From: Lachnospiraceae bacterium
GTDB taxonomy: Bacteria; Bacillota; Clostridia; Lachnospirales; Lachnospiraceae
Length of the DNA stretch: 53,571 nucleotides
Direction of reading: 5' to 3'
Assembly (NCBI GenBank): GCA_016291405.1
Contig: JAEEXG010000012.1
Coordinates: forward strand, 1 to 53,571
The notes below the pieces were generated by a model that was given only the letters and a program-made list of their open reading frames with translations, was not told the DNA's origin and made no database searches. Of the stretch, positions 1 to 53,571 are shown one piece after another; positions within the stretch are counted from its first letter, which is position 1; each line of letters opens with the position of its first letter. The translations under genes were made by a program, and so were the position numbers.

Positions 1-249
1 GGATACTTCTTTAAGGTTGAAAGAGGAGACGGCCTCTGCCCCGGTAACGAGTTTGAAGGAGTGAGAAAAAACAATTTCTTTGGCACCTACTTACTTGGTC
101 CTATATTGATTCAAAACCCCTATTTTACAGAGTACATACTTAAGTTAATGGGGGTAAAAGAACCCACACTTGCCTTTAAAGACACTATCATAGCGGCATA
201 TGATAGAAGATTAAAAGAATACAAGGAATTTGATTTTCCTATTATTTAG
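1..249 (+). CDS. Type 1 glutamine amidotransferase (CobB/CobQ-like), C-terminal fragment
   Basis: The reading frame is open from base 1, so this is the last 82 codons of a gene cut by the window edge. The fragment holds the motif NNFFGTYLLGPIL, which matches the C-terminal region of CobB/CobQ-like class I glutamine amidotransferases such as GatD (N-x-FGTYLHGPL). In that family the histidine in this motif belongs to the Cys-His pair that releases ammonia from glutamine; here the residue is leucine (TYLLGP). That makes canonical glutaminase activity uncertain, and the catalytic cysteine lies outside the window. In Gram-positives a GatD-like protein usually pairs with a MurT ligase to amidate lipid II, but the partner cannot be seen. 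It ends 18 bases before the serine dehydratase gene and may be its operon partner. Confidence 0.6.
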   Translation, partial: GYFFKVERGDGLCPGNEFEGVRKNNFFGTYLLGPILIQNPYFTEYILKLMGVKEPTLAFKDTIIAAYDRRLKEYKEFDFPII

Positions 250-267
250 TCAAAAAAGGGAGAAGTT

Positions 268-1467
268 ATGAGAAGCATTAAAAGCGTATACAAAGTCGGA
301 CACGGACCTTCAAGTTCACATACTGTAGGTCCTTACAGAGCCGCAAAGATTTATAAAAACAAGCATAAGGATGCGGATTCTTTTTCCGTGTGCTTATACG
401 GATCCTTAGCCTGCACAGGTGAAGGCCATTCAACGGCCAAAGCCATTAAGTCTGCAATAGAAGATATTGTCATTGAAATAGACAGAGAAAAAACAGACTT
501 AAAGCATCCAAACACCATGGTGTTTAAGGCTTACAAATCAGGAAAAGTGATAGATGAATCAACCATCTATTCAATCGGTGGCGGCTCCATCAGATTTGAA
601 AATAACGACGGAGACGACTTTGTTGAAATCTATCCTCAGAAAAACTTTACGGGCATGTTAAAGACCTGCAAAAAAGAAGGCCTTAGCTTACCTGAGTTTG
701 TGTATAAGTCTGAAGGCGAAGAAATAAAAGACTTTTTAAAAGAAATCTGGCACGCCATGGAATCGGAAGTTGAAAGAGGCCTTTTAAAAGAAGGCGAGCT
801 TCCCGGAGGTTTAAAGATTACAAGAAAAGCAAAGCTTTTAAACGAAAGGCGATGCTACAACGAGAGCCCCGATGTAACAATGAACAGAAAGATTTCGGCC
901 TATGCCTATGCCTGCAGCGAAGAAAACGCCGATGAAAGCCTGGTGGTAACGGCACCTACCTGCGGAAGCTGCGGAGTTATCCCCGCTGTTTTATATTACA
1001 TGAGGCACGATAAGGGCTTTCCTGAAGAAGAGATAATCGATGCATTGGCGGTTGCAGGTTTAATCGGAAACGTAATAAGGACAAACGCCAGCATTTCAGG
1101 CGCCGAGTGCGGTTGCCAGGCAGAAATCGGAAGCGCCTGCTCAATGGCTGCGGGAGCCCTTGCTTGCTTATATAAGTTAAACCTTGACCAGATTGAATAT
1201 GCTGCTGAAATCGCAATGGAGCACCATTTAGGCCTTACCTGCGACCCCGTAAATGGTCTTGTGCAGATACCTTGTATAGAAAGAAACGCGGTTGCCGCAA
1301 TGAGAGCCATTAATGCCGTAGATTTATCGAGATTTCTTTATGAAACAAGAAAGATTTCTTTTGACGATGTGGTTGATACCATGTATAAAACAGGAAAAGA
1401 TTTAAGCGAAAAATACAGAGAAACAGCCCATGGGGGACTGGCTGCTTTGTACGGAGAAAACAAGTAA
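268..1467 (+). CDS. sdaA: L-serine ammonia-lyase (single-chain Fe-S serine dehydratase)
   Basis: This enzyme deaminates L-serine to pyruvate and ammonia with an oxygen-sensitive [4Fe-4S] cluster in the cytoplasm. The 399-aa chain starts with the beta domain (KVGHGPSSSHTVGPYRAA, a serine-dehydratase signature, about residues 8-27). It continues into the alpha domain with APTCGSCGVIPAVLYY (about 230-245), AECGCQAEIGSACSM (about 277-291) and LTCDPVNGLVQIPC (about 318-331), which supply the cluster cysteines. It is shorter than the roughly 450-aa proteobacterial single-chain form but carries both parts in one frame. The start is supported by AAGGGAGAAG upstream. nadE follows after 18 bases, suggesting co-transcription. 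The family is confident; specificity for serine over related amino acids is inferred. Confidence 0.9.
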   Translation: MRSIKSVYKVGHGPSSSHTVGPYRAAKIYKNKHKDADSFSVCLYGSLACTGEGHSTAKAIKSAIEDIVIEIDREKTDLKHPNTMVFKAYKSGKVIDESTIYSIGGGSIRFENNDGDDFVEIYPQKNFTGMLKTCKKEGLSLPEFVYKSEGEEIKDFLKEIWHAMESEVERGLLKEGELPGGLKITRKAKLLNERRCYNESPDVTMNRKISAYAYACSEENADESLVVTAPTCGSCGVIPAVLYYMRHDKGFPEEEIIDALAVAGLIGNVIRTNASISGAECGCQAEIGSACSMAAGALACLYKLNLDQIEYAAEIAMEHHLGLTCDPVNGLVQIPCIERNAVAAMRAINAVDLSRFLYETRKISFDDVVDTMYKTGKDLSEKYRETAHGGLAALYGENK

Positions 1468-1485
1468 ACTAAAACCGGAGGGATT

Positions 1486-2223
1486 ATGTATTCATTTGAT
1501 GCAAAAAAGGCCACTGAAGGCGTAGTTAATTGGATTAAAGATTTCTTTAAAGAAAACGGACCGGGATGCAATGCGGTACTTGGAATATCCGGAGGTAAAG
1601 ATTCTTCCGTTACGGCGGCTTTATTGGTTAAGGCTCTTGGTAAAGAAAGAGTAATAGGTGTCCTTATGCCAAAGGGAGAGCAGTCGGACATTGATATGGC
1701 AAGGCTCCTTGTAAATCATCTTGGCATTAAGTCTTATGAAATAAACATAAAAGATGCGGTTTCAGGCGTAGAAAACGAGATTTCAAAGACTGATTTAGAG
1801 TTTTCGACGGTGGCTAAAACAAACCTTCCTCCAAGAATCAGAATGGCAACGGTTTATGCCGTAAGCCAGTGTGTAAACGGAAGAGTGGCAAATACCTGCA
1901 ATATGTCTGAAGACTGGGTGGGATACTCCACAAGATACGGAGATTCCGTAGGGGATTTTAGCCCCCTTTCAAATTTCACAGTTACTGAAGTTAAAGAAAT
2001 CGGAAGATACCTAGGGCTTCCAAATGAACTTGTTGATAAAGCCCCCGCAGACGGCCTTTGCGGTAAGACGGATGAAGATAACTTAGGCTTTACCTATGCT
2101 GTTTTGGATAGATACATAAGAGAAGGCATTTGCGAAGATGAGAAAACAAAAGAAAGAATCGACATGCTTCATAAAAAGAATCTTTTTAAATTACAATACA
2201 TGCCTTGCTATAAGCCCGAATAA
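1486..2223 (+). CDS. nadE: NH3-dependent NAD(+) synthetase
   Basis: It converts nicotinate adenine dinucleotide, ATP and ammonia to NAD+, the last step of NAD biosynthesis, in the cytosol. At 245 aa it is the short ammonia-dependent form with no N-terminal nitrilase-type glutaminase domain. The N-type ATP pyrophosphatase P-loop is visible as GISGGKDSS (about residues 33-41), followed by TNLPPRIRMATVYAVSQ (about 110-126) and a C-terminal PADGLCGKTDEDNLGF segment typical of the family. A clear GGAGG ribosome site precedes the ATG. It follows the serine dehydratase closely. NH3 might come from serine deamination or from a separate amidotransferase; that link is inference. Confidence 0.92.
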   Translation: MYSFDAKKATEGVVNWIKDFFKENGPGCNAVLGISGGKDSSVTAALLVKALGKERVIGVLMPKGEQSDIDMARLLVNHLGIKSYEINIKDAVSGVENEISKTDLEFSTVAKTNLPPRIRMATVYAVSQCVNGRVANTCNMSEDWVGYSTRYGDSVGDFSPLSNFTVTEVKEIGRYLGLPNELVDKAPADGLCGKTDEDNLGFTYAVLDRYIREGICEDEKTKERIDMLHKKNLFKLQYMPCYKPE

Positions 2224-2250
2224 ATAAAGATTGTTAATATAAATGTAATG

Positions 2251-2301
2251 TATAACCCATATAATTTCCTTTGTAAACAAGAGGATTTCATATGGGTTAT
2301 A
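2251..2301 (+). promoter_or_regulatory. Hairpin sequestering the start codon of the GGDEF-EAL gene
   Basis: TATAACCCATAT (2251-2262) is perfectly complementary to ATATGGGTTATA (2290-2301). The right arm contains the ATG at 2292, the 27-nt loop contains the AAGAGGA ribosome site, and TTTTTT follows the right arm. Folded RNA would hide the start codon or behave as an attenuator-like hairpin at the gene's beginning. Pairing is seen directly; function is inferred. Confidence 0.5.
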
Positions 2302-4553
2302 TTTTTTCGATTTCAGTTTTAATACTTTTATTCTGTTTAATAATTGTTATTTCTTTTTTGTCATTTAAAAAGAAGACTCATTTAGGCAATCTGCAGGGAG
2401 ATGCTTTGATTGCCTGTTTTCTTTTGCTCGGAAGTTATGCTTTAAATGTTCAGATAGATAAAATTGAAGCAAAGGAAATCTTTTGCTCTCTTCAGTTTGT
2501 CTTTGCAGACATGATGCTTTTTATCACCCTTCTTTTGGTGTACGAAATAGCAGAAAGAAAACGCAATATTATTGCGATATCGATTTTAGGCGTGGGCCAG
2601 ATAATAGATGCAACAATATTTTTAACAAACAGATCCCATCATCTTTGGGGTAACTATTCAATCAGCACCGGAAGAAACATTAAATATGCGGTATTGGTGC
2701 CTAAAACAGGTCTTTTAGTCAGCATTATCTATGTTTTTATAATGCTTTCTTTAATGGTCTTTGCTCTTCTTGTTAAGATCAGAAAAAGTTCAAAGCTTTA
2801 CAGAACCAGATACGTAGAATCACTTATAATCGTGCTTTTGATGGTTGCTTTGCTTATTTACAGTTTCACCCAAAGCGGAAAGAAATACGGACTGTTTGCG
2901 CCTATTGCAACCGTATTGGTGCTTTCCTTCTATTACGTATCATACTGCGCATCCCCTCTAAGTGTCCTAAAGCAGATAAGCAGCTTTGTGGATTCTAACA
3001 TTCTTGACGGCATTATAATTTTCGACCATCACGGAAAACTTTTAAGAGCAAACAACAATGCAGTTTCTTTGTTTGAATCAAAGGCTGAAATGGCTTTAAA
3101 AGATGAGCTTTTAAAGAAGTTTCAGCTAGAAGATAAAGAAACGGTAGTGTGGAAAGAGATTAAGCAAAATCATTACGAAATCCACTATAAGCCCATTTAT
3201 GACGACAAAAATATCTTTGTTGCAAGCGTATTTACCTTCCATGACATAACGGAGAATGTATCAAGAATCGAAAAAGAACATAAAATGGCTACATTCGACC
3301 AGCTTTCAAACAGCTTTAACAGAAGCGGTTTCCTGGAAGCTTGCAGGAAGGTCCTTGAAGATACCGAAAACGATACAACCTATGCCTTATTAATAAGCGG
3401 TATCGTGAATTTTAAAGGTATAAATTCCTTATACGGAAGCAACTTCGGAGATAAGGTTTTAATCGGAATGGCCGAAAGCCTTCACTCCCTTCACCACAAA
3501 TTTGAAATGATTTACGGACGTACGGCGGAAGGAAAGTTTACAAGCTTAATTCCCTTTGAGTACGTTGACACGGTGGTTGAGGAGCTATCAAAACTTACCG
3601 TTGAAGGAGAAGACCACTCAAAGATTCACATCGATATCTGTAACGGCTTTGTGGTCATGAATGACAAAAAGCGCCCCATAGGCTACTACTATGAAAGAGC
3701 TTTGCTTGCCCTTGATAAGTGTAAGAAGAAAGTGGATACTCCGGTTTTGGAATACACAAAAGAAATGGCGGAAGAGCAAAGAAGATATCAGCTTATGCGT
3801 GAAGAAATGCGAGCTGCCATCGATAAAAAAGAGTTCTTCATTGTGCTTCAGCCTCAAATTGACATGAAAGAAAACAGGGTGTGCGGAGCGGAAGCTTTGG
3901 TTAGATGGAATCATCCTATTTTGGGACTTGTTTTCCCGGGAGATTTTATCCCCTTGTTTGAAGATAACGGATATATCACTAAGCTAGACAGATATGTGTG
4001 GGAAGAAACTGCATCAACAATAAGAGAGTTTATGGACAGAGGCGTTTATGACGGACATATTTCCATAAACGTATCAAGAGTTGATATCATGAGTTTTGAC
4101 GTTTGCGACTTCCTTATAAACTTAGTTGAAAAGTACAAGATTCCCGTTGAGAAGCTTCACGTGGAAGTAACGGAAAGTGCACTTGTAAACGGTAAAGATT
4201 CACTTGTATCAACCCTTGAAAAGTTAAGAGAATATGGCTTTATAGTAGAAATCGATGACTTTGGAAGCGGCTATTCGTCCCTTAACTCCCTAATGCACAT
4301 TCCTTTCGATGTTGTAAAGCTTGATATGGTATTTATGAGGGAACTTACAAAAGCTGAAAAGGATGAAATCATTATAGGCTCCATAGCAAAGATGATTCAC
4401 GACCTTCACGCATCGATAGTAGTGGAAGGTGTTGAAAATCAGGATAATGTGGACATGATTCATCGATTCAAAGGCGACGTATCTCAAGGATACTTTTATT
4501 CAAAGCCCATACCTAAAGAAATATTCCTTGAGTACGTATCTAACTTTAAATAA
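2292..4553 (+). CDS. Membrane PAS-GGDEF-EAL cyclic-di-GMP protein, likely phosphodiesterase
   Basis: This 753-aa protein probably hydrolyses the second messenger c-di-GMP in response to a membrane or ligand signal. Residues 1 to about 230 hold roughly seven hydrophobic segments, followed by a PAS-like domain (about 235-330, ending FTFHDITE), a GGDEF-like domain (about 340-490) and an EAL domain (about 500-750). The GGDEF signature is degraded to RTAEGKF, so cyclase activity is unlikely. The EAL domain keeps the key positions: AEALVRW, INVSRVD, VEVTESAL, IDDFGSGYSS, VVKLDMVF, VVEGVEN and SQGYFYSKPIP. The ATG lies in a predicted hairpin arm. A strong terminator follows the gene. Confidence 0.88.
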   Translation: MGYIFSISVLILLFCLIIVISFLSFKKKTHLGNLQGDALIACFLLLGSYALNVQIDKIEAKEIFCSLQFVFADMMLFITLLLVYEIAERKRNIIAISILGVGQIIDATIFLTNRSHHLWGNYSISTGRNIKYAVLVPKTGLLVSIIYVFIMLSLMVFALLVKIRKSSKLYRTRYVESLIIVLLMVALLIYSFTQSGKKYGLFAPIATVLVLSFYYVSYCASPLSVLKQISSFVDSNILDGIIIFDHHGKLLRANNNAVSLFESKAEMALKDELLKKFQLEDKETVVWKEIKQNHYEIHYKPIYDDKNIFVASVFTFHDITENVSRIEKEHKMATFDQLSNSFNRSGFLEACRKVLEDTENDTTYALLISGIVNFKGINSLYGSNFGDKVLIGMAESLHSLHHKFEMIYGRTAEGKFTSLIPFEYVDTVVEELSKLTVEGEDHSKIHIDICNGFVVMNDKKRPIGYYYERALLALDKCKKKVDTPVLEYTKEMAEEQRRYQLMREEMRAAIDKKEFFIVLQPQIDMKENRVCGAEALVRWNHPILGLVFPGDFIPLFEDNGYITKLDRYVWEETASTIREFMDRGVYDGHISINVSRVDIMSFDVCDFLINLVEKYKIPVEKLHVEVTESALVNGKDSLVSTLEKLREYGFIVEIDDFGSGYSSLNSLMHIPFDVVKLDMVFMRELTKAEKDEIIIGSIAKMIHDLHASIVVEGVENQDNVDMIHRFKGDVSQGYFYSKPIPKEIFLEYVSNFK

Positions 4554-4557
4554 GAAT

Positions 4558-4601
4558 AAGCGTAACTTATGCGACCAGTTTACATAAGTTACGCTTTCTT
4601 T
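4558..4601 (+). terminator. Rho-independent terminator after the GGDEF-EAL gene
   Basis: A 14-bp stem AAGCGTAACTTATG / CATAAGTTACGCTT with an 11-nt loop is followed by a T-rich tract (TCTTTTTG). It begins five bases after the stop codon. Confidence 0.85.
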
Positions 4602-4680
4602 TTGCCTTTTTTCCTTTGTTGAAAAAGCCTTTAAATTCTGACATAATTACTAGCGTAAGACACTTAAGGACAAAGAAACG

Positions 4681-6363
4681 ATGAATCCAAGACTATTTAA
4701 AAGAGTTATTTTTAATACAGTAATGGTTCTTTCTCTTATACTGTTTGCCGCAGTATTAAGAGCAATCAGTGTGTCCTCACAGTATGCAAGAGACTCTGTA
4801 AACATATTTGTTTTTATCATATATGAAAGTCTTTTGGCTTATTGGGGCTTAAACGTAATGAAAAGGATCATGAACATGGAAGTAAGAAGATACATGCTTG
4901 TTTCCTGTTTTGCAATGATCGTTTGGGTGGTTATAAGAACTATAAAATGGTATGTGGTTGCCTCCGTTGATATCGAACGGTTTCTTTGGTATTGCTACTA
5001 CATTCCCCTTCTGACACTATCATATTGTGTATACATGGCGGCAGACACTCTTTCGGAAAAGAACGAAGAGTTCTTTGCTCTTAGAAAAGCCATTATCTTT
5101 ACAATAACCGTCTTTATGGGTGCATTTGTGCTTACAAACGATATCCATAGGATGGTTTTTCAGGTTACAAAGGATTCGGCTGACGGCGCTCATTTATTGG
5201 GTTATTACATAGTTTCTGCCTGGATAGGAATCCTTATTCTGTGCGCCATTTTAAGGCTTCCCAAATATACGGATGTTAAATTTGATATAAGAAGGCTCAC
5301 CCCTTACGCCGTTGTGACATTGGGCCTTGCTTATTGCCTTATTTATTTCTTTAAAGAATTGAACGGAATAAGAGTGTTCGTTGAATTTACGGCAGGGTAT
5401 TGCGTATTTGCTATAGGCTTCTGGGAAAGCCTTATTTTAACCGAAATGATACCTTCAAACATGGAGTATCGCTGGTGCTTTAACCATTCAGGAGCAAAGG
5501 TAAGCGTTGTTGATAACAAAGGCCGCACCAGATACGCTTCTTTTGACGCAAGAAGCCTTACGGATTACGAAATAAACGAGCTTAAAAGCCACAGACTTAT
5601 AAAGCCTAATGAAGGAACGGAGCTTCTTTCCATGCCTATTCGTGGAGGATACGCAATCTGGGAAAGAGACGTAAATGAAATCCACAAAGCATACACAAAG
5701 CTTCTTGAAACCAAAAACGCCATAAAAGAAGCAACCGCGACTTTGGAAGAAAACATTGAAATAGAGAAAAAGCAGCAAAGGATTGCCGCTAAAAACCATT
5801 TATACGACATCACATTTTCTAATGTTTCTGAAAAGCTAAAATACCTTGATAATCTGATTAAATATGCAGGCGCCGAGGAAGACTCTGTTGCTTTAAGAAA
5901 GCTTTTAATAAAGATAGACTTATGCGGTGTATTTATAAAAAGAAAAAGTAACCTTCTTTTGTTAAGTGAGCAGGACATTGGCGACTTTACCGATGAATTA
6001 AAGCTTTGTTTCAGGGAATCTTTTGATAACCTAAATGACGCAGGTCTTGAAGCCGGCTTTGTGTTTAACAATATTTCAGACTTAGATTATCCCATGGCAG
6101 ATTTAATTTACGAAATATTTGAAGAAGCCATAGAGGCGTACATCGACTACATTAAGTCTGTTACCGTAATACTTGCAAAGAGCGAATTTTCCTTTAGGCT
6201 TACCGCAAATCTTTTATATAAGGATGATGTGGCATCACCCGTTTCAAAGGAATTTAAGTTAAAAGACAAAGGCGTTGTTAGCCTTGAATTTGAAAACACA
6301 AAAGAAGACATTACCCTTTCTTTTGACATATACGGTCCCAAGGAAGGAGGTAGCAAAGCATGA
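4681..6363 (+). CDS. 7TM sensor protein with degenerate histidine-kinase-like C-terminus
   Basis: The 560-aa protein begins with about seven to eight membrane segments (residues 10-255). Motifs FLWYCYYIPLLTL and FVLTNDIHRMVF are typical of the histidine-kinase N-terminal 7TM sensor domain. A small PAS-like segment (about 265-335), a coiled coil (about 340-375) and a kinase-like region follow. The stretch around IYEIFEEAIEAYIDY aligns by eye with an HATPase N-box (E-x-x-x-N), but the ATP/Mg-binding asparagine is missing and no GxG glycine boxes are visible, so it looks like a pseudokinase. Its stop overlaps the start of the next kinase gene by four bases (ATGA), implying translational coupling. 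The pair plus the downstream regulator probably forms one signalling unit. The input signal is unknown. Confidence 0.7.
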   Translation: MNPRLFKRVIFNTVMVLSLILFAAVLRAISVSSQYARDSVNIFVFIIYESLLAYWGLNVMKRIMNMEVRRYMLVSCFAMIVWVVIRTIKWYVVASVDIERFLWYCYYIPLLTLSYCVYMAADTLSEKNEEFFALRKAIIFTITVFMGAFVLTNDIHRMVFQVTKDSADGAHLLGYYIVSAWIGILILCAILRLPKYTDVKFDIRRLTPYAVVTLGLAYCLIYFFKELNGIRVFVEFTAGYCVFAIGFWESLILTEMIPSNMEYRWCFNHSGAKVSVVDNKGRTRYASFDARSLTDYEINELKSHRLIKPNEGTELLSMPIRGGYAIWERDVNEIHKAYTKLLETKNAIKEATATLEENIEIEKKQQRIAAKNHLYDITFSNVSEKLKYLDNLIKYAGAEEDSVALRKLLIKIDLCGVFIKRKSNLLLLSEQDIGDFTDELKLCFRESFDNLNDAGLEAGFVFNNISDLDYPMADLIYEIFEEAIEAYIDYIKSVTVILAKSEFSFRLTANLLYKDDVASPVSKEFKLKDKGVVSLEFENTKEDITLSFDIYGPKEGGSKA

Positions 6364-7619
6364 CACTTGTAGAACTTGCAGAAATTGTTGCTTCCATAAT
6401 TGTGGTCTTGATGGCTGTGCTTATCGTACAAATTTTTGTTAAGTGGTACAGGGCAAGGAGAGCATGGTCCGCATTTATAAATGCCGCGTTCTTCTTTATG
6501 GGCTTCCTAGAATACAGAATCTGCCTTGAAATTATAAGAGGCAACGAAATGCCCGAATATTTATCCCGCTTTTTAAAGCTTCCCATGGATTACTTTTTCT
6601 TAATCCCTGCGGTTATGGCTATGTACTGCGTCATAAGTCTGGTGGTTGAAATAAGGCTTGCCCGTACTTCCATTTCCCGTTCTTCAATCTTTAATGCGGT
6701 AAACGAAGTTGACTGCGGAATGATTTATTTTGACAGAACCGGAAGAATCATTCTTACAAACAGAAAAATGGCTGCCTTATCAAAGCGCATTTTTAAGTAT
6801 TATCCTTATAACGGAAACAAGTTTTGGGAAGATATAATTTCTTTTGAAAAAAATGACGTTTGTAAACGAATTGACTTTACCCAGAGCCCCGCATTTTTGT
6901 TTAAGGACGGAACGGTCTGGAGCTTTAACAGAGGCCTTATAAAGGATACTGATTGTAACTACAATGAAATCCTTGCTAAGGATGTGACTGTCCTATATAA
7001 GCAGACCCTTAATGCGGAGAAAGAGAACAAGCGCTTATCAACCCTTCAAAAGAGCCTTGGAAGAGTGCTTAGAAGCATTTCCGAAACAGGAAACGACGAA
7101 GAGCTTCTTAACTATAAAATCCGTATTCACGATGAGCTTGGAAACGCAATATTAAGGACAAGAAAAGCCTTAAGAAGTGATGACATTTCAAAAGAAAGCG
7201 TTCAGAATATAGTTTACGGATGGGCAAACACCATAGGCGCTTTTGAAAAGAACCTTTTGGAGAGTAAGACAAACGAAGGAAGCGGCTATGCAGACCTAGT
7301 TTCTCAGGCTAAGTCCTTTAACGTAAACCTTGAATTTAAGGGTAACTTCCCTAAGGAAGACCCCTTGGCGGTAAGGCTTGTAAGAGAGACAATGTATAAT
7401 TCAATCCGTCACGCATACGCCGACAACATTACGGTAAACACCTTGGAGAGGCCCGATTCTTACCATATTCAGATTTCAGATGACGGAAAGAAAAAGGTTG
7501 ATTCAATTAAAGAAGGCGGCGGACTTTCTTCTTTAAGAAAAGCAATTGAAGAAAGAAACGGCGAACTAAAGATAATAGCAAACGGTAGAGTAAGAATATT
7601 GGCAATACTTAAAAAATAA
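6360..7619 (+). CDS. Membrane sensor histidine kinase (partner of 7TM pseudokinase)
   Basis: This 419-aa protein has three hydrophobic segments (about residues 8-30, 38-55, 75-100), a PAS-like region (about 105-215), a coiled coil and a kinase core. KIRIHDELGNAILRTRKAL (about 255-273) contains the probable phospho-accepting His in an H-D/E-x-x-G/N-type HisKA_3-like box. The HATPase part has an intact N-box, ETMYNSIRHAY, then DDGKK and EGGGLSSLRKAIEERNG as G-boxes. It is translationally coupled to the preceding sensor, which lacks an N-box Asn. The two proteins may act as a heteromer in which this subunit supplies ATP. A LuxR-type response regulator follows after 18 bases. Confidence 0.8.
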   Translation: MTLVELAEIVASIIVVLMAVLIVQIFVKWYRARRAWSAFINAAFFFMGFLEYRICLEIIRGNEMPEYLSRFLKLPMDYFFLIPAVMAMYCVISLVVEIRLARTSISRSSIFNAVNEVDCGMIYFDRTGRIILTNRKMAALSKRIFKYYPYNGNKFWEDIISFEKNDVCKRIDFTQSPAFLFKDGTVWSFNRGLIKDTDCNYNEILAKDVTVLYKQTLNAEKENKRLSTLQKSLGRVLRSISETGNDEELLNYKIRIHDELGNAILRTRKALRSDDISKESVQNIVYGWANTIGAFEKNLLESKTNEGSGYADLVSQAKSFNVNLEFKGNFPKEDPLAVRLVRETMYNSIRHAYADNITVNTLERPDSYHIQISDDGKKKVDSIKEGGGLSSLRKAIEERNGELKIIANGRVRILAILKK

Positions 7620-7637
7620 CTTGAAACGGAGACTAAA

Positions 7638-8261
7638 ATGACAAATGTATTGATAGTGGATGATGCTGCCACAATCCGAATTCTTTTTGAAAGAATAATA
7701 AACGAAAGTAAAGATTATAATCTTGCAGGGTCTTTGGAAAACGCAAATGCGGCTCTTCCCTTTTGCATGCGTACAAGCGTTAACCTTGTAATCATGGACG
7801 TTTACACAAAGAACAGAGAAAACGGTCTTGAAGCCGCAAAGAACATAAAGAAAGAGTTTCCCGACATTAAGATTATAATTGCCACAAGCCTTCCCGAAGC
7901 TTCTTTCTTAGAAAAGGCAAAAGAAGCCGGATGCGAGAGCTTTTGGTATAAAGAGCTTGGAGAGTTTGGGCTTCTTGATATCATGAACCGTACAATGAAC
8001 GGAGAGCATGTATATCCCGATTCTACACCCGCAATCACCATAGGAAATGCAAAAAGCGTAGAGTTTACACCTATGGAAATGAAGGTTTTAAGAGAGCTTT
8101 GTAACGGTAAGCTAAACAAAGATATTGCGGAAGACTTATGCATGAGTGAAAATACCGTTAAGTTTCATATAAACAACATGCTTCAAAAGGCAGGATATTC
8201 AAATCGCTATCAGCTTGCCATCGATGCGGTGGAACAGAAGCTGATTGTTCCGGGATTTTAA
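7638..8261 (+). CDS. LuxR/NarL-type response regulator
   Basis: The 207-aa protein has an N-terminal receiver domain (about residues 1-120) with acidic pair DD at 8-9, a phospho-acceptor Asp in VIMDVYT (about 54), the conserved Thr in IIATSLP and the Lys in FWYKE. A C-terminal LuxR helix-turn-helix (about 143-200) reads FTPMEMKVLRELCNGKLNKD, then IAEDLCMSENTVKFHINN. It is the last gene of the sensor pair operon and is closed by a strong terminator. It should bind DNA as a dimer when phosphorylated by the upstream kinase. Targets are not visible. Confidence 0.9.
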   Translation: MTNVLIVDDAATIRILFERIINESKDYNLAGSLENANAALPFCMRTSVNLVIMDVYTKNRENGLEAAKNIKKEFPDIKIIIATSLPEASFLEKAKEAGCESFWYKELGEFGLLDIMNRTMNGEHVYPDSTPAITIGNAKSVEFTPMEMKVLRELCNGKLNKDIAEDLCMSENTVKFHINNMLQKAGYSNRYQLAIDAVEQKLIVPGF

Positions 8262-8272
8262 TCAAAATACAT

Positions 8273-8302
8273 AAAAAACCACCCATTAAGGTGGTTTTTT
8301 TT
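8273..8302 (+). terminator. Rho-independent terminator of the two-component operon
   Basis: An 11-bp stem AAAAAACCACC / GGTGGTTTTTT with loop CATTAA and a run of eight T closes the operon 12 bases after the regulator stop. Confidence 0.9.
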
Positions 8303-8312
8303 ATTAAAATCT

Positions 8313-8341
8313 TTGATATTCTTGAGAATGTACGATACAAT
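8313..8341 (+). promoter_or_regulatory. Sigma-A-type promoter for the SPFH operon
   Basis: TTGATA (8313-8318), a 17-nt spacer and TACAAT (8336-8341) lie 51 bases before the SPFH start codon and just after a terminator, so this is the expected position for a new transcript. Confidence 0.6.
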
Positions 8342-8391
8342 ACCTATGAGGCAAATTAGGGTTAAACTCTAAAGGCGAAAGGAGATACTAA

Positions 8392-9621
8392 ATGGGATTA
8401 ATTAAATCTGTTTTAGGTGTTGCCGGACAGGCAGCAATGAGCACACTTCAGGATCAGTGGAAAGAGTTCTTTGTTTGTGACTCAATGGATGAAAGTGTAT
8501 TGGTTACAAAGGGAATTAAGCGTTCTAAGAATAACAAGGGTTCTGACAACGTAATTTCAAACGGATCAGGAATCGTAGTAGCAGACGGTCAGTGTATGAT
8601 TATCGTTGAGCAGGGTAAGGTAGTTGAAATCTGTGCCGAGCCCGGTCAGTTTACATACGATACTTCATCAGAACCTTCAATTTTTGCAGGTAATTTGGGA
8701 GAAAGCATCGTTGAATCCTTTAAGACAATGGGTAAGCGTTTCACATTCGGTGGCGATACCGCAAAGGATCAAAGAGTTTATTATTTTAATACAAAAGAAA
8801 TCATTGACAATAAGTTCGGTACCGCAAACCCCGTAAACTTTAAGATCAGTGATAAAGAAATCGGATTAAACTTAAACATCACGCTTAAGTGTTCCGGTAT
8901 CTACACATATAAGATTGTAGATCCTCTTCTTTTCTACACAAACGTTTGCGGTAACGTAGAAAATCAGTACAGAAGAGATAAGATTGATTCTACATTAAAG
9001 GCTGAATTTATCGCTTCACTTTCAACAGGTCTTGCAGCATTATCCGCTCAAGGAATGATGCCCGACCAGATTACAGGCGACAATCCTCTTTTGGCTGATG
9101 CCATGAGAGAAGCTTTATCCGATAAGTGGACAAAGTTAAGAGGTATTTCAATTGTAAGCATTGCAATGGCACCTCCCGTAGTAAGCGACAAGGATCTTCA
9201 GCTTATTCAGGATGCTCAGAGAGCAGCTTTCAATTCAAACGCAAATATGGCTGCAGGTACATTGGTTTCAGCACAGGCTGATGCTATGAGAGCAGCTGCA
9301 AATAATGCAAACGGCGCAATGAACGGCTTTATGGGAATGAACATGGCTCAGGGAATGGGCGGCGTAAACGCAGCTTCACTTTTCCAGATGGGTCAGCAAC
9401 AGCAGGCTCCCGCAGGCCAGAGTGCACAGGTTCAGGGTTGGACATGTTCTTGCGGCGCAGTTAACCAGGGCAATTTCTGCTCATCATGCGGAGCAAAGAG
9501 ACCTGCAGGCGCACCTTTATACAAGTGCGACAAGTGCGGTTGGACACCGGAAGATCCCACAAATCCTCCTAAGTTCTGTCCTCAGTGCGGCGATCCCTTT
9601 ACAGATGACGACAAACAGTAA
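8392..9621 (+). CDS. SPFH-domain protein with double zinc ribbon (YdjI-like)
   Basis: The 409-aa protein carries an N-terminal SPFH/prohibitin-like domain of the YdjI or 'virion core protein' type (about residues 20-270; note VVADGQCMIIVEQGKVVEIC and VYYFNTKEIIDNKFGTANP). A Met/Gln/Asn-rich linker (about 290-340) and two C-terminal zinc ribbons follow: CSCGAVNQGNFCSSCG and CDKCGWTPEDPTNPPKFCPQCG. SPFH proteins form membrane-associated ring or cage scaffolds. In Bacillus subtilis YdjI works with YdjG/YdjH to localise the PspA homologue YdjF, but no PspA gene is present here. The next gene encodes a zinc-ribbon membrane protein, as in that module. Domain assignment is firm; envelope-stress function is inferred. 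Confidence 0.82.
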   Translation: MGLIKSVLGVAGQAAMSTLQDQWKEFFVCDSMDESVLVTKGIKRSKNNKGSDNVISNGSGIVVADGQCMIIVEQGKVVEICAEPGQFTYDTSSEPSIFAGNLGESIVESFKTMGKRFTFGGDTAKDQRVYYFNTKEIIDNKFGTANPVNFKISDKEIGLNLNITLKCSGIYTYKIVDPLLFYTNVCGNVENQYRRDKIDSTLKAEFIASLSTGLAALSAQGMMPDQITGDNPLLADAMREALSDKWTKLRGISIVSIAMAPPVVSDKDLQLIQDAQRAAFNSNANMAAGTLVSAQADAMRAAANNANGAMNGFMGMNMAQGMGGVNAASLFQMGQQQQAPAGQSAQVQGWTCSCGAVNQGNFCSSCGAKRPAGAPLYKCDKCGWTPEDPTNPPKFCPQCGDPFTDDDKQ

Positions 9622-9635
9622 AATCGGAGATTAAA

Positions 9636-10724
9636 ATGGCAGACTTACAGGAATATAAATGCCCATGCTGCGGCGGGGCGATTGAATTCAATTCGACACT
9701 TCAAAAGCTTAAGTGTCCTTTCTGCGACACTGAGTTTGAGATGGACGCCTTAAAATCTTTTGACGAAGATATTAAGGACGAAGGAAGCGATGATTACACC
9801 TGGCAGTCTCAGGCAGGAGAAGAGTGGCAGGAAGGTGAGACTAACGGTATCAATTCCTATTCCTGCAAATCCTGTGGCGGAGAAATCATTACTGATGCCA
9901 CCACAGCCGCCACCTCATGTCCCTACTGCGGTAACCCCGTTGTGTTAAAAGGACAGTTAAGCGGCGTTTTAAAGCCTGATTTTGTAATTCCTTTTAAACT
10001 TGATAAAGAAGCTGCAATGGAAAAGATGAAGAACCATTTAAAGGGAAAGAAACTTCTTCCAAAGAGCTTTAGCAGTGAACAGCACATTGAAGAAATAAAA
10101 GGAATTTACGTGCCTTACTGGCTTTTTGATACTGACGTAGACGCAAAGCTTCGTTATAAAGCCACGAAGGTTACAAGATGGGACGATTCAAAGTTTAATT
10201 ACAAAAGGACTGATTACTTTAGCGTATCAAGAGCCGGTAAGATAGCCTTTGAAAAAGTTCCCGTTGACGGCTCTTCAAAAATGGACGATACCTTGATGGA
10301 GTCCTTAGAGCCCTTTAAGTTTAAGGAAGCAACTTCCTTTAATGCAGCTTATTTAGCCGGCTACATGGCAGATAAGTATGACGTTACCGACGTTCAGTCA
10401 CAGGAGAGAGCAAACGAGAGAGTAAAGGTAGCTACGATAAATGCCTTTACAAGAACCGTTGAAGGCTATGACTCCGTAGACATTGAAGGAACAAGCCTTA
10501 GACTTAAAAATGCTACAGCCAAGTATGCTTTATATCCTGTATGGATATTAAATACAAACTGGAACGGACAAAAATTTGTCTTTGCAATGAACGGTCAAAC
10601 CGGTAAATTTGTCGGTAACCTTCCTTGTGACAAAGGTCTGTTTTGGAAGTATTTCTTTAGAACCTTTGCAATCACCTCGGTAATTGCTTTGGTTGCACAG
10701 TTTGTTTTAAATCTTGTTATGTAG
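9636..10724 (+). CDS. TFIIB-type zinc-ribbon membrane protein (YdjG-like)
   Basis: The 362-aa protein has two N-terminal zinc ribbons, CPCCGGAIEFNSTLQKLKCPFC (first and last Cys pairs CPCC and CPFC, about residues 9-30) and SCKSCGGEIITDATTAATSCPYCG (about 69-92, shown by CKSC and CPYC). A soluble domain beginning PDFVIPFKLDKEAAMEKM follows, and one C-terminal transmembrane segment near residues 337-360. This resembles B. subtilis YdjG, which recruits an SPFH partner to the membrane. It begins 14 bases after the SPFH gene and is followed 11 bases later by a small membrane protein, so all three are probably co-expressed. The biochemical role is not known. Confidence 0.75.
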   Translation: MADLQEYKCPCCGGAIEFNSTLQKLKCPFCDTEFEMDALKSFDEDIKDEGSDDYTWQSQAGEEWQEGETNGINSYSCKSCGGEIITDATTAATSCPYCGNPVVLKGQLSGVLKPDFVIPFKLDKEAAMEKMKNHLKGKKLLPKSFSSEQHIEEIKGIYVPYWLFDTDVDAKLRYKATKVTRWDDSKFNYKRTDYFSVSRAGKIAFEKVPVDGSSKMDDTLMESLEPFKFKEATSFNAAYLAGYMADKYDVTDVQSQERANERVKVATINAFTRTVEGYDSVDIEGTSLRLKNATAKYALYPVWILNTNWNGQKFVFAMNGQTGKFVGNLPCDKGLFWKYFFRTFAITSVIALVAQFVLNLVM

Positions 10725-10735
10725 GAGGCTTACAA

Positions 10736-11011
10736 ATGAATACGATACTTACGATAGTTTCTTTGACCGGCACTCCCACATCGGATTTTGACTGGGTTAA
10801 GGCCATTATAATAGCTCTGTCTATCGGGTTACTTGCCGCATTTATTACGGCAATGTCTTTAAAGGGTCAGCTTACAAGCGTTTACAAAAACGACTCAGCG
10901 GCTGATTACACAAAGAGCGGAAGCTTTAAGCTTGAAACAAAAAGAGACACGTTTCTTTATTCAAAAACTGAAAAAGAAGCAAAGCCTCAAAGCAATTCAA
11001 ACAATGGCTGA
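10736..11011 (+). CDS. Small single-pass membrane protein of the SPFH operon
   Basis: This 91-aa protein is not recognised as a named family. It has a hydrophobic segment at about residues 20-43 (AIIIALSIGLLAAFITAM) and a charged Lys/Ser-rich tail. The ribosome site TAGGAGG is strong, and the gene sits 11 bases after the YdjG-like gene and directly before a terminator. It could be an accessory subunit anchoring the zinc-ribbon/SPFH complex in the membrane; this is inferred only from position. Confidence 0.65.
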   Translation: MNTILTIVSLTGTPTSDFDWVKAIIIALSIGLLAAFITAMSLKGQLTSVYKNDSAADYTKSGSFKLETKRDTFLYSKTEKEAKPQSNSNNG

Positions 11012-11021
11012 TAATTAGACA

Positions 11022-11055
11022 AAAGGAGTAAATCGAAGCATCGGTTTACTCCTTT
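11022..11055 (+). terminator. Terminator hairpin after the SPFH operon
   Basis: A 15-bp stem (one G-T pair) AAAGGAGTAAATCGA / TCGGTTTACTCCTTT with loop AGCA follows the last gene by 10 bases. The following T tract is short (CTATTACTTT). Confidence 0.75.
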
Positions 11056-11069
11056 CTATTACTTTAATA

Positions 11070-11098
11070 TTGACGTTTGTCCTTAAAAAAGGTAGGAT
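11070..11098 (+). promoter_or_regulatory. Sigma-A-type promoter for aspS
   Basis: TTGACG (11070-11075), a 17-nt spacer and TAGGAT (11093-11098) lie 46 bases upstream of the aspS start and after a terminator. No T-box leader was recognised in the short leader. Confidence 0.6.
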
Positions 11099-11144
11099 AA
11101 ATAAGATGTTTTTCGATTAATAAAGCGTTTAGCGTGGAGGAAAT

Positions 11145-12911
11145 ATGACACAGTCAAGAACACATAATTGTAATGAGTTAAGGATCGAAAATGTGGGTGA
11201 ACGTGTTACCTTGGTTGGATGGTATGAAAATATCCGCCGAGTTTCAAAAAACTTAGGTTTTGTGGTTTTAAGAGACTTTTACGGCACCACACAGATAGTT
11301 CCCGAAACAGAAGAAATGATGGAAAAGTTCTTAAGCGTAAACTGCGAATCTACACTTTTGGTTGAAGGTGTGGTTAGAGAACGTTCCAGCAAGAACAATA
11401 AAATTGCTACAGGCGATATCGAAGTTGTTCCCGAAAGAGTGGAAGTGCTCGGTAAGTGCATTTACAACGAACTTCCCTTTGAAATCAACCGTTCAAGAGA
11501 GGCTGATGAGAACACTCGTTTAAAGTATAGATATTTGGATTTACGTAATCCGGATGTTAAGAGAAAAATCGTGCTTCGTTCTAAGATTGTTGCCGATTTA
11601 AGAAAGGCAATGACAGATCACGATTTCTTGGAAATCACAACACCTATTTTAACGGCTTCCAGCCCCGAAGGAGCAAGAGATTACCTCGTGCCTGCACGTA
11701 ATCACCCCGGTAAGTTCTACGCCCTTCCTCAGGCTCCTCAGCAGTTTAAACAGCTTCTTATGACAGCAGGATTCGACAGATACTTCCAGATTGCTCCCTG
11801 CTTCAGAGACGAAGATGCAAGAGCCGACCGTTCACCCGGTGAATTCTATCAGCTTGATATGGAAATGGCATTTGCTTCTCAGGAAGACGTATTTGCGGTT
11901 ATCGAGGATGTACTTCCTCCCATATTTGAAAAGTACGGAACATACAGCGTAGCTTCAAAGGCTCCCTTTACAAGAATCGGATACAACGAAGCAATGGAAA
12001 AGTACGGTTCCGATAAGCCTGACCTTAGAATCAAGCTTCATGTAGATGATGTAACAGATTTACTTTCAGATTGCGGATTTGAAGCATTTGCAGGAAACGT
12101 AATTAAGGCAGTTAAGATTGATAACTTTACAAACACACGTAAAGAAATCGATGCCATGATAGATGAAGTTTTCGTTACCACAGCCAATAAGGTTTACTGG
12201 TTTAAGGTAGATGAAAACGGAGAACTTGTAGGCGGTATTTCAAAGTTCTTACAGGAAAAGAAAGACGAAATCAAGAAGGCACTTAATTTAACAACAGGTG
12301 ACTTTGTTGCAGTAACAGCAGGAAAGAAGCTTGTGGCTCAGAAGACAGCCGGTGCCGTAATCAAGATTTTTGGTAACAAGATCGATCATTGTATCGACAG
12401 AGAAAGATATGAATTCTGCTGGATCGTAGACTTCCCTATGTATGAAATCGGTGAAGAAAGCGGACAGATCGAATTCTGCCACAATCCTTTCTCAATGCCT
12501 CAGGGCGGAAAGAAAGCGCTTTTGGAAGAGGATCCTTTAACAATCAACGCTTACCAGTACGACCTTGTTGTAAACGGTATTGAATTATCATCAGGTGCCG
12601 TTAGAAACCATGATCCCGAAATCATGATTGAAGCATTTAAGATTGTAGGTCTTGGTGAAGATGCCGTTAAGGCTAAGTTCCCCGCTATGTACAATGCATT
12701 CTGCTACGGAGCTCCTCCGCACGCAGGTATTGCACCCGGTGTTGACCGTATGATTATGCTTCTTACAGCAGATCAGACAATCCGTGAGATCATTCCTTTC
12801 CCTATGAACAAGAATGCTCAGGACTTAATGATGGGCTCACCTTCAGAGGTAGACAAAAAGCAGCTTGACGATGTTCACATCCAGGTTGTGTTACCTAAGA
12901 AAGAAGATTAA
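11145..12911 (+). CDS. aspS: Aspartate-tRNA ligase
   Basis: This class II synthetase charges tRNA-Asp with aspartate in the cytosol. Its 588 aa match the bacterial-type enzyme with the extra GAD insertion domain. An N-terminal OB-fold anticodon-binding domain (about residues 1-105) precedes the catalytic core. Motif 2 is seen as CFRDEDARADRSPGEFYQLD (about 223-242) and motif 3 as GIAPGVDRMIMLL (about 533-545). The GAD insert lies roughly between residues 290 and 420. The gene stands alone between a promoter and a terminator, with ribosome site GTGGAGG. Confidence 0.95.
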   Translation: MTQSRTHNCNELRIENVGERVTLVGWYENIRRVSKNLGFVVLRDFYGTTQIVPETEEMMEKFLSVNCESTLLVEGVVRERSSKNNKIATGDIEVVPERVEVLGKCIYNELPFEINRSREADENTRLKYRYLDLRNPDVKRKIVLRSKIVADLRKAMTDHDFLEITTPILTASSPEGARDYLVPARNHPGKFYALPQAPQQFKQLLMTAGFDRYFQIAPCFRDEDARADRSPGEFYQLDMEMAFASQEDVFAVIEDVLPPIFEKYGTYSVASKAPFTRIGYNEAMEKYGSDKPDLRIKLHVDDVTDLLSDCGFEAFAGNVIKAVKIDNFTNTRKEIDAMIDEVFVTTANKVYWFKVDENGELVGGISKFLQEKKDEIKKALNLTTGDFVAVTAGKKLVAQKTAGAVIKIFGNKIDHCIDRERYEFCWIVDFPMYEIGEESGQIEFCHNPFSMPQGGKKALLEEDPLTINAYQYDLVVNGIELSSGAVRNHDPEIMIEAFKIVGLGEDAVKAKFPAMYNAFCYGAPPHAGIAPGVDRMIMLLTADQTIREIIPFPMNKNAQDLMMGSPSEVDKKQLDDVHIQVVLPKKED

Positions 12912-12920
12912 TACAAAAAT

Positions 12921-12952
12921 AAAACGCAGGATGAAAATCCTGCGTTTTTTAA
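12921..12952 (+). terminator. Rho-independent terminator of aspS
   Basis: A 12-bp stem AAAACGCAGGAT / ATCCTGCGTTTT with GAAA tetraloop and T run. It lies between the convergent aspS and TetR genes and can also serve the minus strand (AAAA before the stem). Confidence 0.9.
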
Positions 12953-12959
12953 TTCAAAA

Positions 12960-13586
12960 TTATTCGTTAAAAAGTCCTTTTGTGATATCAAAGATTACTT
13001 TGTAGATATCCTTTGAAAACTTTATCTTTTTATCATCAGTGAGTTTACCCGAAAGGGCATAAACAAATGTAAGCTTTGTTAAGTAGGAGTTTAAAACAAG
13101 ATTACAATGGGCTGCATTTGCCTGGGACTGACTCGATTTACCCTCCATTGCCTTAAAGGTTTCTTTGGTTATTTCCAAAGGCTTTTCAAAGAGCCATTTG
13201 TTGTATTTTTCAAGTACTTCATCATCGTGAACCTGTTCAAGCATCAGCACTCTTAAAACCTTATTAAAATAGGGGTCAAAGAGGTATTTCGTAATGTAGA
13301 TGTTTGAAAGCCAGTCAAAAGAAGAAAGATCCAAAACAGCCTTTACTTCTTCTGATTTAGGAATGGCGTCGATGATTTCTTTAAAAATACCTTCGGCCTT
13401 TTCTTCAAATTCATCAATGATGTTATCTAAGATTTCGTGTTTGCTTTTAAAGTGGTGATAGTAGGAGCTTTCCTTGATTCCCACAGCTTTTGCCAGGTCT
13501 CTTATGGATGTGCTTTCATATCCATGGTCAGAAATAAAGTCAAGCGCCGCATCTTTTAAAAGTTGCTTAGTGTCTTTCTTTTTCAT
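12960..13586 (-). CDS. TetR/AcrR-family transcriptional regulator
   Basis: The 208-aa protein has the TetR N-terminal helix-turn-helix (about residues 8-55: LLKDAALDFISDHGYESTSI, then RDLAKAVGIKESSYYHHFKS) and a ligand-binding C-terminal domain without a recognised specificity. Directly upstream lies a near-consensus promoter whose spacer is filled by an imperfect palindrome, so autoregulation is likely. The preceding gene on the strand is the cytidylate-kinase-like gene at the end of the liv operon, but the private promoter argues for separate control. Targets are unknown. Confidence 0.87.
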   Translation of the reverse strand: MKKKDTKQLLKDAALDFISDHGYESTSIRDLAKAVGIKESSYYHHFKSKHEILDNIIDEFEEKAEGIFKEIIDAIPKSEEVKAVLDLSSFDWLSNIYITKYLFDPYFNKVLRVLMLEQVHDDEVLEKYNKWLFEKPLEITKETFKAMEGKSSQSQANAAHCNLVLNSYLTKLTFVYALSGKLTDDKKIKFSKDIYKVIFDITKGLFNE

Positions 13587-13622
13587 CTTGTAACCCTTTC
13601 AAATAGTTTTTTCCCCAAATTC

Positions 13623-13651
13623 ATATTATCTAACACCCGTTAGAGTGTCAA
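13623..13651 (-). promoter_or_regulatory. Promoter with embedded operator for the TetR gene
   Basis: On the minus strand TTGACA (13651-13646), exactly 17 nt, then TAATAT (13628-13623). The spacer carries an imperfect 20-bp palindrome at 13631-13650 with arms TGACAC and GTGTTA. A repressor bound there would cover the -35 box and spacer. Confidence 0.75.
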
Positions 13652-13657
13652 TAAACA

Positions 13658-14275
13658 CTATTTAAACTTAACATCCATATATGCTTTTATTTCTTCCACG
13701 CACTTTTCAAATCCAAGCTTTGAAGAGTCAAGGCAAAGATCGTAGTTTCTTGCATCCGTCCACTGACGCTTGGTGTGAGAGTAGTAGTAGTCGGCTCTTG
13801 CCTTGTCTGTCTTTATAATATACTTTTCAAGCTCCTTTTTGCTCATGGAGTGCTTTTTCCCTGCCTGTTCAATCAAAAAGTCCATGGGAGCGTGCACAAA
13901 TACGCTTATTACATCATCTCTGTCTTTTAAGATGTAGTCTGCGGCGCGGCCTATGATAATGCAGGATTCTTTATCTGCCAAATCCTTTATTATTTTAGCC
14001 TGGTAGTTAAACAGGTTTTCTTCCCCTGTAAAACGTGAATCGGAAGGATTTAACACCTTTCCGCCGTAACGCTTTTTCTTAAAGAGCCTAAATACTTTAC
14101 CTGACTTTTCATCAGCGTTTGCAAATAAGGCTACGTTTATTCCGCTTTCCTCTGAGGCCTTTGTAATGAGGTCTTTATCGTAATACTCTACGCCAAGTTC
14201 TTTTGCAAGCATCTGTCCGATGGTGCGTCCGCCGGAACCGTACTGTCTTGCGATGGTGATAACGAATTTTTTCAT
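13658..14275 (-). CDS. Cytidylate-kinase-like P-loop protein
   Basis: The 205-aa protein belongs to the AAA-type cytidylate-kinase-like family (Cytidylate_kin2), whose members are distinct from housekeeping Cmk and mostly of unknown substrate. The P-loop ARQYGSGGRTIG lies at about residues 9-20, followed by YYDKDLITKASEESG (about 31-45). An Arg/Tyr-rich lid region near 160-175 contains KARADYYYSHTKRQW. It starts 12 bases after livF, so it is probably the last gene of the liv transcript. Such genes often sit near transporters or sensors, possibly as nucleotide-dependent regulators; this is inference. Confidence 0.8.
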   Translation of the reverse strand: MKKFVITIARQYGSGGRTIGQMLAKELGVEYYDKDLITKASEESGINVALFANADEKSGKVFRLFKKKRYGGKVLNPSDSRFTGEENLFNYQAKIIKDLADKESCIIIGRAADYILKDRDDVISVFVHAPMDFLIEQAGKKHSMSKKELEKYIIKTDKARADYYYSHTKRQWTDARNYDLCLDSSKLGFEKCVEEIKAYMDVKFK

Positions 14276-14287
14276 TTAAGTGCCTCC

Positions 14288-14998
14288 TTATTCGCCCAAA
14301 TAAGCTTTCTTAATAGAATCATCGTTTAAAAGATCTTTAGCATTTCCTTCAAGCACAATCTTACCGGTTTCGAGAACGTAGGCTCTGTCTGCAATTGATA
14401 AAGCCTTCTTAGCATTCTGCTCAACCAATAAAACCGTTGTGCCGCTTGCACTTACTTCTTTTATAATATCAAAAATCTCATTAACAAAGATAGGAGATAA
14501 GCCCATTGAAGGCTCGTCCATAAGAATGATGGAAGGATGGCTCATCAAAGCTCGTCCCATGGCAAGCATCTGTTGCTCACCGCCCGATAATGTACCCGCA
14601 AGCTGGTTCTTTCTTTCCTTAAGGCGAGGGAAGCGGGTGTAGACCATTTCAAGGGTTTCTTCAATTTCTTTTTTATCTTTTCTGGTATAAGCACCCATTT
14701 TAAGGTTTTGTAAAACGCTTAATTCCTGGAATACTCTTCTTCCTTCCGGAACGTGTGCCATGCCCATGCTTACGATTTTATGCCCCGGCACATTTGTTAT
14801 GTCTTTATCTTCAAATGTAACCGTTCCTTTGGAAGCCTGAATAAGACCGCTTATGGCGTGAAGAGTGGTGGTCTTTCCCGCACCGTTTGCGCCGATAAGG
14901 GCAATAACTTCGCCTTTATTTACTTCAAAATCTATTCCTTTTATTGCCTCGATAACACCGTAGTGTACATGGAGGTCTTTTACGCTAAGCATTGCCAT
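14288..14998 (-). CDS. livF: Branched-chain amino acid ABC transporter ATPase LivF
   Basis: This is the second ATP-binding subunit of the high-affinity leucine/isoleucine/valine importer. The 236-aa protein shows Walker A GANGAGKTT (about residues 36-44), signature LSGGEQQML (about 136-144), Walker B SIILMDEPSMGLSP and the H-loop region (TVLLVEQN, where Q-N replaces the usual H as in many LivF proteins). It sits two bases after livG in the order livK-H-M-G-F, the usual gene order. Specificity for branched-chain amino acids is inferred from family; related members import amides or urea. Confidence 0.9.
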   Translation of the reverse strand: MAMLSVKDLHVHYGVIEAIKGIDFEVNKGEVIALIGANGAGKTTTLHAISGLIQASKGTVTFEDKDITNVPGHKIVSMGMAHVPEGRRVFQELSVLQNLKMGAYTRKDKKEIEETLEMVYTRFPRLKERKNQLAGTLSGGEQQMLAMGRALMSHPSIILMDEPSMGLSPIFVNEIFDIIKEVSASGTTVLLVEQNAKKALSIADRAYVLETGKIVLEGNAKDLLNDDSIKKAYLGE

Positions 14999-15000
14999 TT

Positions 15001-15765
15001 TTATTCTCCTAAATAAGCCGTAATAACTTCGGGATTGTTTAAAACTTCAGATGTGGGGCCTTCGCAAAGCACGCGACCAAAGTTTAAAACAGTAAGTCTT
15101 TCACATATTCCGGAAACCAACTTCATGTCGTGTTCAATCAAAAGAATGGTTAAGTTAAAGTTCTTTCTTATGAAAGAAATTGTCTCCATCAATTCCTTTG
15201 TTTCATTGGGGTTCATGCCCGCAGCCGGCTCATCCAAAAGTAAGAGCTTAGGGTCTGTGGCAAGAGCTCTTGCTATTTCAAGTTTTCTTTGCTTACCGTA
15301 AGGAAGCTGAGAGGCTTTTAAATCGGCTTCTTTGTCTAAATCAAATACCTTTAAAAGCTCCATAGCCTTTTCATTCATTTCTTTTTCGACTTTAAAGTAC
15401 TTTGGAAGCCTTAAAACAGCAGAAAGGGTAGAATACTCAAATCTGTTATGAAGTCCTACCTTAACGTTATCCAAAACGCTCATATCGGAAAAGAGTCTGA
15501 TGTTTTGGAAGGTTCTTGCAATACCTTCTTTGTTGATGGCAATTGTAGGCTGACCGGTAATATCTTTTCCGTCAAGCTTAATGATTCCAACATCAGGCTT
15601 ATAAACGCCTGTAAGCAAGTTAAATACTGTGGTTTTACCTGCTCCGTTAGGACCGATAAGACCGTACAATTCACCTTCGTTGATTGTTAAGTTAAATTCA
15701 TCAACGGCACGAAGTCCACCGAATGAAATGGATAAGTTGTTTACAGAAAGCATTTCTTTAGCCAT
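15001..15765 (-). CDS. livG: Branched-chain amino acid ABC transporter ATPase LivG
   Basis: First ATP-binding subunit of the importer, 254 aa. Walker [15 protein letters not shown], signature [15 protein letters not shown], Walker [14 protein letters not shown] and H-loop [17 protein letters not shown] are all visible. The C-terminal extension ending EVITAYLGE is typical of LivG. Its start codon overlaps the livM stop by one base (TAATG), indicating translational coupling with the permease. Confidence 0.92.
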
Positions 15766-16856
15766 TACTGTACCTCCTTTTCATCCGTTTTCTTTTTAAA
15801 GATATTGATCTTTGAAAGAAGAACATCTCTTTTGGCTCTTGCTGAAGGAGACCAGTTTATAAGCATCATTGCGATTAATACAACCGCATAAATAAGCATA
15901 CGATAGTTACTTAAGAAGCGAAGCTTCTCGGGTAAAAGTACCAAAATAACTGTTGCGATAACGGAGCCTCTTATGTTTCCGATTCCGCCAAGCACTACGT
16001 AAACCAAGATCATGATTGACATGTTGTATCCAAAGTTTTTGCTTGACGAAGCAAGGGTTGAAAGGGAGCTTGCGTACAAAACTCCTGCAACACCTGCCAA
16101 AGCCGCGGAAATGGTGAAGGCAAGCATTTTATATTTAGTAACGTTAATGCCTGTAGCTTCTGCGGCAATTCTGTTATCTCTTATAGCCATAACCGCACGG
16201 CCTGTGCGTGAATTAACTAAGTTTAATACGATAATCAAAGTAATGAGCACTAAGATTACGCATGCTGTAAAAGAAACCGTAAAGGAAAGACCTGTAATTC
16301 CCAAAGGTCCCTTTATTATCATTTCGCCCGAGTCTTCTAAGTTAAGAGCTGCCTGATCCTTTAATGAAATATGAAAGCCCTTTGAATCTTTTCCAAGGAA
16401 AACTGCGGCGCAAACGTTTTTAATGATTTCGCCGAAGGCAAGGGTTACGATTGCAAGGTAGTCACCCTTAAGCCTTAAAACGGGGATGCCGATTAAGAAT
16501 CCAAATAACCCTGCAAGCAAAGCGCCTGCCACAATGCAGATAAGAAGTAAGAGAGGCTTAAAGGTAAGCACTTCTCCCAATGTCTTATAAAGGATGGCAC
16601 CGGTAAAAGCACCGATACACATAAAGCCTGCATGGCCCAAGCTTAATTCACCAAGGATACCAACGGTTAAGTTTAATGAAACCGCCATTATGATGTAATA
16701 GCAAAACTGAATAAGCAAACCCTTCATGGAGTTTGACATTACACCGCCCAGGATTAAAGACTGACAAAGAATGTAAGCCACAATCACGATTGCGTAGGTT
16801 ATTGTATTTTGTTTAAAGGTTTTGTCGGAGTTAAATTTGTTTATTAATGTTTTCAT
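15765..16856 (-). CDS. livM: Branched-chain amino acid ABC transporter permease LivM
   Basis: This 363-aa inner-membrane permease has about nine to ten hydrophobic segments. The family feature is the cytoplasmic coupling loop [23 protein letters not shown] (read as [17 protein letters not shown], about residues 215-231), which contacts the ATPases. [16 protein letters not shown] near residues 70-85 is the typical LivM signature. It lies 9 bases after livH and overlaps livG by one base. It pairs with LivH to form the transmembrane channel. Confidence 0.92.
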
Positions 16857-16865
16857 GCTGCCTCC

Positions 16866-17750
16866 TTAGACCTTTTCCATTATTTTCTTACCAAGTATTC
16901 CTGTAGGCTTTACAAGTAACACGATAATCAAAGCCGCAAACACGATAGCGTCTGAAAGCTGGGTTGAAATATAAGCTTTCGCAAGTGTTTCAAGAATACC
17001 TAAAATAATGCCGCCGATAAAAGCTCCGGGAATTGAACCGATACCTCCGAATACCGCAGCCACAAAGGCTTTTATACCGGGCATTGAACCTGTATAGGGT
17101 GTTAATGAAGGATATGATGAGCAAAGAAGCACGCCCGCAACAGCAGCAAGGGCTGAACCGATAGCAAAGGTTAATGCGATGGTCGCATTTACGTTTATTC
17201 CCATTAAGGAAGCCGCGCCTTTATCTTCGGATACAGCAAGCATTGCCTGGCCTGCCTTTGTTTTTCCAACAAATATCGTTAACGCTGTCATAATGATGAT
17301 GCAAAGAATGATTGTAACCAAGGTTTCGCCTGTGATGGTTATCTGTCCGCCAAAAAGCTTTACAGGGGGAAGACTAATCACTGATTTAAATACCTTAGCA
17401 TCCGCACCAAATAAAATGAGGGCTAAGTTTTGTAAGAGGTAACTTACGCCGATTGCGGTAATAAGCACCGCAAGGGGAGAGCCTGCATTTCTTAAAGGCT
17501 TGTATGCGATTCTTTCGATTGTGATTCCAAGGAAAGTGCAAAGAAACATTGCAATAAGCACTGTGACAAGAGGGTTAAAGCCAAGAGCGCTTGTGATTAA
17601 GAACACAGCGTAAGCGCCCACCATGATGATGTCTCCGTGAGCAAAGTTAAGCATCTTAGCGATTCCGTAAACCATCGTATAGCCAAGGGCTATTATGGCA
17701 TAAACGCTTCCAAGGCTTATTCCGTTAATGATGTTTGTAAGAAAACTCAT
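16866..17750 (-). CDS. livH: Branched-chain amino acid ABC transporter permease LivH
   Basis: This 294-aa inner-membrane permease starts with INGISLGSVYAIIALGYTMV and carries MLNFAHGDIIMVGAYAVF (about residues 33-50), both hallmark LivH segments. About eight hydrophobic helices are visible, and a coupling loop near AMLAVSEDKGAASLMGI. It is separated from livK by 158 bases containing a strong hairpin, which probably sets a lower expression level than the binding protein. Confidence 0.92.
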   Translation of the reverse strand: MSFLTNIINGISLGSVYAIIALGYTMVYGIAKMLNFAHGDIIMVGAYAVFLITSALGFNPLVTVLIAMFLCTFLGITIERIAYKPLRNAGSPLAVLITAIGVSYLLQNLALILFGADAKVFKSVISLPPVKLFGGQITITGETLVTIILCIIIMTALTIFVGKTKAGQAMLAVSEDKGAASLMGINVNATIALTFAIGSALAAVAGVLLCSSYPSLTPYTGSMPGIKAFVAAVFGGIGSIPGAFIGGIILGILETLAKAYISTQLSDAIVFAALIIVLLVKPTGILGKKIMEKV

Positions 17751-17862
17751 AATCTAATTCCTTCTTTATAATGTTTAGAACCGAAAATATATCTTTTTAA
17801 TTATAGCACGTGATATTTATTCAATAAAGTAAAAACTAAAGGTCTGTAATTTAAAACAAACA

Positions 17863-17888
17863 GTGGGAGTTGCTTATGCAACTCCCAC
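17863..17888 (-). terminator. Attenuator-like hairpin between livK and livH
   Basis: A perfect 11-bp stem GTGGGAGTTGC / GCAACTCCCAC with a four-base loop lies 20 bases after the livK stop. On the minus strand it is followed by CTGTTTGTTTTAAA, a weak T tract. It likely reduces read-through from livK into livHMGF. Confidence 0.75.
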
Positions 17889-17908
17889 CGCCATTGTGGA
17901 TAAAATGA

Positions 17909-19069
17909 TTAGTCAAGTACTACGTATTCGCCGTTTTTGATTTCTACAACGATAGGAGCCTTGTTAGGTTCACCGTCAGCACCCCATGTGATGTCTGAAC
18001 CGGTAAGACCTGTGTAAGAGATCTCTGTCATTGCTTTCTTTAATGCGTCGCAGATTTCAGCGTTTGAAGCAGAGGGAGCAAGGTTAGCTTTTTCGATTGC
18101 AGCCTTCACAATGTATACTGCGTCATAAGCATCTGCAGCGAACTGGTTAGGTGTAAGTCCGTTACACTTAGCTTCATAAGCCTTAACAAAGGCCTGTGTC
18201 TTTTCATCTGTAGAAGATGTTGAGAAAGGTGTCAAAAGAAGAACGCCTTCAGCAAGTGAAGTATCAAAACCGTCAAGTCCTAAGATTCCGTCAAATCCGT
18301 CGCATCCGAATACTGCGATATCAATTTCTTTCTGAGCGGCCTGGGATAAAATGTTTGAAGCATCCTGGTAGTAGATGGGTAAGAAGAGTAAGTCTGCACC
18401 TGAATCTACTGTAGCCTGAAGCTGTGTTGAGAAGTCTGTGTTAGAGTCCTGTGTGTAAGCTTCCTGAGCAACTACTTCAAAGTTCTGGTTAGCTGATTCT
18501 TTTACAAAGTTATCTTTAATACCTGATGAGTAAGGGTCTGAGTTATCAAAGATAATAGCTACCTTTGTAGCAAGGTTCTTAGCACCGATGTACTTAGCAG
18601 CTTCTGTACCCTGGTTAGGATCTGAGAAGCAAACACGGAATGCATTGTCCTTTGCGATAGCTTCTGTTGCTGTAGCTGAAGGTGTAAGCATGAATACGTT
18701 GTCTGCGTTAGCCTTGTCTACAACTGCGATACAGGGAGCGGAAGTAACTGTTCCCACCAAAATCTGCATCTTCTTATCTAATAATGTGTTGTAAGCGTTA
18801 ACTGACTTTTCAGGGTTGTGTTCGTCATCTTCGAATGAGAACTCAATCTTGTGTCCGTTAATACCGCCTGCAGCGTTAATTTCGTCAACTGCGATCTGTG
18901 CGCCGTTCATAACAGCCTGTCCGTAAATAGCAGCGCCTCCTGTGATAGGTCCGATACCGCCGATTTTGAAGGTATCACTTGATGATGCGCCTGCGCCGCA
19001 TCCGCTTAATGAAGCTGCAACCATTGATACAGCTAAAACTAAGCTTGCAAATTTCAAACTCTTTTTCAT
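17909..19069 (-). CDS. livK: Branched-chain amino acid ABC transporter substrate-binding lipoprotein
   Basis: A 386-aa secreted binding protein. The signal peptide MKKSLKFASLVLAVSMVAAS precedes the lipobox LSGC, so it should be lipid-anchored to the membrane outer face. The mature part begins FKIGGIGPITGGAAIYGQ, the type I periplasmic binding fold start typical of LivJ/LivK, and the domain extends to the C-terminus. A longer frame begins nine codons upstream, but GGAGGAAT sits between the two starts and selects the inner ATG at 19069. The ligand is inferred as a branched-chain amino acid; the closest family members also bind other amino acids or amides. Confidence 0.9.
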   Translation of the reverse strand: MKKSLKFASLVLAVSMVAASLSGCGAGASSSDTFKIGGIGPITGGAAIYGQAVMNGAQIAVDEINAAGGINGHKIEFSFEDDEHNPEKSVNAYNTLLDKKMQILVGTVTSAPCIAVVDKANADNVFMLTPSATATEAIAKDNAFRVCFSDPNQGTEAAKYIGAKNLATKVAIIFDNSDPYSSGIKDNFVKESANQNFEVVAQEAYTQDSNTDFSTQLQATVDSGADLLFLPIYYQDASNILSQAAQKEIDIAVFGCDGFDGILGLDGFDTSLAEGVLLLTPFSTSSTDEKTQAFVKAYEAKCNGLTPNQFAADAYDAVYIVKAAIEKANLAPSASNAEICDALKKAMTEISYTGLTGSDITWGADGEPNKAPIVVEIKNGEYVVLD

Positions 19070-19127
19070 AACAATTCCTCCTAATATCACTTTCATGTTT
19101 CAAAGTGTTAAATTGTTGTTGGTATGC

Positions 19128-19156
19128 ATATTAATACAATTCTTTCACTCTGTCAA
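19128..19156 (-). promoter_or_regulatory. Sigma-A-type promoter of the liv operon
   Basis: On the minus strand TTGACA (19156-19151), exactly 17 nt, TAATAT (19133-19128), about 60 bases upstream of the livK start. No clear operator palindrome was seen. Confidence 0.75.
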
Positions 19157-19213
19157 GGTAAACTTTTACAGTGCGACACTTTTATACGTTAAATCGCAGG
19201 AATGTTAAAAGTA

Positions 19214-19242
19214 TTGAAAGGAAAGTGATAAAAAATTATAAT
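19214..19242 (+). promoter_or_regulatory. Sigma-A-type promoter for the YhhN-like gene
   Basis: TTGAAA (19214-19219), a 17-nt spacer and a perfect TATAAT (19237-19242) lie 30 bases before the start codon and diverge from the liv promoter. Confidence 0.7.
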
Positions 19243-19271
19243 TAAGGAAATAACATTTATGGGGACTTAAT

Positions 19272-19943
19272 ATGATTTATATAGTGATGCTTGTTATTTC
19301 AATGTTATATGTGACCGATTTAATTTTATTGGTTCCAAAATACACTCTCTGCAAATACGACCACACACCCAGAAGAAAAAAGCTTTTCTGGAAGGCCGCT
19401 TGTATCGGCGTGCCCCTTCTTGTATTCTTGGCAACTTTAATCCTTTCATATATATGGAAAGAATTTGATTATAAAGAATTGCTTCTTTTTATAGGAATGT
19501 TTCTTTGTGCCATCGGAGACATTGTATTAGAGATTAGATTCTTAAAAGGCGGCCTTTTGTTTTTGGCAGGCCACTTAGTATACGTAGCTTCCATTATATT
19601 AATAGGAGGAGGCTTTAATATAATTTCTTTGTCCGTATATGTGGTTTTGGCGCTAGCCGGCGTAATCTTAACCTTTAAAAAGCTTGGGAAAAAGTATCGC
19701 TTAGCTCTTTTATCCTATAACTTTGTCATAAGCGCCACCTTCGCATTGTCGATTCCCCTTATCATTTCTTTTAAACCCGAAAACATGATTCTTGGCATCG
19801 GAGCCTGCTTCTTAGTTATTTCAGACTGGCTTCTTGCAAGAAACAAGGTCTTTAAAACAGGGTATTACTGGTCCTTGCTTTCTTTGGTTTTCTATTTCGG
19901 CGGCCAGATATTAATATCCATTTTCCCGATGTTAAATAGATAG
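19272..19943 (+). CDS. YhhN-family membrane protein (lysoplasmalogenase-like)
   Basis: The 223-aa polytopic protein has about seven to eight hydrophobic helices. Family motifs are MFLCAIGDIVLEI (about residues 76-88), FLAGHLVYVASI (about 96-107) and FLVISDWLLARNKV (about 179-192), with the Asp/His positions conserved in YhhN/TMEM86 alkenyl-ether hydrolases. Characterised members cleave the vinyl ether bond of lysoplasmalogens, and many anaerobic clostridia make plasmalogens, so the activity is plausible. It has its own promoter and stands alone before a 650-bp non-coding stretch. Confidence 0.72.
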   Translation: MIYIVMLVISMLYVTDLILLVPKYTLCKYDHTPRRKKLFWKAACIGVPLLVFLATLILSYIWKEFDYKELLLFIGMFLCAIGDIVLEIRFLKGGLLFLAGHLVYVASIILIGGGFNIISLSVYVVLALAGVILTFKKLGKKYRLALLSYNFVISATFALSIPLIISFKPENMILGIGACFLVISDWLLARNKVFKTGYYWSLLSLVFYFGGQILISIFPMLNR

Positions 19944-19985
19944 TACTTGATTTAATGTCGATTATTTTATATTGTTTATTATGAT

Positions 19986-20070
19986 GTTTCGGCCGTTTCC
20001 GGCCGAAACCATTTAATGATTTCAAGCGGAGTGCCGTTCCCGGCACTGCGTTAAGCCTTTTTGCAAGGCT
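19986..20070. repeat. Three consecutive hairpins in the non-coding region
   Basis: Three stems stand in series: GTTTCGGCCG-TTTC-CGGCCGAAAC (19986-20009, perfect 10 bp), AGTGCCG-TTCC-CGGCACT (20030-20047, perfect 7 bp) and AGCCTT-TTTGC-AAGGCT (20054-20070, perfect 6 bp). The first two share a four-base pyrimidine loop. No long T tract follows any of them, so they are not obvious terminators. They open a 650-bp stretch (19944-20593) that holds no gene but is highly structured. Confidence 0.8.
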
Positions 20071-20086
20071 ACAATCTCATTTTTTA

Positions 20087-20141
20087 TTGATGCTTCGGGC
20101 TTTTGATGCTTCGGGCTTTTGATGCTTCGGGCTTTTTGATG
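20087..20141. repeat. 16-bp tandem repeat, three perfect copies plus a partial fourth
   Basis: TTGATGCTTCGGGCTT begins at 20087, 20103 and 20119, and a partial copy TTGATG starts at 20136. It lies just before the inverted-repeat array. The sense of transcription, if any, is unknown. Confidence 0.9.
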
Positions 20142-20152
20142 TTATGGGTTCT

Positions 20153-20487
20153 TTTTGACTAAAAGGGGGCTAGCTTTTTTATTTAGTCAAAGTTTCTTTC
20201 TCTTTGTTTTGCCGCTTCGGTGGCTTTTTTGACTAAGCGCGCTTTGCGCACTTGATTTAGTCAAACATATCGACCTTTTTGCGATGGCCTCAAAGCCTGT
20301 TTTTGACTAAATGAAGAACAACAGGGGCTTTTAGTCAAAAAAATCAAAGGAATTCTTGCCGTAAGGTACTGAGTTTATGACTAAAGAGAAGAAAGAAACC
20401 GCTTTTAGTCAAAAATGAACTTAAATATGAGCTGATTATCAAAGAAATCGTTGACTAAATTAATGTCATTAGCTGTGTTTAGTCAAC
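20153..20487. repeat. Periodic inverted-repeat array, five units at exact 74-bp period
   Basis: Five units of TTGACTAA-N20-TTAGTCAA occur with no change in spacing. Forward arms start at 20155, 20229, 20303, 20377 (ATGACTAA, one change) and 20451; reverse arms start at 20183, 20257, 20331, 20405 and 20479. Every interior is exactly 20 nt and every gap between units exactly 38 nt. Arms extend to 10 bp in most units (TTTGACTAAA/TTTAGTCAAA). In unit 5 the outer pair is G-C instead of T-A (GTTGACTAAA/TTTAGTCAAC), a compensatory change. The interiors and gaps show little similarity between units by eye. Unit 2's interior folds further (GCGC-GCTTT-GCGC) and unit 5's contains TAATG-T-CATTA. The array ends 107 bases before the PD-(D/E)XK-like gene. 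It does not match a CRISPR, whose repeats are longer and direct. Its role is unknown: candidates are a guide or small-RNA precursor, or a protein-binding array with sites phased about seven DNA turns apart. Confidence 0.92.
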
Positions 20488-20500
20488 AATGTTAATATTT

Positions 20501-20524
20501 CCACCCCTTTTTCAGGGGAAGTGG
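20501..20524. other. Hairpin between the array and the nuclease gene
   Basis: CCACCCCT pairs with AGGGG-AA-GTGG in a short imperfect stem around TTTTC. A second stem, ATGGT-CGCGGGGCT-ACCAT, follows at 20540-20558. Together they occupy most of the leader between the array and the ribosome site AAAGGAG at 20582-20588. Confidence 0.55.
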
Positions 20525-20593
20525 ACACGGATGAGTCGGATGGTCGCGGGGCTACCATAGAAAAGAAACTAATTAACCTATAAAGGAGACAAG

Positions 20594-21391
20594 ATGAAAG
20601 AGATTCTTAAACTTATGAATCAAAGGGCCGCAGTGCTTAGGCAGGCAATCAAGAAAGCACAAAAAGAGGAAGGCACATTCCCGGAGGGGCATTTAAGAAT
20701 ATCCGTAGATAAGGGCTATTTAAGATGCTATCAGGTCACGGAACCGGGAGATAATTCAGGAAAGTACATTTTAAAGAAAGAAAGGTCAAGGGCTTCAAAG
20801 CTTGCACAAAAGGATTACAATACCGATTTCCTTATGCTTGCAACAAAGGAGCTTGAAAGGCTTGAAAAAAGTATAAAAGTGTTTTCAAAAGAAAATGCAG
20901 ACAATGCCTTTAATAATCTGCCGCTTGAGAGGCAGTGCCTCATTTCACCATACATCTTAAGCGACGATCAATATGCCGCAGAATGGGAAAAAAGAAACTA
21001 TTTGACAAATCAGTATTTGCCTGAAGATAAGCGATACGAAACAAAGAAAGGAGAAATGGTGCGCTCTAAGTCTGAGTCGATTATTGCAGATATTTTATGT
21101 GATTTAGGAATTCCTTATCATTATGAGCAGGCGCTAAAATTGCGTAACGGAGCGATATATTATCCCGATTTTACCATTCTTAACAAGAAAGAAAGGGAAG
21201 AAATGTATCTTGAGCACCTTGGACTTTTGGATGAAGAAGGCTATAGGAAAAACAATTTGATAAAGATGGATGAATACAGGGCGAACGGGATTTATATCGG
21301 AAAGAACCTGTTGATTACATATGAAACTAAAGAATCGCCACTGGATATAAAAGGAATTCGGAAGATGTTTATTGATTTGTTTGTAGAGTAA
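20594..21391 (+). CDS. PD-(D/E)XK-like nuclease next to the inverted-repeat array
   Basis: The 265-aa protein has an N-terminal coiled-coil/basic region (residues 1-110: LRISVDKGYLRCYQV, then KYILKKERSRASKLAQKDYN) and a C-terminal domain with the layout of a PD-(D/E)XK endonuclease. VRSKSESIIADILCDLGI supplies the first-helix Glu (about 154-171), IYYPDFTIL the Asp (about 186-194), and MYLEHLGLLDEEGY a Glu followed by His in place of the usual E-x-K (about 202-215). IYIGKNLLITYETKESPLD follows. Similar proteins are widespread in Firmicutes without an assigned job, as far as I recall. No helicase, methylase or second defence gene adjoins it. The 74-bp periodic array and hairpins fill the region upstream; the link is positional. 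AAAGGAG supports the start. Confidence 0.7.
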   Translation: MKEILKLMNQRAAVLRQAIKKAQKEEGTFPEGHLRISVDKGYLRCYQVTEPGDNSGKYILKKERSRASKLAQKDYNTDFLMLATKELERLEKSIKVFSKENADNAFNNLPLERQCLISPYILSDDQYAAEWEKRNYLTNQYLPEDKRYETKKGEMVRSKSESIIADILCDLGIPYHYEQALKLRNGAIYYPDFTILNKKEREEMYLEHLGLLDEEGYRKNNLIKMDEYRANGIYIGKNLLITYETKESPLDIKGIRKMFIDLFVE

Positions 21392-21447
21392 ATGTAAAAA
21401 GAAACCGAACTGAAAAGGCCAATGGTAAGGGAATTAGAGTACTTTAC

Positions 21448-21477
21448 TTGACTAAATCACGCAAATGATGCTAGAAT
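21448..21477 (+). promoter_or_regulatory. Sigma-A-type promoter for the ior operon
   Basis: TTGACT (21448-21453), an 18-nt spacer and TAGAAT (21472-21477) lie about 60 bases before iorA. The -35 box is within a TTGACTAA octamer identical to the array arm, but it has no partner arm here. Confidence 0.6.
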
Positions 21478-21535
21478 GGCAATTAAAGTCAGCGATTTAA
21501 ATCGTTAAAGCACTATGCGAAAGGTGGTTTAGGAA

Positions 21536-23269
21536 GTGGAGAAAAAGATCATGCTTGGAAACGCGGCCATAGCAAGAGGCGCGTACGAAGCAGGCGTTAA
21601 GGTTTCCGCAGCTTACCCCGGCACTCCCAGTACCGAGATAAGTGAAAACCTTGTTAATTATAAGGAAATCTACAGTGAATGGAGCCCTAATGAAAAGGTT
21701 GCCTGTGAAGTGGCAATCGGTGCTTCCATGGCGGGTGCCCGCTCAATGTGCTCGATGAAGCATGTTGGCTTAAATGTGGCAAGCGACCCCCTTTATACTG
21801 TATCTTATATAGGAGTAAACGGCGGAATGGTGCTTGTTGTTGCAGATGATCCCGGTTTATATTCATCTCAAAATGAGCAGGATACCAGAATGATTGCAAA
21901 GGCTGCAATGGTTCCTGTTGTCGAGCCTTCCGATTCTCAGGAAGCAAAAGATTTCATTAAATATGCTTTTGAATTATCAGAAAAGTATGATACTCCCATT
22001 ATCATGCGCACCACCACCCGCCTTGGACATTCCCAGGGCTTGGTTACATTGGAAGATAGAGTGGAGCCTACAGATAAGCCTTATGAAAGAAACGCGGCTA
22101 AAAACGTAATGATGCCCGCTATGGCTAAAAAGCGCCACGTTTATGTTGAAAAGCGTTTAAAAGAAATGGCAAAAGACGGCGAAACAATGCCTATAAATAA
22201 AGTCGAAATCAACGATACAAAGCTTGGATTTATCACAAGCGGCATCGCTTATCAATATGTAAAAGAAGTTTGCCCCGAAGCCTCCGTTTTAAAGCTTGGC
22301 TTGTTAAATCCTCTTCCCATGGGATTGATTGAAGACTTTGCAAAGAAAGTCGATAAGTTAATCGTATTTGAAGAGCTTGAGCCCGTTATCGAAACGGCCG
22401 TTAGGGCAGCGGGAATTGAGTGTGTGGGTAAAGAAGCCTTTACAGTTCAGGGCGAATACAGCGCAAACATGTTAAGGGCTTATTTAAAGAAAGAAACCGA
22501 AATCAAAGCCCCCGCAAGTGTGCCTAACCGTCCGCCTATTTTGTGCCCCGGCTGCCCTCACAGAAGCGTGTACACAGCTCTTAAAAACCTTAAGCTTCAC
22601 GCAGCGGGAGATATCGGATGCTACACACTTGGTGCGGTTTCTCCTTTAAATGTGGTTGATACCGCAGTTTGTATGGGCTCATCCATTTCCACACTTCACG
22701 GAATGGAAAAGGCCAAAGGAAAAGAATTCATTAAGGACTGGGTTGCCGTTATTGGCGATTCAACCTTCCTTCATACAGGTGTTAACTCCCTTATGAACAT
22801 GGTCTACAACAAAGCAACCGGCACGGTTTTAATTTTGGATAACTCAACAACCGGTATGACGGGACACCAAGACCATGCTGCAACAGGTAAGACACTTATG
22901 GGAGAGCCCACATATGCAATAGACATTTACAACCTTTGTAAGGCAATGGGAATCGATGATGTGAGAGAGGTTTCTTCTTTCGACCAGGCTGCACTTACAA
23001 AGAACATAAAAGAAGCCCTTCAAAAGGACGAAGTTTCCGTTATCCTTTGCAAGGCTCCATGCGCGTTACTTAAGGGCATGAAGTTCCCTAATGTATGTAA
23101 GCCTTTACCTGAAAAGTGTAAAAAGTGCGGCGCCTGCTTAAAGCCCGGATGCCCCGCTTTAACAAAGAACGAAGACGGAACAATAAGTATCGATATTAAT
23201 ATGTGCAACGGTTGCGGACTTTGCAAACAGATGTGTAAGTTTGACGCAATCGAGTGCGTGGAAAGGTAG
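21536..23269 (+). CDS. iorA: Indolepyruvate ferredoxin oxidoreductase, alpha subunit
   Basis: This enzyme oxidatively decarboxylates aryl-pyruvates (indole-, phenyl- and hydroxyphenyl-pyruvate) to aryl-acetyl-CoA and reduces ferredoxin. The 577-aa chain has an N-terminal pyruvate-oxidoreductase fold (AAYPGTPSTEISE, about residues 24-36) and a thiamine-diphosphate domain (CPGCPHRSVYTALK, about 338-351; AVIGDSTFLHTGVNS and LDNSTTGMTGHQDH, about 403-447). Two C-terminal ferredoxin-like clusters are present (CKKCGACLKPGC and CNGCGLCKQMC). Translation appears to start at GTG 21536; an in-frame ATG at 21551 is the alternative. iorB follows after six bases. Confidence 0.93.
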   Translation: MEKKIMLGNAAIARGAYEAGVKVSAAYPGTPSTEISENLVNYKEIYSEWSPNEKVACEVAIGASMAGARSMCSMKHVGLNVASDPLYTVSYIGVNGGMVLVVADDPGLYSSQNEQDTRMIAKAAMVPVVEPSDSQEAKDFIKYAFELSEKYDTPIIMRTTTRLGHSQGLVTLEDRVEPTDKPYERNAAKNVMMPAMAKKRHVYVEKRLKEMAKDGETMPINKVEINDTKLGFITSGIAYQYVKEVCPEASVLKLGLLNPLPMGLIEDFAKKVDKLIVFEELEPVIETAVRAAGIECVGKEAFTVQGEYSANMLRAYLKKETEIKAPASVPNRPPILCPGCPHRSVYTALKNLKLHAAGDIGCYTLGAVSPLNVVDTAVCMGSSISTLHGMEKAKGKEFIKDWVAVIGDSTFLHTGVNSLMNMVYNKATGTVLILDNSTTGMTGHQDHAATGKTLMGEPTYAIDIYNLCKAMGIDDVREVSSFDQAALTKNIKEALQKDEVSVILCKAPCALLKGMKFPNVCKPLPEKCKKCGACLKPGCPALTKNEDGTISIDINMCNGCGLCKQMCKFDAIECVER

Positions 23270-23275
23270 GCCGCG

Positions 23276-23845
23276 ATGGAAACAAAGAATATTATGATCG
23301 TAGGCGTAGGCGGCCAGGGAACACTTTTAACAAGCAGAATTCTTGGTGGCATTATGTTAAAGGGCGGATATGACGTTAAGCTTTCCGAGGTTCATGGAAT
23401 GGCCCAAAGAGGCGGTTCAGTTGTTACCTTTGTTCGCTACGGAGAAAAGGTATATGAACCTATCGTTGAAGAAGGCACCGCTGATGTGCTTATCGCTTTT
23501 GAAAGATTGGAAGCATTAAGATATGCACATTTCTTAAAAAAGGACGGAGTCTTAATTGTAAACGACCAGCGAATCGACCCCATGCCCGTAGTTACAGGGG
23601 AAGCAAAGTATCCTGAAAACATTCTTGAAAACCTTTCAAAGGAAATAAAGGTTTATTCAATCGACGCCATGGGCGAAGCACTTAAGCTTAAAAACTCAAA
23701 GGTATTTAATATTATTGTCCTTGGCCTTGCCGCAAAGCATATGGACTTTACTAAGGAAGAATGGCTTAAAGTGATAGAAGAAACCGTTCCGCCTAAGACA
23801 ATTGATATTAACAAAGAAGCATTCATTAAAGGATTCGAATTTTGA
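23276..23845 (+). CDS. iorB: Indolepyruvate ferredoxin oxidoreductase, beta subunit
   Basis: The 189-aa protein is the gamma-type (pyruvate:ferredoxin oxidoreductase gamma-like) subunit of IOR. It begins NIMIVGVGGQGTLLTSRILG, the expected glycine-rich start, and has KLSEVHGMAQRGGSVVTFVR at about residues 38-57, diagnostic for the family. It is required with IorA for CoA-dependent oxidation of aryl-pyruvates. It is followed by a long hairpin and then paaK. Confidence 0.93.
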   Translation: METKNIMIVGVGGQGTLLTSRILGGIMLKGGYDVKLSEVHGMAQRGGSVVTFVRYGEKVYEPIVEEGTADVLIAFERLEALRYAHFLKKDGVLIVNDQRIDPMPVVTGEAKYPENILENLSKEIKVYSIDAMGEALKLKNSKVFNIIVLGLAAKHMDFTKEEWLKVIEETVPPKTIDINKEAFIKGFEF

Positions 23846-23847
23846 GT

Positions 23848-23879
23848 CCCAAACGGGGAGTGGGAGACCACCGTTTGGG
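23848..23879 (+). other. Long hairpin between iorB and paaK
   Basis: A 9-bp perfect outer stem CCCAAACGG / CCGTTTGGG encloses a second small hairpin TGG-GAGA-CCA. No T tract follows, so it is more likely an RNA processing or stabilising element inside the operon than a terminator. Confidence 0.65.
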
Positions 23880-23925
23880 GCAATAGCAGTTTATCCCGCA
23901 ACTAACTAATAGCGAGGAGAATAAA

Positions 23926-25227
23926 ATGAAAATCTGGAATGAAGCAAAAGAATGTATGAGCCGTGATGAACTTAGTGTTCTTCAGGGAGAAAGACTTAAA
24001 AAGCAAGTTAATTACGTATATCACAACGTAGAATATTACAGAAAGAAAATGCAGAAGGTAGGTTTGGAGCCCGGTGACATCAGAGGCTTAGAAGACTTAG
24101 AGAAGCTTCCTTTCACCACAAAGGATGACCTAAGAGACACCTATCCCTTCGGTTTATTTGCAGCGCCTCAATCTGAAATCGTAAGAATTCATGCATCAAG
24201 CGGTACCACAGGTAAGGCAACGGTAGTAGGCTACACAAGACGTGATATTGAAATATGGTCTGAATGTGTTACAAGAGCTTTAACTCAGTGCGGTGTAGGT
24301 AAAAACGATATCGTGCAGGTAGCTTACGGATACGGACTATTCACCGGTGGCCTTGGCGCTCACTACGGTGTAGAAAATGCAGGAGCTACCGTAGTTCCCA
24401 TGTCTACAGGTAACACAAAGAAACTTATCACCATGATGAAAGACTTTAATGCAACCGCAATCATGTGTACTCCCTCATATTTACTTCACATTGCGGAAAC
24501 ATTGGAAGAGTCGGGTGATATAAATAACATTAAGCTTCACGCAGCAATCTGCGGAGCGGAGCCTTGGACCGAAAAAATGAGACAGCAGATTGAAGAAAAG
24601 CTTCACGTAAACTGCTTTGACATTTACGGACTTTCCGAAATCATGGGCCCGGGCGTTGCATGCGATTGCATTTATCATAAAGGTCTACACGTCCAGGAAG
24701 ATCATTTCCTTCCCGAAATCGTATCAAGAGATACGTTAAAGGCTATACCCGACGGAGAGCTTGGTGAACTTGTATTTACCACTCTTACAAAAGAAGGTAT
24801 CCCGCTTATAAGATACCGCACAAAGGACTTAACATCCATCGACAGAACACCCTGCGAATGCGGAAGAACAACAGCAAGAATCGCTCGCTTCAAGGGCCGT
24901 TCGGATGATATGCTTGTGCTTAGAGGAGTTAATGTATTCCCTTCACAGATTGAAGCAGCCCTTCTTGAAATGGACGGAATCTTACCTCACTACATGATAG
25001 TTGTGGACAGAGTCAATAATCTTGATACAATAGAAGTACAGGTAGAAGTTGAAGAACGTTTCTTCTCCGATGAAATCAAAGAGCTTGAAAAACTTACAAA
25101 GAGAATCGAAGGCGTTATTAAGACAGCTATCGGTTTGGCGGTTAAAGTAAAGCTTGTAGAGCCTAAGACCTTGGCAAGAGCAGAGGGTAAGAGCGTTCAC
25201 GTAGTCGATAATCGAGTATTTGACTAA
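23926..25227 (+). CDS. paaK: Phenylacetate-CoA ligase-type AMP-forming enzyme
   Basis: The 433-aa adenylate-forming enzyme has the ATP-binding motif IHASSGTTGKATVVGYT (about residues 88-104), the YGLSEIMGPG motif (about 235-244) and the C-terminal hinge FKGRSDDMLVLRGVNVFPSQ (about 320-339), all typical of PaaK. It would interconvert aryl-acetates and aryl-acetyl-CoA. Placed after iorAB, it probably takes the IOR product aryl-acetyl-CoA and may run in the ATP-yielding direction to release phenylacetate or indoleacetate; this direction is inferred. The start has a GGAG ribosome site. Confidence 0.9.
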   Translation: MKIWNEAKECMSRDELSVLQGERLKKQVNYVYHNVEYYRKKMQKVGLEPGDIRGLEDLEKLPFTTKDDLRDTYPFGLFAAPQSEIVRIHASSGTTGKATVVGYTRRDIEIWSECVTRALTQCGVGKNDIVQVAYGYGLFTGGLGAHYGVENAGATVVPMSTGNTKKLITMMKDFNATAIMCTPSYLLHIAETLEESGDINNIKLHAAICGAEPWTEKMRQQIEEKLHVNCFDIYGLSEIMGPGVACDCIYHKGLHVQEDHFLPEIVSRDTLKAIPDGELGELVFTTLTKEGIPLIRYRTKDLTSIDRTPCECGRTTARIARFKGRSDDMLVLRGVNVFPSQIEAALLEMDGILPHYMIVVDRVNNLDTIEVQVEVEERFFSDEIKELEKLTKRIEGVIKTAIGLAVKVKLVEPKTLARAEGKSVHVVDNRVFD

Positions 25228-25241
25228 AAGGGAGAATTCAT

Positions 25242-25670
25242 ATGTATATTAAGCAGGTATCGGTCTTTTTGGAAAACGCTGCGGGAAGACTTTTCTCCGC
25301 ACTTAAAGTTTTAAAAGCTGAAAACATCAACATAGTTTCTTTAAGCCTTGCAGATACAAGCGACTACGGCATGTTAAGAATGATCGTGGATGATTCTGAA
25401 AAGGCAAAAGAAGCCCTTAAGGCAGCAGGAATGTCAGCGCACCTAACGGACGTTTGTGCAATCAAGCTTCCTCACACAGTAGGTTCTTTGCAGGATGTCT
25501 TATTAAAGGTAGCGGATGCCGGCATAAACATTGAATATATGTATGCGCTATCCACTAAAGATGAAAACGCCTGCATCGTTATAAAGCCTACGGATTCAGC
25601 GGAGTGCAAAGAAACATTGAAGGGCTTAAACTTAGATTACATTACACAGGAAGACATAAAGAACTTTTAG
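25242..25670 (+). CDS. Double ACT-domain protein of the ior-paaK operon
   Basis: The 142-aa protein consists of two ACT-like repeats (about residues 1-70 and 71-140), each starting with a strand-rich KQVSVFLENAAGRLFSALKV or IKLPHTVGSLQDVLLKVADA segment. ACT domains bind amino acids and regulate enzymes; homologues are common immediately downstream of paaK with IOR. It probably senses an aromatic amino acid and modulates the pathway. It starts 14 bases after paaK and ends before a terminator. Confidence 0.85.
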   Translation: MYIKQVSVFLENAAGRLFSALKVLKAENINIVSLSLADTSDYGMLRMIVDDSEKAKEALKAAGMSAHLTDVCAIKLPHTVGSLQDVLLKVADAGINIEYMYALSTKDENACIVIKPTDSAECKETLKGLNLDYITQEDIKNF

Positions 25671-25674
25671 TAAC

Positions 25675-25701
25675 AAAAAGCCGAAGTAATTCGGCTTTTT
25701 T
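25675..25701 (+). terminator. Rho-independent terminator of the ior-paaK operon
   Basis: Stem AAGCCGAA / TTCGGCTT with loop GTAA, flanked by A-rich and T-rich sequence (six T), five bases after the ACT gene stop. Confidence 0.92.
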
Positions 25702-25776
25702 GTATGTGTAAACAGCCGGTTGCGTGCTTTTAAAATGCTCTCGTAGTAAAATTTATTTTGCGAGGAGGAATTACCT

Positions 25777-26541
25777 ATGGAAACTAAAGAAGTGTTATAT
25801 GAATTAAGAACAAAGAATGGATTTTCCCAGGATGACTTGGCTGAGAAAGTATATGTAACAAGACAGGCTGTTTCACGCTGGGAAAACGGGGAGACGGTGC
25901 CAAATACAGAGACATTAAAATTACTTTCAAAAGTATATAACGTTTCAATAAATACATTGCTTGGATCCCCAAGGCAGTTATTCTGTCAGTGCTGCGGAAT
26001 GCCCTTGGAAGATACAATTATAAGTAAAGATAAGGACGGAACCCCCAATGAAGAGTACTGTCAGTGGTGCTATGCCGACGGCACATTTATGTACCATGAT
26101 ATGGATAGCTTAATTGACGTATGCGTAGGAAACATGGTAGGGGAAAACTTTACTGAAGAGCAGGCAAGAGCATACTTAAAACAGGAACTTCCGAAGCTTA
26201 ACTATTGGAAGAAATACGATGAACTTTCAGACAACGGAGAATTTGAAGAGTTTAAGAGTAAGCTTATAGATGAAATAAACAATCTTCATATCGAAGGTTT
26301 ACCCAAGGTTACAAGCTTAAATTCATTGGTTGGAAGCTTTGTAAATTTAGAGTATCCACTTCCAAGTGGAGAGAAAGTAAAGTTTTTAAAAGATGACGTT
26401 ACATACCTTGGCAACCAGTTAGAGTGCGAATTTGGTGGCGACAGATGCTTTGGCATTCTTGCATGCATGGACTTTATCATGGTTGCTACATATGAAGAAG
26501 GCGGCAAGAACCCTGAGCTTGTACTTTTCAAGAAACGCTAA
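25777..26541 (+). CDS. XRE-type regulator with zinc-ribbon domain
   Basis: The 254-aa protein has an N-terminal XRE helix-turn-helix (about residues 5-60: LRTKNGFSQDDLAEKVYVTR, then QAVSRWENGETVPN). A zinc-ribbon-like domain (about 68-160) starts FCQCCGMPLEDTI and continues EEYCQWCYADGTFMY, matching a putative zinc-ribbon family often fused to transcription regulators. A C-terminal domain of about 80 residues resembles a small beta-rich sensor. Cys pairs suggest metal binding. It stands alone with a good GAGGAGG site. The regulated genes are unknown. Confidence 0.8.
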   Translation: METKEVLYELRTKNGFSQDDLAEKVYVTRQAVSRWENGETVPNTETLKLLSKVYNVSINTLLGSPRQLFCQCCGMPLEDTIISKDKDGTPNEEYCQWCYADGTFMYHDMDSLIDVCVGNMVGENFTEEQARAYLKQELPKLNYWKKYDELSDNGEFEEFKSKLIDEINNLHIEGLPKVTSLNSLVGSFVNLEYPLPSGEKVKFLKDDVTYLGNQLECEFGGDRCFGILACMDFIMVATYEEGGKNPELVLFKKR

Positions 26542-26572
26542 GCGATGCTCACTTTAACGCATCATTAACCCC

Positions 26573-26610
26573 GATGAGTAAAATGATTGTATGGCTTTAC
26601 TTTACTCATC
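26573..26610. repeat. Inverted repeat GATGAGTAAA-N18-TTTACTCATC
   Basis: A perfect 10-bp inverted repeat with an 18-nt interior sits over the proposed start codon of the next gene. It has the same 10-18-10 geometry as units in the 20.2-20.5 kb array, and similar inner arm sequence (TGAGTAAA versus TGACTAAA). Only one copy is present here. Confidence 0.75.
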
Positions 26611-27172
26611 CAGTAATTTCATAAAGTGGTGGCAGTATAAGCTTGACATGGAGGCATATGTAAATGTGCCTCATCCATTCGGGGTGCCGACAGGCCCCAT
26701 TATTAAGAAATGGCAAGTCAAGATGAGCTATGCGGATAAATACAGATTCGGGGTACTAACGTATCCCGAATATTTAGAGTGGATGCAGGAACTTGCGGAA
26801 GAAGCCACCCAGGAAGAAAAGCCAAAGAAAAAGGCAGAGTCAAACACCTTCTGGGCAAACGACGATGGAGAGAGAGAAAACCTTTCAAATGCCGACTACG
26901 AAAAGTTCTTGGCAGAAAACGCCATCAACGTTTCAAATAACACGACCCTTGATATCGACAGAATCATTAATGATGTAAGTTACGCAGAAGAACCCAAAGA
27001 AGCCCTTACGGCTTCCGATGAGTTTGCAAACAAGCCTGCGACTCAGGAATCAGAAGAAGATGTGGAAGCAAACATTCAGGCAGTGCTTACACAGCTAAAT
27101 AAAGATATTCACGGTGATTCGGTTCTTACCGAAGATGAAATCAGAGCTTTGTTTGAAGCCGCCGGAAATTAA
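26591..27172 (+). CDS. Hypothetical protein, acidic, start uncertain
   Basis: The 193-aa product is not recognised. It has an aromatic N-terminal part (KWWQYKLDMEAYVNVPHPFG, then KWQVKMSYADKYRFGVLTYP), a Glu/Lys-rich middle (about residues 68-85) and an acidic C-terminus that ends VLTEDEIRALFEAAGN. That tail resembles short alpha-helical docking motifs (compare FliM-like SQDEIDALL), but no flagellar gene is nearby. The start at 26591 is poor: it lacks a clear ribosome site and falls in the loop of an inverted repeat; an inner ATG at 26648 is possible. Coding character and a clean stop favour a real gene. Confidence 0.5.
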   Translation: MALLYSSSNFIKWWQYKLDMEAYVNVPHPFGVPTGPIIKKWQVKMSYADKYRFGVLTYPEYLEWMQELAEEATQEEKPKKKAESNTFWANDDGERENLSNADYEKFLAENAINVSNNTTLDIDRIINDVSYAEEPKEALTASDEFANKPATQESEEDVEANIQAVLTQLNKDIHGDSVLTEDEIRALFEAAGN

Positions 27173-27199
27173 TGGCCTGGGGGACGAGGTTAGTGGACC
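27173..27199. repeat. REP-like G-rich repeat, copy 1
   Basis: A 27-bp sequence beginning TGGCCTGGGGGACG and ending GTTAGTGGACC matches the copy at 30001-30027 at about 23 of 27 positions. Both copies begin on the base after a stop codon and lie just ahead of a terminator. Confidence 0.75.
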
Positions 27200-27219
27200 A
27201 TTATTATGAATAATAATGT

Positions 27220-27253
27220 AAACTCCTGCTACATAAAGTGGCAGGAGTTTTAT
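27220..27253 (+). terminator. Rho-independent terminator after the hypothetical gene
   Basis: A 10-bp stem AAACTCCTGC / GCAGGAGTTT followed by TATTAT. A separate AT-rich hairpin, TTATTAT-GA-ATAATAA, precedes it at 27201-27216. Confidence 0.8.
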
Positions 27254-27263
27254 TATCCATAAC

Positions 27264-27331
27264 AACTTCTTTAAGTAATGTGATATAAAGAAGTTATTGA
27301 ACTTCTTTAAGTAATGTGATATAAAGAAGTT
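27264..27331. repeat. Two 32-bp direct repeats, each an inverted repeat (probable operator)
   Basis: Identical 32-bp copies at 27264-27295 and 27300-27331 (36-bp period). Each has arms AACTTCTTTA and TAAAGAAGTT around AGTAATGTGATA and includes a TATAAA hexamer. They end 15 bases before the ATG of the HTH-DUF3990 gene, a good position for autoregulation by its XRE domain. Confidence 0.85.
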
Positions 27332-27346
27332 GCAGAGGTGAATGAT

Positions 27347-28201
27347 ATGAATTTCTATTTTTCAAATGATATAAAGGCAATAAGAGAGATGCTTGGCCTG
27401 ACACAGGCTGAGCTTGCTGAGAAGCTTGGCGTGCAGCAGATTACGATATCGAGAAACGAAACAGGGCAGACTGAACCATCCGAGAGGCTTCTTGAACTTG
27501 TTTATAGTTTTGCTTTTTCAAATAATATTAAGCTTGGAAAACTTAAGGAAATGCTGTGGCTTGAAAATTTAAAGCCCGGCCATAAACTTCTTTTGCATGG
27601 TGCAAAGAGCGTAATTGAAGGGGAGTTAAGCGCTCAAAAGAGCAGGACAAACAATGACTTTGGCCAAGGGTTCTATACAGGGGAGAACTATGAACAAGCA
27701 GTTTCTTTTGTATCATCTTTTGATAGACCCTCAATCTACTACTTGGACTTAGATGCGAAAAATCTTAGATGCAAAGAGTATAAGGTAAATCGCGATTGGA
27801 TGATGACAATCGCCTATTACAGAGGTACTTTGGATGATTATGCCGACCATCCTATGATTAAGAAACTTGTTGCAGAGTCGCGTGATTGCGATTATATCAT
27901 TGCTCCGATTGCGGACAATAGAATGTTCCAAATAATTAACTCTTTTATTATCGGTGAGATAACAGATGAGCAGTGTAAACATTGTTTGGCTGCAACAAAC
28001 CTTGGAAAACAATACATTTTTGTAAGTGATAAGTCAGTTAAGAGACTTAAAATACTTGAAAGAAGCTATGTTTCAGATAATGAGCGTGAATATTACAGGA
28101 ATCTAAAGATAGGGGATGCAAAGCTAGGTGAAGATAAGGTAAAACTTGCCAGGATAAGATATAGAGGAAAAGGCAAGTATATTGACGAAATACTTAAATA
28201 G
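27347..28201 (+). CDS. XRE-DUF3990 fusion, ADP-ribosyltransferase-like (candidate toxin)
   Basis: The 284-aa protein joins an XRE helix-turn-helix (about residues 8-62: IREMLGLTQAELAEKLGVQQ, then ITISRNETGQTEPS) to a DUF3990-type domain. That domain is placed in the ADP-ribosyltransferase superfamily; visible motifs are LLLHGAK (about 80-86, the H-x-x NAD site) and NDFGQGFYTGENYEQAVSF (about 102-120). It may modify a host or phage target. A frame starting at GTG 27338 exists, but AGAGGTG sits just upstream of ATG 27347 and selects it. The 32-bp repeats upstream are its likely operators. A 161-aa partner gene follows after 21 bases, so a toxin-antitoxin pair is plausible. Confidence 0.75.
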   Translation: MNFYFSNDIKAIREMLGLTQAELAEKLGVQQITISRNETGQTEPSERLLELVYSFAFSNNIKLGKLKEMLWLENLKPGHKLLLHGAKSVIEGELSAQKSRTNNDFGQGFYTGENYEQAVSFVSSFDRPSIYYLDLDAKNLRCKEYKVNRDWMMTIAYYRGTLDDYADHPMIKKLVAESRDCDYIIAPIADNRMFQIINSFIIGEITDEQCKHCLAATNLGKQYIFVSDKSVKRLKILERSYVSDNEREYYRNLKIGDAKLGEDKVKLARIRYRGKGKYIDEILK

Positions 28202-28222
28202 AAAAGAAAGGGGATAACGTAC

Positions 28223-28708
28223 ATGATTAAAATTGACAGAGACGGATTACTGCTTTGCGAACTTCAGGCTAAAGCATTTGAGTTATCAATAACGCTTCAA
28301 AACACAAGCTCTGAGATTTTTGTAAGAAGATTCATGAATAGCAAAGTCGCTAAGGACATGGACAACCTTTCTTTTTTACAGACCAACCTTCAACCTAAGG
28401 ATATGCTTGAAAGGGTAGATGAGGAATATGGTGAATCCAATTATGGCTCAAAGAAATTTGCTGCGAATGAAATGTATTGGATAGGATATATTTACAGGTA
28501 TTATGCATACACATACGGAAAGTCGTCACAGCAGATATATAAAACGCTAAAGCCCAAAGAACTTAGAGAGGTTTATTTGCCTTATCATACTATGGATCCG
28601 GCACAGGCTATTGATAGAATCCTTGAATCAAAGGGAATATATAGCAATGTAGTCCGTGAGGAAACTGTACAATACGAGATTTTTAAAAGAGTAAGACAGG
28701 GTAAATAA
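28223..28708 (+). CDS. Hypothetical partner of the XRE-DUF3990 protein (candidate antitoxin)
   Basis: The 161-aa protein has no recognised domain. It is mostly helical and charged, with aromatic clusters (MYWIGYIYRYYAYTYGKSSQ at about residues 88-107) followed by KTLKPKELREVYLPYHTMDP. Genes of this size often accompany DUF3990 proteins, and its closeness (21 bases) suggests co-expression. If the upstream protein is toxic, this is the likely neutraliser. This is inference from layout. Confidence 0.6.
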   Translation: MIKIDRDGLLLCELQAKAFELSITLQNTSSEIFVRRFMNSKVAKDMDNLSFLQTNLQPKDMLERVDEEYGESNYGSKKFAANEMYWIGYIYRYYAYTYGKSSQQIYKTLKPKELREVYLPYHTMDPAQAIDRILESKGIYSNVVREETVQYEIFKRVRQGK

Positions 28709-28809
28709 ACCAATTGCGCTTGAGAATAAATCCGCATAGGGATATACTATCGAAGACTGATGAAAGCGCATATCATTTAGATGCGCTTAAAAATAGGAGA
28801 AACAAATTT

Positions 28810-30000
28810 ATGAATTTTAAACTGACAGCACGCGGAAAACATCAACTTTTTACCAGCTATGGCGTGTTTATCATCAATGGTATGTTGGCATTGTCGATTG
28901 GCTCATTGCTTCCGTTTATACGTGATGCGAGAGGGCTAGACTATGTCTTTGCAGGATTGCTTGTTTCTTTGCATTCAATCGGTAATTTGGCATCAAGCTT
29001 TTTAGCAGGGCCGGTTGCAGGAAAGATTGGACGAAAGAAAGGAATTCTTTGCTTTAACATTTTTTACGCAATCTCGTTTTTGCTTTTAATCGTGGGAAAA
29101 AGCAACCCTATACTTGCAATCGCCTTTTTCTTAACCGGTTTTACAAGAGGTGCGACAAGTAACTTCTGTAATTCGGTTGTAAATGACTTAGCACCGGGCA
29201 AAGCATCAATCTTAAACGGTTTGCATGCGATGTTTTCGATTGGTGCGTTTTTATTCCCGTTAGTGCTTACGCTTATTACAGCAGGCGGTGCACAGCGTTA
29301 TGTCTATGCACTCATCATGATGATGATTCTTGGTATCATAAGCTTCCTCTTATATTTGACAATCCCGGATCCGGATGTAGCAGGAGAGACTAAAGAAGAG
29401 GCAACGCCTGAAGTTAAAGAGGGCGGTGTCGGATTTTTCAAAGAAGGCATCTTCTGGCTTGTGGTACTGACATTGTTTTTCTATCTTTGTGCGGAGCAGG
29501 GGGTCATCGGATGGATGGTAACCTACTTTTCCGATACCGGTTTTATCGATGAAAACCTTTCCCAGATTACGGCAAGTGTACTCTGGATCATGATTTTGGC
29601 AGGCCGTCTGACCGTTGCCTGGGCATCGACCCGTATGGATAAAAGAAAACTGCTTCCCTATATGGGCATCGGAATCGTGTTGTTTTTCGTGGCACTTCTC
29701 TTTGCGCGCCAGACCGCACTGATTGTAATTTGCATCATGGGCTTTGGATTTTCCATGGCAGGAATTTATCCCACGGTAGTTTCTTTTACCGGAGATTTGA
29801 TCCATAAGTATTCATTGGCATGGAGTTTTGTTCTTACGATGGCAAGTTTTGGGTCCATCATAATGCCCTCTGTCATCGGTTCAATCGCAGAGCATGCAGG
29901 CATCTATGTCGGCATGAGCTCGGTAGCGGTTGTGGTAATCTTAGACTTTGCACTGATTCTAATCCTAACCGCATATGCAGGAAAAAAGGCCACAAAATAG
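28810..30000 (+). CDS. Major facilitator superfamily transporter
   Basis: A 396-aa membrane protein with about 12 hydrophobic helices. The MFS signature between helices 2 and 3 is visible as GPVAGKIGRKKGILCFN (about residues 60-76). The frame extends upstream to 28714, but ATG 28810 has AGGAGA at 28795-28800, so it is preferred. Codon choice (more CTG, GCA, GGC and GTG) looks slightly more G+C-rich than its neighbours. It is flanked by REP-like repeats and toxin-antitoxin genes, which fits acquisition. The substrate is unknown; the fold resembles fucose/sugar or drug exporters. Confidence 0.87.
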   Translation: MNFKLTARGKHQLFTSYGVFIINGMLALSIGSLLPFIRDARGLDYVFAGLLVSLHSIGNLASSFLAGPVAGKIGRKKGILCFNIFYAISFLLLIVGKSNPILAIAFFLTGFTRGATSNFCNSVVNDLAPGKASILNGLHAMFSIGAFLFPLVLTLITAGGAQRYVYALIMMMILGIISFLLYLTIPDPDVAGETKEEATPEVKEGGVGFFKEGIFWLVVLTLFFYLCAEQGVIGWMVTYFSDTGFIDENLSQITASVLWIMILAGRLTVAWASTRMDKRKLLPYMGIGIVLFFVALLFARQTALIVICIMGFGFSMAGIYPTVVSFTGDLIHKYSLAWSFVLTMASFGSIIMPSVIGSIAEHAGIYVGMSSVAVVVILDFALILILTAYAGKKATK

Positions 30001-30027
30001 TGGCCCTGGGGACGGGGTTAGTGGTCC
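30001..30027. repeat. REP-like G-rich repeat, copy 2
   Basis: Begins TGGCCCTGGGGACG and ends GTTAGTGGTCC. It pairs with the copy at 27173-27199 and brackets the DUF3990-MFS segment in direct orientation. Confidence 0.75.
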
Positions 30028-30040
30028 GTTATGATAAAGC

Positions 30041-30071
30041 AACGACCCTCCGAAAATGGAGGGTCGTTTTT
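30041..30071. terminator. Bidirectional terminator between MFS and ParE genes
   Basis: An 11-bp stem AACGACCCTCC / GGAGGGTCGTT, then TTTTACTT, lies between the convergent stops at 30000 and 30078. Confidence 0.85.
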
Positions 30072-30077
30072 ACTTAA

Positions 30078-30395
30078 CTATAAGCCTCTTATAATACTTA
30101 AGTAATCCTGTCTTTGGTCTACAACTGCATATATGACAACCTGTTTCTTACTATCGTCGACCTTATAAAACACAAGATCTTTTTCCAGAATAAGAACCAG
30201 GTATCCTTGACGCTTAAGTATATTATACTTTGGCTCTACACCAATGTACGGATTCTCTCCAAGATTCATAATAGCTTCTTCAAGATTATCCAGTTTTTCC
30301 AATGCAACATCCGTTCCAAAACTTTCCGCAATGTGAAGAACGATTTTTCGAATTAAGGAATCTGCCGTGTCAGTTCTTATAACTTCGTACTTCAA
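30078..30395 (-). CDS. RelE/ParE-family toxin
   Basis: The 105-aa protein is a small RelE/ParE-fold protein: YEVIRTDTADSLIRKIVLHI at the start, then NLEEAIMNLGENPYIGVEP, and the C-terminal strand region VVIYAVVDQRQDYLSIIR. Members either cut ribosome-bound mRNA or inhibit gyrase; the subtype cannot be decided. It overlaps the upstream antitoxin gene by four bases, which gives strong coupling. Confidence 0.87.
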   Translation of the reverse strand: MKYEVIRTDTADSLIRKIVLHIAESFGTDVALEKLDNLEEAIMNLGENPYIGVEPKYNILKRQGYLVLILEKDLVFYKVDDSKKQVVIYAVVDQRQDYLSIIRGL

Positions 30396-30676
30396 GCCTT
30401 GCCCTCCTTAAGAAGACTTCTTAAGTCGTCAAACGTCTCCTTCATAGGGGCAACTCTTCCATATTTAACATCTTCATCTGCTTCTGCCAGAGTCTCTAAA
30501 AGCTCAATCCTTGCTTTCATTCTTTTATATTCTTCGTATGCGAGTGCTACTGTATCTCCTCGTCCATTTACCGTAATAATAACCGCTTCATTATTCTCAC
30601 GGCACTGTTTAGAAATTTCATTATAGTGATTTCGTAAATCTGCAGATGGTCTGATTACTTCTTGATGTGAAAACAT
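30392..30676 (-). CDS. Phd/YefM-family antitoxin
   Basis: The 94-aa protein starts with a Phd/YefM-type fold (VIRPSADLRNHYNEISKQCR, then VIITVNGRGDTVALAYEEYK, about residues 7-52), the DNA-binding and dimerisation part. A helical C-terminal tail should bind the ParE/RelE toxin. It precedes the toxin, the usual antitoxin-first order. A palindromic operator overlaps its promoter. Confidence 0.87.
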   Translation of the reverse strand: MFSHQEVIRPSADLRNHYNEISKQCRENNEAVIITVNGRGDTVALAYEEYKRMKARIELLETLAEADEDVKYGRVAPMKETFDDLRSLLKEGKA

Positions 30677-30698
30677 AATTATTACCTCCGTCTTTACA

Positions 30699-30734
30699 TA
30701 GACACATTATATCATTATTTGTCTACTTGGGCAA
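30699..30734 (-). promoter_or_regulatory. Promoter and palindromic operator of the toxin-antitoxin pair
   Basis: On the minus strand TTGCCC (30734-30729), 17 nt, TATAAT (30711-30706). Inverted arms TAGACA/TGTCTA (30699-30704 and 30720-30725) flank the -10 box, as expected for Phd/YefM autoregulation. Confidence 0.7.
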
Positions 30735-30876
30735 CGCTTTGATGAGCTATGAGTCTTAGACGAAAATGCTCCTCAAATTTGAAAGGGGTCAAAATGAATT
30801 CGGACATAAGTTGTGATATAATCGGATTTACGAGTATTATTTGCATTAAAATAGCATTTGAGATGGAAGAAAATAT

Positions 30877-31392
30877 ATGGCTACATGGAGTGGAATAAGA
30901 GCAAAATTGGAAAAAGACTATTTAGCAGAGTCTTTAAGAGGGCATATACAGTATTTTGCTACCAGCTATAGCAAATGTCCTGATCACGAAGGCAGGGCTG
31001 CTATTATGCTTGATGGAAAAGAGATAATTTCGGGTGGGTATTATAACAACTGGGCAAAGGCATCTGAGTTTCCGCATGATGAGAAATATGAGCGGAGAAT
31101 GCAGGTTGAAAATGCTTATATGGATGACACCGCTATTCAGTTGGGAGTATTTGATCAGAGATGCTTTTATGAGGCATTCGAAATATTTGATAACCAGAGC
31201 ATTGATGAAAGTCTTGAGAGCGATAATATGCTGGTCAGAATTATGGCAATTTTGGATAGAAGAGTGGGGAAAAGGCGCCTTAATAAGATTTATGAGACTA
31301 TTGAGAATCAGGAACCAAGCTTTAGAGAGTTCTTTGCTATAAGAATGACAGCTGAAAAATGCGCCGGTCGTTCAAATGAACGAGATTATTAA
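30877..31392 (+). CDS. SF0329-family protein
   Basis: The 171-aa protein matches by eye a family named SF0329 by NCBI, whose members typically begin MATWSGIRxKLEExYLA and contain LRGHIQYFATSY (about residues 20-31). A conserved LDGKEIISGGYYNNW (about 47-61) follows. The function is unknown, and these proteins are common in Firmicutes accessory regions. An extended -10 (TGATATAAT near 30810-30820) lies upstream. A truncated copy of its first residues recurs at 34481. Confidence 0.7.
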   Translation: MATWSGIRAKLEKDYLAESLRGHIQYFATSYSKCPDHEGRAAIMLDGKEIISGGYYNNWAKASEFPHDEKYERRMQVENAYMDDTAIQLGVFDQRCFYEAFEIFDNQSIDESLESDNMLVRIMAILDRRVGKRRLNKIYETIENQEPSFREFFAIRMTAEKCAGRSNERDY

Positions 31393-31418
31393 CGGCTTAA
31401 TGCCACATAGGAGAATAA

Positions 31419-32282
31419 ATGATTCAGGATATATATCCAAGCAGGCTTTATAATGAGTTTAAAAAGTGTGAGATAGAAGAAAACGACTATCTTCTTGTTT
31501 ATGATAAGGACGGAAAGGTCCTTGTGAAGGAGGAGGCCGGGAAGCTTCTGTTTAGTACAAAGAAACAGATAGGAGATGTGGAAAATACATATCTTTTTTC
31601 TGTTGATGAGCAAAAATATTTTCTTTCGCTTGATGGTAAAAGCATAGATACTAAAGCTCTTGAAAAAGAAGGCTTTGTATATCTTACGGTGAGAGAATTA
31701 AGAGACCATGCGGACGGGAATGAGATTTATGCAGGTTTTACCGCCTATCATCTTTGGAGATGGTACGCAGATAATAAATACTGTGGCAGGTGTGGCGAGC
31801 CCTTGAATCAGGGGGATAAAGAAAGAAGCCTTGTATGCCCTAAGTGTGGCAATACCGTTTATCCAAGAATTAATCCTGCGGTGATTGTGGGTGTAAGAAA
31901 GGGCGATTATCTTCTTCTTACAAAATATAAGAGGGGCTTTGCCCACAACGCTTTGGTTGCAGGTTTTACCGAAATTGGGGAAACTCTTGAAGAAACCGTT
32001 GCAAGAGAGGTAATGGAGGAGACCGGCATTAAAGTCAAAAACATTACTTACTACAAATCTCAGCCTTGGGGCATGGCCCAGGATATTTTGGTGGGATTTT
32101 ATTGTGAAGCAGACGGAGACAGTGAAATCCATATGGATGAGAGTGAGCTTAAATATGCCGAGTGGGTTAAGAGGGAAGATATTGTTCTTCAGCCTAACAA
32201 CTTAAGCCTCACCAATGAGATGATGAGAATGTTCAAGGAGGGGAAAGATGGAGATTTTTGCCGGCAGACCGGCCGATACTAA
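31419..32282 (+). CDS. nudC: NAD(H) pyrophosphatase (NudC-type Nudix)
   Basis: The 287-aa hydrolase splits NADH to NMNH and AMP; family members can also decap NAD-capped RNA. A zinc-ribbon CGRCGEPL and VCPKCGNTVYPR lies at about residues 122-150. The Nudix box GFTEIGETLEETVAREVMEE (then TGI) occupies about 184-206, and SQPWGMAQDILVGFYCEAD (about 217-235) is the NudC-specific downstream motif. It overlaps the next gene by 35 bases. The start has a GGAG site. Confidence 0.9.
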   Translation: MIQDIYPSRLYNEFKKCEIEENDYLLVYDKDGKVLVKEEAGKLLFSTKKQIGDVENTYLFSVDEQKYFLSLDGKSIDTKALEKEGFVYLTVRELRDHADGNEIYAGFTAYHLWRWYADNKYCGRCGEPLNQGDKERSLVCPKCGNTVYPRINPAVIVGVRKGDYLLLTKYKRGFAHNALVAGFTEIGETLEETVAREVMEETGIKVKNITYYKSQPWGMAQDILVGFYCEADGDSEIHMDESELKYAEWVKREDIVLQPNNLSLTNEMMRMFKEGKDGDFCRQTGRY

Positions 32283-32793
32283 GAGAAGGCTTGACAGGGA
32301 AATACGTACCTACGACCTTCTTGACAAGCTGGGAATCGAATATAAACGTGTGGACCACGAGAAGGCAATGACCATGGAGGCATGCCTTGAAGTGGATAAA
32401 ACTTTGGGAACATATATGTGCAAGAATTTGTTTCTTTGTAACAGACAAAAAACACAGTTCTACTTACTTCTTATGCCCGGGGATAAGAAATTTAAAACAA
32501 AGGAATTATCAGCCCAGATTAATTCGGCAAGATTATCTTTTGCCGAAGCGGAGGATATGATTAAATACCTTGATATTGAGCCCGGTTCAGTTAGCGTAAT
32601 GGGTGTAATGAACGATAAGGAGAACAAGGTTAAGCTCCTCATTGATGAGGATGTTCTGAAGGAAGACTATATCGGATGTCATCCTTGTGTAAACACCTCA
32701 AGTTTAAAGATAAAAATTGATGATTTGATGAATAAATTTTTGCCGGCAACCAATCACGAACCAAGCACGGTAACACTCGTTGGGGAGGATTAA
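32248..32793 (+). CDS. YbaK/ProX-type aminoacyl-tRNA deacylase
   Basis: The 181-aa protein belongs to the YbaK/EbsC/ProX group, which hydrolyses mischarged Ala- or Cys-tRNA-Pro. Visible family segments are KNLFLCNRQKTQFYLLLMPG (about residues 60-79), FKTKELSAQI, FAEAEDMIKYLDIEPGSVSV (about 98-117) and GCHPCVNTSSLKI (about 144-156). Its start lies inside the nudC 3' end with an AAGGAGG site in the nudC frame, giving translational coupling. Specificity for Ala-tRNA-Pro is inferred. Confidence 0.87.
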   Translation: MEIFAGRPADTKRRLDREIRTYDLLDKLGIEYKRVDHEKAMTMEACLEVDKTLGTYMCKNLFLCNRQKTQFYLLLMPGDKKFKTKELSAQINSARLSFAEAEDMIKYLDIEPGSVSVMGVMNDKENKVKLLIDEDVLKEDYIGCHPCVNTSSLKIKIDDLMNKFLPATNHEPSTVTLVGED

Positions 32794-32802
32794 AAAAGAA
32801 AA

Positions 32803-34446
32803 ATGCTTGAGTTCATAAAAGAATTGTTTAGAACGGAAGGAAAAAGGAATAAAAGAAAAAGCGTAGGCAAAGGAAAAATAACCGAGTCCGCAAATTTGCA
32901 AAAGTCCGCAGATATTCCATCTGAATCTACATATTCACAAAGATGGGAAAGCAGCTTTAGCAGTTTTTTAGAAGAGTTTTGCGGCGGAAAAGAAAGCCTG
33001 CTTCCAACAATCTACTGTTATTTGGCTAGTTCTTATGTCAAAACGGTGGTTCAGGCAACTCACGCAATAGCCGAATATATGAGCAGGCAGAATTTCAAAG
33101 GAATCTGCCACTTGGACAATCAGTTCAGGGAAACTACATCAATGAATTGGTATGTCGACTGGAAAAACTTTGACATAAAGTCTATTCATGTTGAAAGAGA
33201 AGAAGATCGTTTGCAGGTTTTAAGACTTGGAACATTTCATCCAAACGGGTATTTCCGTGAGAAATGCATAAGAGCGCTTAAAGGTGACAATGCTTCGCTT
33301 CCATATGTGATACTAAGACTTAACGACTGGGTTAAAGAAGTAAGGGCGGCGGCAGAAGAAACCTGCTTGAATGTTAAGAAACTTTCGGCTTCCGAAATAA
33401 TCATTTTTCTTCCATACCTTGAAAAAGTCAGGAACGGAGTGAGGGCAAACAGCGGTGCATTAGCGGGACTTGAAAAAGAATTTGCTGAATCCCTATCAAA
33501 AAATCCGCTTATAATTGACAAGACTTTTATAAGACAAAACGATGAAAAAAACAGAGAATCAGTCTATCGCTTTCTGGCAAACAATAAGCTATTAGAGAAA
33601 GAAAACGTAAATAGCATAATGTCCTGGGAGAAAAGTGGTCAGATTCAGAATCTGTTAATGACAATTCTCATAGAAAAATATACGCCTTCAATCCCGGAAC
33701 TCGATGAGTATATAAACAACAAGAGCGTAAACGTCCAGAAAAAGGCCTTGGAGCAAAAGTATAATCTCCTCAAGGATTATTGGGACGGACTTGAAAATCT
33801 TCTTTTATCACGGTCACTTAAAGTCAGGGAGATGACTCGTTACATTCTTAAAAAGCACACGCAGATTGATGCAAAAACATATTACACTAAACGTTTGGAA
33901 TCAGAATATAAAAATGTATGCATTCAGGGCATCGGAGAGTGTGGATCAGCGAAGGATGCGGATATCATCAGGCCTTATCTTGAGGAGTCCGATTCGTGTA
34001 TCGTTAAGGCTTCAATTCATGCAATCGCCTTGTTGCTTAAGGAGGATGCCATTGAGATTTACAAAAGGTTTCTTCCCGATAGTCGTGAAGTGGTGGCCCA
34101 TCAGGCGTATAAAGAAATTGCTGCTTATAACCTTAAATGCGGCGCTGAAAACCTGTACAATCTTTGCTTGACTACGCAGTCGGAACTTATGAAAGAAAAG
34201 TATGCATACAGACTGCTGAAGGAACCGGTTTGGGAAGCTCTTCCCTACATCCTGATGCTTTATTCCTGCGATGATGAAACAGTAAAAAGTATAATGAGAA
34301 GCATAACAGGCAACTTTCGGACATATGCAACATTGTCCTCAGGACAGGCTGAGCGGATAAAGAGCATTATGGATGCCCCAAGCTACGAGATTCCTGAGAA
34401 ACTAAAAGAAAAAATACTATTCAGCATGAAATATGCCATTAAGTAA
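32803..34446 (+). CDS. HEAT-repeat-like alpha-helical protein of unknown function
   Basis: This 547-aa protein has a short basic N-terminus (residues 1-35) and then a long helical region. The segments VIRLNDWVKEVRAAAEE-type helices (NDWVKEVRAAAEETC, about 165-180), IQGIGECGSAKDADIIRPYL (about 373-392) and VKASIHAIALLLKED (about 397-411) resemble HEAT or ARM repeats. Such scaffolds bind proteins or DNA; DNA glycosylase-like ALK families are also built this way but no catalytic feature was seen. Ribosome site GGGAGGA is 14 bases from the start, so the exact start is less sure. No transmembrane segment is seen. Confidence 0.6.
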   Translation: MLEFIKELFRTEGKRNKRKSVGKGKITESANLQKSADIPSESTYSQRWESSFSSFLEEFCGGKESLLPTIYCYLASSYVKTVVQATHAIAEYMSRQNFKGICHLDNQFRETTSMNWYVDWKNFDIKSIHVEREEDRLQVLRLGTFHPNGYFREKCIRALKGDNASLPYVILRLNDWVKEVRAAAEETCLNVKKLSASEIIIFLPYLEKVRNGVRANSGALAGLEKEFAESLSKNPLIIDKTFIRQNDEKNRESVYRFLANNKLLEKENVNSIMSWEKSGQIQNLLMTILIEKYTPSIPELDEYINNKSVNVQKKALEQKYNLLKDYWDGLENLLLSRSLKVREMTRYILKKHTQIDAKTYYTKRLESEYKNVCIQGIGECGSAKDADIIRPYLEESDSCIVKASIHAIALLLKEDAIEIYKRFLPDSREVVAHQAYKEIAAYNLKCGAENLYNLCLTTQSELMKEKYAYRLLKEPVWEALPYILMLYSCDDETVKSIMRSITGNFRTYATLSSGQAERIKSIMDAPSYEIPEKLKEKILFSMKYAIK

Positions 34447-34480
34447 TAAGGAGAATGGCATTTGAGAAGGCAGAAATCAA

Positions 34481-34519
34481 ATGGCTACTTGGAGTGGAAT
34501 AAGAGCGTCAGCTGAATAA
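34481..34519 (+). pseudogene. Truncated copy of SF0329 gene start
   Basis: ATGGCTACTTGGAGTGGAAT is nearly identical to the first bases of the gene at 30877 (one base differs in the first 26). The reading frame then diverges and stops after 12 codons (MATWSGIRASAE). This is a recombination or deletion remnant, not an intact gene. Confidence 0.75.
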
Positions 34520-34558
34520 TACGAGCATTTAAAAATGGAGAACGTTCAATTTTTTTGA

Positions 34559-34906
34559 TTGAAACGATTGATGAGGATAGCAAATAAAAGTATGTATGAT
34601 GTGATAAACGAAATCAGAAAACTGGAAGAAAAGTACGGTGAAGAGTTTAACTGGGGAACAGAGTTGAAAAGTGAATTCTTTGAGAATGAGCTTAAGAAAG
34701 AGGTGGTTCTTCTCTCAAACTCAAATGTTAAGGCGATAGCGAGAAGTTATTCAAATGATGATGTTCTCTTCGTGCTAGATGATAAGGTCTATCGCATATA
34801 TCATCTTACATATTCCGGAGGAACGCCTAGATATCAAGAATTCGTCGATGGGAAAACTGCTGTGGACTACATAGAAAAGGCTTACATAGAAGATTACTTA
34901 GGGTGA
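34559..34906 (+). CDS. Hypothetical protein, 115 aa
   Basis: Not recognised. The product reads as an N-terminal helix (YDVINEIRKLEEKYGEEF), then strands (VLFVLDDKVYRIYHLTYSGG) and a short helix near the end (TAVDYIEKAYIEDYLG). No membrane or signal segment. The reported start is TTG; ATG at 34571 or 34592 could be used instead, and none has a good ribosome site. It resembles small immunity-type proteins in composition, which is only a guess. It lies downstream of the SF0329 remnant in an accessory zone. Confidence 0.5.
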   Translation: MKRLMRIANKSMYDVINEIRKLEEKYGEEFNWGTELKSEFFENELKKEVVLLSNSNVKAIARSYSNDDVLFVLDDKVYRIYHLTYSGGTPRYQEFVDGKTAVDYIEKAYIEDYLG

Positions 34907-34915
34907 AACAAGGGA

Positions 34916-35443
34916 ATGGACAATTTACAATGGCAATGGGAAGAGGGCAGTGTGCTATACAAGATTGGGCCATATACTGCCACAAACAAAATATTTGAGG
35001 CTGTCTGCCGGGAAGTTTGCAGATACTATAGCGGGAAAGAAAACATTAAGACCTATAAGAGAAAATTTAAGTGGACGGGGAAATATTTAAATTGCACGAT
35101 AGCGTTTAATACTGCGCACTGGAATACATCCGGTCGGTCTGTTTGCTTTGATCCTTGTGCAGTCATGTATTCAAATGACATAACCGGTATGGAAAGAAAA
35201 GGCCTTTTAAAAGATCTTAGGTTTAAATACCGCTCAATCTTCAATGTGTATGAGATTGACCAAGCTATGTTCTATGAGATAATAGCCTATATAGACGAAA
35301 TGCTGGATAGCGTAAGAACTTTTGACTCTTATGATGGTTTCAAAAGACTTATGGAAGAGCATCTCAGGTCCTTTGAATGCGTTGGACTGGATGCCAATGG
35401 ACGGATATTTCTGGATAAAATCAAATCAAGCGAGCTAAACTAA
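34916..35443 (+). CDS. Hypothetical protein, 175 aa
   Basis: Not recognised. A mixed soluble protein with WQWEEGSVLYKIGPYTATN at the start, an acidic C-terminus and conserved-looking aromatic residues (CTIAFNTAHWNTSGRSVCFD, about residues 61-80). It begins nine bases after the previous gene and probably shares its transcript. A terminator follows. Confidence 0.55.
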   Translation: MDNLQWQWEEGSVLYKIGPYTATNKIFEAVCREVCRYYSGKENIKTYKRKFKWTGKYLNCTIAFNTAHWNTSGRSVCFDPCAVMYSNDITGMERKGLLKDLRFKYRSIFNVYEIDQAMFYEIIAYIDEMLDSVRTFDSYDGFKRLMEEHLRSFECVGLDANGRIFLDKIKSSELN

Positions 35444-35451
35444 AATGAAAC

Positions 35452-35480
35452 GCCCTTCCATATTAGGAAGGGCTTATTTT
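35452..35480. terminator. Bidirectional terminator before degV
   Basis: Stem GCCCTTCC / GGAAGGGC with a six-base loop ATATTA, then TTATTTTTAA. It lies between convergent stops at 35443 and 35480. Confidence 0.85.
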
Positions 35481-36325
35481 TAATTCTTAGAAAAGAAACC
35501 AATTGCGATAGCGCCGGGGCCTACGTGAGTGCCGATGGTGCTTCCGATTCGTGAACGGATCAAAAGGTCGGTTTCGTTATCTATTAAATACTTACAGTCT
35601 TCGATGTACTGAGTTAAAAGCGCATCGTTAAGTCCGCTGTAACCAATTACTATCGGAAGGGATTTATCGATTCCTCCGTATTTTTCAATGAGTTCATTAA
35701 GCATATTTGTGGCGCATTTAGAGCCTCTGGCCTTGCCTGCAATAACAACCTTTCCTTCTTCAACCGTAACAACAGGCTTAATGTTTAAAAGCGCCCCTGC
35801 CCAGGCTGTGGTGGGAGAGATGCGGCCGCCTTTCTTTAAGTACTCCAAAGTATCAAGCAAAGCAACCACGCGTACGCGTTTCTTTAATTCCAAAAGGGTC
35901 TCGTAAATTTCTTTTGCAGACTTTCCTTCGTCCCTTAATTTAGCGGCCTCTCTTAAAAGGCACTGCTGGGGAAGGGTAACCTGCAAAGAGTCGATTACAT
36001 ATACATTTTCAAATTCATCCGCCGCAATAGCTGCGTTTTGGTAGGTGCCTGATAATTCATGGCTTAAAGTAATTACAATCACATCATCGCCTGCTTCTTT
36101 GGCCTTTTTGTATTCAGCCTCAAAGTCGAAGGGCGGAACCTGTGATGTGGTTGGTAAGGTATCGTTTGAAACAAGTCTTTCGTAGAATTTGTCGACGCTT
36201 AATTCAAAGCGGTCTTTAAAGGATTCTTCGCCGAAAGAAATTGTCATGGGAAGCAAAGTAATATTTAGTTGTTTAGCTTCTTCCAAAGTGAAGTCGGAAG
36301 AAGTATCGGTTAAAATTCTAATCAT
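35480..36325 (-). CDS. DegV-family fatty-acid-binding protein
   Basis: The 281-aa protein carries the DegV fold that binds fatty acids for the FakA kinase system. It begins MIRILTDTSSDFTLEEAKQL, then LPMTISFGEESFKD (about residues 26-39) and VITLSHELSGTYQNA (about 83-97) with the Ser/Thr that positions the carboxylate. FakB-like proteins supply exogenous fatty acids to phospholipid synthesis; whether a FakA lies elsewhere is not visible. It sits directly after a MarR gene on the same strand (12 bases), so it may belong to its regulon. Confidence 0.87.
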   Translation of the reverse strand: MIRILTDTSSDFTLEEAKQLNITLLPMTISFGEESFKDRFELSVDKFYERLVSNDTLPTTSQVPPFDFEAEYKKAKEAGDDVIVITLSHELSGTYQNAAIAADEFENVYVIDSLQVTLPQQCLLREAAKLRDEGKSAKEIYETLLELKKRVRVVALLDTLEYLKKGGRISPTTAWAGALLNIKPVVTVEEGKVVIAGKARGSKCATNMLNELIEKYGGIDKSLPIVIGYSGLNDALLTQYIEDCKYLIDNETDLLIRSRIGSTIGTHVGPGAIAIGFFSKN

Positions 36326-36337
36326 GTTTTCTCCAAA

Positions 36338-36769
36338 TCAGTTTAAGTTTTCGATTGCGTCGGCAATGGAGTAGACTTCATTAACAAAGGTATCAATGCG
36401 TTCTTCTCCGAGCTTTGAACATACCTTATTCAGAATGTTCAAAATGCCTTCGTGCTCTTTTTGATAAATCTCTGTGCCTTTCTGTGTAATTTGAAGGCGC
36501 ACGCGTCGTTTGTCCACAGAATCCTTCGCACGTGTAATATAGCCGGTTCCTTCGAGATCTGTCAGAACCTTGTTCACCTGAGATTTAAGCATACCCGTCT
36601 TTTCGATAATGTCGGTTGCAGTGATGAAAGAATCTGCTTCTGCGTGAGTTAAGATGTTCAAAATGAACACTTCTCTGAATGAAAGGTATTTCACCATTCT
36701 CTCATTTCTCACTACTGCTGAAAGCTTTAGCCACGCTGTAAGCAGCTCTTCACAACTGTCTGTATACAT
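36338..36769 (-). CDS. MarR-family transcriptional regulator
   Basis: The 143-aa winged-helix protein shows the MarR core: SFREVFILNILTHAEAD, ITATDIIEKTGMLKSQVNKV (recognition helix region, about residues 52-71), DLEGTGYITRAKDSVDKRRV (wing, about 74-93). A longer frame begins at 36787, but the AGGAGGGAGAGG site falls between the two ATGs and selects 36769. A perfect palindrome over its -10 box suggests autoregulation. FabT-like MarR proteins control fatty acid genes, which would fit the adjacent degV; this is inference. Confidence 0.9.
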   Translation of the reverse strand: MYTDSCEELLTAWLKLSAVVRNERMVKYLSFREVFILNILTHAEADSFITATDIIEKTGMLKSQVNKVLTDLEGTGYITRAKDSVDKRRVRLQITQKGTEIYQKEHEGILNILNKVCSKLGEERIDTFVNEVYSIADAIENLN

Positions 36770-36795
36770 AAACCTCTCCCTCCTCATAGTAAAAT

Positions 36796-36839
36796 TAGTT
36801 CACAAAGTGAACTATATTATGTTTATTTGGTTTTGTCAA
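36796..36839 (-). promoter_or_regulatory. Promoter and perfect operator palindrome of the marR-degV operon
   Basis: On the minus strand TTGACA (36839-36834), 17 nt, TATAGT (36816-36811). TAGTTCAC-AAA-GTGAACTA (36796-36814) is a perfect 8-bp palindrome overlapping the -10, about 30-45 bases upstream of the gene. Confidence 0.82.
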
Positions 36840-36871
36840 CATTTATGTGCTAAACTGTTTATGGATTTACA

Positions 36872-37104
36872 ATTGGCAGGCGTGGAATTATGTATCGTTT
36901 TGAGACTTTATGGAGCCTCGGCACTTAACGAGCCGGACCAATGGGAACGGCGAGTTTAGTGAGCAGGCAGTTTTATTGCCTGCGGCCGTTGGTGCGGAGG
37001 GGAACAAGGTCCGGGGGACCTTGGTTCTGACCCGACCGAAGCGAAGCGTAGACCCTAAGCGAGAGCGGGTCGAAAAACAATACATAATTCTACGCCTGCC
37101 CAAT
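36872..37104. repeat. Structured interspersed element A (plus orientation)
   Basis: A 233-bp unit. Its ends form a long imperfect inverted repeat: GGCAGGCGTGGAATTATGTA continuing TCGTTTT on the left against AAAACAATACATAATTCTAC continuing GCCTGCC on the right (about 25 of 27 pairs). The centre holds a roughly 90-bp G+C-rich core (36978-37067) with the palindrome AAGGTCCGGGGGACCTT. The same core occurs inverted at 42623-42711 with different arms. It lies in the leader of the tetR gene, 23 bases ahead of its ATG. No coding sequence is seen in it. Confidence 0.82.
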
Positions 37105-37127
37105 ATAGAAAAATCAATGGAGACATA

Positions 37128-37682
37128 ATGGCTAACTTTACACAAAAGGCAATAAAAGAATCATTCATTAAACTATTAAACGAGCGTCCGTTATCAAAAA
37201 TAAGCGTTAAAGATATAGTGGAAGATTGCGGCATAAACAGAAATTCGTTTTACTATCATTTCCAGGATATTCCGGCACTTTTGGAGACTATAATTACAGA
37301 GCAGGCGGATGAACTTATAAGCAATTACCCTGAAATCGATTCCCTTGAAAAAGGATTGGAAGTTGCAACACAATTTGCAATTCAAAATAAGATGGCGGTT
37401 TTTCATATCTACAATTCCGTTAACCGTGATATGTATGAGCAGTACACCATGCGCCTTTGCAAGCATGTGGTGGGAAGATATTTGGAAGTTGCCTTTAAGG
37501 ATGAAAGCGTTTCAAAGGAAGATAAGGATTTGGCCATAAGGGTGGTTTCTTGCAGCCTATTCGGACTTGTGTATGACTGGCTAAGCTCAGGCATGAACGA
37601 AGAGCGCCCGGCTGATATAAAAAGAGTGTGCGAACTTTGCAAGGGAATCCCCGAAATGATAATTGAAAGAAGCAAAAATTAG
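37128..37682 (+). CDS. TetR-family regulator of the HdeD-MMPL operon
   Basis: The 184-aa protein has a TetR helix-turn-helix (about residues 5-50: KAIKESFIKLLNERPLSKIS, then VKDIVEDCGINRNSFYYHFQ) and a C-terminal domain with DhaS/TetR_C-like length. It precedes the HdeD-MMPL-heptad gene set after a terminator and should be a local repressor. Structured element A occupies its leader. Effector unknown. Confidence 0.87.
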   Translation: MANFTQKAIKESFIKLLNERPLSKISVKDIVEDCGINRNSFYYHFQDIPALLETIITEQADELISNYPEIDSLEKGLEVATQFAIQNKMAVFHIYNSVNRDMYEQYTMRLCKHVVGRYLEVAFKDESVSKEDKDLAIRVVSCSLFGLVYDWLSSGMNEERPADIKRVCELCKGIPEMIIERSKN

Positions 37683-37719
37683 ACATTTAAGTCCGTTTGC
37701 CTAAATTTTGGATAATTAA

Positions 37720-37758
37720 AAGCCTATGTTCAAATTTTGAACATGGGCTTATTTTTTG
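37720..37758 (+). terminator. Terminator of the TetR gene
   Basis: Stem AAGCCTATGTTCAAA / TTTGAACATGGGCTT with one G-T pair and almost no loop, followed by ATTTTTTG. It separates tetR from the membrane operon. Confidence 0.82.
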
Positions 37759-37838
37759 TCCATTTTTATAAGTCCTACGAGGGAGTATTGTGTCAGTGTA
37801 GAAAGAAGTTAAACGGATTTAAGGAGGTGTAAACCCAT

Positions 37839-38441
37839 ATGAACAAAGAAACATTCAGAAACATTCTTCCCATGAGGACAGCAAAAACAGGTTACATCGT
37901 TTTGTCCTTGGTTTTGTTTTTAATGGGTTTGTTTCTTTTGATATTCCCTAAGACCGTCGGAAACGTATTCGCAAATGTTTTGGGAATCGCGATGATCTTG
38001 TTCGGAGTGATAAAAGTAATCGGATATTTTTCAAAGGATTTATTCAGACTTGCTTTCCAATACGACTTGGCTTTTGGAGTTTTGATTATTTTAGTCGGCA
38101 TAGCAACAATCCATAGACCCGGTGAATTGCTTGAATTCCTTTGCATGGTAATCGGAGTTTTGATCTTAGCCGACGGACTTTTCAAAATCCAGATGTCCAT
38201 GGATGCAAAAGTATTCGGAATCCACAAATGGTGGCTTATCCTTTCTTTGGCAGTAATCGCGGGAGTATTCGGAGCCCTTCTTTTGTTTAACCCTACAGAA
38301 GGAAGCTTAGTAATAATGAGGCTAATCGGTGTGGCACTTATGGCAGAGGGAATCATGAACTTAGCGACCGTGCTCACCGCAGTAAAGATAATTAAACATC
38401 AAAAGAAAGATGTTTTGGAAGGAGTGTACAGAGAACTATGA
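37839..38441 (+). CDS. HdeD/DUF308-family membrane protein
   Basis: The 200-aa protein has six hydrophobic helices in three pairs (about residues 17-38, 42-62, 72-90, 94-115, 130-148, 155-180), the three-hairpin layout of the HdeD/DUF308 family. It is the first gene of an operon with MMPL and heptad-repeat proteins; overlap of four bases (ATGA) with the MMPL gene gives translational coupling. Acid resistance is the known role of E. coli HdeD, but here the role is probably tied to the MMPL exporter. Confidence 0.82.
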   Translation: MNKETFRNILPMRTAKTGYIVLSLVLFLMGLFLLIFPKTVGNVFANVLGIAMILFGVIKVIGYFSKDLFRLAFQYDLAFGVLIILVGIATIHRPGELLEFLCMVIGVLILADGLFKIQMSMDAKVFGIHKWWLILSLAVIAGVFGALLLFNPTEGSLVIMRLIGVALMAEGIMNLATVLTAVKIIKHQKKDVLEGVYREL

Positions 38442-40519
38442 AATTTGCAAAAGGAGTAGTTAAATCCCGTGTAATCATATTGATCGTGGCAATTTCTTTA
38501 ATGATCCCTTGTTTATACGGAATGCTTCATACAAGAATCAATTACGATATGCTTACCTATCTTCCAAAGACCATGGATACCGTTAAGGGCCAGGATATAT
38601 TGATGGAAGACTTCGGTAAAGGCGCTTTTTCCTTCGTGGTTATTGAAGGAATGAACAATAAGGACGTTAGCGCCCTGGCAGAAAAAATTAGAGGAATCGA
38701 CCATGTAGAGACCGTTCTTTGGTACGACTCATTCATGGATGTGGACATCCCAATGGAGATGCTTCCTGATAAGGTTTATGACTTATTTAACAAGGGCGAT
38801 GCCACAATGCTAGCCATTTTCTTTGATTCATCCACATCAGCGGATGTAACCATGGAAGCCATAAAGAACATTCGAAGCGTCTGCAACAAGGACTGCTTTG
38901 TATCCGGTATGTCGGCTCTGGTAACCGATTTAAAGGCTTTGTGTGAGCAGGAAGAACCTGTTTACGTAGGCATCGCGGTAGCACTTGCAGCCATTTCAAT
39001 GATGGTATTTCTTGATGGTTGGCTTGTTCCCTTTGTGTTCCTTGCAAGTATCGGAATGGCAATTGTCTATAACTTAGGTTCAAACATTTTCATGGGTGAG
39101 ATTTCATACATCACCAAAGCTTTGTCGGCAGTGCTTCAACTGGCCGTCACAATGGACTATTCAATCTTCCTTTGGGATTCATACAACGAAAAACTCACGA
39201 TGTATGAAGATCACAAAGAAGCCATGGCCTATGCAATAAAAGACACACTTACATCGGTTGTGGGAAGCTCCATCACAACAGTAGCAGGCTTTATAGCCCT
39301 TTGCTTTATGACCTTTACCCTCGGCGCTGACCTTGGAATTGTAATGGCTAAGGGCGTGCTTTTAGGAGTTATAGGATGTGTAACAATTTTACCATCACTT
39401 ATCCTTGTGCTTGATAAGCCCTTGCTTAAGACAAGACATAAACCCATTTTACCTAAGCAGGATAAGCTGGCAGGTTCAATTGTAAAGATTTTCCCCGTTT
39501 TGATTATTGCTTTCCTTGCAATCGTTGGCCCCGCTTACTACGGATATCATTCAACCCAGAATGAAGTTTACTACGACATGGGCGCCTGCCTTCCTCAGGA
39601 CATAGAGGTTGTTAGGGCCAACAAGAAACTGGCTGAAACCTTCAATGTAGCCTCCACACATATGCTTTTAACAGATTCTAAGTTACCGGAAAAAGAAACC
39701 AGAGAGATGCTTAAAGAAATTGAAAGCATTGACGGAATTCAAAAGGTAATCGGCATGGAAACAGTTGTGGGACCTTTAATTCCCGAAGCCATGATCCCTT
39801 CTGAAGTAACAGAAATGTTAGAGAGCGATAACTGGAAGCTTGTGCTTATTAACTCAGAATACGCCGTTGCAAGCGATGCGGTTAATGAGCAGATAAACGA
39901 AATTAATGAAATAGTTAAAAAGTATGACCAAAAGGGAATGTTAATCGGCGAAGCTCCCTGTATGAAAGATATGATAGAGACTACAGGACACGACTTTGAA
40001 GTAGTTAACATCGTATCAATCGCAGCAATATTCATAATCATCATGATTGTTGAAAAGAGCGCATTGCTCCCCATCATTTTGATTACTGTAATTGAAACCG
40101 CCATATTTATTAACTTAGGTCTTCCCCATTACCTAGGACAGACATTACCCTTTATCGCACCGATTTGCATAAGCACCATTCAGCTTGGCGCAACGGTTGA
40201 CTACGCAATCCTAATGACCACCAGGTACAAGACGGAGAGAAGAAACGGCCTTGATAAAAAAGAAGCCGTAAAGACAGCCCTTAAAACTTCAATCAATTCA
40301 ATAATCGTAAGCGGCATGGGCCTTTTCTGCTCCACATTTGGCGTAGCCCTTTATTCAAACATCGACATCATAAGCTCCATGTGCATGCTTATGGCAAGAG
40401 GCGCCATCATCAGTATGATCTGCGTAATATTTATTTTGCCTCCGTTACTTTTACTCTTTGACGGAGCAATCATTCATACAACACTTGGAATGAAACAGAA
40501 AGGAGAGGTTTTATCATGA
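38438..40519 (+). CDS. MMPL/RND-family transporter
   Basis: The 693-aa membrane protein has two repeats of one helix, a large extracytoplasmic domain and five helices, so about 12 transmembrane segments. Family-conserved sequences are LQLAVTMDYSIFLWDSYNEK (about residues 228-247, with the Asp-Tyr proton-relay motif) and LGATVDYAILMTTRYKTERR (about 582-601). MMPL proteins export lipids or glycolipids or act as drug pumps; the substrate is unknown. It overlaps both neighbours by four bases. Confidence 0.9.
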   Translation: MKFAKGVVKSRVIILIVAISLMIPCLYGMLHTRINYDMLTYLPKTMDTVKGQDILMEDFGKGAFSFVVIEGMNNKDVSALAEKIRGIDHVETVLWYDSFMDVDIPMEMLPDKVYDLFNKGDATMLAIFFDSSTSADVTMEAIKNIRSVCNKDCFVSGMSALVTDLKALCEQEEPVYVGIAVALAAISMMVFLDGWLVPFVFLASIGMAIVYNLGSNIFMGEISYITKALSAVLQLAVTMDYSIFLWDSYNEKLTMYEDHKEAMAYAIKDTLTSVVGSSITTVAGFIALCFMTFTLGADLGIVMAKGVLLGVIGCVTILPSLILVLDKPLLKTRHKPILPKQDKLAGSIVKIFPVLIIAFLAIVGPAYYGYHSTQNEVYYDMGACLPQDIEVVRANKKLAETFNVASTHMLLTDSKLPEKETREMLKEIESIDGIQKVIGMETVVGPLIPEAMIPSEVTEMLESDNWKLVLINSEYAVASDAVNEQINEINEIVKKYDQKGMLIGEAPCMKDMIETTGHDFEVVNIVSIAAIFIIIMIVEKSALLPIILITVIETAIFINLGLPHYLGQTLPFIAPICISTIQLGATVDYAILMTTRYKTERRNGLDKKEAVKTALKTSINSIIVSGMGLFCSTFGVALYSNIDIISSMCMLMARGAIISMICVIFILPPLLLLFDGAIIHTTLGMKQKGEVLS

Positions 40520-42558
40520 AAAAATCAATTAAAGCATTGATAGCGGTTACACTGACAGCTTCGGTTTTGCTTGGAAGCGGCGCCGTAGCTTATGCGGCAC
40601 AAAATAAAGAGGATAACGGAAAGGTAACAAAAGAAGAAACGGTTTCTTTGGACAAATCGGTTTCATCAAATGAGACGGTTTCTTCAAACGAGAAGGTTTC
40701 TTTGGGCGAAGGAACCGATGCACTCAGTAACGACGAAGTGGTTTACGTATTCACCGATTCAACCGGTAACGTTACAAAGGTTATGGACAGCATCTGGATC
40801 GAAGAGGACGAAGACAGAGTGCAGGATGCTAAATCCGCAAACCTTCCCCTTGATGTAAAGGTTGAATATAAGCTTGACGGAAAGACGGTTACACCTCAAA
40901 ACCTTAAGGGAAAGAGCGGACACCTTGAAGTGAAGGTAAGCTTTGACAATAAGAGATTTGAGTATAAAGAAATAAACGGACAAAAAGAAAAGGTATACGT
41001 TCCTTTCTTAGCTAGTACCGTTACAGCCATGGACAATGGAAAGTATTCAAATGTCACCGTTTCTAACGGTCGTGTGGTTTACGACGGAGCAAGATACGCT
41101 GTTGTAGGCCTTGCACTTCCGGGACTTAAAGAGGATTTAAATCTTGATGCTGAGTCTGAAGAGGTTGAGATTCCCGAAGAAATCACCATCGAAGCTGATG
41201 TAAAGGACTTTGACGAACTTGGAATGTATTTGCTTGTATCAAACAGCGTATTTAGTTCACTTGACTTTGATGCAACCGATAAAATGGATGAATTAAAAGA
41301 TGACTTATCAAAGATTGATGATGCAATGAATGCACTTATGAACGGTTCCGATGAAATGTATAAGGGACTTTTAAAGTTATCTGACGGAGCAGGAAAGTTA
41401 AATAATGGCGTCATTCAGCTATACACAGGCCTTGATACCATCGATGCAAACTCAGATGATCTGGTTAACGGCGCAAAAGAAGTGTTCAACACTTTGTTAA
41501 AAACAGCATCCACTCAGCTTGCAGCATCGGGAGTTAACGTAGGTAACCTTACAATCGATAATTACTCATCAACCCTTAACGGAGTAATTAATGGCGGCAC
41601 AATTAAGAACCAGGCAAGAGAAAAGGTTTCAGCGGAAGTTAAGAAAAATGAGGCTCAGTTTAGAGCAGCCGCAAATCAAAAGGCTGAAGCAACTGTAAGA
41701 GAAAAGGTAGAAGCAGGTGTTAAGGCTACAGTTGAAGCAAAGGTAACGGCAGCAGTTAAGGAGCAGGTGGAAGCAGCTGCTAAGCAGGCAGCAGGAGTGC
41801 CTAGCAAAGATGCTATCAGAAATCAGGTTGCAGCGGGCGTTGCACAGCAGGCAGGTTTAAGTGTTGATGAGGTTTTGGCAGATCCGGAATTATCGGCACA
41901 GGTAGATGCAATCGTGGACGCTAAGATTTCAGAAGCAAATGAGCAGATAGCACAGGCAGTTGATGCTAAGATGGCATCTGATGAAATAAAGGCAACAATT
42001 GAAGCTAAGACAAACGAAGCCATGGCATCTGATGAAGTTAAGGCACAGATTGAAGCCTTGGTAAATCAGAACCTTAACAGTGATGAAACTAAGGCAATGA
42101 TTGATGCAGGCGTTAAAACAGCCATGAACCAGTATGTAGATAACTACCTTGAAACAAATGATGAAGTTAAGGGCCAGATAAGCGAAGGCAACAAGAAAAT
42201 CGCAGAGCTTAAAGCATCTTTGGATAACTACAATAAGTTTTATCAGGGAATAATCGCTTACACAGACGGTGTCGGCCAAGCAAAAGACGGAGCAAAGAAG
42301 ATTTCAGATTCAATGCCTGAACTTATTAACGGTATCGCAACTCTTACAAACGGCGGTAAGCAGTTATCAGACGGACTTAATCAATTCAACGATGAAGGAA
42401 TCGTTAAGCTTAACGATATCGTCAACACCACACTTGAAGGTATGGTAGAGCGTTTCGATACAGTAAAGGAAGTATCAAAAGACTATGATTCCTATGCCGG
42501 CGAAGGCGAAAGCAAAGAATCCGTTAAATTTGTTTACAAGATTGAAAGTGCTAAATAA
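40516..42558 (+). CDS. Secreted heptad-repeat partner of the MMPL transporter
   Basis: The 680-aa protein has a signal peptide (MKKSIKALIAVTLTASVLLG, cleavage near AYA-AQN). An N-terminal beta-rich region with LPLDVKVEYKLDGKTVTPQNL follows, then XXXLXXG heptads (SDGAGKLNNGVIQLYTGLDT at about 290-309; DGVGQAKDGAKKISDSMPEL near 585-604). Between them lies an Ala/Glu/Lys-rich helical stretch (about 370-570) with repeated SDEIKA- or SDEVKAQIEA-type units. YhgE/Pip-like heptad proteins accompany MMPL exporters in Clostridia. It may form a periplasm-like conduit or adaptor across the cell wall; this role is inferred. It has no clear C-terminal anchor. Confidence 0.75.
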   Translation: MKKSIKALIAVTLTASVLLGSGAVAYAAQNKEDNGKVTKEETVSLDKSVSSNETVSSNEKVSLGEGTDALSNDEVVYVFTDSTGNVTKVMDSIWIEEDEDRVQDAKSANLPLDVKVEYKLDGKTVTPQNLKGKSGHLEVKVSFDNKRFEYKEINGQKEKVYVPFLASTVTAMDNGKYSNVTVSNGRVVYDGARYAVVGLALPGLKEDLNLDAESEEVEIPEEITIEADVKDFDELGMYLLVSNSVFSSLDFDATDKMDELKDDLSKIDDAMNALMNGSDEMYKGLLKLSDGAGKLNNGVIQLYTGLDTIDANSDDLVNGAKEVFNTLLKTASTQLAASGVNVGNLTIDNYSSTLNGVINGGTIKNQAREKVSAEVKKNEAQFRAAANQKAEATVREKVEAGVKATVEAKVTAAVKEQVEAAAKQAAGVPSKDAIRNQVAAGVAQQAGLSVDEVLADPELSAQVDAIVDAKISEANEQIAQAVDAKMASDEIKATIEAKTNEAMASDEVKAQIEALVNQNLNSDETKAMIDAGVKTAMNQYVDNYLETNDEVKGQISEGNKKIAELKASLDNYNKFYQGIIAYTDGVGQAKDGAKKISDSMPELINGIATLTNGGKQLSDGLNQFNDEGIVKLNDIVNTTLEGMVERFDTVKEVSKDYDSYAGEGESKESVKFVYKIESAK

Positions 42559-42590
42559 GTCTTTATCTCTCCTTTTATATATTTAATAAA

Positions 42591-42750
42591 GCTAGGTGCC
42601 CATATACGAATGTTTGTGGAAACGCTCTCGCTCGGGTCTCCGCTTCGCTCCGGTCGGGTCAAAGCCAAGGTCCCCCGGACCTTGTTCCCCCTCGCACCAG
42701 CGGCCGCAGGCTCCGAAGGTTCCACAAACATTGTATATGGCTCACCTAGC
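42591..42750. repeat. Structured interspersed element B (minus orientation)
   Basis: A 160-bp unit with a long imperfect terminal inverted repeat, GCTAGGTGCCCATATACGAA on the left against GTATATGGCTCACCTAGC on the right. The core (42623-42711) reads on the minus strand as GCCTGCGGCCGCTGG and continues like element A's core, including AAGGTCCGGGGGACCTT. The arms have no sequence similarity to those of A, though each is self-complementary. It lacks a roughly 60-bp left segment present in A. The right arm includes the stop codon of the DUF2161 gene. Confidence 0.82.
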
Positions 42751-43428
42751 ATTAAGTTTTTCTATAGTATCTGAGTATTCTTTCAAGGCATTCTTGCCAT
42801 CTTTACTGATGGAATAGATTCCCTTATCTACCTTTACAAACCACCCATAGAAGTTATCCCTAAGAATAGTGGTGGCATTTGAAACGCCCGAGGCTTTTGC
42901 CACGTCACTTCCTTTAGCAACATCGCCCAGTTCGTGAAGGGCGGAGAGTACCATAAGGGCATTCTCTCTGTACTCCGTCATAAGCTTTGTGTGATGCACA
43001 CCGCCTACGTTATTCTTGATTTTACGTCTTTGAAATTCTTCGGATAGATTTAATCTCTTATCTTTATTGCTCACCTGATATTTAGAAAGCTCACTTACTA
43101 TAGGTTCCGATACGATTTCAATATCAAGGGTGCGCTTTGAAACAACGATTAATCCGATGCCCAGGCGCTTAAGTAAATAGATTTTATTTTGAAAGCTTTT
43201 AGAGAACAAATCCTTTGGGCGAAAGATTCCGATAAACACGGTATCGGATATTTTCTGCCTTAAAGAAGCTTGAACAACGGCTTTAAAATCAAGGGATTGC
43301 TTTAATTCGACTGAGACGGAAGAACCTTCTTTTTCCATGTAAAGGTCGATGTCGCACACCTCACCATCCACCACATATCCAAATCCTTCGAAATATTCTT
43401 TTATTGGCTTAAACAAATCCTTTTCCAT
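42742..43428 (-). CDS. DUF2161 family PD-(D/E)XK-type protein
   Basis: This 228-aa protein belongs to a family annotated as DUF2161, putative PD-(D/E)XK-type phosphodiesterases. CDIDLYMEKEGSSVSVELKQ (about residues 24-43) contains the Asp and E-x-K pair of that fold. The C-terminal winged-helix-like part begins HELGDVAKGSDVAKASGVSN. A longer frame starts at 43467, but 43428 is nearer the expected start. TATAAT lies just ahead of the ATG (about 8 bases), which may give a leaderless or very short leader transcript. Its final two codons and stop lie in an arm of element B. Substrate unknown. Confidence 0.72.
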   Translation of the reverse strand: MEKDLFKPIKEYFEGFGYVVDGEVCDIDLYMEKEGSSVSVELKQSLDFKAVVQASLRQKISDTVFIGIFRPKDLFSKSFQNKIYLLKRLGIGLIVVSKRTLDIEIVSEPIVSELSKYQVSNKDKRLNLSEEFQRRKIKNNVGGVHHTKLMTEYRENALMVLSALHELGDVAKGSDVAKASGVSNATTILRDNFYGWFVKVDKGIYSISKDGKNALKEYSDTIEKLNAR

Positions 43429-43544
43429 AAAGCCATTATACACCCAAAGTAAATTCAATATTGGCAAGATTTAAGCATAAAAATACATTTAAAAGAAAGA
43501 AAATTCACTGTATATTAAAAGAAAGAAACCTTAAGGGGGTTTAC

Positions 43545-46151
43545 ATGCAAAATACTAATGTAATTGATTTAAGCGGGGAATGGCTTTGCAAATCAGAGGA
43601 CGGAAGCATAAACAAAAAGGTCAAGCTTCCCGGTTCTTCCTGTGAAAACGGCATAGGAAAGAAAGCAGAGTATTATAAAGAGTATTCTACAGAAGCCGTA
43701 AGAGCACCAAGGGAAAAGTATGAATTCATTGGAAAGCTTATTTACACAAAAACTATAGATATTCCGAAAAAATTTGAAGGTACTGATCTTACCTTTTTCT
43801 TTGAGCGCGTAAACATTTCATCAAAGCTTTTCATAGACGACATTCAGGTGGGAAGAGAGACTATCGGCCTTTCAACGCCTCACATATATAAAATAAGCGA
43901 CAGAGTAAACGAAGAGGGCGCGCCCCTTTTTAAAAGCCTTGCGGGAAAGCATGAAGTAAAGCTTATTATTGACAATTCAGACCTTCTTCACATCGGAAAT
44001 ATGGCAAGCGGCTACAGCGTCGACACCCAGGGCTACTGGAACGGTGTCATCGGTGAAATGAAATTAATTTCAAGGCCCGTAAACTACATCGAATCGGTTC
44101 AGGTTTTTCCGGAAGGAAGCGACCTTAGAATCGAAACCGTAACCATAAGCGATAGGCACGTGCCAATGGAAATTAAGAAAGCAAAGCTTAAGTACGAGCT
44201 GTTTCTTCCAAACGGCACTAAGGATAAAGAAACCACTCAGGAAATAGAGCTTTTTTCAAAGCGCCAAAGAAATCGCATTAACATCCCAATCTCGGAAAAA
44301 GAAAAAATCTACTGGGATGAGTTTGACCATGAACTTTTTAAAGTTAAGGTTACGCTTATTACAGACAAAGAGACATTTGAATATACTCAGGATTTTGGCT
44401 ACAGGATTGTTTACGTCAAAGATAAGGAATTTAGAATAAACAATCGCCTTTTATCATTAAGAGGCACCATTAATTGCGCCCAGTATCCACTTACAGGTTA
44501 TCCTCCAATGGACAAAGAAACCTGGGTTAAGCACTTTAAAATCTTAAAAGAATACGGCCTAAATCACGTAAGGTTCCACGCCTGGTGCCCGCCGGAAGCT
44601 GCATTTAAAGCGGCAGACGAGCTTGGTCTTTATCTTGGAATTGAAATGCCCTTATGGCTTAACCGTGACGTGACGCCCTATGAATTTGGAGACGATGATT
44701 ATCATATCCCTTTCTTTAGGGAAGAAGCCCTTAAAATCGTAGAAACCTACGGAAACCATCCTTCCTTTGTTTTCTTTGCAAACGGCAACGAAAACCTTGG
44801 GGATTATGCGATGCTTGAAACTATGATCGCCCAGTTAAAGGCCATAGACAATCGCCATTTATACACCCTAACTTCAAACTTTGACCATCCGCTTAGCCCC
44901 TATGAAGACTATCTTTGCGCCTTTGAGATTCTTCATAACAAGGCCCGCATTCAGTTTTTGCATGATGAGGTGGCAGAGGGCACATGTGTAAATTATGAAA
45001 AGATGAAAGAAACCGTCCCGGTTCCCTTTACTTCCTTCGAAGTGGGGCAGTACTGCGTGTACCCTGACGTTGACATTATTGAAAAATACACAGGAGCCAT
45101 GCTTCCCGTAAACTTTGATGCGATTAAAAAAGAAATGGTTAAGCACGGAGTGTATGAAAGGCTTCACGATTACGTTTTAGCTTCCGGAGACTTAGCCTGC
45201 AAGCTTTATAAAGAAGATATTGAAGCGGTTCTTCGCACAAGAGGAATGGGTGGATTCCAGCTTTTATCTTTAACGGATTACACGGGGCAGAGCACCGCGA
45301 CTGTTGGAATCTTAGACGTAATGTATGAGTCTAAAGGAATAGTTGAGCCTAAAAACTTTAAAGAATTCTGCTCTGAAATCGTTCCCTTGTTTGAAGCAAA
45401 GCGCATATATAAAATCGGGGATACCATTAAGGCAAAGGTTTCTTTGTACGATGTATCAAAGCAACCAATAAAAGAACCTGTATTTGATTTATCGATAGTA
45501 GATTATAAATCTAAAAAAGAAGTATTTAATGCTTCATGTAAGAAAGAAGGGGATAAAACAAGCATAGAAATTCCCATTGATTTTGTGAGTGAAAATTCTT
45601 TACTTAAGGTTTATATAAGCGTTAAGGGAGAAAAAGAATACACAAACTCATGGCGCATATTTGTGTATAAGGATGAAGAAGCGAGCCTTCCTAAAGATAA
45701 GCTTATATCCACAAAAGAAGATTATGAAAAGGCTTTAAAGATAGGAGGAAAGTACATAATCACTCCGAATTTTTATGAAAAGCAAAGCCTTACAAAGAAT
45801 AGCTTTATCCCTGTATTCTGGTCGCCTGTTCACTTTCCTTCAAAGGCGCCCGTGGGATTTATGATTGATAAAGACCATCCGATTTTAGCAAACTTTCCAA
45901 GCGAAGAGTATGCGGATTATCAGTGGAAAGAGCTTGTGGACAATTCGGTTTCTTTAAACTTAAAAGATATTAAAGGCGCAAAGCCGATACTTGAATTTGT
46001 GCCAAACTTTACGGACAATGAGCCAAAGTCAGCTTTATTTACATATAAAGAAAAGAATGCAGAGTTTGTGTTCTGCGGCTTTGACCTTAAGTTAAAATCT
46101 CTTCCCGCAAAGGCCTTAAAGAAAAGCATTGTTAATTACATTAATGCATAA
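43545..46151 (+). CDS. Glycoside hydrolase family 2 protein
   Basis: The 868-aa cytoplasmic enzyme has the GH2 domain order: N-terminal sugar-binding jelly roll (about residues 1-180), immunoglobulin-like domain (about 180-285) and TIM barrel (about 290-600), then C-terminal beta domains. VFFANGNENLGDY contains the acid/base Asn-Glu pair and PFTSFEVGQYCVYP the likely nucleophile Glu. No signal peptide is present. A longer frame begins at 43461; AAGGGGGT supports ATG 43545. GH2 members include beta-galactosidase, glucuronidase and mannosidase; which sugar is cleaved cannot be told. It stands alone, without a transporter. Confidence 0.85.
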   Translation: MQNTNVIDLSGEWLCKSEDGSINKKVKLPGSSCENGIGKKAEYYKEYSTEAVRAPREKYEFIGKLIYTKTIDIPKKFEGTDLTFFFERVNISSKLFIDDIQVGRETIGLSTPHIYKISDRVNEEGAPLFKSLAGKHEVKLIIDNSDLLHIGNMASGYSVDTQGYWNGVIGEMKLISRPVNYIESVQVFPEGSDLRIETVTISDRHVPMEIKKAKLKYELFLPNGTKDKETTQEIELFSKRQRNRINIPISEKEKIYWDEFDHELFKVKVTLITDKETFEYTQDFGYRIVYVKDKEFRINNRLLSLRGTINCAQYPLTGYPPMDKETWVKHFKILKEYGLNHVRFHAWCPPEAAFKAADELGLYLGIEMPLWLNRDVTPYEFGDDDYHIPFFREEALKIVETYGNHPSFVFFANGNENLGDYAMLETMIAQLKAIDNRHLYTLTSNFDHPLSPYEDYLCAFEILHNKARIQFLHDEVAEGTCVNYEKMKETVPVPFTSFEVGQYCVYPDVDIIEKYTGAMLPVNFDAIKKEMVKHGVYERLHDYVLASGDLACKLYKEDIEAVLRTRGMGGFQLLSLTDYTGQSTATVGILDVMYESKGIVEPKNFKEFCSEIVPLFEAKRIYKIGDTIKAKVSLYDVSKQPIKEPVFDLSIVDYKSKKEVFNASCKKEGDKTSIEIPIDFVSENSLLKVYISVKGEKEYTNSWRIFVYKDEEASLPKDKLISTKEDYEKALKIGGKYIITPNFYEKQSLTKNSFIPVFWSPVHFPSKAPVGFMIDKDHPILANFPSEEYADYQWKELVDNSVSLNLKDIKGAKPILEFVPNFTDNEPKSALFTYKEKNAEFVFCGFDLKLKSLPAKALKKSIVNYINA

Positions 46152-46153
46152 GA

Positions 46154-46190
46154 AAAGAGCGTACAGATTACTGTACGCTCTTTAAAATTA
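46154..46190. terminator. Bidirectional terminator between GH2 and DUF975 genes
   Basis: A perfect 13-bp stem AAAGAGCGTACAG / CTGTACGCTCTTT with loop ATTA lies between convergent stops. T-rich sequence is present on both strands. Confidence 0.9.
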
Positions 46191-46200
46191 TTCAGTTTAA

Positions 46201-46791
46201 TTATTCTGCAACTGTTGTGCCAACTTCGTCCTTAATGTCTTCGTAGAAAGCTGCCATTGTTGCCTGCATGTAAGGTCCAATCCAGATGTAAGCAATACCG
46301 AATGTTAATGCGCCAAGTAAGCACCATCCGATGAAACTGAATTCTACACAGAAGAGTTTCCACTTCTTACCCTTCATTAAGTTCTTACTTGCTGTGATAG
46401 CTTCGCCACCTGTCATTTCAGGGTGATCCATAAGAATGTAGGGTGCCATGCTGTACTTGTATACTGCGATGATACCGGGAATGCAGAAAAGCATGCTCCA
46501 AAGAAAGATAAAGATAGCCATCTTAACGTTGAGACCGATAGTTGCTGAAAAACCGGGCTTCTTGAATCCTTCAAAAAGGTTTTCGAATGTAACCTTCTTT
46601 TCACGGATTGTCATCATGAATACGTATGCAAGACCACACATTAAAGCTCCGCCTAAAACGATGGTACCTACTGCTGTAAAGCTAAGTGCGCCAAGCATTA
46701 AACCGTAAACGATAACTGCACCAATGGCTGCTCCCCAATTGCCACTGAGTGATTCTCTCGCGATCTGGCGATATTCTTTTGCTGACTTCAT
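46201..46791 (-). CDS. DUF975-family membrane protein
   Basis: The 196-aa integral membrane protein has four to five hydrophobic segments and DUF975 signatures: MKSAKEYRQIARESLSGNWG at the start, LFEGFKKPGF (about residues 72-81), LWSMLFCIPGIIAVYKYSMA (about 97-116) and GGEAITASKNLMKGKKWKLF (about 128-147). The function of the family is unknown; it is common in Firmicutes. A strong AAGGAG site precedes the ATG on the minus strand. Confidence 0.85.
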   Translation of the reverse strand: MKSAKEYRQIARESLSGNWGAAIGAVIVYGLMLGALSFTAVGTIVLGGALMCGLAYVFMMTIREKKVTFENLFEGFKKPGFSATIGLNVKMAIFIFLWSMLFCIPGIIAVYKYSMAPYILMDHPEMTGGEAITASKNLMKGKKWKLFCVEFSFIGWCLLGALTFGIAYIWIGPYMQATMAAFYEDIKDEVGTTVAE

Positions 46792-46895
46792 TTTTTTGTT
46801 CTCCTTTATTTAGCAGATTTAGGGTATTTATAAAATTTTTATAAACCCATAGATGTATATTAATACAATTTTTTAAAAAAAGCGAGAAAAAAATG

Positions 46896-46948
46896 TTGAC
46901 ATTGTTCTCCAAAAGGTGTATTACTGTATTAAGCGCTTAGTACAGTAA
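46896..46948 (+). promoter_or_regulatory. Promoter and 28-bp palindromic operator of the YtrA-type operon
   Basis: TTGACA (46896-46901), 17 nt, TATTAC (46919-46924). Operator TTACTGTA-N12-TACAGTAA (46921-46948) has perfect 8-bp arms and an inner AAGCGCTT, so nearly all 28 bp are symmetrical; it overlaps the -10. This is a typical YtrA-subfamily GntR arrangement. Confidence 0.85.
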
Positions 46949-46976
46949 CACAGCTACTATAAGGAGGGAAATAGTG

Positions 46977-47345
46977 ATGTGGGAATTTACCAATGACCGA
47001 CCGATTTATCTGCAGCTTATAGAGCAGATAAAGCTGCGGGTAATCAACGGAACCTACAAGCCGGGCGATAAAGTGCCGTCCGTAAGGGAAATCGCAATGG
47101 AAGCGGGAGTCAATCCCAATACGGTTCAAAGAGCTTTCTTGGAACTGGAGCGTAGCGGTATCCTAAGCACCCAAAGAACACTGGGACGATTCGTCACAGA
47201 CAAGGAGACCGACATTCAAAACAACAGAGATGACATGGCTAAAGAGCAGGTTGAAATCTTTGTGGGAAAGATGAAAGAACTCGGACTTTCAGGTGAAGAT
47301 GTGATAAGACTTGTCCAAGCTTACCTTAATGAGGAGGGGAAATAA
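46977..47345 (+). CDS. YtrA-subfamily GntR regulator
   Basis: The 122-aa protein consists of a winged helix (about residues 10-75: YLQLIEQIKLRVINGTYKPG, then KVPSVREIAMEAGVNPNTVQ) and a short C-terminal dimer helix, the YtrA layout. AAGGAGG supports ATG 46977, although GTG 46974 is also in frame. It overlaps the region just before the ABC ATPase gene by one base and represses its own operon, probably in response to cell-wall or antibiotic stress as for Bacillus YtrA. Confidence 0.9.
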   Translation: MWEFTNDRPIYLQLIEQIKLRVINGTYKPGDKVPSVREIAMEAGVNPNTVQRAFLELERSGILSTQRTLGRFVTDKETDIQNNRDDMAKEQVEIFVGKMKELGLSGEDVIRLVQAYLNEEGK

Positions 47346-47346
47346 A

Positions 47347-48045
47347 ATGAGTGTTAACTTAAATACTGTGGCACTTACTAAGCGCTATGGTAGTGAAACG
47401 GCGATTGATAATCTAAATCTTTCGCTTGAATCGGGACAAATTGTTGGGTTACTTGGTCCAAACGGAAGTGGCAAGACTACTTTAATTAAGATGATAAGCG
47501 GTTTGCTTACTCCAAATTCCGGTGAAATCTTGGTAGCCGACAAAAAAATCGGAAAGGAAAGTAAGGCTTTGGTTTCTTACCTTCCCGAGCGCTGCGCTCT
47601 TCCCGATTGGATGAAAATCGGCGAACTTGTAACAATGTACAAGGATTTCTTTAATGACTTTGACGAAAACAGAGCCTATGCGATGCTTAAAGACTTAGAT
47701 CTTGATTTAAAGAAAACCTTCAAGGCGTTGTCAAAGGGTAACAGGGAGAAGGTTCAGCTTATTCTTTGCATGAGCAGAAACGCTAAGATTTATTGCCTTG
47801 ATGAGCCAATCGGAGGCGTTGACCCTGCAGCAAGAGATTACATTTTAAGAACTATTCTTCAAAACTATTGTGAAGATTCCACCGTTATCATTTCAACACA
47901 CCTTATAAGAGATATCGAAGGTGTAATCGACAGAGTTTTGTTCTTAAAGAAGGGACAGGTTATTTTAAACACTACCGTCGATGAAATAAGAGAAGAAAAG
48001 AAAATGTCTGTGGATGCTTTGTTTAGGGAGGTGTTCGCATGTTAG
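47347..48045 (+). CDS. ABC transporter ATP-binding protein (YtrB-like)
   Basis: The 232-aa ATPase shows Walker A GPNGSGKTTLIKM (about residues 38-50), signature LSKGNREKVQL (about 130-140) and Walker B AKIYCLDEPIGGVDP. The H-loop STHLIRDIE is present. The frame extends upstream to 47311, but GAGGGGAAATAAA supports ATG 47347. It follows the regulator by one base and overlaps the permease gene by seven bases. In YtrA-type systems it exports or senses cell-envelope-active compounds. Confidence 0.9.
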   Translation: MSVNLNTVALTKRYGSETAIDNLNLSLESGQIVGLLGPNGSGKTTLIKMISGLLTPNSGEILVADKKIGKESKALVSYLPERCALPDWMKIGELVTMYKDFFNDFDENRAYAMLKDLDLDLKKTFKALSKGNREKVQLILCMSRNAKIYCLDEPIGGVDPAARDYILRTILQNYCEDSTVIISTHLIRDIEGVIDRVLFLKKGQVILNTTVDEIREEKKMSVDALFREVFAC

Positions 48046-48842
48046 GCAAATTGATTAAATATGATGTAAAAGCTCTTTCAAGATATATTTTTCCGGCTTT
48101 TATACTTAGCCTTGTTTCAGCCATTTTCTTAAGAATCAACATTTTATTAAGAAATAATGTGGGCGAGAACATTTTTACCAATGTAATGAACGGCTTATCA
48201 ATAGTTTTGTTTGTGGTTTCGGTGGTGGCAATCTCAATAGGAGCTTATATTGCTTACATTATATATTTTTATAAATCAACCCTTGGGGATCAGGGATATT
48301 TTTACATGTCACTTCCCGCATCGGCAGATGAATACCTTGTAAGCAAGATTTTAAGCGGAGCGGTTTTGATGTTGTCGGCCGTTTTGGTGTCAGTTTTATC
48401 CCTACTGATACTTGGAGCTTTTAATCCTGAATTTAATGATGCATTCAAAGGGTTATACGAGATTTGGAAAGAAATATGTAAGGTTACTCCCGGAGGAAAA
48501 ATAATCGCAACACTGGTTATAAATGGAGTATTTTCACTCTTTTCCACACAGTTTGTGGTTGCATTTTGTATTCTTTCCGGACAGCTTCTCGGAAAGAAGA
48601 AAATACTTGGAGCATTCCTTGCATACCTTGTTTTGCAGGCTATTGAAGGTTTCTTTGGACAGATTACCTTGCTTGCAACACTTGGAACCATAAATGTGGA
48701 TTCCTTTGCATATAATGATGTAGCATTTGCACAGCTTTTCACCCGCCTTTCAACAGGCGGACTCATCGTGGGCACTATCATGATGGCATTTGAGTATTTT
48801 GTAGCAAGATTTTTCCTTACAAAGAAATTAAATCTTGAATAG
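48039..48842 (+). CDS. ABC-2-type permease (YtrC-like)
   Basis: The 267-aa membrane protein has six hydrophobic segments (about residues 15-35, 55-80, 105-130, 165-185, 195-215, 230-255). It begins MLGKLIKYDVKALSRYIFPA, typical of ABC-2 permeases, and DQGYFYMSLPASADEYLVSK is a conserved coupling segment. It overlaps the ATPase gene. Substrate unknown. Confidence 0.85.
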   Translation: MLGKLIKYDVKALSRYIFPAFILSLVSAIFLRINILLRNNVGENIFTNVMNGLSIVLFVVSVVAISIGAYIAYIIYFYKSTLGDQGYFYMSLPASADEYLVSKILSGAVLMLSAVLVSVLSLLILGAFNPEFNDAFKGLYEIWKEICKVTPGGKIIATLVINGVFSLFSTQFVVAFCILSGQLLGKKKILGAFLAYLVLQAIEGFFGQITLLATLGTINVDSFAYNDVAFAQLFTRLSTGGLIVGTIMMAFEYFVARFFLTKKLNLE

Positions 48843-48849
48843 CGATAAG

Positions 48850-48880
48850 TGCCACGGGTGTTTAATCCGTGGCATTTATA
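48850..48880 (+). terminator. Weak terminator hairpin after the permease
   Basis: Stem TGCCACGG / CCGTGGCA with a nine-base loop (extendable by adjacent pairs), followed by TTTATAAAAAG. Only a short T run is seen. Confidence 0.6.
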
Positions 48881-48986
48881 AAAAGAAAATTAAAAATATA
48901 AACAATTGTATTAAGCTATTGCGTTAAATAAAAAAAGCAATTATTTTCTTAATTGAACAAAAAAACACTATATGGGAGAGATAGAA

Positions 48987-50525
48987 ATGAAATTTTTTAA
49001 GAAACACAAAAAAGGTCTCATTATTTTCGGTGTTATCGCTGCCCTTTTGATAGCCGGTTTCTTTTGGCTTAGGTCAATCGGAAACAAGGCAATGGAGCAG
49101 CTTGCGGCAATGACAAGCGAAACCGCTGTTGCAGAAAAGAGAGACGTAGCAAACGTAGTATCCACAACAGGTAAAGTGGTAAGCGTTGATTCTAAAGACC
49201 TTTCATCCATTGTTACTGGTGTAAAGGTAAGCGAAGTTTACGTGCAGGTTGGCGATGAAGTAAAGGCAGGGGATTTGCTTGTAAAGCTTGACTCAGAAAA
49301 CTTAGAAGAAGACCTTGCCGATGCGCAGACCAATCTTTCAAACACAAAAAAAGCAAACAATTTAAGTGTTGGAAGTGCTCAGAGAGCTTACAACGAAGCA
49401 GTTACAAATCAGGCAATTTCCGCAGAAAGAATCGTTAAAGATATTGAAGATGCCCAGAAGAAACTTGACGAAGCAAAGAACGTCAAGGGCTGGTATGACG
49501 ATATGTATGAAGATGCCAAGAAAAAGCTTGAAACCGCTGAAAACAATTATAACGCTGCAGTAAATGCACTCGGAGCCCTTTCTTCCGTTTCGGGAAACGA
49601 TGTGGATCAGGCTAAAAAGAACGTTGCAACCTTAAATGCAGCGGTTGAAGTTGAAAGAGCAAATGTTTCAAAGTGGCTTTCGAATTATGAAAGTGAGAAA
49701 GCCAATATTACTTCACTTGAAAAAACAATCGAAACCTTAAAGCAGAATCAGGTAGATACTCAAAGAAGCACAGATTCAAGTATCCAAGCTTCAAGAGAAT
49801 CTTTAAGCAGTGCACAGATTCAGGCTTCGGGAAGCACAAAGAGTGTTGAAAGACAGATTTCAACTTTTGAAGATCAGATAGATTCTTGCAGCATCGTGGC
49901 TCCTTTTGACGGAGTGGTTACGGATGTTGCTGTGGAAAAGGGTGCAATATATACAGGTACTCCCGCTGTAAGAGTGGAAGATATCAATGCATATGAAATC
50001 AGCACCGAAATCGATGAATTCGATATCGGAAAGATAAAGGTTGGTCAGAAGGTTGTCATTAAGACAAACGGTACAGGCGATGAAGAGCTTGAAGGCGTTG
50101 TTAAGTCAATTGCTCCGAGAGCCACACCTATGAAGGTTTCAACAGACGGTACATCAGCCGTTACCTACACCACAAAGATCAGCATTCTTACAAAGAACGA
50201 TATGTTAAAACTTGATATGACTGCTAAGCTTTCAATCATCTTAGACGAAGCAGCCGGTTCACTTACGGTTCCTTATGATGCGGTTATGACAGATGAAGAA
50301 ACCGGTGATAAATACGTTGAAATCATCGATGCAAAAGATGAAAAGACCGGTATGATTACAGCTACTCACAAAGAAATCGTTACAACAGGCTTAGAGAGTG
50401 AATATTACGTTGTAATCACAGGCGGCAACTTAAAAGAAGGCGATGAAGTTAAAATCACAAGAGATATCGCTGACGTATTTGACTTTAGTGTTTACATGAA
50501 TGAAGGCGCCACAAGCGGAATGTAA
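48987..50525 (+). CDS. MacA/HlyD-type efflux adaptor
   Basis: The 512-aa protein has one N-terminal transmembrane anchor (KKGLIIFGVIAALLIAGFFW, about residues 8-27). A biotinyl-lipoyl-like half follows (VYVQVGDEVKAGDLLVKLDS, about 85-104), then a long coiled coil (about 105-290) and the second half (CSIVAPFDGVVTDVAVEKGA, about 305-324), and a beta-barrel/MP domain to the C-terminus. It bridges the MacB-like permease to the exterior. The upstream ATG at 48972 has a weaker site; GGGAGAG favours 48987. It is the first gene of the efflux set. Confidence 0.88.
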   Translation: MKFFKKHKKGLIIFGVIAALLIAGFFWLRSIGNKAMEQLAAMTSETAVAEKRDVANVVSTTGKVVSVDSKDLSSIVTGVKVSEVYVQVGDEVKAGDLLVKLDSENLEEDLADAQTNLSNTKKANNLSVGSAQRAYNEAVTNQAISAERIVKDIEDAQKKLDEAKNVKGWYDDMYEDAKKKLETAENNYNAAVNALGALSSVSGNDVDQAKKNVATLNAAVEVERANVSKWLSNYESEKANITSLEKTIETLKQNQVDTQRSTDSSIQASRESLSSAQIQASGSTKSVERQISTFEDQIDSCSIVAPFDGVVTDVAVEKGAIYTGTPAVRVEDINAYEISTEIDEFDIGKIKVGQKVVIKTNGTGDEELEGVVKSIAPRATPMKVSTDGTSAVTYTTKISILTKNDMLKLDMTAKLSIILDEAAGSLTVPYDAVMTDEETGDKYVEIIDAKDEKTGMITATHKEIVTTGLESEYYVVITGGNLKEGDEVKITRDIADVFDFSVYMNEGATSGM

Positions 50526-50533
50526 GGAGTAAT

Positions 50534-51280
50534 ATGGCAAAGACAATTATTGACATGAAAGGAATCGTCAAGAAGTTCTTTATCGGTACTCCAAACGAGT
50601 TTGCAGCCCTTAAAGGCGTGGACCTTAAGGTTTATGAAGGGGAATTTGTGGCAATCGTCGGAGCTTCGGGCTCGGGTAAGTCAACCCTCATGAATATTAT
50701 AGGTTCTTTGGACCGCCCTACCGAAGGAGAATACTTACTTGACGGTGTAAATGTAACTGAGGCAAAAGATGCCCAGTTATCTAAAATCAGAAATTCAAAA
50801 GTAGGATTTGTATTTCAGACCTACAACTTAATAGCAAAGACAAACGCTCAAAAGAATGTGGAAATGCCAATGCTTTATGCAGGCCTTGGCGCAAAAGAGC
50901 GAAGCGAGAGAGCAAAAGAGCTTTTGGAACTTGTGGGAATGGAAGAAAGAAGGAAGCATCTTCCCGAAGAACTTTCAGGTGGTCAAAAGCAACGTGTGGC
51001 TATAGCAAGAGCCATGGCAAACGATCCTGCAATAATCTTAGCCGACGAACCTACAGGTGCTCTTGACTCTCAGACAGGACGTCTGGTTATGGACATCTTC
51101 CATAAGCTTCATAAAGAGCAGGGAAAAACAGTAGTTTTAATCACTCACTCACCGGAACTTGCGGAAGAGTGCGAAAGAATAATAACTATTAAAGACGGCA
51201 TGATTATAGGAGAAAGAAAAGGCACCAACAAAGCTCCTTCTATGGAAGCAAATGAAGAAAAGAAGGAGGTGGGTGCATAA
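50534..51280 (+). CDS. MacB/LolD-type ABC ATPase
   Basis: The 248-aa ATPase has Walker A GASGSGKSTLMNII (about residues 39-52), signature LSGGQKQRVAIARAM, Walker B AIILADEPTGALDSQTG and H-loop LITHSPEL. The highly conserved LDRPTEGEYLLDGVNV marks the MacB/LolD/FtsE group. Its stop overlaps the permease start by one base. It energises mechanotransmission rather than classical transport. Confidence 0.92.
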   Translation: MAKTIIDMKGIVKKFFIGTPNEFAALKGVDLKVYEGEFVAIVGASGSGKSTLMNIIGSLDRPTEGEYLLDGVNVTEAKDAQLSKIRNSKVGFVFQTYNLIAKTNAQKNVEMPMLYAGLGAKERSERAKELLELVGMEERRKHLPEELSGGQKQRVAIARAMANDPAIILADEPTGALDSQTGRLVMDIFHKLHKEQGKTVVLITHSPELAEECERIITIKDGMIIGERKGTNKAPSMEANEEKKEVGA

Positions 51281-52572
51281 TGTTATTCTTTGAAAACGTA
51301 AGACTTGCATTCTCAAGTTTGCTTGCAAACAAGATGCGTGCCCTCCTTACAATGCTTGGTATCATAATCGGTATTTCTTCGGTTATAGCCATTATGACAG
51401 TAGGTAATTCACTTACCGCACAGGTAAACGATTCCATGTCATCCCTTGGCGCAAACAACGTACAGGTATACTTAAACTACAAAGATACTAAAGACGAAGT
51501 GACAGAAGAAGGATATGTATTTAAGGCAGATGACCCCACAAAGGTCGCACTTAATGAATCCGATTTGTTTTCAAAGGAAATGATTGAAGAATTATGTGAA
51601 GCATTTCCCGATGAAATCTATGCGGTTTCTTTGACCCAGGGCGTAGGCCAGGGAGAAGTAAAAGAAGGCTCTCAGGTTGCATACGTTAACTTACTTGGTG
51701 CAAGCGTAGGAAAATTTATTTCCGCAAACATTGAAATGGTAGACGGAAGATTCTTTAGCGAAGCAGAAATGAAGGATGCAAGAATGCTTGCCATTGCTTC
51801 CGAAAAGTTTGTGGAAAAGCTTTATAAGGGTGTAAATGCGGAAGCCCTTGGAAAAACCGTAAACGTATATATCGGCGATAAGTTTTATCCCGTTACTATA
51901 ATCGGTATTTACAAGGTAGAGCAAACCGCCATGACTTCGGCCCTTATGGGAAGCTCAGATAAGGTTACAGACCTTTACATCCCCTTAAGAGCTGCAGAAG
52001 AACTTTCGCATAAGGATTACTATTATTCCTTTGATGTAATAGGTCAGCCCGGAGCTGATGCCGACAAACTTGCAGGTAAAATAAAGAGCTTCTACAACAC
52101 CACAGCTTACAGAAACAGCAGAGCGTTGATGGTTGATGCATTGAGCTTAAAGACCATGGTTGAATCCTTTAACACCATGCTTGGATCCATCACAACCGCC
52201 ATTGCAATAGTAGCGGGCATTGCCCTTTTGGTAGGCGGTATCGGCGTTATGAACATCATGCTTGTATCCATCACAGAAAGAACCCGTGAAATCGGTACAA
52301 GAAAAGCCCTTGGCGCCCCCAATTCTTCCATCAGACTTCAGTTTGTGGTGGAAGCGGTGGTTATATGTATCATAGGTGGTATCATTGGTATCATCTTAGG
52401 CGTTCTGGCAGGTACAGGTCTTGCGGCCGCCCTTGGAACTCCTGCATCGCCATCAGTTTCAAGTATCATATTAAGTATTTCAGTATCAATGGCAATCGGT
52501 GTATTCTTCGGATATTACCCCGCCAACAAAGCAGCCAAGATGGACCCCATCGAAGCTCTCAGGTACGAATAA
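51280..52572 (+). CDS. MacB-type ABC permease (FtsX-like)
   Basis: The 430-aa protein has one N-terminal helix (NKMRALLTMLGIIIGISSVI, about residues 18-37), a large extracytoplasmic MacB-PCD domain (about 50-280) and three C-terminal helices with NIMLVSITERTREIGTRKAL (about 325-344), the coupling segment. The FtsX-like end terminates NKAAKMDPIEALRYE. With the adaptor and ATPase it forms a tripartite efflux or peptide-export unit. A strong terminator follows. Confidence 0.9.
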   Translation: MLFFENVRLAFSSLLANKMRALLTMLGIIIGISSVIAIMTVGNSLTAQVNDSMSSLGANNVQVYLNYKDTKDEVTEEGYVFKADDPTKVALNESDLFSKEMIEELCEAFPDEIYAVSLTQGVGQGEVKEGSQVAYVNLLGASVGKFISANIEMVDGRFFSEAEMKDARMLAIASEKFVEKLYKGVNAEALGKTVNVYIGDKFYPVTIIGIYKVEQTAMTSALMGSSDKVTDLYIPLRAAEELSHKDYYYSFDVIGQPGADADKLAGKIKSFYNTTAYRNSRALMVDALSLKTMVESFNTMLGSITTAIAIVAGIALLVGGIGVMNIMLVSITERTREIGTRKALGAPNSSIRLQFVVEAVVICIIGGIIGIILGVLAGTGLAAALGTPASPSVSSIILSISVSMAIGVFFGYYPANKAAKMDPIEALRYE

Positions 52573-52577
52573 AAAGG

Positions 52578-52609
52578 AAAACACCCATCTTTGCAGATGG
52601 GTGTTTTTT
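52578..52609. terminator. Terminator between the MacAB-like operon and yitT
   Basis: A perfect 13-bp stem AAAACACCCATCT / AGATGGGTGTTTT with loop TTGC and six or more T on the plus strand. Confidence 0.92.
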
Positions 52610-52616
52610 ATTTTGT

Positions 52617-53477
52617 CTAGTTAAATCCTCTAAATCCTTTACCGATGATCTCGGATGAGTTTGTTATCATAATGAAGGCGTGAGGCTCGGTTCTTCGGAT
52701 GAAGTTTCGAAGCTGAACTGCGTGGCTTCTTTTCATAACGGATAAGACGATTGATTTTTCGTGGTGCTCGTAGGCGCCTTCTGCCTTATAGACTGTGGCG
52801 CTTTTATGAAGGGTGTTTATAATAAAGTCACATATGGGCTTCGGGTCATCGCAGATAATTGTAAAGTATTTGCAAAGGTTGATGTTTTCGATTACACCGT
52901 CGATTACAAGTGACTTTGCCATAAGGCCTGTGAATGAGAAAAGACCGGTTGTAATATCAAATACAAAGCAAGCACAAATGGTGATTGTTAAGTCTACGAT
53001 GAAAAGAGCGGTACCAATGTTAAAGTGCGTGTACTTTTTAACTATCATTGCCACGATATCTGTTCCGCCACCGCTTGCGCCCATATCGAATAGGATGGCA
53101 GCGGCAACCGAAGGAAGCACGATTGCAAAGAAAAGTTCAAGCACCGGCTGATTTGTAAGGGGGCCGTCCATAGGGAAAAGCTTTTCAGCTAAGCTTAGTA
53201 AGAGAGAAGACAGAGTGCTTACATATACTGTCTTTAATCCGAACTTTCCGCCAAGGAAAATAAATCCCAAAACCAGAAGTGCCATATTGATTATAAAGTT
53301 GTATGTTGCGGGGGTTAAAGAAAAAAGCTTACCCAGCAAAATAGCCACACCCGTAACTCCTCCGAAAGAGAAATTATTGGGGAATTTAAATACATATACA
53401 CCTATATCAAGCACTACCGTTGCCAGTGTAAGTAATGCCCATTCTTTTGCCAGGTGTAAAAATCTTTCTTTGGTCAT
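52617..53477 (-). CDS. YitT-family membrane protein
   Basis: The 286-aa protein has five to six hydrophobic segments (about residues 15-190; NNFSFGGVTGVAILLGKLFS at about 34-53, GASGGGTDIVAMIVKKYTHF near 133-152) and a C-terminal DUF2179 ferredoxin-like domain (about 205-280). YitT/DUF161 proteins are widespread in Firmicutes without firm function. The gene lies on the minus strand, convergent to the MacB-like permease. Bases 53478-53571 upstream hold only a possible AT-rich promoter region. Confidence 0.87.
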   Translation of the reverse strand: MTKERFLHLAKEWALLTLATVVLDIGVYVFKFPNNFSFGGVTGVAILLGKLFSLTPATYNFIINMALLVLGFIFLGGKFGLKTVYVSTLSSLLLSLAEKLFPMDGPLTNQPVLELFFAIVLPSVAAAILFDMGASGGGTDIVAMIVKKYTHFNIGTALFIVDLTITICACFVFDITTGLFSFTGLMAKSLVIDGVIENINLCKYFTIICDDPKPICDFIINTLHKSATVYKAEGAYEHHEKSIVLSVMKRSHAVQLRNFIRRTEPHAFIMITNSSEIIGKGFRGFN

Positions 53478-53571
53478 TAATCTAACTCCAATACATATAT
53501 TTAAATATCACCGCTAAATAGTAGCACAATGGGATTAAAATGCCAATAAAAACTTGAGATTACGGGGCATA

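Follow-up and report, generated by a model that had tools for sequence, protein, structure and literature searches.

CRISPR loci are made up of direct repeats with unique spacers, together with cas genes, and homing endonucleases cleave an empty target site, with the result that their own gene is copied. In the available sections of one account, the RAYT gene is flanked by inverted repeats with which it co-evolves, and the number of repeats tracks the gene (PMC2817692). TIGR arrays are defined, in the available sections of another account, by 36-nt units in which edge and loop repeats flank two short spacers (PMC12045711). The present study concerns an array of inverted repeats beside a nuclease-type gene in a 53,571-nucleotide stretch of DNA, the whole of which is referred to here as the window. 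Judged by its gene content, the source is probably a clostridial bacterium of the gut or rumen. The best analogue appears to be the REP/RAYT pairing, and comparison of the locus with its relatives suggests that the array is, very probably, a double-stranded DNA-site array of the adjacent nuclease itself. The array and the gene beside it comprise the following features.

20155 to 20190, no strand: dyad unit 1, TTGACTAA-N20-TTAGTCAA (pattern scan)
20229 to 20264, no strand: dyad unit 2 (pattern scan)
20303 to 20338, no strand: dyad unit 3 (pattern scan)
20377 to 20412, no strand: dyad unit 4, with ATGACTAA as its left arm (outermost base altered)
20451 to 20486, no strand: dyad unit 5 (pattern scan)
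20594 to 21391, + strand: putative cognate nuclease gene, 265 aa (fold and invariant residues)

The array (20153–20487) lies between a yhhN-type gene, which ends at 19943, and the 265-codon ORF at 20594–21391, and consists of five dyad units with interiors of 20 bp and gaps of 38 bp. Perfect TTGACTAA-N20-TTAGTCAA units start at 20155, 20229, 20303, and 20451, with none in 100 shuffles; the unit at 20377, ATGACTAA-N20-TTAGTCAA, has one mismatch, an outermost T-to-A change at what is the most variable arm position in the array family, and because it fills the grid, all four steps are 74 bp. This recount agrees with the preliminary description, which had reported five periodic inverted-repeat units with a mismatch in the fourth. 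The fixed 74-bp step that it also proposed holds in the window array but not in related arrays, which have several near-whole-turn steps, and the G-C pair of unit 5 that it read as a compensating change lies just outside the 8-bp arms, the base after the arm being A in the orthologous array of G016. Directly before unit 1 there is a 16-bp tandem repeat, TTGATGCTTCGGGCTT, in 3.4 copies (20087–20141), with a shorter version in G016, and the tandem-repeat scan also found two short 18-bp repeats in the window, at 27273–27330 and 40659–40702.

The product of the adjacent gene, P0001, begins with a helix, a β-hairpin, and a long helix (residues 1–100) and has a PD-(D/E)XK-type domain at approximately residues 145–263. 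It possesses the core fold and the catalytic acidic residues that characterize this superfamily; residues E161, D192, E207, and H208 are invariant in 57 aligned proteins. In structural comparisons, the nuclease domain matches the homing endonuclease I-Bth0305I (PDB 3r3p) best. Searches with P0001 gave no match in Pfam (E 0.01) or NCBIfam and weak matches in PHROGs to phage endonucleases and Holliday-junction resolvases. The N-terminal region gave generic coiled-coil matches only and no recognized DNA-binding fold. Matches of its coiled coil to TasH and IS621 sit among many unrelated coiled coils and are not among the best matches shown when the domain is searched alone, and no conclusion is drawn from them. 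By Pfam, the nine neighboring proteins are of transport, oxidoreductase, AMP-binding, tRNA-synthetase, membrane, and regulator types.

The C-terminal half of P0001 resembles the PADLOC candidate PDC-S68 (E = 3.6e-30), and this relationship to the C-terminal domains of candidate defense proteins bears on one alternative explanation, in which the array keeps a potentially harmful nuclease bound to the chromosome, to be released against invaders or the cell itself when the host DNA is lost or taken over. Such titration would fit the large number of sites for each nuclease gene. However, no known defense genes were found among the nine neighbors scanned with Pfam, and sequestration leaves the dispersed arrays described below unexplained; we consider it distinctly unlikely.

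Relatives of P0001 are present in 29 of 97 related genomes, with up to nine per genome, and include split, stop-bearing, and fragment copies. Array counts were based on 63 of 73 homologue places, those dropped being six domain-only places in G065, the second pieces of split genes at G045:C11 and G027:C128, and the fragments G011:C128 and G014:C166. The six G065 loci were reused within a set of 13 domain-only controls, and L035 belongs to both the 63 set and the 13 set; the protein alignment comprises 57 of the 63 loci, omitting L022, L032, L035, L037, L116, and L123. In flank scans that assumed no arm sequence, with units counted within 1.5 kb of the nuclease gene, at least two inverted-repeat units were found at 49 of the 63 loci and at least three at 36, while shuffled flanks (n = 378) gave two units once and three units never. 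Control 3-kb stretches from the window and genus genomes (n = 44) contained two units in three cases and three units in none. At least two units were found at two of the 13 domain-only loci, and L118, a domain-only locus with three units at steps of 54 and 55 bp, is possibly a genuine but distant member. Of the 14 misses, three (L013, L018, and L093) show arrays in a relaxed scan or by eye, and at 11 of the 63 loci the scans made found no three-unit array (L031 was also read, and L100 has a possible two-unit array). A second set of nine homologues, from four genomes of the phylum scan, had at least two units in six cases and at least three in five, with 13 units at one locus. The linkage that the preliminary description had singled out, an undescribed array beside a nuclease, is borne out as one of dozens of nuclease–array pairs, and no description of such a pair was found in the literature searched, namely the open-access PMC literature.

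The arms beside these relatives include GGCGAAG/CTTCGCC, CACACCT/AGGTGTG, CATCTAA, TACGTGT, TATCCCA, and others. TATCCCA-type units at L115 (G017:C16) follow one another at 72–73 bp steps upstream of the nuclease gene and again more than 1 kb downstream. At L101 (1956–2360), about four near-identical 63-bp tandem units grade into diverged ones toward the gene, a gradient suggestive of array growth through tandem duplication, followed by divergence of the sequence between arms that stay fixed. Among viral contigs, 10 pattern matches were found, none encoding a P0001 relative in a search for close relatives only. Two phage records matched, one with 95% coverage at 29% identity and the other with 38% coverage at 37.6%, and eight plasmid records matched the nuclease domain only.

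Arrays of at least three units are found on 32 upstream and 6 downstream sides of nuclease genes, the array being downstream in one clade and on both sides at G013:C8. That most arrays are directly upstream would suit autoregulation, in which the array is an operator through which the protein, whether or not it is active as a nuclease, represses its own gene cooperatively and the dispersed arrays constitute its regulon. However, the downstream clade and the two-sided locus argue against this explanation, as do the invariance of the catalytic residues in the 57 aligned proteins and the occurrence of dispersed arrays between convergent genes or after genes, and we regard it as unlikely. Autoregulation and sequestration are close rivals of a RAYT/REP-like role, and they are not mutually exclusive.

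Arm sequences differ among nuclease lineages but track the protein. Half-sites were compared at 47 loci, namely the 49 loci having two or more units minus L032 and L116. Of 17 protein pairs with at least 60% identity, drawn from seven groups of relatives, 16 share a half-site; the lone exception is TTGACTAA versus TTGACCC, which have five bases in common. The corresponding counts are 2 of 20 pairs at 50–60% identity, 4 of 46 at 40–50%, and 10 of 998 below 40%. Over all pairs, the rank correlation between protein identity and half-site similarity is 0.094 (27 of 2,000 permutations). As judged from these comparisons, the link between protein and half-site is seen chiefly in closely related proteins, whose loci are also of common descent. 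A weak overall correlation would be expected if recognition diverges fast, and because common descent of whole loci contributes to the association, more weight falls on switches within orthologous arrays. Specifically, TATCCCA (L108 and L112) and TATCGCA (L110 and L113) differ at the switch base in eight of eight aligned half-sites per array, as scored by eye, with the change on both strands and the DNA between half-sites drifting (four aligned arrays). Similarly, ATGCATAA at L098 and L099 is mostly ATGGATAA at L106, where some half-sites are intermediate and one inter-unit stretch is well kept. One locus has TTGACTAA in G013 and TTGACCC in G003 and G001, and a leftover TTGACCC-type unit stands at the start of that G013 TTGACTAA array. 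In such switches the half-sites across an array shift as a set, and the intervening DNA is not replaced. Nuclease paralogues within one genome also differ in their arms, and each arm sequence is common to the close relatives of its paralogue. A solitary array at L170 (approximately 3700–4330; G001:C13), on a contig with no nuclease homologue among those located, combines arms of CACACCT-like, CCCACCT-like, and CCATCCAT-like sequence within a single stretch, a mixture that would suit decay or a change of specificity.

The spacing of the units was analyzed in arrays of at least three units, which yielded 69 steps from 38 arrays. The best period is 10.6 bp (R = 0.78), which was matched by none of 2,000 jittered sets (nominal P = 5e-19, with the related arrays not independent), and at a period of 10.5 bp the phase is 10.4, near whole turns. 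Steps cluster near 52, 63, 73, 84, 94, 106, 127, 136, 147, and 158 bp, and within-array step differences alone peak at 10.7 bp. The phasing is imperfect, with steps of 60–61 bp (L090 and L116), 81–82 bp (L033), and 164 bp (L132). Among TTGACTAA arrays, steps of 74 bp (42 instances), 73 bp (7), 63 bp (5), 84 bp (3), and 64 bp (2) were found, with one each of 54, 95, and 138 bp, and two orthologous arrays display a 10-bp, one-turn difference between the same units. Such near-whole-turn steps within and between arrays, together with the one-turn difference between orthologues, strongly support one of the two readings offered in the preliminary description, in which a protein binds sites set about seven helical turns from one another.

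Conservation follows the arms. In five orthologous arrays, 283 of 288 arm positions are identical, against 287 of 360 N20 positions and 405 of 454 gap positions; in the C71/C46 arrays, the values are 46 of 48, 23 of 60, and 17 of 37, with partly coding flanks at approximately 84–85%. The contrast between conserved arms and drifting N20 is, on this sequence evidence, one of purifying selection on the arms. In four of these five arrays, divergence is more rapid in the N20 than in the gaps. Comparison of strains had been suggested earlier as a check for guides, which predicted fixed arms with variable interiors; the arms are conserved, and the interiors are inherited with drift. Across 85 units from 22 loci, the outermost arm bases are changed on one side only in 21 and on both sides in 4, compared with 2.4 double changes expected (Fisher P = 0.25), and an arm pair is broken in 32 of the 85. 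Half-sites, as far as aligned units reveal it, are mutating nearly independently and not as base pairs.

These data bear directly on the other reading of the preliminary description, an RNA array, in which hairpin RNAs with variable loops would serve as guides in the manner of TIGR or CRISPR systems or as an RNA antitoxin. The arms can pair, each window unit folds better, whichever strand is taken, than the majority of its 200 shuffled versions, all four double outermost-base changes keep pairing, the array is often upstream of the gene, and TIGR systems include stem-loop arrays in the available sections of their account (PMC12045711). However, the double changes are not significantly above chance, the steps fall near whole DNA turns, arrays occur upstream, downstream, and dispersed at a distance from the nuclease, and no Pfam match to a Nop domain was obtained. 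Moreover, drifting interiors and broken arm pairs are the reverse of what hairpin guides would lead one to expect. A further proposed check, matching the array to phages and plasmids, turned up six phage records, none of them convincing (best E 0.1, with one 53-base stretch), and no plasmid match. The RNA-array reading is hence very improbable, and guide RNAs are rejected as the leading explanation. Instead, near-whole-turn phasing, arm conservation, and independent half-site mutation together point to DNA binding sites rather than a guide-RNA array.

The array and nuclease gene are part of a larger segment that some congeners carry at this site and others lack there, with the following additional features.

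19944 to 21451, no strand: module, about 1.5 kb, approximate extent (locus alignment)
19971 to 20085, + strand: leader, three GC-rich hairpins closed by an outer stem, inside the module (fold)
21448 to 21477, + strand: lone TTGACTAA, candidate −35 box (TTGACT-18-TAGAAT) of the downstream gene

The module (leader, array, and nuclease) lies between yhhN and a ferredoxin-oxidoreductase gene in G000 and G016. In G003, G013, and G001, yhhN and the oxidoreductase gene are separated at the aligned empty site by only about 100 bp, and the module is absent from this site also in G015 and G004. Insertion at the yhhN site would account for this distribution, and loss elsewhere is also possible. The TACTTGA at 19944–19950 and 21445–21451 is a possible 7-bp target duplication, a weak sign at seven bases, with copies on both sides in G000 and one copy in G016. 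In G006, another family nuclease lies upstream of the same oxidoreductase gene in the opposite orientation. The lone TTGACTAA at 21448 is probably a native promoter outside the array and was rejected as an array member; a similar promoter-like sequence is present in the three empty sites.

The leader, a 121-nt fold with a z-score of −6.3, stands just before the window array, and partly similar hairpins precede the arrays of 59–61% identical homologues at another locus; it is possibly a structured RNA of this subgroup. It was rejected as a general component, since other leaders are mixed and often terminator-like (their folds being the best of several windows per leader, with 20 shuffles each). 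Rfam returned nothing at gathering score, and three matches below the cutoff, the best being BjrC1505 at 23.6 bits against a cutoff of 50, were taken as chance.

Arrays of the window type also occur away from the nuclease. Elsewhere in the window genome, C36, C44, and C67 have TTGACTAA arrays of their own, spaced on a 73/74-bp grid, and a scan of 18 genus genomes for 7-bp TGACTAA arms with N20 found 81 units (15 in G000, 10 in G016, 27 in G003, 29 in G013, and none in the other 14), compared with 0 units for the same arms with N22. Five genus genomes encode a nuclease of the P0001 clade (at least 59% identity), and four of them contain TGACTAA units; the 13 genomes without the clade, several of which are incomplete, contain none. 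Among 21 arrays with surroundings listed, 15 overlap no ORF of at least 60 codons and six overlap one, of 74–94 codons in five cases and 235 in one; their neighbors are unrelated genes, and the arrays are not at promoters alone. One dispersed array has been copied, as about 300 bp in inverted orientation at G003:C6 and C106 (87–91%), and recurs in G013 (82–83%). Within the dispersed repeat of approximately 250–300 bp at L168 (2797–3094), L169 (4215–4512), and L173 (approximately 3992–4239), which has inverted copies in G003, two ATGACTAA-N20-TTAGTCAT units 149 bp apart surround a conserved AAGAATTGTCAGAGCTT core. A TGACTAA-N20-TTAGTCA palindrome is also found in the 38-kb viral contig L174 (4071–4104), amid GTGACTAA/TTAGTCAC repeats.

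Some of the TTGACTAA arrays are kept at orthologous places (G000/G013, G003/G013, and G000/G016), as would suit chromosome-organizing sites of the host that are bound by another conserved protein, the nuclease adjoining by chance. That explanation is improbable, given that the arms differ between paralogues in one genome in step with each paralogue's close relatives and that the genus genomes lacking the P0001 clade, incomplete as several are, lack the TGACTAA unit. The main misfit is that G003 has 27 TGACTAA units and its nearest nuclease copy stands beside TTGACCC arms; arrays may outlive or exceed the local specificity, or there may be another binder. G003 may have lost a second nuclease copy (its assembly is 96% complete), or the change may be recent. 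Dispersal is not general, being found for one motif of the three tested; for the other two, almost all units lie at the nuclease locus (CTTCGCC, 9 of 9; CACACCT, 9 of 10).

Collectively, these observations are consistent with a model in which a single-gene nuclease with a homing-endonuclease-like PD-(D/E)XK fold binds its array as duplex DNA. Each unit would bind a symmetric assembly through two inverted 7–8 bp half-sites, about 28 bp apart in the window, and whole-turn steps would align neighboring assemblies along the same face of the helix, where they could touch. Nuclease and array would travel and evolve together, a shift in specificity being accompanied by a shift in the half-sites, and the arrays would expand in tandem and, in one lineage, be copied to other intergenic places with the half-sites kept. 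The pair may be a selfish or domesticated module whose nuclease acts on array-bearing DNA. The RAYT/REP-like role implied here is proposed tentatively, as the leading function; on balance, we favor the combined account, in which the nuclease has its own DNA-site array and this role heads the candidate functions. It is also conceivable, although we stop somewhat short of claiming it, that array-coupled, single-gene PD-(D/E)XK nucleases, with several paralogues per genome and lineage-private phased arrays rewritten half-site by half-site, represent a new class.

If the model is correct, the array would be a DNA-borne partner of the nuclease (an assembly platform, a brake, or a self-marker), and a DNA array would run a nuclease system where CRISPR and TIGR systems use RNA. 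The family offers more than 20 natural pairs of a small nuclease and a putative recognition sequence. Some of these pairs involve related proteins of 66–85% identity with half-sites that differ, for the most part, at a single base (TATCCCA/TATCGCA and ATGCATAA/ATGGATAA), which makes protein–DNA specificity and its evolution directly testable. The family could also become a source of new proteins that bind or cut DNA at rare sites.

Several known systems share parts of this arrangement. The array is not CRISPR, as the preliminary description had also concluded: the arms alternate in orientation, the interiors are inherited with drift, and Pfam found no cas family in P0001 and the nine nearby proteins. 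Like TIGR-Tas, as far as the available sections of its account describe it, the locus has short repeats with variable spacers beside the gene for a small nuclease-type protein. However, there is no 36-nt unit, the arrangement being 8-20-8 plus 38 with arms that are inverted complements, the half-sites vary nearly independently and show DNA phasing, and Pfam gave no Nop match among P0001 and the nine nearby proteins. I-Bth0305I, together with the Vsr/TnsA-like nuclease fold, provides the best structural match and likewise a solitary gene present or absent by site, and occupied and empty module sites exist among congeners. PDC-S68 and the relatives fused to helicases or AAA ATPases have a homologous C-terminal nuclease domain but are large or differently built, with a pair of units at 2 of 13 domain-only loci. 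The resemblance to REP/RAYT, taken from the available sections of its account, is closest: a nuclease-type gene stands beside co-evolving inverted repeats of alternating orientation and regular spacing, and cognate repeats are dispersed in the genomes that have the gene. In contrast, P0001 is of the PD-(D/E)XK type and RAYT is an IS200/IS605-like tyrosine transposase, the units here consist of two 7–8 bp half-sites around a variable 20-mer at near-whole-turn steps, and copies are few, with 10–29 TGACTAA units in four genomes, dispersal for one motif of three, and the remaining motifs seldom found away from the gene. The nuclease gene is flanked by co-evolving inverted repeats, usually on one side, as a RAYT gene is by its own, and the resemblance is one of working rather than of membership.
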